This document shows, in pieces, positions 1 through 37,515 of a stretch of 37,515 nucleotides of DNA; position 1 is the first letter of the stretch; each line of letters opens with the position of its first letter. Made by a program: the position numbers and the translations under genes. The stretch comes from Ignavibacteriota bacterium (GTDB lineage Bacteria > Bacteroidota > Ignavibacteria > Tepidaquicellales > Tepidaquicellaceae): the NCBI GenBank assembly GCA_020437545.1, contig JAGQWH010000016.1:1-37515 (forward strand), written 5' to 3'. The notes beneath the pieces were generated by a model that did no database searches, was not told the DNA's origin, and saw only the letters and a list, made by a program, of their open reading frames with translations.

Positions 1-122
1 TAAATCGAGGGTTTTCAAAAGTAGGGCTGATAATTTTGTCAAGCAAGGCATTATTAAATTTCCGGGCAATTAAATTTTTATTCTGACTTTTATCCAAAAA
101 TTTCTCTCTTATGAATAATTAC

Positions 123-149
123 TTGACTTAATACTGACTTTTGTATAAT
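123..149 (+). promoter_or_regulatory. possible promoter of the TPR gene
   Basis: TTGACT at 123-128 and TATAAT at 144-149 resemble -35 and -10 boxes and lie about 50 bases before the start codon at 197. The spacer is only 15 bases, shorter than the usual 17, and promoter consensus in this phylum can differ, so this is a weak call. The rest of 1-196 shows no gene. Confidence 0.3.
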
Positions 150-196
150 TTCATTGAAACAAAAAACGATTTTTTTAACCTTCAAAGGAGAAAACC

Positions 197-1609
197 ATGA
201 ATGATTTCGAGAGTTTAGATTTTTTTGGAGATGATGGCAATAAAGGACAGAAAAAGAATAAAAATAAAGAAGAACTTGAAAAGATCCTGAAGCTTGAAGA
301 AGAAGCCAAGAAAAGTTTTGACCCCGAAAATCTTGAAGAAATAATAAATTTTTATTTTGAAAACAACGATTTTGATAAAGCTCTTAGCTATGTAAATGTT
401 TATCTCGACATTTATCCCTATTCCACTGAAGCATGGCACAAAAAGGCTCTAATACTTGACAGCCTTGGAAAATTCGAAGAAGCTGTTGAATATTTTGACA
501 AAGCCATTCTTCTCGATCCTACCGATACTGAGATCTATATAAATAAAGGCATTACACTCGATAATTCCGAAAATTTTGATGCAGCACTTGAATGTTTTCT
601 CAAAGCAATTGAAATAGAACCCGAAAATACGGATGCTTTATTCAATATGGGACTTACATTTGAGAAAATGGAAAAGTTCAGCGAAGCCGCCGAATGTTTT
701 GAAAACGTATTGCTGCTTGATGAAAATCACAGAGATTCTTATTATGAACTCGGATACTGTTTTGACTTCCTTGACAGAATGCAGGAATCCGTTGATGCTT
801 ATGAAAAACATCTTAATTATTCACCCGGAAATTACACGGCCTGGTACAATAAGGGCATTGTATTGAACCGAATGGGTCGCTATATGAAAGCAATAGAAAG
901 TTATGAGATGTGCATTGCTATCAGGAGCAATTTTTCTTCTGCCTGGTATAACTGCGGAAATGCCTATGCCTCCATCGGTCGCCTTTACAAAGCAATTGAA
1001 TATTATAAAGTTGCCCTTGAGCTCAAAAGCACAGATTCCTTCACACTTCATAATCTTGGAAATGCCTATGAAGAACTGGGCGAATATCCTACAGCAATTA
1101 AATATTTTTCAGAATCAATAATGACCGATTCTCACAATTATGAATCATACTACGGACGAGGCAATTGTTATTTCAATCTTTGTAAATATGAAAAAGCTCT
1201 TGATGACTTTGATTCGGCTCTGATCCTTTGTAAAGATTATTCGGAGATTTGGTATCTTAAAGCTGACTGTGAACAAGCTCTGGGAAGGATTGAAGATTCC
1301 CTGAAGAGTTATGAAATGGTTGTAAAGCTTGAATCTACAAATCACGAAGCCTGGTATGATTACGGTAAAGCGCTTCTTTCAGCGAAGATGTACGAATCTG
1401 CTTTAAATGCTTTTGATAATGTCATAAAAAATCACGGATTCTGGGAAGACCCGTTTTATCAGAAAGCTAAAATTCATTTTCTGAAAGAAGAGATCGAACT
1501 TGGAATAGAGATGCTTGAAAAAGGATTTGATCTGAATCCTGCTGACAGATTTGATTATGAATTTGATAAGGACTGGAAGAAGATCATGAAGTTTTTGATC
1601 AATGTTTGA
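197..1609 (+). CDS. tetratricopeptide repeat (TPR) protein, cytosolic
   Basis: A 470-residue protein made almost wholly of TPR units from about residue 45 to the end. Recurrent W/Y-x2-G/K...A-x4-A-x-E patterns repeat about every 34 residues (for example AWHKKALILDSLGKFEEAVE and AWYNKGIVLNRMGRYMKAIE), giving roughly eleven repeats. The N-terminus is acidic and then Lys-rich (residues 1-30) and carries no signal peptide or membrane segment, so a cytosolic scaffold role is inferred. TPR arrays bind partner proteins, and the partner cannot be told here. The ATG at 197 is supported by AAAGGAG about 7 bases upstream. The gene stands alone, convergent with pdxA, and a heptamer array begins five bases after its stop. 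Confidence 0.9.
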   Translation: MNDFESLDFFGDDGNKGQKKNKNKEELEKILKLEEEAKKSFDPENLEEIINFYFENNDFDKALSYVNVYLDIYPYSTEAWHKKALILDSLGKFEEAVEYFDKAILLDPTDTEIYINKGITLDNSENFDAALECFLKAIEIEPENTDALFNMGLTFEKMEKFSEAAECFENVLLLDENHRDSYYELGYCFDFLDRMQESVDAYEKHLNYSPGNYTAWYNKGIVLNRMGRYMKAIESYEMCIAIRSNFSSAWYNCGNAYASIGRLYKAIEYYKVALELKSTDSFTLHNLGNAYEELGEYPTAIKYFSESIMTDSHNYESYYGRGNCYFNLCKYEKALDDFDSALILCKDYSEIWYLKADCEQALGRIEDSLKSYEMVVKLESTNHEAWYDYGKALLSAKMYESALNAFDNVIKNHGFWEDPFYQKAKIHFLKEEIELGIEMLEKGFDLNPADRFDYEFDKDWKKIMKFLINV

Positions 1610-1613
1610 TATT

Positions 1614-1648
1614 AGTATTGAGTATTGAGTATTGAGTATTGAGTATTG
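1614..1648. repeat. heptamer tandem array (AGTATTG)x5
   Basis: Five exact head-to-tail copies of AGTATTG begin five bases after the TPR gene stop. The same heptamer recurs at 16518-16552. Just downstream, 1697-1716 holds short ACTTATT-like repetitions that run up to the pdxA stop. Confidence 0.95.
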
Positions 1649-1699
1649 GGAAAGAGATTAAATTTTTATTTTCCACACATTACTATCTCTCAGGACTTA

Positions 1700-2686
1700 T
1701 TACTTATTACTTATTAGTTTAGCAGCAAATTTTATTGCTTCTTTAGTGCTTACAATATTTGCCAAGCCCATTCCTGCAATATCAAAAGCGGTACCGTGAT
1801 CTGGTGAAGTTCTGATAATATTTAATCCTGCCGTAAAATTCACACCTTTACCAAAAGAAATCATCTTAAAAGGTATAAGTCCCTGATCGTGATATATAGC
1901 AAGTGTTATGTCAGATTTTTCGTAGATCTTATTTGCGAAATATGCATCTGATGCAAATGGACCTCTGAGATTAAACCCTATTGAATTCAGATCTTCAATA
2001 ACCGGAAAGATAAGGTCAATTTCTTCATTTCCAATCATTCCCCCGTCCCCGCTGTGAGGATTCAGAGAAAGGATATTTATCTTCGGATTCTTAATTTTGA
2101 AGTCCCTTACAAGTGAATTATTGACCGCGATTATTTTCTCAGTCAGGAGTTTCTCATTCAGAGCTTTGGCTACTTTTGAAACCGGTATATGTCCTGTGAC
2201 CAGCGCAACTGTGAATTTCTTCGAATGAAGTATCATAATTGTACTGTCAGATCCCGTAATATCTGTCAGCATTTCAGTATGACCGGGATACTTAACTCCG
2301 CCTAGATTCAGAGATTCCTTGGATAATGGAAGTGTCACCATTGCATCAAAATCTTTTGACATGCAGAGTTTTGCCGAGAGTCTAACCGAATCACCGGCTA
2401 TTTTACCCGCATGCCTGTTAATCTTACCAGGTTCGATTTTATATCCCGCAGGTACGGGTATTTCAATAATTTTTGAGCTTGGGATCTTACTGAGTTTTAG
2501 AAGAGAAGAATAGTGGTCAAATATCTTTTTTGCTCCCGCTATTTTCAGTTCAAATTTTGAGCTGAATGTATTATCGTTAAATATTTTAAGAATGATCTCC
2601 GGACCGATCCCGTTTGGGTCACCCATAGTAAGGAGAATTTTCGGTAGGTTACCTTCTTTCATACTGATCTTATTTTTTATCTTCAT
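1700..2686 (-). CDS. pdxA: 4-hydroxythreonine-4-phosphate dehydrogenase
   Basis: The enzyme oxidises 4-phosphohydroxy-L-threonine with NAD(P) in the DXP-dependent route to pyridoxal 5'-phosphate, acting with PdxJ in the cytosol. At 328 residues it has the family's usual length. The N-terminal motif MGDPNGIGPEI (residues 21-31) is diagnostic. The three metal-binding histidines are all present: H166 in GHIPVS, H211 in NPHSGDGG and H266 in YHDQGLIPFK. The chosen ATG overlaps the end of rsfS by 17 bases, so the two genes are probably translationally coupled. An alternative ATG eight codons in (MKEGNLPK) is possible. No pdxJ lies in the window. Confidence 0.96.
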   Translation of the reverse strand: MKIKNKISMKEGNLPKILLTMGDPNGIGPEIILKIFNDNTFSSKFELKIAGAKKIFDHYSSLLKLSKIPSSKIIEIPVPAGYKIEPGKINRHAGKIAGDSVRLSAKLCMSKDFDAMVTLPLSKESLNLGGVKYPGHTEMLTDITGSDSTIMILHSKKFTVALVTGHIPVSKVAKALNEKLLTEKIIAVNNSLVRDFKIKNPKINILSLNPHSGDGGMIGNEEIDLIFPVIEDLNSIGFNLRGPFASDAYFANKIYEKSDITLAIYHDQGLIPFKMISFGKGVNFTAGLNIIRTSPDHGTAFDIAGMGLANIVSTKEAIKFAAKLISNK

Positions 2687-3029
2687 CTTCCCTGATCACA
2701 GTAACTTCAGCATCAGCCCAAAGCCCTTCGAGATTATAGAATTTTCTCAGATCATCCTTAAAGACATGTGCAACTACATTTACATAATCGAGCAGGATCC
2801 AGCTAAGGCCGGTATATCCTTCATTATGCCAGGAGATCTCATCTTCCCTTTTTGTTTCAAGTTTTACGTGATCTGCAATTGATTTCACCTGAATGTCCGA
2901 GGAAGCCGAACAGATCACAAAAAAGTCTGTAACGTTCGTAAGTTTACGGAGATCCATGATAATTATTCCAGATCCTTTTTTTTCAAGCATCAGTTCAGCT
3001 ATCTTTGCAGCCAGTTTTTTTGAATTCAT
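2670..3029 (-). CDS. rsfS: ribosomal silencing factor RsfS (Iojap/YbeB family)
   Basis: A 119-residue cytosolic protein, typical for the family. RsfS binds ribosomal protein uL14 on the large subunit and blocks subunit joining during nutrient stress. Conserved family stretches are visible: the DFFVICSASSDIQVKSIADHV region (about residues 35-55) and the core GLSWILLDYVNVVAHVF (about 73-90). A ribosome binding site AAAGGAAA lies about 8 bases before the ATG. The gene sits 3 bases after the LytR_C gene stop and overlaps pdxA by 17 bases, so the three probably share one transcript. The pairing of a LytR_C protein with RsfS is, as I recall, common in this part of the bacterial tree. Confidence 0.95.
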   Translation of the reverse strand: MNSKKLAAKIAELMLEKKGSGIIIMDLRKLTNVTDFFVICSASSDIQVKSIADHVKLETKREDEISWHNEGYTGLSWILLDYVNVVAHVFKDDLRKFYNLEGLWADAEVTVIREDEDKK

Positions 3030-3032
3030 AAT

Positions 3033-3503
3033 TTATTTCCTTTTATTCTGATATGGTTTAAGCTCATTAAAATCTTTTCCGATCACAACAGTTATGTCGA
3101 GGAACAGACTGTTATTAATTTGCTGTATAATATTTCTTTCCGATACACCGAGTGTGAATGCCACTTTTTTAGCTTTATTGATATCACCCGATCTGTCAAT
3201 TATTATTGTTTTTTCAATATCCTGAGTCTTGTAATTTCCCATTTCTACAACATCAATATTATTTTTTCTCAGATATTCTGTGAATTCGGATGCTACCCCG
3301 TTTTCCGTAGTGCCATTCTGAACGTCAAGCTGGATGGATAAATTAGGTTGATTGGTAATTGCCTTATTTGTATCAGTAATTTCTTTTACGGTCTTATCGG
3401 TCTTTATATAATTATTGATAAGAGAAAAGCCGAAGTATGCGACAAGGATTAAGAATATTATAATTACGCCGTTTAATATGTAATTCAGCAGATTATTCTT
3501 CAA
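3033..3503 (-). CDS. membrane-anchored LytR C-terminal domain protein
   Basis: A 156-residue protein with one N-terminal membrane segment (about residues 8-30) followed by a periplasmic region. From about residue 55 to 147 it matches the LytR/CpsA/Psr C-terminal (LytR_C) domain: a strand with VQNGTTENGVASEFTEYL, then a second strand and helix with TIIIDRSGDINKAKKVAFTLG, ending in DITVVIGKDF. The catalytic LCP phosphotransferase domain is absent, so this is a stand-alone LytR_C protein whose role is unknown, possibly binding an envelope polymer. It is first in a tight set with rsfS and pdxA. Confidence 0.8.
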   Translation of the reverse strand: MKNNLLNYILNGVIIIFLILVAYFGFSLINNYIKTDKTVKEITDTNKAITNQPNLSIQLDVQNGTTENGVASEFTEYLRKNNIDVVEMGNYKTQDIEKTIIIDRSGDINKAKKVAFTLGVSERNIIQQINNSLFLDITVVIGKDFNELKPYQNKRK

Positions 3504-3591
3504 AAAAAACTTTTATATATTTTTAAATAAAAAACCGAAAGTAAATTTTTACTTCCGGTCAGAATTTTTGATGAATGTAAATTCAGTTTTT

Positions 3592-4092
3592 TTATCTCCA
3601 ATTGGAATTATATGAAGAATATGGATTGAAAGGATTATAATTATTGTAAAGATAATCGCTTTGGTCAATATTCCTGTATTCAAAATTTATAAATGAATTT
3701 TCGGATATTCTGTAATTTACCGCAGCTCTTGATAAAAACACCCCTGAAAGATTCCTCTGAAGAGCCTGTGAAGAAGCAGCCCCAAGTCCGTTATTTGCAA
3801 AAGGCGAGTACTGAACTTTTACATCGGCGCTTATATTGAATCTGTCATTTACCTGATAATTCATCGAATTTATATATGAAGTAAGAGATACATTTCCGTA
3901 AGAAGAATTCAGCATAGAAACACTGAATGAATGATTCATTGTGAATTTATTCGGGTTTATGAATCCTAAAATTAAATTATTTGAACCTGAAGTATTTGTT
4001 GATGGTCCTTTATCGTCATATCCCTTGAACTGTGCGTTCGAGAAATTTGAGCTAAAAAATATAACAGCTATTACTATAATTATTCTTTTCAT
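3592..4092 (-). CDS. small exported protein, probable outer-membrane-associated, function unknown
   Basis: A 166-residue protein with a clear Sec signal peptide (MKRIIIVIAVIFFSSNFSNAQ; cleavage expected near residue 20). The mature part alternates polar and hydrophobic residues in strands (FTMNHSFSVSMLNSS, DRFNISADVKVQYSPF, AVNYRISENSFINFEYRNI), as in small outer-membrane beta proteins, and ends in an Asn/Tyr/Pro-rich tail. I do not recognise a named family. It stands alone on the minus strand, 88 bases before the LytR_C gene start. Confidence 0.7.
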   Translation of the reverse strand: MKRIIIVIAVIFFSSNFSNAQFKGYDDKGPSTNTSGSNNLILGFINPNKFTMNHSFSVSMLNSSYGNVSLTSYINSMNYQVNDRFNISADVKVQYSPFANNGLGAASSQALQRNLSGVFLSRAAVNYRISENSFINFEYRNIDQSDYLYNNYNPFNPYSSYNSNWR

Positions 4093-4266
4093 CGTGATAT
4101 TGTTAATATGGTTTATGGTATATACAAATTTATGTAAAATTCCACTTTCTGAGTAAAAATGTCAATGATAAACTGAATGCGGATTATATGATCCTATATA
4201 TTAAATTCCTGTAAAAAAAATCTTCTGGAAAAAAATTTTGTTCCGGAATTAGCAAAACATTCTATT

Positions 4267-4351
4267 TACTCCATACACTCCATAAACTCCATACACTCCA
4301 TACACTCAATACACTCCATACACTCCATACACTCCATACACTCTATACACT
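4267..4351. repeat. nonamer tandem array (ACTCCATAC)n
   Basis: About nine head-to-tail copies of ACTCCATAC with scattered changes (AAACTCCAT, ACTCAATAC, ACTCTATAC). The array overlaps the 3' end of the SpoU methyltransferase gene, so its stop codon (4343-4345 on the minus strand) and last codons lie within repeat-like sequence. The rest of 4093-4342 shows no gene. Confidence 0.93.
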
Positions 4352-4882
4352 ATAATTCAGCTTCCTCACCATTTCAAATACGGCAATCCCATAAGCTACA
4401 GAAACATTAAGCGACTGCTTCATTCCCAGCATTGGTAGTTCGAATGCCGTATCTGCCATATCGATAATTTCTTTTGATACTCCTGTTATCTCATTCCCAA
4501 GCACAAGGCAAAGCGGGAAATCATTTTTTTCAACATTCCAGATAAGGTTTTTACTGTCCGTAATTTCGAGAACTGCGATTCTGATGTTTTGCTTTTTCAG
4601 GTCTTTTACCAGTTCGACAGGATCTTTGTGATATTCCCATGGAACTGTCTCAGTTGCCCCGAGTGCGACTTTCTGTATCTCTTTTCTCGGAGGATAAGGG
4701 GTATAACCTGTCAGATAAAGTTTTTCAATCAATGCTGCATCAGATGTCCGGAATATTGCACCTACATTGAATATGCTTCTGATATTATCACATACTATAT
4801 ATATCGGATTTCTTTTATAATTTTGTAATTCATCAGGGTTTTTTCTTTCCTTCTCTATTTCGGAATGTGTAAGTTTTCGCAT
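4343..4882 (-). CDS. SpoU (TrmH) family RNA 2'-O-methyltransferase
   Basis: A 179-residue SPOUT-fold methyltransferase that moves a methyl group from S-adenosylmethionine to a ribose 2'-OH in tRNA or rRNA. The three SpoU motifs are present: NIRSIFNVGAIFRTSDA (motif 1, residues 33-49), LVLGNEITGVS (motif 2) and LPMLGMKQSLNVSVAYGIAV (motif 3), which form the trefoil knot. It is a catalytic-core-only version without an N-terminal substrate-binding domain, so the target nucleotide cannot be named. It is divergent from the DinG-like helicase gene and separated from it by a 100-base region with a perfect inverted repeat. Confidence 0.9.
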   Translation of the reverse strand: MRKLTHSEIEKERKNPDELQNYKRNPIYIVCDNIRSIFNVGAIFRTSDAALIEKLYLTGYTPYPPRKEIQKVALGATETVPWEYHKDPVELVKDLKKQNIRIAVLEITDSKNLIWNVEKNDFPLCLVLGNEITGVSKEIIDMADTAFELPMLGMKQSLNVSVAYGIAVFEMVRKLNYSV

Positions 4883-4926
4883 TTAAAGTTTTTAATTCAA
4901 TTAATAACTTGGGATTGTCTTTATTG

Positions 4927-4957
4927 ATCTTATGTAATTTTACAAATTACATAAGAT
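4927..4957. repeat. perfect inverted repeat, 14-bp arms, between divergent genes
   Basis: Arms 4927-4940 (ATCTTATGTAATTT) and 4944-4957 are exactly complementary with a 3-base centre. It lies between the divergent SpoU methyltransferase (start 4882) and DinG-like helicase (start 4983) genes. Its place suggests a dyad operator or an mRNA hairpin in the helicase leader. A short T-rich run follows on the plus strand, but a terminator 25 bases before a start codon would be odd. Confidence 0.8.
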
Positions 4958-4982
4958 ATTTTTATAAACAATTCATATAGCT

Positions 4983-7013
4983 TTGACCGAAACGACAATT
5001 ACAAATGATATTAAATCTCAACTTGACAGGTTTTTTTCTGCTGACGGAATTCTTTCAGAAAATTTTGACAGTTTTGAATACCGGAGTCAGCAGAAAGAGA
5101 TGGCGGAAAAAATTCTTAGTACACTGGAGTCAAAATTACATCTGTTTATAGAAGCTCCTACAGGAATCGGCAAAAGTTTTGCATATCTTGTACCCGCGAT
5201 TTATTATGCAAAAAAAAATCAGAAGAAAGTAATAGTTTCCACATATACAATTAATCTGCAGGAGCAGCTGATCAATAAGGATATTCCATTCCTCCAGAGA
5301 ATTCTGCCGATCGAGTTCAAAGCAAAAATTCTTAAGGGAAGAAACAATTATCTTTGTCCGAAAAGACTTATGCATGCAATGGAATCATCAAATGTATTAT
5401 TCGAAACAGAGGAGCAGCACAATTTGGAATTATTATACCAATGGTCTAAAAGAACAAAAGACGGAACACGGTCAGATATTGATTTTCCATTGAATGAAGA
5501 GGTTTGGAATTCCGTTTGTTCGGAAAGAGGGATCTGCACTCACAAGACCTGCGGCGGTGATAATACCAATTGTTTTTATCAGAAAGCAAAAAAGGAACTT
5601 GCCGATTCTGATGTGATAATAGTGAATCATCATCTGTTCTTCACTTTATTTGATGGCATATCCGAAGATAAAGACGGATATTTATACAGAAATGATTTTG
5701 TAATATTTGATGAAGCACATACGGTTGAGCAGGTTGCAACGGATCACATTGCCCCGTCACTTTCCCGGGAAATGGTAAAGTATCATTTACTCAAATTATA
5801 CAATCATCAGAAAAAGAAGGGTTTTCTTTTGACATTACCTTCACTCCACATACAGGCGATAATTCAGAATCTGCTGGATCTGAATACTGCTTTTTTTTAC
5901 AGATTAAGAAGAAGTCTATTTGAATTGAATGGAGATAAACCTCAGGGGCTGACATGCAGAATTTATGATAAGAACATTGAAGAAAATCTGATGAAGGGTG
6001 AAATGGATAATCTTCTGAAAAATCTTCGTTCATTAAGACCAAATTGCAAAAGCGAAGAGCAGGAGAATGAGCTTAACGAGTTCATAATCAGATTCTCCGA
6101 AATGAATTACATCCTTGATGATTTTTTGAATCAGAAGAAAAACGAAATAAAAGATAATAATAAAAAGAGAAGTGAATTTGTATACTGGGTAGAGTTATCC
6201 TCACAAAAGCCTGAATCAAATGTAAGCATTTGTTCATCACCGGTAGATATTTCAGATTATTTCAGGGAGAATATATTCAGACCGAATAATTCTACAATAC
6301 TTACCAGCGCTACTCTGACCATAAATAATAATTTTGAATATTTCAAAAACCGGCTGGGCGGAGAAAGTGTACTGGAATCCAGACTGGACTCACCATTTGA
6401 TTTTTACCGACAGGTCAAGATTTATATCCCTAAAGACATACCAACACCTTCAAAAGATGTGAATTCAATATATGAAGAAAAATTAACCGAATGGATAAAC
6501 TATTTTATCGGATTAACCAAAGGTAAGGCATTGGTTCTTTTTACAAACTCAGCATTAATGAAAAATATCGGGAAGGAGCTGAAAGAAAATCTTGCCTCTG
6601 ATAATATAGAATTACTTATTCAGGGAGCAGGAATTTCAAGAAGCCGGCTGCTGAAGCATTTTAAAAATGATATTAATTCGGTTTTGTTCGGACTGGATAG
6701 TTTCTGGATGGGAGTTGACGTGCCGGGTGAATCATTAAGTAATCTTATAATGACAAGACTTCCCTTTCAGGTGCCGTCACATCCTGTTGTTCAGGCAAAG
6801 ATGGAATTCATAGAACAGAACGGCGGAAACAGTTTTTTTGAGTATTCATTACCTGAGGCTATTTTAAAATTCAGACAGGGAGTAGGCAGGCTCATAAGGC
6901 ACAATACTGATCAGGGAATAATTGCAATACTTGATAACAGGATAATCAATAAATCTTACGGTAAGTATTTTTTGAATTCTATTGATGAATGTGAGATAGA
7001 GATAGTGGAATAA
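4983..7013 (+). CDS. DinG/XPD-like ATP-dependent DNA helicase (iron-sulfur type)
   Basis: A 676-residue superfamily 2 helicase of the DinG/XPD class, expected to unwind DNA 5' to 3' in repair or R-loop removal. Walker A is APTGIGKS (residues 58-65). An iron-sulfur cluster insertion is marked by Cys in NYLCPKRL and the set CSERGICTHKTCGGDNTNC. The Walker B box is DEAH in VIFDEAHTVEQ, preceded by VNHHLFF, and helicase motif VI is GVGRLIRH near the C-terminus. No exonuclease domain is fused. The start is TTG at 4983; no ATG near the expected N-terminus is in frame. The upstream inverted repeat may take part in control. Confidence 0.9.
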   Translation: MTETTITNDIKSQLDRFFSADGILSENFDSFEYRSQQKEMAEKILSTLESKLHLFIEAPTGIGKSFAYLVPAIYYAKKNQKKVIVSTYTINLQEQLINKDIPFLQRILPIEFKAKILKGRNNYLCPKRLMHAMESSNVLFETEEQHNLELLYQWSKRTKDGTRSDIDFPLNEEVWNSVCSERGICTHKTCGGDNTNCFYQKAKKELADSDVIIVNHHLFFTLFDGISEDKDGYLYRNDFVIFDEAHTVEQVATDHIAPSLSREMVKYHLLKLYNHQKKKGFLLTLPSLHIQAIIQNLLDLNTAFFYRLRRSLFELNGDKPQGLTCRIYDKNIEENLMKGEMDNLLKNLRSLRPNCKSEEQENELNEFIIRFSEMNYILDDFLNQKKNEIKDNNKKRSEFVYWVELSSQKPESNVSICSSPVDISDYFRENIFRPNNSTILTSATLTINNNFEYFKNRLGGESVLESRLDSPFDFYRQVKIYIPKDIPTPSKDVNSIYEEKLTEWINYFIGLTKGKALVLFTNSALMKNIGKELKENLASDNIELLIQGAGISRSRLLKHFKNDINSVLFGLDSFWMGVDVPGESLSNLIMTRLPFQVPSHPVVQAKMEFIEQNGGNSFFEYSLPEAILKFRQGVGRLIRHNTDQGIIAILDNRIINKSYGKYFLNSIDECEIEIVE

Positions 7014-7202
7014 ATATACGGTTTTCATTTTATCTGTCAGGATTAAAATTCATTTGTTTTGTCTTGAATCCGTCATTGCGGATTACATGAATGAAAGAGT
7101 TTTCTGTAAATCCGGGAGAGAAAATGTTTAATTCCATTTTATCTCAAAATTCAATTACTTATTTTTGATTTTAATTAGAATCATAAGCACCTTAAATATA
7201 TA

Positions 7203-8642
7203 ATGGAAAATCAGAAATCAGAAGCATTAACACCAAACTATCAGCAAAACGGCACATCAAAAAGGCAACCCGAATACACAAAAAATCTTTATGAAGATGC
7301 GCGAACCTGCTCAATAAAGATCTTATGCAGATGCGAAAGAACAGATTCATATCTTGAAAAATTAATAGACGCTGAGTTAAGAAACGATACTCTCAATGAC
7401 TTTGATAAGGCATTGCTGAATGAAATCTCCCATGGTGTCATAAGATGGATGAGACGACTGGACTGGTTTCTTAACGGCTTTTACAGAGGTAATTATGAAA
7501 AATGTTTACCGGAGGTCAGGAATGCAATGAGAATTGCTTTATATCAGATACTGTTCCTTAATAAAATACCATATTCTGCAGCCGTAAATGAATCAGTTGA
7601 ATATATTAAAAGAATACACGGAGAAAAGCATGCAGGCGTTGTAAACGGTTTGCTCAGAACAATTATAAGAACTCTTGATAATCTTGTCTGGCCTACGAGA
7701 GAAATAGATGAAGTAAACTATCTCGGTCTGGTCCAGTCTCATCCAAACTGGATGGTAAGAAGATGGATAAACAGATTCGGATTTGACGATGCAGTTAAAT
7801 TATGCGAAGCCAATAACAAAAGACCTGTAATGTCATTGAGAGTCAACCGGCTTAAGATCTCAAACACGGATTTCGAAAATTATCTTAGTGAAAAAAATCT
7901 TTATTTTAAGAAAGGTAATTTTCTTGATAATTTCTTTTCGACAAAGACAATGTCCAAGATCTATACTGATGAATTATTCCGGAACGGATACTTTACTATA
8001 CAGGATGAAAGCGCAGGACTTGTTTCAAAATTAGTGGATCCGAAAAAAGATGAATTGATACTTGATCTGTGTTCTGCTCCCGGAGGAAAGACTTCACACA
8101 TGTCAGAGCTTATGGGTAATGAAGGACAGATAATAGCTGTTGAGAAATATTTATCAAGGGTAGAAGTCATGAAAACGAATCTTGAAAGACTTGGAGTTAC
8201 AAATGCAAAACTTATACATGACAATATATGTGAGCCGGCATCAAAAGAGTTGACTGAGTATTATATCGGAAAAGCAGATAAAGTGCTGGTGGATGTACCT
8301 TGTTCAGGTTTAGGAGTATTATCAAAAAAGCCTGACATTAAATGGAAGAGAGAGCTTGAAGATATTTACAATCTTCAGAAATTACAAACCGAGATACTTG
8401 AGAATTCCGTAAAGTATCTCAAACCGGATGGGGTTTTGATATACAGTACATGTACAACGGAATCTGAGGAGAATATGGATGTAGTGAATATGTTTTTAGA
8501 AAATCACCCTGAATTCATGATAGAAAATGCAGAAGCATTTGTAGATAAAAAAGCAGTAAACCCGGACGGATGTATTGAATTATTCCCGCACATTCACAAT
8601 ACAGACGGTGCTTTTTCAGTAAGACTAAGACGTAAAAACTGA
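7203..8642 (+). CDS. rsmB: 16S rRNA (cytosine(967)-C5)-methyltransferase RsmB
   Basis: The enzyme methylates C967 of 16S rRNA using S-adenosylmethionine. At 479 residues it has the two expected parts: an N-terminal NusB-like RNA-binding domain (about residues 30-165, with VRNAMRIALYQILFL and AAVNESVEYIKR) and a C-terminal RsmB/NOP2 Rossmann domain. The cofactor motif is LDLCSAPGGKTSHM. The two active-site cysteines are C367 in DVPCSGLG and C417 in YSTCTTESEEN. The first 28 residues are a polar extension beyond the usual start. It follows the DinG-like gene by 189 bases, in which I see only a weak hairpin, and runs convergent with phoH with 7 bases between stops. Confidence 0.93.
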   Translation: MENQKSEALTPNYQQNGTSKRQPEYTKNLYEDARTCSIKILCRCERTDSYLEKLIDAELRNDTLNDFDKALLNEISHGVIRWMRRLDWFLNGFYRGNYEKCLPEVRNAMRIALYQILFLNKIPYSAAVNESVEYIKRIHGEKHAGVVNGLLRTIIRTLDNLVWPTREIDEVNYLGLVQSHPNWMVRRWINRFGFDDAVKLCEANNKRPVMSLRVNRLKISNTDFENYLSEKNLYFKKGNFLDNFFSTKTMSKIYTDELFRNGYFTIQDESAGLVSKLVDPKKDELILDLCSAPGGKTSHMSELMGNEGQIIAVEKYLSRVEVMKTNLERLGVTNAKLIHDNICEPASKELTEYYIGKADKVLVDVPCSGLGVLSKKPDIKWKRELEDIYNLQKLQTEILENSVKYLKPDGVLIYSTCTTESEENMDVVNMFLENHPEFMIENAEAFVDKKAVNPDGCIELFPHIHNTDGAFSVRLRRKN

Positions 8643-8649
8643 TATTTAT

Positions 8650-9636
8650 TTATTGTCCCTGAAATTTTTCATAAGCATCGATGATATCCTTTACAAGTTT
8701 ATGTCTGACAACATCAGATTTTTCAAAATAGAGGAATGAAATATCATCTATATTCTGAAGAATCTGCTGGATCTGAACCAATCCGGACTGGTCTCTTTTC
8801 GGAAGATCGATCTGGGTAACATCTCCGGTAATTATTGATTTTGAATTAGGACCCAGTCTTGTCAGGAACATTTTCATCTGAAGCGTAGTGGAATTCTGAG
8901 CTTCATCCAGAATCACAAATGCATTATTCAAAGTCCTGCCTCTCATGTATGCAAGCGGAATAACCTCAATTATATTTTTTTCAATATAGCTTTCAAGTTT
9001 TTCCTTGGGCAGCATATCCTCAAGAGCATCATATAACGGTCTCAGATAAGGATCTATCTTTTCGGAAAGATCACCGGGAAGAAAACCAAGACTCTCACCC
9101 GCTTCTACAGCCGGTCTTGTCAGAACAATTTTACTTATTTCCTTATCTTTCAGAGCTGCAACCGCAAAAGCAACAGCGAGATATGTTTTTCCTGTTCCTG
9201 CAGGTCCAATAGCAAAAACTATATCATTATCTTTAACCAATCTGAAATACTCAGACTGATTCTTTGTGCGTGGTTTTATGAAATCATTTTTTCTTGAAAG
9301 TATGACATCATTTATTTCATTAGGTGTGAATCCGAATTTCTGTTTTATACTTTTCGATCTGTCATCATTGGAATCAACGAGATCAAGTACAAGTTTCACA
9401 TCTTTTTTAGTTATTTCACCCTGTCTTTTTTGAAGGAATATAAGTTCGTTGAATATCTTTTCAATTACTTTAATTTCCTCAGCTTCGCCTTTCAAAAAGA
9501 TATTTTCACCTCTGAGAACAATTGTAGAATCGAAGCTATCTTTGATTACATTGAGATTTTCTTCATTTACTCCTGAAAGGTTAAGGAGATCAATGCCATT
9601 AAGAGAAATAGTTTTATCAATAATGTTTATGTCCAT
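8650..9636 (-). CDS. PhoH-like ATPase
   Basis: A 328-residue PhoH family protein, a cytosolic P-loop NTPase linked in other bacteria to RNA metabolism and ribosome maturation. The N-terminal ~100 residues form the usual small KH-like/PhoH N-region. The ATPase core follows: Walker A GPAGTGKTYLA (about 143-153), the family segment TRPAVEAGESLGFLPGDL, Walker B FVILDEAQNST, and sensor ITGDVTQIDLP. Length and order match YbeZ-type PhoH. The usual partner ybeY is not adjacent here. A strong hairpin terminator of the upstream LysM gene lies just before its start, so phoH probably has its own promoter in 9637-9727. Confidence 0.93.
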   Translation of the reverse strand: MDINIIDKTISLNGIDLLNLSGVNEENLNVIKDSFDSTIVLRGENIFLKGEAEEIKVIEKIFNELIFLQKRQGEITKKDVKLVLDLVDSNDDRSKSIKQKFGFTPNEINDVILSRKNDFIKPRTKNQSEYFRLVKDNDIVFAIGPAGTGKTYLAVAFAVAALKDKEISKIVLTRPAVEAGESLGFLPGDLSEKIDPYLRPLYDALEDMLPKEKLESYIEKNIIEVIPLAYMRGRTLNNAFVILDEAQNSTTLQMKMFLTRLGPNSKSIITGDVTQIDLPKRDQSGLVQIQQILQNIDDISFLYFEKSDVVRHKLVKDIIDAYEKFQGQ

Positions 9637-9656
9637 GTAAGAATTTGGGATAAATT

Positions 9657-9690
9657 AAAAACCCTTATACCTTTTCAGGTATAAGGGTTT
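9657..9690 (-). terminator. rho-independent terminator of the LysM gene
   Basis: A perfect 13-bp inverted repeat (9659-9671 and 9678-9690, arm AAACCCTTATACC) with a 6-base loop. Read on the minus strand, GGG is followed by TTTTTAATTT. It sits 38 bases after the LysM gene stop. Confidence 0.85.
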
Positions 9691-9727
9691 GTAGATATAT
9701 ATTAATAAACTACCACTTGGATAAATA

Positions 9728-10561
9728 TTATTTACCGTCCGGTGGAGTTACTTTTTTCATTTCTGTATCGCCTTCAGTTTTTGTTTTTCTAACTTTTCTT
9801 GTTTTTCTGTAAGAGTTAGTTTTGTTCATTGCATCTTTTTTCTGAGCGTCAGTTAAAGCTGGGATTTTCAAAACCTGACCCGGATAAATAAGGTTTGGAT
9901 TAGGAATTGTTTTAGCAACTTTTGGTGGTGCACTTACAACACCATTTTTGTTAGCATCCCAGATTGCAGGCCATAATCTTGAATTGTTATAGATTTTGCT
10001 CATTCCTGCGATCTTTGATAAACAGTCACCTTTTACAACAGTGTAACCTTCTGTTTTTGGAGCTAAAGCTTTACATTCAGCGATTTTCTTTTTCATAGCA
10101 TTATATCTGTCCCAGAATTCAGGAAGACATTTCATTCTGTTGTTGATACCGGCATCAGTTAAATAAGGCCACATATCTTTTTCGATTGCTTCTGCATCAT
10201 CCGGTCCTTTGCAGGCGTTAACTTTCTTTTCTGCATCAGCGAATTTAGCTTTGTACTCTTCGTACTGTGATTTTGAACCAACTGCTGCCCAAACACCGTT
10301 TACTGCGTTGTTAGCATCATTAGTTCTTGTTTCTAAACCGAATTTTAAAAGCTCTACTTCTTCAGTAAGAGTTTTTAGTTGAGCTGTTAGATCTGTTTTC
10401 CTGGCTGTATACTCGTCCATTTGTGCTTGCCATGTATCTTCATCCATTTCCTCTTCGGATGACATGTCATCATCATCATCATCGTCTTGTGCAAATGCTG
10501 AGTTCGAGATTACTGCCAAGGAGAAAACCATCATAAATACAAATAATTTATGAAATTTCAT
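9728..10561 (-). CDS. exported LysM-domain protein with poly-Asp N-terminus
   Basis: A 277-residue protein with a signal peptide (residues 1-24, ending SAFAQ), then a run of seven Asp (26-32) and an acidic stretch, a predicted coiled coil (about 45-85), and one LysM domain (about 172-234: GYTVVKGDCLSKIAG...NLIYPGQVLKIP). The tail is Lys/Arg-rich. LysM domains bind peptidoglycan, so a periplasmic protein tethering to the cell wall is inferred. The start is supported by AAGGAG upstream of the ATG. A small coiled-coil lipoprotein gene lies directly upstream on the same strand and may be cotranscribed. The strong terminator downstream ends the unit. Confidence 0.85.
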   Translation of the reverse strand: MKFHKLFVFMMVFSLAVISNSAFAQDDDDDDDMSSEEEMDEDTWQAQMDEYTARKTDLTAQLKTLTEEVELLKFGLETRTNDANNAVNGVWAAVGSKSQYEEYKAKFADAEKKVNACKGPDDAEAIEKDMWPYLTDAGINNRMKCLPEFWDRYNAMKKKIAECKALAPKTEGYTVVKGDCLSKIAGMSKIYNNSRLWPAIWDANKNGVVSAPPKVAKTIPNPNLIYPGQVLKIPALTDAQKKDAMNKTNSYRKTRKVRKTKTEGDTEMKKVTPPDGK

Positions 10562-10633
10562 TTTTAAAAGTCTCCTTTTGTTTTTTAAGTTTTAATAAAA
10601 TTGTTTTAAAAAAATTACATGAAAATTAAAGAA

Positions 10634-10897
10634 TTACGGGCAATTTCTTCTTATGCCTTCAGCAATTCCTTGCCATTCATTAACTTTTGCCTCTTGATCA
10701 GCAATTTGCTTCTGCAAGTTTGACTTTTCGTCATTCTTTGCATTTACCTGTGATTGAAGTGCGTCGACTTCAGCTTTCAGGTCATTTAGTTGTTGCATTT
10801 GCTCGTCACTTACTCCACCGCAACCGACCAGGAATGTAGATCCTGCGAAAGTTACAACTGTTAGTAAAATGAAAAACAAGTTTTTCATTCTTGCCAT
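10634..10897 (-). CDS. small coiled-coil lipoprotein
   Basis: An 87-residue lipoprotein. The signal peptide (residues 1-25) ends in the lipobox LVGC with the lipidated Cys at 26, followed by a heptad-patterned coiled coil (about 31-75: QMQQLNDLKAEVDALQSQVN...). The start at 10897 is chosen because AGGAGG lies 8 bases upstream of it; an ATG ten codons earlier would put that ribosome binding site inside the gene. The general design recalls Lpp-type or Pal-associated spacers, though no homology is claimed. It precedes the LysM gene by about 70 bases, so the two may work together at the peptidoglycan/outer-membrane interface (inference). Confidence 0.8.
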   Translation of the reverse strand: MARMKNLFFILLTVVTFAGSTFLVGCGGVSDEQMQQLNDLKAEVDALQSQVNAKNDEKSNLQKQIADQEAKVNEWQGIAEGIRRNCP

Positions 10898-10993
10898 TTT
10901 TAAAACCTCCTGATTTTTGATTGGCATTTATAAATAGGGTTAATTAAAGTAGTTCAAAACTAACACAATTAAATTGATTTGTCAAGGCATATT

Positions 10994-11057
10994 CTAAAAA
11001 AATAGACACTTTTCTTTTTATTACGTTAAAAAAATGTAATAATTAAAAAAGTGTCTA
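10994..11057 (-). terminator. terminator at the end of the five-gene envelope cluster
   Basis: An imperfect 22-base inverted repeat (11003-11024 and 11036-11057) with a perfect outer 11 bp (TAGACACTTTT), followed on the minus strand by seven T (10996-11002). It lies 30 bases after the stop at 11087 and closes the minus-strand cluster. Confidence 0.8.
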
Positions 11058-11086
11058 AAAAAAGAGACAGTAACTGTAAAATTAAT

Positions 11087-12469
11087 TTATCTTACGCTAA
11101 AGAAATCTCCGATTTTAACTCTCATATTGATCAAAATAACAAGAAATCCGAAAGTATTCCTGTTAGTGGTTCCTAATCTGACAGATGGACCGATCGCAAA
11201 AGAATTTTTTGCAAATCCCTCACCAATATTTGATATCAGATATTCGAAAAGAAACTGATTATTTCTGACCTTCGAGCTGAACATATAATCCATTCTCATA
11301 TCAAAAGAAGAAGAACCAATTACCATGTGAGTAGCTGTTAATCCTAAATGAAGTTCTCCAAATCGTTTTGAGAAATAACCTTTTGCTCTGGAGGACTGAA
11401 GTATCTGAAAAGGATATCTTAATTCAAAGTTTGTATATTCGCCTCTTACTATATTATTTGGCATAAGCTCTCCTGTCTCGGTATTATATACTTTAACCGG
11501 AGGATCCACATCACCTGAATCGATGGTTGTGAAATAACTTATATCAAAAAAATTTCCAAAAGGAATAGATACACCAAATTCTATTCCGATATTAGGGGAG
11601 AATATATTGTTATAATTTGCAAGTAAATTTGCCGGCTCAACCGGTGTAGGATCGTTGCCTGAATATTTCAGTACTGTTTCTTTTAAACGGGATGAAACTG
11701 CTGCAGAAAGGTTAAATACCCTGAAAGAAGTTGATATATAATCTGTTTCCATTGGTCCGGAATAAGGTGTTCCAAACTGGAATGTAAGTCCGAGACCGGC
11801 GGAATATTTAAGTGGTATACCAAGTGGCTCCCATCCAAAAGCAGATAAATAGGGATTAACAAAATTGTTTGTTGGAAATACATCATAAATTGAAGCCGGA
11901 CTTATAGAACCTTTTTTCTTAAAGGCTTCTCCGACATCACTTAGACCTTTAGTGAAAACTGTTCCGTAATCAGTTCTGCCACTCTCATCATAGATTGGTA
12001 CTTTGGGAAATCTCCCGTTGAAAATATAATTTGTTAAAGGATCATTTTCGGAATAGTCATATCTTGTTATTTTATCTGCACCTACAGAATAAGATTTTGC
12101 GCTGCGACCGTCATCATATAAAGTAATATCACTTAAATATCTTGATACATTTAATATACTGTCAATATTATCGGATGAATAATTGGGATTAATATTTCTC
12201 AGACTGTCTGCTTTAAAATCATAAACTGATTTCTCCATTGGTCTGTTATCACTTTTCCTTATGATGTCAAGATCCAAATTTCCAAATGGTAACAGGAATT
12301 CCTGAATTCTGACATCCCCTGTAACTTTTATTCTGGGATAAGTATATCCGACAATTATTTTATCCTCCTGTGTCTGAGAATATGTATTATCAACAAAGCC
12401 AAAAACAATTAGCAGAACAATCGAGCACAATATTAAATCTTTTATTCTTTTTAACATATTAATATTCAT
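11087..12469 (-). CDS. probable outer-membrane beta-barrel protein, last gene of five-gene cluster
   Basis: A 460-residue protein with a signal peptide (about residues 1-31, ending NTYSQ). The N-terminal third is polar. From about residue 210 on, alternating strands appear (YSAGLGLTFQFGTPYS, NIGIEFGVSIPFGNFFDISYF, ELHLGLTATHMVIGSSSFDMRMDYMF, FLVILINMRVKIGDFFSVR), as expected for a barrel. I do not recognise a named family. It is the last gene of a tight minus-strand set (36 bases after the lipoprotein gene) and is followed by a strong terminator, so it probably forms the outer-membrane part of whatever this cluster builds. Confidence 0.7.
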   Translation of the reverse strand: MNINMLKRIKDLILCSIVLLIVFGFVDNTYSQTQEDKIIVGYTYPRIKVTGDVRIQEFLLPFGNLDLDIIRKSDNRPMEKSVYDFKADSLRNINPNYSSDNIDSILNVSRYLSDITLYDDGRSAKSYSVGADKITRYDYSENDPLTNYIFNGRFPKVPIYDESGRTDYGTVFTKGLSDVGEAFKKKGSISPASIYDVFPTNNFVNPYLSAFGWEPLGIPLKYSAGLGLTFQFGTPYSGPMETDYISTSFRVFNLSAAVSSRLKETVLKYSGNDPTPVEPANLLANYNNIFSPNIGIEFGVSIPFGNFFDISYFTTIDSGDVDPPVKVYNTETGELMPNNIVRGEYTNFELRYPFQILQSSRAKGYFSKRFGELHLGLTATHMVIGSSSFDMRMDYMFSSKVRNNQFLFEYLISNIGEGFAKNSFAIGPSVRLGTTNRNTFGFLVILINMRVKIGDFFSVR

Positions 12470-12505
12470 TTAATAAAAATTATATAAATTTTTTTATATT
12501 CAGTA

Positions 12506-12865
12506 TCAGTTTATTTTAACTTTATTATTACCTTTATAGCTTCGCAGATAATTCTGACTGCTTTGTGACAAATCAGACCAATTATATCTTTTTTGAGTTC
12601 CGTCAAGTCTGATATAATTATCATTCTCAAATCCTGCTATAACTTCAATGTCAATATATTCAGGAAGCGGATCTATTCCAAGCTCAAGTAATAAATTCTG
12701 TACAGTGTAATCATCCCTTACATTGATATTTACTATTTTAAAACTGGACCATGCTAGCTGATAATCATAATTGTTTTTTTTAGAACCCGAACAGGAACTT
12801 ATAAAAACAATCATTAACAGAATTGCAGAAATCTTAAAAGAAAGTAATTTTATATTATTGATCAT
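12506..12865 (-). CDS. small lipoprotein of the five-gene cluster
   Basis: A 119-residue protein with a lipoprotein signal: a hydrophobic stretch to residue 24 and lipobox FISSC with the lipidated Cys at 25. The mature part (about 95 residues) has mixed strands and helices and ends in a basic tail (SYKGNNKVKIN). No family is recognised. It lies 16 bases after the upstream periplasmic gene and 36 before the outer-membrane gene, consistent with one transcript. Confidence 0.72.
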   Translation of the reverse strand: MINNIKLLSFKISAILLMIVFISSCSGSKKNNYDYQLAWSSFKIVNINVRDDYTVQNLLLELGIDPLPEYIDIEVIAGFENDNYIRLDGTQKRYNWSDLSQSSQNYLRSYKGNNKVKIN

Positions 12866-12881
12866 TAATCTTATTTAATAT

Positions 12882-13691
12882 TTAATATTCACCAAATGTA
12901 AACTTGAGATTTATTGGCCTGGTTCTCTGATTTGATATTTTATCGTACACAACAATGCTGGTTGTGTAAATATATGGGTCATCATCTCTGTTATCCGCCC
13001 ATCTTTCAAAATTCGAACGGTTAAATCTGGAAAGTTTTATTCTGAATCTGTTATCATCAAGTCTTTTTATTATCAAACTTCTATTGGGTTCAATTTCAAT
13101 TTGTTCAGGATAATCATCAACAATAATAATTTCATATGAATAATCTTTCTGAATCTGACTTAATTTAGATTCTTCATTCATTGTAATGAGAGGAACTGTC
13201 ATTACTCTGAACATTTCATTTTTGCTGATTCTTATAGAGTCTACATTGTCAGGTTTTATTAATGTCCTGTCAGACCAGTTATCCAGTAACTGTTTGGATT
13301 CTTCGCTTAATTTGACCCAGGGTAAAAACGGTGAAAACTGCAGGGTGGTATCATTTATCAATACATTCCATTTACCCATATCTTTATTGGTCTTATCTAT
13401 GTATATCTCAAGAAACTGAAGCTCAAGTCCCTTTGGAATTCCCATTTCATATTGAAAATTATATAATTGATCCTTGATATAATCCGGTTCTGAATTGAGA
13501 TCTGCTTCAATCCTGTATGTTTTAAATTCAATAGCCGGTTCAGGAACAATCACTGAATCAGCAATTTCACTGGTCAACGAATCTATTTTGAAAGCTTTGA
13601 CTTCACCGGAATGTGAAAACGAAGGAAATATTGTTAATATAAAAATTATTAATATAAATCTTAAATTTATTTCCCGTTGATTTGAAATCAT
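12882..13691 (-). CDS. periplasmic protein of the five-gene cluster, function unknown
   Basis: A 269-residue protein with an N-terminal hydrophobic signal (about residues 11-28, FILIIFILTIFPSFSHS) that could act as a cleaved signal. The rest is soluble and rich in beta strands with many acidic and aromatic residues (YSYEIIIVDDYPEQIEIE, RFRIKLSRFNRSNFERWADN, IYTTSIVVYDKISNQRTRPINLKF). I recognise no domain. It is 51 bases after the bitopic membrane gene and 16 before the lipoprotein gene. A periplasmic adaptor role between inner and outer membrane parts is an inference from context only. Confidence 0.65.
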   Translation of the reverse strand: MISNQREINLRFILIIFILTIFPSFSHSGEVKAFKIDSLTSEIADSVIVPEPAIEFKTYRIEADLNSEPDYIKDQLYNFQYEMGIPKGLELQFLEIYIDKTNKDMGKWNVLINDTTLQFSPFLPWVKLSEESKQLLDNWSDRTLIKPDNVDSIRISKNEMFRVMTVPLITMNEESKLSQIQKDYSYEIIIVDDYPEQIEIEPNRSLIIKRLDDNRFRIKLSRFNRSNFERWADNRDDDPYIYTTSIVVYDKISNQRTRPINLKFTFGEY

Positions 13692-13742
13692 TCTGTACTG
13701 TATGTAATATTATTTCTCAAAAATATATAATGCTTTTATACA

Positions 13743-14300
13743 TTAATCACTGTAACCGTAGGTTATTTTTCCACCGCTTTTAACTCGGAGGCTCTTAGTC
13801 TTGCTTGGCTCCACTATACCAATTAATGAACCATCCTGGTATACAAGTAGTTTTTTATCGGCACTGGGATTAGTAAAAGGCTGATTAGAAAACTCTGTTA
13901 CATTTTGGGTTGGTATTGGTTTCGGATCTTTCTTTTCAGTCGTCTTTTCAGGTTCATTTTTGGTTTCAGGGGCAGAAGGTGGCTGAGGAATTACTGTTTT
14001 TGGAACCACTATAGGTGTCGTATTATTCTCATTTGCCCTTCTTGTTAACTCAGCTAAAAGACTTCGATTTACAATACTATCCTGATTATAATCCACTACT
14101 GCATTTAGTTTTAACAAAGAATCAAAATCCACTCTGTTTACAACTGTATCTTCTTTTCCGATTATTGTTAAACTGTCATTTGCATCTATTACCTGAACCA
14201 AGGACAGGTCAGTTCCTTTATAAAATAAAATTGCTATTGCAATTATATATAAAGACTGAAATATAAGAAACTTTGCGTCTCGTTTTTTCCTGCTTAACAT
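13743..14300 (-). CDS. bitopic membrane protein with Pro-rich periplasmic linker
   Basis: A 185-residue protein with a short basic cytosolic N-terminus (MLSRKKRDAK), one membrane segment (about residues 11-30) and a periplasmic part. The middle (about 95-135) is rich in Pro, Lys, Glu and Thr and probably extended; the C-terminal ~45 residues form a small beta-type domain (LLVYQDGSLIGIVEPSKTK...). The topology is like GldM, TolR/ExbD or TonB, but the ExbD-type Asp in the membrane segment is absent and no motif confirms any of these. It lies 33 bases after the polytopic gene, suggesting that the two form an inner-membrane complex. Confidence 0.68.
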   Translation of the reverse strand: MLSRKKRDAKFLIFQSLYIIAIAILFYKGTDLSLVQVIDANDSLTIIGKEDTVVNRVDFDSLLKLNAVVDYNQDSIVNRSLLAELTRRANENNTTPIVVPKTVIPQPPSAPETKNEPEKTTEKKDPKPIPTQNVTEFSNQPFTNPSADKKLLVYQDGSLIGIVEPSKTKSLRVKSGGKITYGYSD

Positions 14301-14333
14301 ATTCTAATTTTCTTATAATTTATAAATTGACAA

Positions 14334-15029
14334 TTACTTTCCTGTTATTTTTAATATCTTATTTAAAGACTCATTAAACTGAGGATCTTTCATGCTATCT
14401 ACAGTTTCTTTCCAGGCAGCTATTGTTTTATTCATTTCATCAAGCTGATACTCTGTCGGCAAATTAATAAATTCTATTTTTCCATTCATCATCATACTAT
14501 CTTCAGATTTCCCGTTTCTGGAATCATATAAATTCTGCACCTGTATCTCATATTCATCAAAAACTGATTCAAATAGTTTTGCTGAAGCAAGAATAAATAA
14601 TGACTTTATCTCAAAAGGAACTGCAATCTCAAGAAACAATTTTTGATTTTCCTTTCCAAGACCAATAGTAAACAAAATTACTGCGGCACCGATCAAAGGT
14701 AAAGCAGTACCTATTCCGTCAACCAACCCGCTCCATTTTTCGATGGTTTTTATTACTTCAGTCTCTGATGGATGTCTGTCCTCTATTTTACCGGCTACAA
14801 CTTTTACAGCCCATATGAGGCATAATATGAATACCATAAAAACAAGTACCGGATACCACCATAAGTTAATAGCGACAATATCCTGAGTGATTACAAGACC
14901 TTCCCCACCGGAGATCTTGTTTATTGCACTCTGGTAAATAGAATCGAAAAATATTGAGATTATTATGACAATTATTGACGGAAGAGCAGAATATAACAGT
15001 GACTTTATTGAAATACCTTTATGCTGCAA
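14334..15029 (-). CDS. polytopic inner-membrane protein, first gene of five-gene cluster
   Basis: A 231-residue protein with membrane segments at about 11-29, 57-79 and 103-124, a further hydrophobic or amphipathic helix near 138-152, and a hydrophilic, probably cytosolic tail. The segment GIGTALPLIGAAVILFTIGLG followed by a helix running into ESVFDEYEIQVQNL is loosely like the last two helices of MotA/TolQ/ExbB stators. I treat this as a hint, not an assignment. The start is TTG at 15029, supported by AGGAGG 8 bases upstream; no ATG fits. It heads a set of five closely spaced minus-strand genes, with 147 bases upstream for a promoter. Confidence 0.7.
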   Translation of the reverse strand: MQHKGISIKSLLYSALPSIIVIIISIFFDSIYQSAINKISGGEGLVITQDIVAINLWWYPVLVFMVFILCLIWAVKVVAGKIEDRHPSETEVIKTIEKWSGLVDGIGTALPLIGAAVILFTIGLGKENQKLFLEIAVPFEIKSLFILASAKLFESVFDEYEIQVQNLYDSRNGKSEDSMMMNGKIEFINLPTEYQLDEMNKTIAAWKETVDSMKDPQFNESLNKILKITGK

Positions 15030-15176
15030 TGATATATCCTCCTGCTCTTGTATTTAAATTATTAATTTCTGATTTGGACATTTTTAAATTTAATTTTTAA
15101 TGGATAAACGAAAGAAAAATAATTAATTAAACTATAACAATCAAAGCATCTTACATTCTTTTTTTAATGTAATTTA

Positions 15177-16508
15177 TCAATAAACATAATCCCCTAACAT
15201 TTCAAGCCTCCCGTTTTCAAATTTCATTATCATCATTTCATGATTTGAACGGTTTTTTATGGTGTAATTTATATGAACGGCTTTAAAGTCCGTAACTTTC
15301 TGCAATGCATCATAGATCTTCCCTCTGGTATTATTTCCTTCACTGATCTGTTTTGCTACAACCTTCATTGCATCATATCCCATGTAATAATTTTTCTCGG
15401 CTGTTTCACTTTTACCCGAAAGATCTTTCTTTGAAACATCCTTCAGATAATAATCAGATTCGAAATATAAACGGATTATATATTCGGAATTATCTTTAAG
15501 TATCATTTCATTATTCCAGTCACTTGTACCAATTACAGGCAGATTCAATCCCGCATTTCTCAACGCAGGAAGTATCAGATTTATTTTTTCCGGATTCGAG
15601 ACCGGAATGTAAATTGCTTCAGCAGCTCCGTAAATATAATTTCTGTTTGGATCAGGTTTCGTAATGCTGAAAGTTTTTATTCCTGCAGAATCCACAACCC
15701 TGTCTGCCCTGCTTCCGAATATTTTATAAATACTTACTATGTCACCTGCTCCTGCAAGTGAGTCGGTATTGGAAAAAACAAAATTCATACTGCTGAATTT
15801 CTGAATCTGATCAGCACTCAGTTTTCCGAAATCTATGAATTTCTCTTTAGAGATCATTGCTTTTTTCAATTCATTGATAGCAGAGTCGAGATCGGTATCA
15901 TCCACTTTAAAATACTGTGTCGAAAGTACACTTCCTCTTGCTTTCAAAACTTCGGATGTAAATGCTCCGGCATATTTAATACCGTAGGACTCTTCCGATA
16001 AGATCAAAAACCTGTTTAAATTCAATTCCTTAGTTGCGTATCTGCCCATCAGCTTGCCCCGTGTCTCATAAGTCGGATTCAACTGAATGATATATTGATT
16101 ATCGGCTGCAAGAAAATTCTGTGTTGCAGTAGGTGTTATTAACGGGATCTTATGAAATGCGGGCGCACCTGCATTACTGCTGATCTCACTGCTGAATACC
16201 GGTCCGATTATTGCTTTAATATTTGTATCATTTCCCATCTGATCTATCAATTCAAGTACTCTCGCAGGATCCCTTCTTGTGTCTTCTGTTTTGATAATAA
16301 TATTATTCAAAGTATCCTGAGAGTTATATTCATCAAGCGCATCTGTAATGCCTTTCAGAATTTCCTCTCCCAAAACCTTGTCTTCCGGATTTTCAGAATT
16401 CTCCATCAAAGGTAAAATGACTCCTATCCGGGTCTGGCTGAAAGTCTGATCAATACCGGATAAAAACAGTATCAGTATTATTGCCGTGCTTAAAAAATAT
16501 ATTCTCAT
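15177..16508 (-). CDS. periplasmic ligand-binding protein, LivJ-like (Peripla_BP_6)
   Basis: A 443-residue exported protein of the branched-chain amino acid binding protein class, a two-lobed periplasmic fold. The signal peptide is residues 1-25 (MRIYFLSTA...QTFSQ). The mature N-terminus TRIGVILPLMENSENPEDKVLGEEILKGI, the TEDTRRDP segment and the stretch AIIGPVFSSEISSNAGAPAFHKIPLITPTAT are typical for the fold. The start at 16508 is preferred: a longer frame from 16577 would translate the heptamer array in front of the signal peptide. No permease or ATPase gene is nearby, so it may be a sensor or an orphan binding subunit. The ligand cannot be told. Confidence 0.85.
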   Translation of the reverse strand: MRIYFLSTAIILILFLSGIDQTFSQTRIGVILPLMENSENPEDKVLGEEILKGITDALDEYNSQDTLNNIIIKTEDTRRDPARVLELIDQMGNDTNIKAIIGPVFSSEISSNAGAPAFHKIPLITPTATQNFLAADNQYIIQLNPTYETRGKLMGRYATKELNLNRFLILSEESYGIKYAGAFTSEVLKARGSVLSTQYFKVDDTDLDSAINELKKAMISKEKFIDFGKLSADQIQKFSSMNFVFSNTDSLAGAGDIVSIYKIFGSRADRVVDSAGIKTFSITKPDPNRNYIYGAAEAIYIPVSNPEKINLILPALRNAGLNLPVIGTSDWNNEMILKDNSEYIIRLYFESDYYLKDVSKKDLSGKSETAEKNYYMGYDAMKVVAKQISEGNNTRGKIYDALQKVTDFKAVHINYTIKNRSNHEMMIMKFENGRLEMLGDYVY

Positions 16509-16517
16509 GTTATATTT

Positions 16518-16552
16518 AGTATTGGGTATTGAGTATTGAGTATTGAGTATTT
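16518..16552. repeat. heptamer tandem array (AGTATTG)x5
   Basis: Five copies of AGTATTG (one GGTATTG, one AGTATTT) directly before the start of the binding-protein gene. The unit is the same, and on the same strand, as the array at 1614-1648, about 15 kb away. Confidence 0.93.
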
Positions 16553-16571
16553 CCATTAATATACTTTTTAC

Positions 16572-16648
16572 TTTCAACTTTTAACTTTCAACTTTCAACT
16601 TTCAACTTTTAACTTTTAACTTTCAACTTTTAACTTTTAACTATTAAC
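16572..16648. repeat. heptamer tandem array (TTTYAAC)x11
   Basis: Eleven head-to-tail units of TTTCAAC/TTTTAAC (last one TATTAAC), ending 4 bases before the guaA stop codon (minus strand), so it lies immediately 3' of guaA. The TTTTAAC variant recurs at 29265-29320. Confidence 0.94.
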
Positions 16649-16652
16649 TATT

Positions 16653-18221
16653 TTACTCCCACTCTATCGTAGCAGGAGGTTTAGAGCTTATGTCATACAC
16701 TACTCTGTTAACACCTTTTACCGAATTTATAATTTTATTTGAAACCTCTGATAAAAAATTCTTATCAAAATGAAAAAAATCTGCTGTCATCCCGTCTGTG
16801 GATGTTACTGCACGAAGTCCGACTACATTCTCATAGCTTCTTTCATCTCCCATCACTCCTACTGTCTGCACAGGCAGCAAAACCGAAAATGCCTGCCATA
16901 TCTTATCATATAAATCATTCTTTTTCAAAGCATAAATATAAATATCATCGACTTCCCGTAAAATTTCCAGTTTGGCTTTTGTGATATCACTTAATATTCT
17001 GATCGCAAGTCCGGGTCCGGGGAAAGGATGCCTGTATATCAGACTCCCGGGGAGACCAAGCTTTTCTCCTATTTCCCTGACTTCATCTTTGAATAATTCC
17101 CTGAATGGTTCGATGAGATTGAGTTTCATTTTCTCGGGTAGTCCGCCTACATTATGATGTGACTTTATAGTAACCGACGGTCCTTTGTGTGAAACCGATT
17201 CTATAACATCGGGATATAGCGTTCCCTGAACAAGAAACTTTACATTCTTAATTTTCTTAGCTTCCTTTTCAAAAACATCTATGAAAGTCTTCCCTATTAT
17301 CTTCCTCTTTTTCTCGGGATCAAATACTTTTTCAAGTCTTTTAAGAAATATGTCAGTTGCATTTACATATATAAGATTAATTTTATAATGCTTTTCAAAC
17401 AGATCCACGACTTTTCTGCTTTCATTCTTCCGCATCAGTCCGTTGTCAATATGAATGCAGATAAGGTTGTCTCCGATTGCTTTGTGAACAAGTATTGCCG
17501 CCACAGAAGAATCAACCCCTCCGCTTAATCCGCAGATCACAATGTTCTTACCTGCTGTCTTTTTGATCTCTTCAATTTTGGATTCAATGAATGATTCGGG
17601 TATGAATAAATTCTTTACTTTGCAGATGCCAAAAAGAAAATTATAAAGTATGTTTCTTCCTGATTCGGTGTGATGTACTTCGGGATGGAACTGAAGTCCG
17701 TAAATACCGGCTCTTTCGTTTTCCATGCTGCAGATCACGCCGGTCAGACTTTTTGACGAAGAACTGAATTTTTCAGGTAATGAATCTATCGAATCACCAT
17801 GACTCATCCATACATTAAGATTGTTGCCTGTGCCTTTGAATAATTCAGTATCCCTGAACCTGTATATCTTTGTATGTCCGTATTCTCTCTGAAGTGATGC
17901 GTGGAGTTTACCTTTCAGCAGATGACAAATTAACTGCATTCCATAGCAGATCCCAAGAACCGGAATTTTGCTTTTTGTCAAAAGGTCCAGATCAGTTTTT
18001 TTGATCTTAGGCGAATCTTTTTCCAGCACACTTGCGGGTCCGCCGGAGAGTATAACGCCTTTGACATTATGATCTTTGCTTTTTTCCTTAATGTATTTTT
18101 TAAGATTGATACTGAACGGCTGGATCTCCGAATATACTTTGAGTTCGCGGGTTCTGCGTGCAATTATCTGCGTATACTGCGAACCAAAATCCAATATTAA
18201 AACTAAATCTGTTTTTTTCAA
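16653..18221 (-). CDS. guaA: GMP synthase (glutamine-hydrolysing)
   Basis: It converts XMP to GMP with ATP and glutamine in purine synthesis. In the 522-residue form the order is a class I glutamine amidotransferase with catalytic Cys92 in GICYGMQ and the His/Glu pair in FHPEVHHTESG; then the ATP pyrophosphatase domain with P-loop GLSGGVDSS; then the dimerisation domain with HPFPGPGLAIRIL and the C-terminal PPATIEWE. The start is set at TTG 18221, giving MKKTDLVLILDFGSQYTQ as expected for the family and lying 7 bases after the kinase stop. The ATG at 18275 would add 18 odd residues (MELFCWHQ...) read from inside the kinase gene. It probably forms an operon with the kinase. Confidence 0.95.
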   Translation of the reverse strand: MKKTDLVLILDFGSQYTQIIARRTRELKVYSEIQPFSINLKKYIKEKSKDHNVKGVILSGGPASVLEKDSPKIKKTDLDLLTKSKIPVLGICYGMQLICHLLKGKLHASLQREYGHTKIYRFRDTELFKGTGNNLNVWMSHGDSIDSLPEKFSSSSKSLTGVICSMENERAGIYGLQFHPEVHHTESGRNILYNFLFGICKVKNLFIPESFIESKIEEIKKTAGKNIVICGLSGGVDSSVAAILVHKAIGDNLICIHIDNGLMRKNESRKVVDLFEKHYKINLIYVNATDIFLKRLEKVFDPEKKRKIIGKTFIDVFEKEAKKIKNVKFLVQGTLYPDVIESVSHKGPSVTIKSHHNVGGLPEKMKLNLIEPFRELFKDEVREIGEKLGLPGSLIYRHPFPGPGLAIRILSDITKAKLEILREVDDIYIYALKKNDLYDKIWQAFSVLLPVQTVGVMGDERSYENVVGLRAVTSTDGMTADFFHFDKNFLSEVSNKIINSVKGVNRVVYDISSKPPATIEWE

Positions 18222-18228
18222 ATTATTA

Positions 18229-19146
18229 TTATTTTTTCCCGGTTGAATTTTCTGATGCCAGCAGAACAGCTCCAAAGGATGGCTTGTGTTTTTTTATGAC
18301 CACTTCAACATTCTTAATTTTTTTAATCTCTATGTTCAATTGATCAGAAAGAAAATTTTTATTTTCAATAACACTGCCGATAAAAGCTATTCTGATCTTT
18401 CTTCTGACTCCCGTAATACTCAGGAAAGTCCTGATATGTTCCGTAAGATCTTTGACAGCTTCACTGACAACCTGTAAACTCAGTTTACATCCCTGCTCCG
18501 CTGATCTGATCACGACAGGTGTTATTTTCTGAATATCAAAATTCTGATGGAATATCCTGTCATTCAGATTATTCTTATCTATGCCGAATTCTGCTTTCAG
18601 TTCTTTTGCAAGCAACACATCATTTCCTTTATCAAACTCTTTGGCAAGGAGATTAAGAGCTCTTTTACCGATCCAGTAACCGCCTCCTTCATCTCCGATT
18701 ATCCTTCCCCAGCCTCCGACTCTTGTGATTTTTCCGTTTACAAGTCCGTATAATACCGAACCTGTTCCGCTTATCAAAATGATTCCGTCTTCACCTTCAA
18801 ACGCGCCATAAAGAGCAGTCAACGCGTCAGTATGGATATGAATATAATTATAACCCAGTTTTTTCCGGAAAGAAGATTGTAATTTCTTTCTGTCACTTTC
18901 TTCGCGTGCTCCGGCTATTCCTATGCCTATACCTTTGCATTCCTTTAAATCAAGATTACATTTCTTAAAAGCTTTGATTATATAATCCGATACAGTATCA
19001 GTATATAATCTGACACCTGCAACTGAATAGTGAATGCCTTTGAAAGAATTAAGATATATTACTTTTTTATCTGTGTCTGTAATAATAATCTCACATTTCG
19101 TTCCTCCCGAATCTATGCCCGCATAATAACCGATAGTTTTTTTCAT
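18229..19146 (-). CDS. BadF/BadG-family ATPase, N-acetylglucosamine kinase-like
   Basis: A 305-residue sugar-kinase/Hsp70/actin-fold ATPase. The phosphate-1 loop is GIDSGGTKCEIIITD (residues 10-24), the phosphate-2 segment is IILISGTGSVLYG, and the family signature GGWGRIIGDEGGGYWIGKRAL follows. These match eukaryotic-type N-acetylglucosamine kinase and its bacterial relatives, which phosphorylate amino sugars, for example from wall recycling. The substrate is an inference. The gene lies directly upstream of guaA with 7 bases between the kinase stop and the guaA TTG start, so the two are probably cotranscribed. The 245 bases between it and the divergent toxin-like relic show no gene. Confidence 0.87.
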   Translation of the reverse strand: MKKTIGYYAGIDSGGTKCEIIITDTDKKVIYLNSFKGIHYSVAGVRLYTDTVSDYIIKAFKKCNLDLKECKGIGIGIAGAREESDRKKLQSSFRKKLGYNYIHIHTDALTALYGAFEGEDGIILISGTGSVLYGLVNGKITRVGGWGRIIGDEGGGYWIGKRALNLLAKEFDKGNDVLLAKELKAEFGIDKNNLNDRIFHQNFDIQKITPVVIRSAEQGCKLSLQVVSEAVKDLTEHIRTFLSITGVRRKIRIAFIGSVIENKNFLSDQLNIEIKKIKNVEVVIKKHKPSFGAVLLASENSTGKK

Positions 19147-19391
19147 TTGCGCAAGTTATTAATATTCGTTTTAAATTAAAATCTCAAAAAAATAACAACC
19201 ATTTATGATCTGAACTCAAATCAAACTGAATCTATTTGATACCGGCTGATAAAAATTTCTATCCGGTTTGTTAAAACATCCGATACCGATCAGTACATTA
19301 AATTCAGAATTCATAAGTTTAATATACATTTTTTATATTCTTTAATCTCAGACTTACTTTTAATAAATTCATCATACCAATTTTTAAAAAT

Positions 19392-19792
19392 TTGAATGTT
19401 CGCCGGGAGCAAAGGTTTCAGAATTTCGAAAACACTCTGATTCATCTTAAAAAATCTTTAGAGATTATAGACCCTGATATTATTCAAAGAGCGGGAATAA
19501 TTCGATTTTTTGAGATATATTTTGAATTATCCCGGAATGTAATGAAAGATTATTTTGAAGAACAGGGATATTCCGGCAAAAAATCTCCAGGAGATACCTT
19601 TAAAAAACATTTGAAACAGTACAAATTTATAGCGGTCATTTTTAGCTTAGATTAATGAAAGACCGGAATTTAACTTCAAATGCATATGATGTAGAAACTG
19701 CAAAAGAAATTGAAAATCAAATTCGTAAAAAACATATTAAACTTTTTGAAGATCTTCACTCAGCTTTATGGAAAAAGTATAATGAAAACTAA
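19392..19792 (+). pseudogene. broken HI0074-like HEPN/nucleotidyltransferase substrate-binding protein
   Basis: The first part (19392 TTG to about 19607) reads as the HI0074/HepT-like helical protein (REQRFQNFENTL..., IIRFFEIYFELSRNVMKDYFEEQG). The frame is then lost near the A-run at about 19604-19609. One extra A there would restore KKTFETVQIYSGHF, which runs into a TAG at 19643-19645 exactly where the family has Trp (WLRL), and then into LMKDRNLTSNAYDVETAKEI up to the stop at 19790-19792. The HEPN RNase motif R-x4-H-x-Y is also altered to RNLTSNAY (His to Asn). So one frameshift, one nonsense change and one active-site loss are visible. No ribosome binding site is seen at the TTG. Its stop overlaps the next gene's start. 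Confidence 0.82.
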
Positions 19793-20105
19793 TTCAGATA
19801 AAAAGATTGAAGATTTCACCGGCGGGTTATCACCTGAAGATCTGAGGAGTTTTATTTCTGTACTCGGTAAGGAAGACAAAATCGAATCAGCATTGATCTT
19901 CGGAAACCGCGCTAAAAGTAATTATGAGAACGGCAGTGATATGGATATAGTCTTGAAAGGAATTAATTTAGATCACGATACGATAAATTGTGTGAGTTAT
20001 TTTCTTAATGAAGAATCAGACACGCCATACAGGTTTGACATTCTCAATTTCAATAAAATCACAAATAAAGATCTTGTTTCACATATCAACAGAAAAGACG
20101 CATAA
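19782..20105 (+). CDS. minimal nucleotidyltransferase (MNT, HI0073/MntA-like)
   Basis: A 107-residue MNT-fold protein, the usual partner of HI0074/HepT proteins. In known HepT-MntA systems the MNT protein adenylylates the HEPN toxin and disarms it. The acidic residues are kept (D53 and D55 in SDMDIVLKG, D87 in RFDILNF), but the Ser of the GS signature is Asn (FGNRAK, G41-N42), so activity is doubtful. The C-terminus stops after HINRKDA, a little short of typical relatives. The start ATG at 19782 overlaps the relic's stop by 11 bases, as in intact pairs; a longer open frame from 19710 only reads through the relic. The open frame is intact but the system is probably dying. Confidence 0.8.
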   Translation: MKTNSDKKIEDFTGGLSPEDLRSFISVLGKEDKIESALIFGNRAKSNYENGSDMDIVLKGINLDHDTINCVSYFLNEESDTPYRFDILNFNKITNKDLVSHINRKDA

Positions 20106-20213
20106 TTTATTCAGAATAATACAGTCTTACTTTTATTCAAATACAAGGTTTTCCAAGGAACTTTTTGTATGTCTTTTCTGATTTTCCGTAATATTTGATA
20201 ATTAAATTTTTTA

Positions 20214-22508
20214 ATGAAAATACTTCTTCTTCTAGTTTTATTTTTTATCTTTTCGGATTCAATTTTTTCCCAGACAAGTGAGATCACAGGGAGAGTAATC
20301 GATAAATCAAATCAACTCCCGGTAGGTGATGTCGCTGTTGCAGTTATCAAAAACGGACAGATACTATACGGTACTGAAACCTATGAGAACGGATTCTTCA
20401 CAATAACTGATGTTGAAGTTGGTCTGTATTCTTTGAGAATAAATCAGATCGGTTACAAAACAGTCATTTATGATAATGTAGTTGTGAATACCGGAGCTCC
20501 TGCAAATGTGCTTATTGAGCTGGAACTGATCTCAACTGAAGAAATTGTGGTCGAAGAGGACAGATTTGTAATGCCGGGTGACCTTGTAAATTCATTCAAG
20601 AAACTTCAATACGAAGAGATCCGCCGGACACCGGGTGGTTTCGAGGATATCGGAAGAGTAGTTCAGACATTACCGGGTGTTTCATTTGTCAACGACGGAA
20701 GGAATGATCTCATAGTCAGAGGAGGTTCACCTACGGAAAATTTATTTCTGGTTGATAATTCACAGATACCTAACATTAATCACTTTGGCTCACAGGGTGC
20801 TACCGGCGGTCCGGTAAGTATCATAAATCTGGAAGTAATAAGAGAAGTTGATTTTCTGACAGGAGGTTTTTCTGCAAGATACGGAGACAAACTTTCATCT
20901 GTACTCGAAGTCAAGCTCAGAGAAGGAAGCCGGGATAGATTTCTTACTGACATTAACCTTAGTGCGACAGGTTTCGGAGCCGTTATAGAAGGTCCGATCG
21001 GCAGTGAAAAGAAAGGTTCATGGTTTTTGTCGGCAAGAAAAAGTTATCTTGATTTCATATTCAAAGCATCCGGATTTGGATTTATACCTGAATATTCAGC
21101 GGCGCAGTTTAAAGTAGTTTATGATTTTGATGAAAAGAATTCGCTGACAGTAAACGGCGTCGGAAACCTCGACAAAGTTACATTCAATAATGATGAAGAA
21201 GAAAACAGACAGGACAATGAGAATATTCTGAAAAATAATCAGTCAGGTTATTTTAATTCTTATGAATGGCGTACAATACTTTCAAAGAGATCTTTTGCTT
21301 TGTTCAATCTGGGAAGAAACTTTACAAAATTTGACTACTCCGGCAGGGACGCATTATTCAATGAAATTTTCACAAACAAATCCAATGAAGGAGAGACGGC
21401 TCTGAAAGCAGAGTACTTCCTTACACCGGGACCGAATACTCAGATTCAGACAGGCGGAAGTTTTAAATTTGTAAAATTTACAAATGACATCTACCAGCAG
21501 CAGGATACTTCTTTTATTATTGATCCTGAAACCGGGATGGGTTATATCTTACCTGAAATAAATATTGATGAAAACACAACCACCAATAAGGCATATTTGT
21601 TTGCACAGATCTCACAGAATATTTACAAAGGGATCAAACTTAATTTAGGTCTTCGCTATGATTATTTTGAATATCTTAATGACAAGAACTATATTGCACC
21701 GAGAGCTTCAGTTCTTTTCCCGGTAAACAAGAAGTTTAATTTCAGTCTGGCTTACGGAATATTCTATCAGTCTCCGGCATATGTCTGGCTGACAGCCAAT
21801 CCTCAGAACAGAAATCTGAAAGATATAAGAGCAGATCATTATGTAGCAGGACTTGAGTATTTTGTTTCAGACGATGTAAGAATGACTTTCGAAGCTTATT
21901 ATAAGGATTATTCTGATTATCCGGTAAGTACAACCAGACCTTATCTGATACTCGGAAACAACGGCGGTAATTTTGAAAAGACCGATGAGTTTGGTCTTGA
22001 ACCTCTGGTATCTTCAGGAACGGGTTATGCCAAAGGCATTGAATTCTTTCTGCAGAAAGCTCTTACTGACAATTTTTACGGACTGATAAATTTTTCTTTG
22101 TTTGATGTTAAATATAAAGCACTGGACGGGATCGAACGACAGAGCACCTTTAATAATCAGTATTTATTTACAATATCCGGCGGATACAAATTTGCTAAAG
22201 TATATGAAGCTGCTGCAAAATTCAGACTTGCCGGCGGCAGACCATTCACACCAATAAACCCTGCCGACGGATCACAGCTTGTATCAGAATACAATTCAGA
22301 CAGGCTTCCTGATTACAACAGGCTTGACATAAGACTCGACAGGAAATTCAATTTCGATAAATGGACGCTTGTAGCTTATTTTGATATTCAGAATGTTTTG
22401 AATCAGAAGAATGTGACAAATTATGAATGGAATATATATACAAGATCAATTGAAGCCAATGAAAGCATAGGAGTACTTCCTACAATTGGTATTAATGCGA
22501 TCTTTTAA
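20214..22508 (+). CDS. TonB-dependent outer-membrane receptor with carboxypeptidase-regulatory domain
   Basis: A 764-residue receptor. The signal peptide is residues 1-19 (MKILLLLVLF...IFSQ). A CarboxypepD_reg-like beta-sandwich follows (about 22-105: SEITGRVIDKSNQLPVGDVAV...YSLRINQIGYKTV). Next is the plug (about 125-240: IGRVVQTLPGVSFVNDGRNDLIVRGGSP..., LDN-type VDNSQIPNINHF, FSARYGDKLSSVLEV). The beta-barrel runs to the end (GVLPTIGINAIF, terminal Phe). It is shorter than SusC-type receptors and has no SusD-like partner, so it resembles general or metal/siderophore receptors; the substrate is unknown. It stands alone between the toxin-like relic and the T9SS cargo genes. Confidence 0.92.
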   Translation: MKILLLLVLFFIFSDSIFSQTSEITGRVIDKSNQLPVGDVAVAVIKNGQILYGTETYENGFFTITDVEVGLYSLRINQIGYKTVIYDNVVVNTGAPANVLIELELISTEEIVVEEDRFVMPGDLVNSFKKLQYEEIRRTPGGFEDIGRVVQTLPGVSFVNDGRNDLIVRGGSPTENLFLVDNSQIPNINHFGSQGATGGPVSIINLEVIREVDFLTGGFSARYGDKLSSVLEVKLREGSRDRFLTDINLSATGFGAVIEGPIGSEKKGSWFLSARKSYLDFIFKASGFGFIPEYSAAQFKVVYDFDEKNSLTVNGVGNLDKVTFNNDEEENRQDNENILKNNQSGYFNSYEWRTILSKRSFALFNLGRNFTKFDYSGRDALFNEIFTNKSNEGETALKAEYFLTPGPNTQIQTGGSFKFVKFTNDIYQQQDTSFIIDPETGMGYILPEINIDENTTTNKAYLFAQISQNIYKGIKLNLGLRYDYFEYLNDKNYIAPRASVLFPVNKKFNFSLAYGIFYQSPAYVWLTANPQNRNLKDIRADHYVAGLEYFVSDDVRMTFEAYYKDYSDYPVSTTRPYLILGNNGGNFEKTDEFGLEPLVSSGTGYAKGIEFFLQKALTDNFYGLINFSLFDVKYKALDGIERQSTFNNQYLFTISGGYKFAKVYEAAAKFRLAGGRPFTPINPADGSQLVSEYNSDRLPDYNRLDIRLDRKFNFDKWTLVAYFDIQNVLNQKNVTNYEWNIYTRSIEANESIGVLPTIGINAIF

Positions 22509-22946
22509 ACTACTTCTTAAAAGACTTCAGTTCGCCGCTACCTTTCAGTCAGATAAAATAATTTTTTAATAGATGATTAATATCATACTATGAAGTAAAG
22601 ATTATTAATAAATTTGTACAGATAAAGACAAAGGGTAAGAGTAAATCAAATCAGGAATAAAAAAAATCTTTCCTCATTCCAAAAATCTTACTCAATTATT
22701 TTTTTATCGTTCTTCTTGATTCCGAAATTGATTTATTGGTCAATTGAGAATCCTCACTTCATCATCTTCTTCAGGAGCGGGACTAATAGATCACATCTGA
22801 TTTAGAAGGATTAAATTTAAAATTTTCATAAATAAATTTTAAGCTTATGATGAATTTAACTTTCCTTCAATTATTTTATAAAATTTAAAATTATCTGTTT
22901 TTTATTTTCCCAATTAGTTATTCAAAAAATGAAAGGAAAATTTAAA
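22509..22946. other. 438-base intergenic stretch without a recognisable gene
   Basis: AT-rich sequence between the TonB receptor stop and the next start. I see no convincing open frame, RNA gene or strong terminator. Stops are frequent in all frames, and the part near 22900 is an A/T-rich leader for the gene at 22947. Confidence 0.6.
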
Positions 22947-23960
22947 ATGAAAAACATATTTAAAAAATCGATGATCCTTTTTGGAATATTTGTTTTATCA
23001 ATATTCCTTATTGGTTCTGTACAAAGTTTAAAAGCAGAAACTGCATACACTGAGATGACTATCACAGATGCCTATGTATGCTGGCTCAATGGAACCTGCA
23101 GGCTTGATCTTACACTTCAGCATGGTTCAATTCTAAGTGTAATGTGTGACGGAGATCTGAATTTTGATGTTAATGCACCTCCAAATACAGCCAGACTTGA
23201 TCTGCTTCAAATGCCGATTCCGGATGTAACTTTTGAAGATGTAATTCCGGGAGATCCTTCAGTAAAGCATTTCCGCTGGAATCCGACTCCTCTTATTTTA
23301 AGTTACGGAAATCTTAGATTCTGCGCATTTGATGCTGATAATAATTTAATAGGACTTTGTGATCTAAGTTATGATTTCCCGATGCCAGTAGAATTATCTT
23401 CATTCAATGCTACCATTAACGGCAACAATGTAAATCTGATATGGCAAACATCTTCTGAATTAAACAATTCCGGATTTGTGATTGAAAGAGCAGCAATAAA
23501 TAACGGAAACTCATCTGATTGGTTAAACATAGGATCTGTTCCGGGAAAAGGCAACTCGACAACTTTCTCAGATTACACATTTACAGATCGGGGCTTGAAT
23601 ACAGGAAGTTATAATTACAGATTAAAACAAATTGATATCAATGGTAATTTTGAATATTTTGATCTGGAAAATGCAGTAGTAATCGGCGCACCCGGTAAAT
23701 TTGATTTATCCCAGAATTATCCGAATCCTTTTAATCCTGAAACAAAAATTGATTATAATTTACCAAGGGACGGAAACATGAATCTGAGCGTGTATGATAA
23801 TAACGGAAAACTTGTTACTACAATTTTTAACGGATTCAGAAATGCAGGATATTATACTGTAACATTTAACGCATCAAACCTCTCAAGCGGTGTATATTAT
23901 TACAGGATTGAATTTGAAAACATACCTGATAAAGTAATGAAAATGATAGTGTTGAAATAA
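22947..23960 (+). CDS. secreted protein with T9SS C-terminal sorting domain
   Basis: A 337-residue exported protein. The signal peptide is about residues 1-30 (MKNIFKKSMILFGIFVLS...LKAE). Next comes an unknown beta-rich domain with four Cys (C45, C51, C67 and others, perhaps disulfide-linked), then a fibronectin-type-like linker (VELSSFNATINGNNVNLIW ... FVIERA). The type IX sorting domain (about 255-337) follows: LSQNYPNPFNPETKIDYNLP ... GVYYYRIEFENIPDKVMKMIVLK. The start at 22947 is preferred because AAAGGAAA lies about 8 bases before it; an in-frame ATG six codons earlier is possible. The cargo is expected to be secreted or surface-attached by the Por system. A clean terminator follows about 120 bases downstream. 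Confidence 0.85.
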   Translation: MKNIFKKSMILFGIFVLSIFLIGSVQSLKAETAYTEMTITDAYVCWLNGTCRLDLTLQHGSILSVMCDGDLNFDVNAPPNTARLDLLQMPIPDVTFEDVIPGDPSVKHFRWNPTPLILSYGNLRFCAFDADNNLIGLCDLSYDFPMPVELSSFNATINGNNVNLIWQTSSELNNSGFVIERAAINNGNSSDWLNIGSVPGKGNSTTFSDYTFTDRGLNTGSYNYRLKQIDINGNFEYFDLENAVVIGAPGKFDLSQNYPNPFNPETKIDYNLPRDGNMNLSVYDNNGKLVTTIFNGFRNAGYYTVTFNASNLSSGVYYYRIEFENIPDKVMKMIVLK

Positions 23961-24081
23961 TGTTTATACAAATTTAAAATAAAGAATAAATAATTAAATT
24001 TTTAAATAATTGAAGCATAAAATAAAATAAATTTTATTACACGATCATGGTAAATAATATTTACTGTATCTGTAAATTTCA

Positions 24082-24127
24082 GGGAGAGTCCATAATTCAA
24101 TATCTTGAAAAATGGACTCTCCCTTTT
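24082..24127 (+). terminator. rho-independent terminator
   Basis: A perfect 11-bp inverted repeat (24082-24092 GGGAGAGTCCA and 24113-24123) with a 20-base loop, followed by TTTT and an AT-rich tail on the plus strand. It ends the T9SS cargo transcript from 22947-23960; the facing gene ends at 24186. Confidence 0.85.
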
Positions 24128-24185
24128 AATTTTATTTTGTCAGAAGAAAATTATCTGAGACCACTATGCCAAACAGATTTTTATA

Positions 24186-27100
24186 TTATTTCAGCACTAT
24201 TAGTTTCCGTACGGCAACAAAATCTCCCGCAGTCATTCTGTAAAAGTAAACTCCGCTTGATAGATCAGTTGCATTGAGTTTAATATTATAATAGCCCGGC
24301 TCTTTGTTTTCATTGACTAAAGTTACAATTTCTTTTCCCGAGACATCATATATTTTCAGTGTTACAAATCCAAAATCCGAATCCGCCGCGGCGGACCAAA
24401 TTCCAAATTGAATAGTCGTGGTCGAATTGAATGGATTTGGATAGTTCTGTGACAGACTGTATTTATCCGGAAATCCAATACTGACAGTTTCCTGAAGTTC
24501 AAAATATTCAAAGCTGCCGTTGAAGTCGGTCTGCTTTAATCTGTATTTATAATTTCCTGAATTCAGATTTCGGTCGGTAAACATATATTCTGTGATGCCA
24601 TTTGTTGTACCATTTCCATTACTATAAACATAACCTGTCCTGATCCAGTTATCAATTGTGGATTGTCCATTATCAATTGTCCTTTCTATTTCAAAACCTT
24701 TGTTGTTTATTTCGGATACAGTTTTCCAGTTGAGAGTTACATCTCTACCTTTTACATTATAGTTAAACTCCGCCAGTTCCACAGGCGACGGATTGTCTAC
24801 ATAGACATGATATGAAAGCAGAGTATCGGTACTGTTATTTCGATGTGCGGTATAGTATAAAACGAAATGTCCCAATCTGTTGCCGGCTGACACACTGACA
24901 GTATCATTTTCTGATGCAGTTTGTAAAGATGCCTGAGTACTGTCGTAATTTGAGATTCTCCAGTATCCATTTTCAGCAGAACTAACATAAACATTATTTA
25001 CCGAACCCACCAGGATTGTTGTATTACCGGAGATTTTATATTGCATACCAACATTATTTGAATTCCGATATGTAACAGCATTTACATAACCCCGCACATT
25101 TGATGTCAGAATAAATTCTCCGGGAGAAATAAGATCCATATCTCCATCCTGATCAAAATCGGCTGTGTTTGTATTTATGAGTGGAAAAATGTTTCCTATT
25201 GCATGACTTTCATTGAAAAAACCATTTCCATTGTTAGTATATAATTTGTCGTTAATAAATTTTAAAATCAGATCTATATCCGGACCTGAGTCATGATCAA
25301 AGTCACCACCGGCTGCAACTGTGGTATTGAACATACTTTGTGATAATTCAAATGAGCCATTTCCATTATTCAGAAGTATTTCGGTAAAGGCAGCAACAAT
25401 AAAAGGACTCGTGGATCCTGCAATATCAAGGTCACCGTCTTTGTCCAGATCATATAAAACAGCTTTTTCAAAAAAATTATTTGTAATGATCCCGGAAGTA
25501 TCAGAAAATGTACCGTTTTTATTATTGAACAATATTCTGTTCTTATACAAAATATCACCGTAACCGTCATTATCAAAATCTCCGACTTCCGGAAAGCCAG
25601 TTGAGTAATCAACACCGGGAACAATAAAACCATTTAAGCTGAATCCGGCATAACCGTTATTAATAAAACTGCTGAGTCCGCTTGATTCAGTATTTACTAT
25701 CAGATCATTATCTCCGTCGTTATCAATATCATAAACAGCTGCGCCGGAAAGTGTTCCGGTAATACGCGAATACACAGGATGATCCTGAAAAGTCCCGTCA
25801 CCATTATTTAATGTAATATAAAGACTTGCTAATAGCCCTTCAGTCTGGGACAACAGATCAAGATCCCCGTCGCCATCAAAATCCGCCAGTTTTATATTCC
25901 ATGGAAAATCAAATTCATAACCTGATCCTATACTGAATTCAGATGTCTTTGCAAATTCTCCCTGACCGTTATTCTTATATACTTTATAATGATATCCTCT
26001 ATATCCATTAATGAGAATATTATAGCCGATACCTAAAGTCACAAGATCCACATCACCGTCATTATCTAAATCTCCTATAGCAATATTTAACAAAGTATCT
26101 TCCACAGAAATGGTCTGTGAAAAATTTCCATTTCCCTGAGTGGATTCAATACTGAATCCATATCCGAAAGGATCAAGACTATCACCTGATGATGAAAGAA
26201 TTCCGGATCTTAAAACTACATTGATCCGCTCTCCGGTTTTGAAATCATTAACCGGATCTATAATTGCTTTTCTGTTTACAGCATCATATAAAACAGAGCT
26301 GTTTATATAACCTGACATTGAGCCATAAATTTTTATATTTCCGGAATTGATTGTTGCGGAATTCATACTCTTATTGAAAATAATATTTATATCAGAGTTT
26401 TTAGTAACATTGACTGCATTACGAGCCGGATATACCCCATAGATAAGATTTGAATTTGTGCTGTGATAAAGGCAGATCTTTCCTTTGCCGTTATCACTGT
26501 TACTTGCACCAATTAAAAAATTATTGCTTCCGTCACCGTTTATGTTACCCGCTTCAGAAACTGAATTTCCAAAATTTTCGCCCGAATTTTCTCCGGAAAA
26601 AATTTTATCAGCAGTAGTATCCATATCTGCGCCGCCATAATAGACATAAACTTTACCTCTTTCTGCATCATTAGAAGTTGCTCCTATCAGAATATCATCA
26701 TAGCCATCTCTGTTAATATCCCCTGCTCCCGAAATACAATTAAATGTTCCCGCATAAAAATCATTAGCTTCTCTGCCTGTAAAGACTTTATCCTTTTCAT
26801 TATCCATATTCACACCACCATAAAACAGAAATGCATTGCCTGTTGAACTTGTATATCCGTTACCAATGACAACGTCATTGAATCCGTCACTATTAACGTC
26901 CCCAACGACTGAAACGCATACTCCCAGTCCGTGACTTACTCCTGATTCAGAAAAAACCACATCAGGTATATTATCCATATTCTGTCCGCCGAAATGGACA
27001 TACGCTCTTCCCCGTCCGCTGTTGAAATAATAGGCACCTAAAACTATGTCACAATATCCGTCACCATTTACATCTCCCATACCGGGTGTGCCATGTCCCA

Positions 27101-27752
27101 GATTACTGTATGCTGATTCCCCGGTGATCACAACATCTGCTACTGTATCCATTATGTGATCTCCATAGTAGATATATACTCTGCCCGCCTGAAAAAACAG
27201 ATCTGTATTATAGGAAAAAGCAGCAATTACAAGATCGCTGAATCCATCATTATTTAAGTCTCCGCCTGCAACGATACCTCCGAAACTACCACCGGATGCT
27301 TCTCCGTTCAGAATTACATCCGGTATATTATCCATGTTGACACCTCCATAATAAACATAAGCTCTTCCTTTATAAGAATTAAACATATTTGCTCCTACAA
27401 TTACATCGCTGAATCCATCACCATTTATATCACCCGCACCTGATACTGAAATTCCAAAGTTACTGTATTGGGAAACTCCTGACATAATAATATCAGGAAT
27501 TGTATCAATAATCATCCCCCCGAAGAAAATGTATGCTTTGCCTGTATTTATATTCTCAGTCGGAGCTCCGACGATAAAATCTTCATAGCCGTCACCATTA
27601 ACATCGCCTGCATTTTTCAGGGAATATCCGAAAGAGCCATAATTCAAGTTTGGTCCGTTTATAGTGAGCTGAGTCAGGGTTTGAGACAAAAGAATGTTCT
27701 GTATTGTGAGAGTAAATACAAGAGCGGTGAATAAAAGTTTACGATTGTTCAT
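24186..27752 (-). CDS. large secreted FG-GAP/VCBS repeat protein with T9SS sorting domain
   Basis: An 1188-residue surface or secreted protein. The signal peptide is residues 1-23. About seven FG-GAP (integrin-alpha-like) propeller blades follow (about 30-430, each with a calcium-binding DxNxDGxxD loop such as GDVNGDGYEDFIVGAP). Then comes an SbsA-type Ig-like (Big_5) domain (about 437-545), then VCBS/FG-GAP-like repeats (about 550-900: DLDNDGDVDLVTLG, DFDGDGDLDLLSQ), a linker (VELAEFNYNVKGRDVTLNW) and the type IX sorting domain (about 1105-1188, LSQNYPNPFNSTTTI...VAVRKLIVLK). The ATG has AGGAGG about 8 bases upstream. A GC palindrome has added SAAADS inside the sorting domain. Function is unknown; adhesion or ligand binding is typical of propellers. 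Confidence 0.9.
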   Translation of the reverse strand: MNNRKLLFTALVFTLTIQNILLSQTLTQLTINGPNLNYGSFGYSLKNAGDVNGDGYEDFIVGAPTENINTGKAYIFFGGMIIDTIPDIIMSGVSQYSNFGISVSGAGDINGDGFSDVIVGANMFNSYKGRAYVYYGGVNMDNIPDVILNGEASGGSFGGIVAGGDLNNDGFSDLVIAAFSYNTDLFFQAGRVYIYYGDHIMDTVADVVITGESAYSNLGHGTPGMGDVNGDGYCDIVLGAYYFNSGRGRAYVHFGGQNMDNIPDVVFSESGVSHGLGVCVSVVGDVNSDGFNDVVIGNGYTSSTGNAFLFYGGVNMDNEKDKVFTGREANDFYAGTFNCISGAGDINRDGYDDILIGATSNDAERGKVYVYYGGADMDTTADKIFSGENSGENFGNSVSEAGNINGDGSNNFLIGASNSDNGKGKICLYHSTNSNLIYGVYPARNAVNVTKNSDINIIFNKSMNSATINSGNIKIYGSMSGYINSSVLYDAVNRKAIIDPVNDFKTGERINVVLRSGILSSSGDSLDPFGYGFSIESTQGNGNFSQTISVEDTLLNIAIGDLDNDGDVDLVTLGIGYNILINGYRGYHYKVYKNNGQGEFAKTSEFSIGSGYEFDFPWNIKLADFDGDGDLDLLSQTEGLLASLYITLNNGDGTFQDHPVYSRITGTLSGAAVYDIDNDGDNDLIVNTESSGLSSFINNGYAGFSLNGFIVPGVDYSTGFPEVGDFDNDGYGDILYKNRILFNNKNGTFSDTSGIITNNFFEKAVLYDLDKDGDLDIAGSTSPFIVAAFTEILLNNGNGSFELSQSMFNTTVAAGGDFDHDSGPDIDLILKFINDKLYTNNGNGFFNESHAIGNIFPLINTNTADFDQDGDMDLISPGEFILTSNVRGYVNAVTYRNSNNVGMQYKISGNTTILVGSVNNVYVSSAENGYWRISNYDSTQASLQTASENDTVSVSAGNRLGHFVLYYTAHRNNSTDTLLSYHVYVDNPSPVELAEFNYNVKGRDVTLNWKTVSEINNKGFEIERTIDNGQSTIDNWIRTGYVYSNGNGTTNGITEYMFTDRNLNSGNYKYRLKQTDFNGSFEYFELQETVSIGFPDKYSLSQNYPNPFNSTTTIQFGIWSAAADSDFGFVTLKIYDVSGKEIVTLVNENKEPGYYNIKLNATDLSSGVYFYRMTAGDFVAVRKLIVLK
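24382..24395. repeat. GC-rich perfect palindrome inside a coding sequence
   Basis: TCCGCCGCGGCGGA, a perfect 14-bp palindrome in otherwise AT-rich DNA. It is read in frame as S-A-A-A-D-S within the T9SS domain of the gene at 24186-27752. The same core (TCCGCC-N2-GGCGGA) recurs at 29732-29745. Confidence 0.9.
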
Positions 27753-28314
27753 TTCTTATTCCTCCTGTTATTTCAAAATATATTATTTATAATATTTTTA
27801 TTTTTTCCAAAAAATAAGTTTAAGACTTTAAAAAACTTAATTCAGTTTTGATCAGGAAAGCAATAGGTTTCAGCAATAACGACCATTTTCAAAATGAACA
27901 TTTAAAATAAAATTTTTGGTTTAAAAATTTAAGCAGTATTAAAAATTCCATGGCGGAATAATTTTGCGTATCCTATATCAGATACTGCAGAAGAAGAGAA
28001 TGGTAATGAATGACTTATTATTTTTAAATATAGAAAACGAATAATTATTCTGTCTGAATGCTTGAAAGATAATTCAAATGTCCTGAAATTGTAAGACATT
28101 TACGAAGGTGCAAATATCCGATTTAAATTAAAAAACAAACAAAAGATTCTCATAAATCATATGCTCTGCCGGAATCAATTATAAAAGAGATAAAAAATTT
28201 AAGATTAGATTTTGAAAATGAATTAAACTTTGTATATTTATCTAAAATTTGGTTATTAAATTATGCCATTTTGGATTTTATATATTTTACTTATTAATTC
28301 AGAATTAAATAAAA
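27753..28314. other. 562-base intergenic stretch between divergent genes
   Basis: AT-rich divergent region between the FG-GAP protein gene and the mscS-like gene. I find no RNA gene. An open frame without a start codon (about 28123-28292) carries L-P-E-S-I-I-K-E-I-K-N and could be a gene scrap, but nothing supports it further. The promoters of both flanking genes should lie here. Confidence 0.55.
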
Positions 28315-29202
28315 ATGGAATTTGAAAAAGCTATAAATCTGATTACAGAAAAATTAGAAACATGGTTCAATGAATTTGTTCGTTTATTGCCAAATATATT
28401 ACTGGCTGCTTTAATACTTGTAATTGGTATTTTTGCAGCCAGGATCATCAGGAATTTTTCAGCGAAATATGTCAAGAAAATCTCTTCAAATTCAGCTTTG
28501 AACAGTCTTTTCTCATCCATCATTTATGTTTTTTTAATAGGTGTTACAATTTTTACCGCACTGAGCATATTGCAACTTGATAAAGCAGTAACTTCCATAT
28601 TAGCAGGTGCAGGAATAATAGGACTGGCACTTGCCTTTGCATTTCAGGACATAGCATCAAATTTCATATCCGGAATTTTTATTTCATTCAGAAAACCTAT
28701 AAGCATAGATGATATAGTAAAAGTAGGAGAATATTTGGGTGAGATAAAAGAGATTAATCTTCGGGACACAGTATTGCAAACCTTTCAGGGTGAAATAGTA
28801 ATTATACCAAACAAGGATCTGTTTCAAAATCCAATTGTGAATTACTCAAGCCTGGGTAAAAGAAGATTTGATCTCAGCGTGGGAGTTTCCTACGGAGAAG
28901 ATCTTGAAAAGGTAAGAGAAGTTACTTTAAATGCAGTGAAAGAAATTGAAGAATTATGTAAAGAAAAGGAAACGACCTTGTTTTTTGATGGTTTTGGAGA
29001 CAGTTCAATTAATTTTACGATCCGACTGTGGGTTGATAACTGCTCACAGTCTTCTTATTTAACGACCGGTAATAAAGCTATAATGCTGATCAAGAAAGCA
29101 TATAATGAAAATGATATAATGATTCCATTTCCGATACGTACGCTGGATTTTGGCATCAAAGGCGGTGTACCATTAAAAGATATTTTACCTGGAAAAGAAT
29201 AA
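28315..29202 (+). CDS. small-conductance mechanosensitive channel, MscS family
   Basis: A 295-residue inner-membrane channel that opens under membrane tension to release solutes after hypo-osmotic shock. It has three membrane segments: about 23-45, 63-84 and the pore-lining TM3 at about 90-118 (ILAGAGIIGLALAFAFQDIASNFISGIFI, with the Gly/Ala packing typical of MscS). The beta domain follows (SIDDIVKVGEYLGEIKEINLRDTVLQT) with the family motif IIPNKDLFQNPIVNYS, then the alpha/beta C-terminal domain. The size matches MscS/YnaI-type minimal channels. The start is an ATG with no strong ribosome binding site. It stands alone. Confidence 0.94.
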   Translation: MEFEKAINLITEKLETWFNEFVRLLPNILLAALILVIGIFAARIIRNFSAKYVKKISSNSALNSLFSSIIYVFLIGVTIFTALSILQLDKAVTSILAGAGIIGLALAFAFQDIASNFISGIFISFRKPISIDDIVKVGEYLGEIKEINLRDTVLQTFQGEIVIIPNKDLFQNPIVNYSSLGKRRFDLSVGVSYGEDLEKVREVTLNAVKEIEELCKEKETTLFFDGFGDSSINFTIRLWVDNCSQSSYLTTGNKAIMLIKKAYNENDIMIPFPIRTLDFGIKGGVPLKDILPGKE

Positions 29203-29264
29203 TTGCATAGGAAACTTTTCCATTTATAAGTTTTTGTATAATTGATATCATTAGATCAATACAC

Positions 29265-29320
29265 TTTATACTTTAAACTTTAAACTTTTAACTTTTAACT
29301 TTTAACTTTTAACTTTTAAC
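29265..29320. repeat. heptamer tandem array (TTTTAAC)x8
   Basis: Eight head-to-tail heptamers: TTTATAC, TTTAAAC twice, then TTTTAAC five times. It lies about 60 bases after the mscS-like stop and before the metH promoter. TTTTAAC is shared with the array at 16572-16648. Confidence 0.93.
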
Positions 29321-29341
29321 ACATTTGCATACAATTTGAAA

Positions 29342-29370
29342 TTGAAATTATAAAACGCTTCATGTATATT
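29342..29370 (+). promoter_or_regulatory. probable promoter of the SAM riboswitch-metH transcript
   Basis: TTGAAA at 29342-29347 and TATATT at 29365-29370 with a 17-base spacer and a TG one base before the -10 box. Transcription would start near 29377, about 25 bases before riboswitch helix P1. Confidence 0.5.
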
Positions 29371-29400
29371 GCAGTCTAAGAAAAATTGTTCTTATACGAT

Positions 29401-29529
29401 CTGACTTATGGAGAAAGGTGGAGGGATTAGGCCCTAAGATACCTTGGCAACCGTCTTCCGGTAAACACCGGAGAGAAAGGTGCTAATTCCTATCCTGTTA
29501 TAATTGTATGACAGGAAGAGATGAGTTAG
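29401..29529 (+). ncRNA. SAM-I (S-box) riboswitch aptamer upstream of metH
   Basis: The aptamer binds S-adenosylmethionine and lowers expression of methionine genes. Conserved core elements appear in order: AGGTGGAGGGATTAGGCCC (P2 with kink-turn), TACCTTGGCAACC, the P3 hairpin TCCGGTAAACACCGGA, the joining strand AGGTGCTAATTCC, and a P4 hairpin closed by TCCTG...CAGGA. P1 is formed by 29401-29408 (CTGACTTA) with 29522-29529 (TGAGTTAG). It lies about 300 bases before metH, fitting its regulatory role. SAM-II and SAM-III do not fit this architecture. Confidence 0.95.
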
Positions 29530-29567
29530 AAGAATAAATATTGTAATGTGTTTTATATTGAATATTG

Positions 29568-29603
29568 AATCTCTTCTGACTTATGGTTGGAAGAGATTTT
29601 TTT
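29568..29603 (+). terminator. riboswitch-controlled terminator (expression platform)
   Basis: Stem AATCTCTTC (29568-29576) with its complement (29590-29598), a 13-base loop, then a run of seven T (29597-29603). The 5' arm and loop (29572-29583) can instead pair with 29522-29533, which holds the 3' strand of P1. So without SAM an antiterminator forms, and with SAM P1 frees the terminator arm and transcription stops before metH. Confidence 0.88.
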
Positions 29604-29722
29604 ATGTCCCAAATCAGAGTTGAGAGATTGCGGATTTAACATAAATCAAATAGAAAATTTTCAAAACATATTTAAAATCAACCATTCCAAACTCATAAAC
29701 TGAATATTAATAAGTTTAACAT

Positions 29723-29805
29723 AATTAACACTCCGCCGAGGCGGATAACACAATTAACATAATTAACACAATTAACATAATTAACACAATTAACATAATT
29801 AAGAC
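29723..29805. repeat. nonamer tandem array (AATTAACAY) interrupted by a GC palindrome
   Basis: Nonamers AATTAACAC and AATTAACAT alternate, giving an 18-base higher-order unit, between the riboswitch terminator and the metH start. After the first unit the array is split by the 14-base GC palindrome at 29732-29745. It forms part of the metH leader. Confidence 0.92.
29732..29745. repeat. GC-rich palindrome TCCGCC-GA-GGCGGA
   Basis: Six-base arms with a 2-base centre, the same core as at 24382-24395. It is bounded on both sides by TAACAC (29726-29731 and 29746-29751), as a 6-base target duplication would leave, although the host array itself contains TAACAC. Confidence 0.9.
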
Positions 29806-29826
29806 AGATAACTAATTAATCAAAAA

Positions 29827-32800
29827 ATGAACGACATAAAACAAATACTAAAAGACAGGATACTCATTCTCGACGGAGCGATGGGAACGATGATTCAGAG
29901 ACATAAACTCGAAGAAGAAGATTTCAGAGGTGAAAGATTCAAAGATCATAAACATTCACTTAAAGGGAACAATGATCTTTTATCAATAACTCGCCCTGAT
30001 ATAATAAAAGATATTCACAGAAAATATTTTGAAGCCGGTGCTGATATTGCGGAAACCAATACATTCAGCAGTACAAAGATAGCTCAGGCAGATTATAAAC
30101 TTGAAGACATTGTATATGAATTGAATTATGAATCTGCTAAAATCGCTAAGGAAGTTGCTGATGAATTCACAAAAAAAGAACCGGACAAGCCAAGATTTGT
30201 AGCCGGTTCTTTAGGCCCTACCAACCGAACTGCTTCGCTTTCTCCGGATGTAAATGATCCCGGTTTCAGAGCTGTTACTTTTGATGAACTTGTAGATGCT
30301 TATTATGAACAGACAAAAGGTCTCGCAGACGGTGGTGTCGATATACTTCTTGTTGAAACAGTCTTTGATACTTTGAATGCAAAAGCAGCTTTATTTGCCA
30401 TTCAGAAATATTTTAATGAATCCGGAAAGAAGATTCCGGTTATGGTTTCTGGAACTATAACTGATGCAAGCGGACGAACACTTTCGGGACAGACAGTTGA
30501 AGCATTCTTATACTCAGTAACTCACATGGATCTTTTAAGTATTGGATTCAACTGCGCCTTAGGTGCTAAACAGCTTCGTCCTCATATTTCGACTTTGGCT
30601 GAAAAATCTGAATTGCTTGTCAGTGCTCATCCGAATGCAGGGCTACCAAATGAGTTCGGTGAATATGATGAAACTCCCGAATCAACTGCAGGTCAGATAG
30701 AAGAATTTTTAAAAGAAGATCTAATAAACATAATCGGAGGTTGCTGCGGAACAACTCCGGAGCATATCAAAGCAATTGCAGACGTTGCAAAAAAATTCAA
30801 ACCAAGAGTACCGCCGGTGCTTGAACATCTGCCCAGATATGCAGGACTTGAGCCGTTAGTAGTATTTAAAGAAAGCAATTTTGTAAATGTAGGAGAGAGA
30901 ACAAATGTAACCGGTTCGGCAAAATTCAAAAAGCTTATTGTAGAAGAAAAATATGAAGATGCTCTGGCTATAGCTCTTCATCAGGTAGAAGGAGGAGCTC
31001 AGGTCATTGATGTAAATATGGATGAAGGAATGCTTGATTCGGAAGAAGTAATGAAGAAGTTTCTGCATCTGATCGCATCCGAACCAGACATTTCAAAACT
31101 GCCTATTATGATTGATTCTTCCAAATGGTCAGTAATAGAAGAAGGTCTGAAATGTGTGCAGGGTAAGTCAATCGTAAATTCTATCTCTTTGAAAGAAGGT
31201 GAAGAAAAATTCAAAGAAAGTGCGCGCAAAGTAAAAATGTATGGAGCTTCAGTGATTGTAATGGCATTTGATGAGAACGGACAGGCGGATACTTATGAAA
31301 AGAAAATTGCTATTTGTAAAAGAGCATATGATATACTTACAAAGGAAGTCGGATTCCCTGCTGAAGATATTATATTTGACCCGAACATACTTACAGTTGC
31401 AACCGGTATAGAAGAGCATAACAATTATGCTGTAGATTATATCAACGCAACAAAATGGATAAAAGAAAATCTTCCCGGCGCGCAGGTAAGCGGAGGAGTA
31501 AGTAATATTTCTTTTTCATTCAGAGGGAATGACAGAGTAAGGGAAGCGATGCATTCTGCTTTTTTATATCATGCGATTAAAGCCGGAATGGATATGGGAA
31601 TTGTGAATCCGGGTATGCTTGAAGTTTATGAGGAAATTCCGAAAGATCTTCTGGAAAGAGTTGAAGATGTACTTTTGAACAGAAGAGATGATGCGACAGA
31701 GAGACTGGTTGAATTTGCAGAGACGATTAAAAGCAAAGGTAAAGAACAGGTAAAAGATGACGCATGGAGACAGGCAGATGTTAAGAGCAGGCTTACTCAT
31801 TCTCTTGTGAAAGGAATTGTCGAATATATCGATGAAGACACAGAAGAAGCAAGACAGCTTTTTGATAAACCGATCCAGGTGATCGAAGGTCCGCTCATGG
31901 ACGGGATGAATGTAGTTGGAGATCTTTTCGGAGCGGGAAAGATGTTCCTTCCTCAGGTAGTAAAAAGCGCAAGGGTGATGAAGAAAGCTGTAGCATATCT
32001 TCTGCCTTACATTGAAGCTACAAAAGAAGAAGGAGCCCGGGCTAAAGGAAAAATACTGATGGCAACTGTCAAAGGTGATGTGCATGACATCGGGAAAAAT
32101 ATAGTCGGAGTTGTGCTTGGATGTAACAATTATGATGTAATTGATCTAGGCGTAATGGTCTCTTGTGAAAAGATACTTGAAACAGCCCGAAAGGAGAAAG
32201 TCGACGTGATAGGACTAAGCGGACTGATAACACCTTCACTTGATGAAATGGTACACGTTGCTAAGGAGATGGAGAGAGAGGGTTTTGATATTCCTCTTTT
32301 GATTGGAGGAGCTACTACTTCCAAAATTCATACAGCAGTGAAGATAGAAGAGAATTATAAACGCGGTCAGACAATACATGTACTTGACGCCTCAAAGTCC
32401 GTTCCGGTGGTAAGTAATCTTCTTAGCGATAACAAAGATAAATTCGCAGCTGAAATAAAAGAGGAATATATCAAACTCAGGGAGCATCATTTAAAAAATA
32501 AAATACAGAAACCGTTTCTTTCTTATGAAGAAGCAAAGAAGAACAATTTAAAACTGGAATTCAGCAATAATGAAATTTCAAAACCTGAATTTACAGGTAT
32601 AAAAGTTTTTGACAATTACGACATGGGTGAGATAGCTGAATATATTGACTGGACTCCATTCTTCAGAACATGGGAACTTGCTGGAAAATATCCTGAAATA
32701 CTGGAGGATAAGGTTGTTGGTGAACAGGCGCAGAACTTGTTTAAAGACGCAAAAGAATTACTTAATAAAATAATTTCAGAAAAATGGCTTACAGCAAAGG

Positions 32801-33492
32801 GAGTGATCGGAATATGGAGTGCAAATACAGTTGAAGATACAATAGAAGTTTATAAGAATGGAACAAGTTCGGAAGTGTTGACAACATTCAGAACTTTAAG
32901 ACAACAGGGGGAAAAGAGTTCGAATGTACCAAACATCTCTCTATCTGATTTTGTTGCACCTAAAGAAACCGGATTAACTGATTATATAGGAGGATTTGCA
33001 GTGACAACAGGAATAGGAATTGAAAAATGGATAAAGAAATTTGAAGATGAGCATGATGATTATAATAAGATCATGCTTCAGTCACTTGCTGACAGACTAG
33101 CGGAAGCTTTTGCAGAGCTTATGCATAAAAAAGTCAGAACAGAATACTGGGGATATGATAAAGCAGAAACTCTGGGAAATGATGAACTTATTAAAGAGAA
33201 ATATCGCGGGATCAGACCTGCTCCGGGTTACCCTGCATGTCCGGACCATACTGAAAAGATTACTTTATTCAAACTTCTTGAAGTCGAGAAAAACACCGGA
33301 ATAAAACTTACAGAAAGTCTTGCAATGTATCCGGCTTCGTCAGTAAGCGGATTATATTTTGCCCATCCGGAGGCAAGATATTTCGGAGTCGGGAAGATCG
33401 GCAAGGATCAGGTTGAGGATTATGCAAGAAGCAAGGGAATGAGTATCGAAGATGCTGAGAGATGGCTTGCACCGGCTTTGAATTATAAGTAA
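29827..33492 (+). CDS. metH: cobalamin-dependent methionine synthase
   Basis: It moves the methyl group of 5-methyltetrahydrofolate to homocysteine through methylcobalamin. All four modules are present in 1221 residues. The homocysteine-binding barrel (about 1-325) has zinc ligands C243 in GFNCALG and C306/C307 in [10 protein letters not shown]. The pterin-binding barrel (about 350-610) includes [14 protein letters not shown]. The cobalamin cap and Rossmann module (about 640-880) carry D751-x-H753-x-x-G756 in DVHDIGKN, the lower-ligand motif. The AdoMet-binding reactivation domain (about 890-1221) has [15 protein letters not shown]. The gene is under a SAM-I riboswitch, so it is repressed when SAM is high. 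No metF or other methionine gene is adjacent. Confidence 0.97.
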
Positions 33493-33559
33493 TATTATAG
33501 TGAGTAAGCGAGACAGCTGGTAGACTTTGTAACCGGGTTTTTATTTAAAAGGTATAAGT

Positions 33560-33585
33560 TTTGACAATTTTCTAAAGTTGTCAAA
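33560..33585. repeat. REP-like palindrome, upstream copy
   Basis: Left TTTGACAATTTT and right AAAGTTGTCAAA, with one mismatch between the arms, so it is the least perfect of three copies. It lies 45 bases before the transposase start and ahead of its AAGGAGG ribosome binding site. Confidence 0.85.
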
Positions 33586-33630
33586 GCAAAGAAGTGTTTT
33601 AAAATATTATTAAATTAAAGGAGGAACATT

Positions 33631-34275
33631 ATGGCAAAGCTGGAACATTATTACACAAGATTTGAAGAGAATAAGTTTTATCACATTTACAACAGGGCGG
33701 TTGACAGAAAACCAATGTTTAAGAATGAAGGTAACTACGAATTTTTTCTTAAAAAATATGACAAATATCTCTCTCCTGTTTTAGAGACTCATGCGTTTTG
33801 TTTGCTGAGAGCTCATTTTGAGTTATTGGTTAGAGTTCCGGATTTGACAACTTTTAAAAAGTTGTCAAATCTCAATCCTGACCACCCGCCACACGACATT
33901 ATAAGTAATAAATTTCGAAAATTCTTTCAATCCTATGCATTAGCATTTAACAAACAGCAGAACAGAATAGGTACACTGTTTCAAACTCCGTTCAAGAGAG
34001 AGTTAATTGAAGATAAAAATAAATTAAAGGAATTTATCTATTACATACATTCAACTCCACAGCTTCATGAACTGAAAAATGACTTCAGGGACTGGAAATG
34101 GAGTTCGTTTAAAAGAGTTTTAAATGACAGACCAAGTAAATTACATAAAAAAGAAGTACTTGATTTGTTTGGAGGAAAAGAAGAATTTGTGAATTTTCAT
34201 TCAGATAAACAAAAAATGTTAGAGGCTGAGCTGTACTTTCTGAAGATCAGAAAACTTGATGATTTATCACATTAA
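33631..34275 (+). CDS. REP-associated tyrosine transposase (Y1_Tnp/IS200-like), possibly inactive
   Basis: A 214-residue HUH-nuclease-fold protein of the RAYT type. Family features are KFYHIYNRAVDRKPMF (residues 15-30), the probable catalytic Tyr102 in FFQSYALAFNKQQNRIGTLFQ, KEFIYYIHSTPQL and DWKWSSF near 160. The metal-binding HUH motif, normally NHFHLL, reads AHFELL (H62-F63-E64), so the second His is Glu. The palindrome at 33841-33871 encodes residues 71-81 (DLTTFKKLSNL), next to this motif. A strong AAGGAGG precedes the ATG. Whether it still cuts DNA is uncertain; it may be a worn-out or domesticated copy. Confidence 0.88.
   Translation: MAKLEHYYTRFEENKFYHIYNRAVDRKPMFKNEGNYEFFLKKYDKYLSPVLETHAFCLLRAHFELLVRVPDLTTFKKLSNLNPDHPPHDIISNKFRKFFQSYALAFNKQQNRIGTLFQTPFKRELIEDKNKLKEFIYYIHSTPQLHELKNDFRDWKWSSFKRVLNDRPSKLHKKEVLDLFGGKEEFVNFHSDKQKMLEAELYFLKIRKLDDLSH
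33841..33871. repeat. REP-like palindrome inside the RAYT reading frame
   Basis: A perfect palindrome with 15-bp arms (GATTTGACAACTTTT) around one central A. It begins exactly at codon 71 and is read as D-L-T-T-F-K-K-L-S-N-L. It shares the TTTGACAACTTT core with the two flanking copies. Confidence 0.93.
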
Positions 34276-34285
34276 TTTTTTTACC

Positions 34286-34318
34286 AGCTTTGACAACTTT
34301 TTAAAAGTTGTCAAAGCT
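34286..34318. repeat. REP-like palindrome, downstream copy
   Basis: A perfect palindrome with 16-bp arms (AGCTTTGACAACTTTT) around a single central T, 11 bases after the transposase stop and 15 bases before the end of the facing gene. It has no T-run, so a terminator role is not evident. Confidence 0.93.
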
Positions 34319-34332
34319 AAACCATTACCTTT

Positions 34333-34686
34333 TCACAGTTCACTTTCATTATCTGTATCAACATGAAATTTCTTAAGAAATCTGTGAATAACCGGCGCAA
34401 GAAATATTGTCATACTTGTAAGAAAAGTTACACCGCTGAACAAAGCATAAAACGCTGCAAATAATTTTTCGCTATTATCTTTAAGTTCCGAATACTGCCC
34501 CATTCCACCGAGTATCATTGATGCATTTAAAAATGCATCAACCCAGTCCAGTTTTACTATAAAATGATAGCCTAAGATCCCCGTCAAAATTGAAATCAGG
34601 AATATTCCTGTTGCAAATAAACCGGATCTTATAAATCTTTTTCTGAACTCTTTCTTGCTGAGATATCTTGATTTATTATTTATCAT
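34333..34686 (-). CDS. two-TM channel-like membrane protein without a potassium filter
   Basis: A 117-residue inner-membrane protein. A basic cytosolic N-terminus (1-20) is followed by TM1 (about 21-44), a re-entrant-like segment LDWVDAFLNASMILGGMG (46-63) and TM2 (about 74-103: KLFAAFYALFSGVTFLTSMTIFLAPVI), then a short basic/acidic tail. The order outer helix, pore helix, loop, inner helix is that of a two-TM potassium channel, and the inner helix opens like channel TM2 segments, but the filter TVGYG is replaced by GGMGQ. Ion conduction is therefore not claimed. It stands just upstream of the RlmD-type gene's end with 34 bases between them on the same strand. Confidence 0.68.
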   Translation of the reverse strand: MINNKSRYLSKKEFRKRFIRSGLFATGIFLISILTGILGYHFIVKLDWVDAFLNASMILGGMGQYSELKDNSEKLFAAFYALFSGVTFLTSMTIFLAPVIHRFLKKFHVDTDNESEL

Positions 34687-34720
34687 AAACAGAATATTTT
34701 AATTTTATCCCTTAAAATAA

Positions 34721-36130
34721 TTATTTTCTGATCAGACTGATTACATTCTCAACATGATAAGTATGCGGAAACATGTCAACTGGTCTGACATTTTCAATTT
34801 TATATTTCCCTCCGCTGCAGATAATCTGAAGATCTCTTGCTTGAGTATGAGGATTGCAGCTTACATAAATTATTTTTTCAAAATCAGTATCAGATAAGAT
34901 CTCACAGATCTTCGGATGAAGACCTGAACGAGGCGGATCCAGTATAAGTTTATTGTAATTCTTTACGTCTTCATTGCCGGTTAAAAAATCTTTAATATCA
35001 GAACAAATAAATTCTGCATTCTCTATTTCATTAATTCCTTTATTCACATTTGCATCTTTTATTGCATCCTCCACAAGCTCAACTCCCAGAACTTTCCCAA
35101 CCAGATCAGAAATGAAAATTGAAATCGATCCTGCACCGCAATAAAGATCAAGTACATTATCTACTTTTTTGAAATCCCCAAACTCTGTAATGACATTGAA
35201 TAGTTTTTCTGCCTGAAGTGTATTTGTCTGGAAAAATGACTGAGGTGATATCTTAAAATCAAAAGCTCTGTCTTCTGACGACCTTAGCTTTTCAAAAATA
35301 TGACCAGGTCCGTGAAGAACATATTCTGCCTCACCCGTAGCTACCTGAGCTTTTTTATCTGAAATTGAATTTATAATTGTTGAAATTACCGGAAAATTGT
35401 TTTTCAAAAGATCACTGTATTCCTCCATCAATATTTCATCATGATCATAAGTTATTAAATTTACCATAAAATCTTTTGTATTCGAACTCTGACGGATAAT
35501 CAGAAACCTTAGATATCCTGTATGAGTTTTGGTTGAATAAACAGAGATACCTCTGCTCTTAAAAAACTCTCTCGTAATATTCAGCACGTCATTTGATAAT
35601 TCCGACTGGAGAAAACATTTTTCAATATTAACAATCTTTGAATGAAATTTAGGAACATGCAAACCGAGTGCAAACTTTTCTTTTACTTCTTCTTTGTCTA
35701 TATCCGTGAGCCATTCATCATCCGAAAATGAGAATTCCATCTTATTCCTGTAAAAAAAGATCTCATCAGCTTTTACTGCCTCTGAAATTTTAAGATCTTT
35801 GAATCCGCCAATTCTTTCAATGGCGTTCTTCACTACATTTACTTTATACTCTATCTGTTTATCATATGCATAATTCTGGATCTTACATCCGCCGCAAACT
35901 CCGAAGTGACTGCAAACCGGATCAAGTCTGAATTCAGAGGGTTTGATTATTTCCGTTAGCTTTGCTTCAGCATAACTTGATTTTTTTTTCGAGATCTTTA
36001 CAAGTGCTTCATCTCCCGGAAGTGTTCCTGTTGAGAATATTACAAAACCGTCTTCAAGTTTTGATACTCCCCTCCCTTCTGAATTTAATTCAATTACATT
36101 AACACTCAGTTCATCACCTTTTTTAATCAT
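34721..36130 (-). CDS. RlmD-type 23S rRNA (uracil-C5)-methyltransferase (RumA/TrmA family)
   Basis: A 469-residue SAM-dependent RNA m5U methyltransferase. A TRAM domain (about 3-62) is followed by four cysteines for a 4Fe-4S cluster: C73, C79 and C82 in CSHFGVCGGC, and C172 in EKCFLQ. The catalytic domain has SPQSFFQTNTLQAEKLF, the cofactor motif LDLYCGAGSISIFI, DPPRSGLHPKI, and the nucleophile C425 in IIYVSCNPHTQARDL. The cluster cysteines favour RumA/RlmD-like over TrmA, but m5U54 tRNA or other uracil targets remain possible. It is divergent from kdsD with 71 bases between starts. Confidence 0.92.
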   Translation of the reverse strand: MIKKGDELSVNVIELNSEGRGVSKLEDGFVIFSTGTLPGDEALVKISKKKSSYAEAKLTEIIKPSEFRLDPVCSHFGVCGGCKIQNYAYDKQIEYKVNVVKNAIERIGGFKDLKISEAVKADEIFFYRNKMEFSFSDDEWLTDIDKEEVKEKFALGLHVPKFHSKIVNIEKCFLQSELSNDVLNITREFFKSRGISVYSTKTHTGYLRFLIIRQSSNTKDFMVNLITYDHDEILMEEYSDLLKNNFPVISTIINSISDKKAQVATGEAEYVLHGPGHIFEKLRSSEDRAFDFKISPQSFFQTNTLQAEKLFNVITEFGDFKKVDNVLDLYCGAGSISIFISDLVGKVLGVELVEDAIKDANVNKGINEIENAEFICSDIKDFLTGNEDVKNYNKLILDPPRSGLHPKICEILSDTDFEKIIYVSCNPHTQARDLQIICSGGKYKIENVRPVDMFPHTYHVENVISLIRK

Positions 36131-36201
36131 TCAAATTGCTATTTTTTAAAAAATGTATATTAATTATTATATCTAAATTTAAAAATGCTATAAAAGATTA
36201 A

Positions 36202-37185
36202 ATGTCCGGGATTAAGATAATTAATAACGCGAAAAAAGTAGTTTCAATAGAAAAGAAAGCGATTTCAGATCTGGAAAAAAGATTTTCAGAAAAAGAATTC
36301 AGTAAGTCCTTTTTGCAGGCAGTCGATTTAATTTATAAATGCAAAGGAAAAGTAATTGTAACCGGCATAGGTAAATCAGGAATAATTGCCCAAAAGATAG
36401 TTGCTACGTTTAATTCAACCGGAACCCAGTCAATCTATCTCCATTCAGGGGACAGTATTCACGGTGATCTTGGAGTAGTAAGAAAAGAAGATGTCGCCGT
36501 AATTATATCAAAAAGCGGTGATACGGAAGAGATCAAACAGCTCATTCCGAATTTAAAGATAATGAAGATCAGGGTAATCGCCATAGTAGGTGATATTAAA
36601 TCCGATCTCGCAGGTCTTTCCGATATAGTTCTTGATGCTTCTGTTAAAGAAGAAGCCTGTCCTCATAATCTCGCGCCGACTTCTTCTACTACAGCTGCAG
36701 TTGTGCTCGGAGACGCACTGGCAATATCCTTACTTCAGAAAAGGGATTTCACATCGGATAATTTTGCGTTTTTACATCCCGGCGGAAATCTTGGTAAACG
36801 ATTACTTCTAAAAGTGGGTGATATAATGAGCAAAGATGAAAATATTCCTGTTGTAAAAGATTCTGATTCCTTAAAAGAAGTTATATATATGATCTCTTCA
36901 AAAAGACTCGGGTGTACCTGTGTTACAAATAAGAATAAAATAGCAGGTATTATAACTGACGGGGATATCCGGAGACTTCTCGAAAAAAATATTGACTCGC
37001 TCAGCAGCATAAAAGCAAAAGACATTATGAATTCAAATCCAAAAATAATATCTAAAGACATGCTTGCTTTGTCAGCACTTGAGCTTATGGAAAAAAACAA
37101 AATAACTCAGTTGATAGTTGGTGATAAGAAAAAAAATCCGCTTGGAATTATTCACATGCACCGCTTGCTGGAAGAAGGTCTTTAA
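36202..37185 (+). CDS. kdsD: D-arabinose 5-phosphate isomerase (KpsF/GutQ family)
   Basis: It interconverts ribulose 5-phosphate and arabinose 5-phosphate, the first step to Kdo for lipopolysaccharide. At 327 residues it has the standard layout: a SIS domain (about 35-175) with GIGKSGIIAQKIVATFNSTG, LHSGDSIHGDLGVV and ISKSGDTEEIKQL, then FLHPGGNLGKRLLLKVGDIM and two CBS domains (about 205-265 and 270-327: IAGIITDGDIRRLL, PLGIIHMHRLLEEG). It is followed with no gap by an lptC-like gene, as in kds-lpt clusters of other Gram-negatives, which supports the LPS role over the GutQ role. Confidence 0.95.
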   Translation: MSGIKIINNAKKVVSIEKKAISDLEKRFSEKEFSKSFLQAVDLIYKCKGKVIVTGIGKSGIIAQKIVATFNSTGTQSIYLHSGDSIHGDLGVVRKEDVAVIISKSGDTEEIKQLIPNLKIMKIRVIAIVGDIKSDLAGLSDIVLDASVKEEACPHNLAPTSSTTAAVVLGDALAISLLQKRDFTSDNFAFLHPGGNLGKRLLLKVGDIMSKDENIPVVKDSDSLKEVIYMISSKRLGCTCVTNKNKIAGIITDGDIRRLLEKNIDSLSSIKAKDIMNSNPKIISKDMLALSALELMEKNKITQLIVGDKKKNPLGIIHMHRLLEEGL

Positions 37186-37515
37186 ATGCTAATCCGAAAA
37201 TTATTTTTCCTTATTTTTTCAGGTTTAATCATTTGTTCTTTTATATCATGTGAAGACAAGTTCAAACCTCTTCAGACTACTGAGAGCATTGATGATCTTC
37301 CCTCACAGGAAAGCTGGAATTCAACTGTAACATTTTCAGACTCCGGTAATGTAAAAGCAGTTCTGAAAGCAGGTCATATACTGGTTTATTCAAAAAAAGG
37401 ATTCACGCTTATTGACAGCGGAGCCGTTGTGGATTTTTACAAAGATGGTGAGATAGCCTCAACTCTTTCAGGAGAAAAAGGAAAGATAAATGATAAGACG
37501 AAAGATATTGAGATA
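37186..37515 (+). CDS. lptC: LptC-like LPS export lipoprotein, 5' part (runs off the window)
   Basis: The first 110 codons are open to the window edge. A lipoprotein signal (MLIRKLFFLIF...) ends in lipobox FISC with Cys22. The following part fits the LptC beta-jellyroll start (GNVKAVLKAGHILVY..., VVDFYKDGEIASTLSGEKGKIN). LptC passes lipopolysaccharide from the LptBFG transporter to LptA in the periplasm. E. coli LptC is anchored by a transmembrane helix, whereas here a lipid anchor is predicted. The ATG directly follows the kdsD stop, so the two are translationally coupled. Confidence 0.82.
   Translation, partial: MLIRKLFFLIFSGLIICSFISCEDKFKPLQTTESIDDLPSQESWNSTVTFSDSGNVKAVLKAGHILVYSKKGFTLIDSGAVVDFYKDGEIASTLSGEKGKINDKTKDIEI

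Follow-up and report, generated by a model that had tools for sequence, protein, structure and literature searches.

Why does the gene of a presumed REP-mobilising enzyme carry a REP-like palindrome within its own reading frame, and is this stretch kept for the peptide it encodes, for the nucleic acid, for both, or simply tolerated? We addressed this question for a RAYT-like gene of an Ignavibacteriota bacterium, located in a DNA stretch of 37,515 nt that is referred to in its entirety as the window. The features of the locus are compiled in Table 1.

Table 1 Features of the RAYT-like locus, with positions in the window
Feature	Position	Strand	Basis or remark
Upstream flanking palindrome TTTGACAATTTTCTAAAGTTGTCAAA, imperfect copy of the same core	33560..33585	.	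one mismatch
Shine-Dalgarno-like GGAGGA, upstream of the ATG at 33631	33620..33625	+	read directly
RAYT-like (Y1/HUH fold) protein, 214 aa	33631..34275	+	NF047646 (sub-threshold), AlphaFold2 model, 4er8 match
HuH motif position, here H62 F63 E64 (His-Phe-Glu)	33814..33822	+	His-Phe-His in L131, L032, L026 and L027
In-frame perfect palindrome GATTTGACAACTTTT-A-AAAAGTTGTCAAATC	33841..33871	.	identical in L131
Tyrosine motif Y138 IHSTP	34042..34059	+	Asn of YIHxNP is Thr here
Downstream flanking palindrome, perfect 16+1+16	34286..34318	.	inverted-repeat search

The encoded protein

The identification of the gene as a RAYT in the first-pass annotation holds in the form RAYT-like. The protein scored 36.8 bits against the NCBIfam model NF047646 (REP_Tyr_transpos), below the cutoff of 80, and had no match in Pfam, while Pfam Y1_Tnp was matched by 35 of its 58 relatives. 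An AlphaFold2 model built from these relatives reached a pLDDT of 95.5, and its best match among solved structures was 4er8, the E. coli TnpA_REP in complex with a REP hairpin (Z 16.1, 154 residues aligned, rmsd 2.9, 16% identity; next family 9.3), which was also the sole sequence match of a profile of the 58 relatives (3.3e-07). The two proteins resemble each other in fold and in their association with palindromes; the E. coli protein differs, apart from the low identity, in having no in-gene REP and in its intact catalytic residues.

The motifs AHFE and YIHSTP of the window protein correspond to NHFH and YIHxNP in its closest relatives L131, L032, L026 and L027. The second histidine of HuH and the metal-ligand asparagine are both missing, and the combination of an intact HuH with Y-xxx-NP is thus absent. 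In E. coli TnpA_REP, two histidines and this asparagine (N119) bind the essential metal (Quentin et al. 2018, PMC6006769). Judged from these residues, the window copy is probably weak or dead as a nuclease; glutamate can still bind metal. The self-insertion suggested in the first-pass annotation thus did not find support: since the metal-site residues were lost, any insertion event would be older than the window copy or would have been catalysed by an intact relative.

A perfect palindrome in the reading frame

As claimed in the first-pass annotation, a palindrome lies in frame inside the transposase gene: GATTTGACAACTTTTAAAAAGTTGTCAAATC is a perfect palindrome of 31 nt (15+1+15), with arms at 33841-33855 and 33857-33871 that are 100% complementary across a 1-nt spacer. 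It was said to supply residues 71-81, which is correct for D71 to N80 (DLTTFKKLSN), but of the L81 codon it provides the first base only. Together with the downstream flanking palindrome it occupies the top places in the inverted-repeat list of the whole window. Perfect palindromes make up only 4 of the 663,552 synonymous encodings of DLTTFKKLSNL (6 in a million) and were obtained in 3 of 200,000 codon-usage-weighted random encodings, in which on average 7.6 of 15 arm positions paired. The predicted hairpin has a free energy of -18.1 kcal/mol as RNA (z -5.4, equalled by 0 of 200 shuffles) and of -13.1 kcal/mol as DNA. The rarity of palindromic encodings, the z value of the hairpin and the inverted-repeat rank rule out an origin by chance. 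The register, in turn, requires no selection, as only one of the three reading frames of the palindrome is open.

The strong RNA fold brings up the possibility that the palindrome acts in the mRNA, where its hairpin would slow translation or shield the transposase transcript and so limit the expression of its own gene, and ISPpu9, another REP-linked transposase, is described as being regulated by the structure of its mRNA 5′ untranslated region (PMC8450116). We consider such a role quite improbable here: the palindrome is located 210 nt into the gene, far from the ribosome-binding site, and the similarity of in-gene palindromes to the REPs in their own flanks, described below, is not expected of a plain mRNA hairpin. 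Moreover, a perfect palindrome folds alike on both strands, which makes RNA and DNA inseparable in this case.

At the protein level, residues 73-78 were predicted to form a helix (pLDDT about 97) that follows the HuH strand (62-68) and precedes helix alphaC (87-109), so that the stretch, described in the first-pass annotation as a peptide loop, is not a floppy or disordered one.

Flanking copies and copy number in the genome

Palindromes were present on both sides of the gene and had their core in common with the in-gene copy, a feature of REPtrons. The two flanking copies had been announced as sharing this core, and they do, the downstream one perfectly (RNA hairpin -19.6 kcal/mol) and the upstream one only in imperfect form (-13.6 kcal/mol). 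The outer stem of each flanking copy departs from that of the in-gene copy, and on direct reading of the sequence none of the three palindromes has a GTAG or GTGG next to it.

The first-pass annotation had also proposed a whole-genome search for the palindrome. In the 4.29-Mb assembly, a relaxed pattern matched only the in-gene and the downstream copy, to which the imperfect upstream variant, seen by eye, has to be added; such copy counts come from pattern searches, which more degenerate copies escape. The two matches and the variant all belong to one locus, which rules out that the palindrome forms a dispersed REP family here, and the pattern was absent from all genomes of the same genus that were searched.

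Conservation of the palindrome in the close clade

The window protein forms a small clade with L131 from genome G614 (61-62% amino acid identity), L026 and L027 from Chitinophagaceae MAGs (58-59%) and L032 from genome G410 (about 52%). The in-gene bases of L131, GAT TTG ACA ACT TTT AAA AAG TTG TCA AAT CTC, are those of the window, that is, 33 of 33 nt and 11 of 11 codons are identical, whereas outside this stretch the two genes agree in 59% of amino acids and 68% of nucleotides and use the same codon for 49% of the identical residues. The distances from HuH to the palindrome and from the palindrome to alphaC are equal in both genes; L131 has an intact HFH and similar flanking palindromes. The identity of 33 nt against 68% in the rest of the gene favours a double constraint, on peptide and nucleic acid. 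As far as can be told from the sequences, the exact letters of the window copy are kept across distant bacteria better than the needs of the protein alone predict, and the double role suggested in the first-pass annotation suits a palindrome whose behaviour goes beyond that of a peptide. The identity could also stem from two recent conversions, one in each gene, by a common REP consensus.

The peptides at the insert position in the other clade members are NLTDFKETKNI (L032) and DLTGLDLETLQ (L026 and L027), with the start LTxF common to the window and L032 and DLT common to the window and L026/L027. None of the three genes has an in-gene palindrome, and their codons show no residual pairing or REP identity beyond that of the peptide itself. 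The constellation named beforehand as contrary to a double role, the same peptide in all homologues encoded by unrelated codons, was hence not observed: in L131 both peptide and codons are the same, and in L032, L026 and L027 a related start comes with unrelated codons and without a palindrome. The common start and the structured helix would suit selection on the protein alone, with the palindrome as a by-product of a needed peptide. We rejected this very improbable explanation on the codon identity with L131 over 33 nt and on the rarity of palindromic encodings, and the arms covary in other homologues (see below).

L032, L026 and L027 are nevertheless flanked by REPs of the window palindrome's family, which comprises 24 copies in G410 and 11 in G614, almost all of them extragenic; the few overlaps with ORFs concern short or edge ORFs. 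The in-gene copy is thus cognate and common to two lineages, and it is dispensable, including for the spread of REPs, because L026, L027 and L032 have no palindrome in the gene and G410 contains 24 REPs without one. On both sides of the RAYT gene L026 there are alternating, BIME-like tandem arrays of REPs (GATTTACCAACTT... and its reverse-complement type; L026:1117-1405 and 2164-2452). In a separate set of five orthologues from one genus, the palindromes have single mismatches and are conserved only slightly more than the rest of the gene; the synonymous conservation is suggestive, but the sites are too few. Codon analysis of homologues beyond L131 was blocked by saturation of dS (about 2).

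In-frame palindromes in wider homologues

We sampled 118 homologues, 115 of which had a clear loop. A strong palindrome was found between HuH and alphaC in 24 of these 115, compared with 3 elsewhere in the gene, although the HuH-alphaC region accounts for just 15% of it. One register is used by 22 of the 24, often with all three frames open; shared descent accounts for part of this agreement, most of the 24 being members of one large clade. Among 17 non-redundant palindromes in one register, 15.2 of 16 positions paired between the arms of the same gene and 9.7 of 16 between arms of different genes (0 of 20,000 permutations). Likewise, internal palindromes were more similar to their own flanks (mean identity 0.76) than to the flanks of other genes (0.61; 0 of 20,000), while 9 of 20 had no matching flank. 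In genomes G141 and G260, the copy inside the RAYT gene was the sole pattern match genome-wide.

When the loop was excluded from tree building, the palindrome trait was clustered (10 changes versus 22 in shuffles), and at least 3 changes were forced by well-supported branches. In the other large clade, as illustrated by a second structure model, that of L054, the palindrome-encoded peptide directly precedes alphaC, whereas in the window protein it directly follows the HuH strand, which makes at least two origins within the HuH-alphaC region likely. A single ancestral insertion behind all in-frame palindromes is unsupported, given the 10 tree changes, 3 of them forced, and the two positions.

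In the sister RAYT genes L037/L042 and L053/L054, the in-frame palindromes coincide in place and register but come from different REP families, and in L037 the flanks belong to another family than the in-gene copy; this pattern suggests replacement of the insert. Two further loci were conspicuous for their repeats. L078 (G077:C165:9391-11386) consists of two identical-scoring tandem RAYT copies, each with an in-frame palindrome AGACCTGACAGGTTTTGAAAACCTGTCAGGTCT, with further palindrome copies between and around them at a spacing of about 490 nt, and KDLRGFD / KDLTGFE motifs recur in the protein loop, which looks like the outcome of an insert duplication. At L007:188-1045, eight hairpin copies AGACTTTTGTAGTTTT...CAGACTACAAAAGTCT spaced by about 110 nt adjoin a RAYT homologue.

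Another possibility is a neutral insertion or conversion, in which a REP landed in, or was copied into, a permissive region and is either young or was re-copied from the REP pool. The identical REPs dispersed in G614 and G410, which harbour L131 and L032, and the exchange of REP families between sister genes at one and the same position are in line with it, as is the single open frame of the window palindrome, for which the register needs no selection, and Quentin et al. 2018 (PMC6006769) interpret copies of this kind as tolerated insertions. However, the window genome offers no donor pool beyond the two flanks, and these differ in the outer stem from the in-gene copy, while the in-gene copy of L131 matches that of the window exactly. 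No other pattern match exists in G141 and G260, the helix was predicted with high confidence, and part of the peptide also occurs in clade members without the palindrome. Tolerated insertion is accordingly a possibility that we take seriously but do not favour.

Genomic setting and arrival of the gene

In 28 further genomes of the window organism's family we found no additional representative of this RAYT clade, and the sampled class yielded none either, its one hit (G842) being far weaker. Because the nearest relatives occur elsewhere and neither the family nor the sampled class provided further clade members, the gene likely arrived horizontally, as far as sequence comparison indicates. A recent phage or plasmid origin was rejected, as tblastn gave no phage matches and only distant plasmid matches.

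Several copies or a clean empty site would speak for an insertion sequence that moves as a unit, in the manner of IS200/IS605; the gene is single-copy in the window genome. In G001, of the same genus, metH is followed by a gap of about 115-120 nt and then by the next gene; the RAYT gene is absent and the gap sequence strongly diverged. This gap contains a 12-nt REP arm, AGTTGTCAAATC (2 of 5000 shuffles), and a REP or RAYT may have existed at the site earlier, the relic arm being compatible with insertion as well as deletion. On account of its divergence and of the relic arm, the gap does not qualify as a precise empty site from which the ends of the element could be defined. In G002, about 6.3 kb of other genes occupy the corresponding site.

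The window genome has a second RAYT-like gene, L004 (C384:11377-11859, minus strand). In L004 and its relatives from the family, L023, L025 and L015, QFN or QFQ replaces HUH and the ORFs are intact. Between L004 and L023, dN is 0.083 and dS 0.58, values indicative of purifying selection, although the protein is probably non-catalytic. L004, L023 and L025 also have an inverted repeat, GTGTGGCACATTTT...AAAATGTGCCACAC, in their upstream regions.

Comparison with known systems

That REP palindromes are normally extragenic had been the premise of the first-pass annotation. The in-frame copy is real, but it has a precedent: Quentin et al. 2018 (PMC6006769) describe REPs of subclass 2.4 in frame inside tnpA_REP genes, between the HuH and Y motifs, and view them as tolerated, and Di Nocera et al. 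2013 reported intragenic REPs in other genes. The arrangement itself was thus published in 2018, and the window gene adds to it. It resembles subclass 2.4 (group 4 in the table of Quentin et al. 2018) in that REPs flank the gene and an in-frame copy lies between the HuH and Y motifs, more precisely between the HuH strand and alphaC; in the description of this subclass, the insertion is highly variable and occurs in Bacteroidetes among others (PMC6006769). In contrast to subclass 2.4, the window palindromes have no GT[AG]G foot, and the window protein has neither an intact HuH nor the asparagine of the Y motif. The missing foot and the degenerate catalytic motifs are new with respect to the published cases. 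Also new are the tests of DNA-level conservation and of arm covariation, which we did not find in the main texts of the relevant papers; the main text of Quentin et al. 2018 (PMC6006769) in particular yielded no DNA-level conservation test of in-gene copies.

Subclass 2.6 of tnpA_Y1, as presented by Quentin et al. 2018, is similar in its mostly Bacteroidetes hosts, in the YIH[QN]NP-like motif seen in the relatives of the window protein and in flanks without GT[AG]G, but its insertion of 21 aa lies between alphaC and beta4 instead of HuH and alphaC, with no in-gene REP reported there. In-frame palindromic repeats within ORFs are also known as the Rickettsia palindromic elements (Ogata et al., cited in PMC10969869), which according to that account measure about 150 bp and reside in unrelated metabolic genes rather than in the gene of the presumed mobilising enzyme. 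In the coding palindromes of Nematomorpha mitochondria (PMC6649704), protein and nucleic-acid palindrome are likewise kept together; these differ in length (up to 284 bp) and location (mitochondrial respiratory genes), and no transposase is involved.

A proposed dual constraint

We consider a dual constraint, in which the same bases provide a peptide helix and a hairpin site for the RAYT of this clade, the best explanation of the locus and assign it a probability of about 0.5; the nucleic-acid part is inferred. The small clade of the window gene, L131, L026, L027 and L032 has TTTGRCAACTTTT/AAAAGTTGYCAAA as its cognate REP core. One cognate copy lies in frame just behind the HuH strand and would have become a structured peptide insert, with DLTTFKKLSNL as a short predicted helix leading from the HuH strand to helix alphaC. 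At the DNA level, the palindrome is still exact and matches the REP consensus in full; selection acting on the nucleic acid would have kept it so, and the single-stranded hairpin within the gene would most likely serve as an extra RAYT recognition site and as part of the REPtron. The gene would have reached the window genome horizontally, and the enzyme that it encodes there is probably weak or inactive by now.

A more far-reaching version, which we deem unlikely, sees in the in-gene palindrome a master REP of the element that is under selection and locked in by coding; it would be kept as coding sequence, be recognised by the enzyme, persist alone, as in G141 and G260 by pattern, and reseed extragenic REPs.

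If the palindrome were merely a tolerated insertion, the window gene would be a further example of the published arrangement, extending it to REPs without a GT[AG]G foot. If the constraint on the nucleic acid is true, RAYT genes would be dual-coding, with the same bases specifying a structured peptide and the hairpin substrate of the enzyme, and the reason for the lasting association between RAYTs and REPs would become testable via a single stretch of 31 nt.
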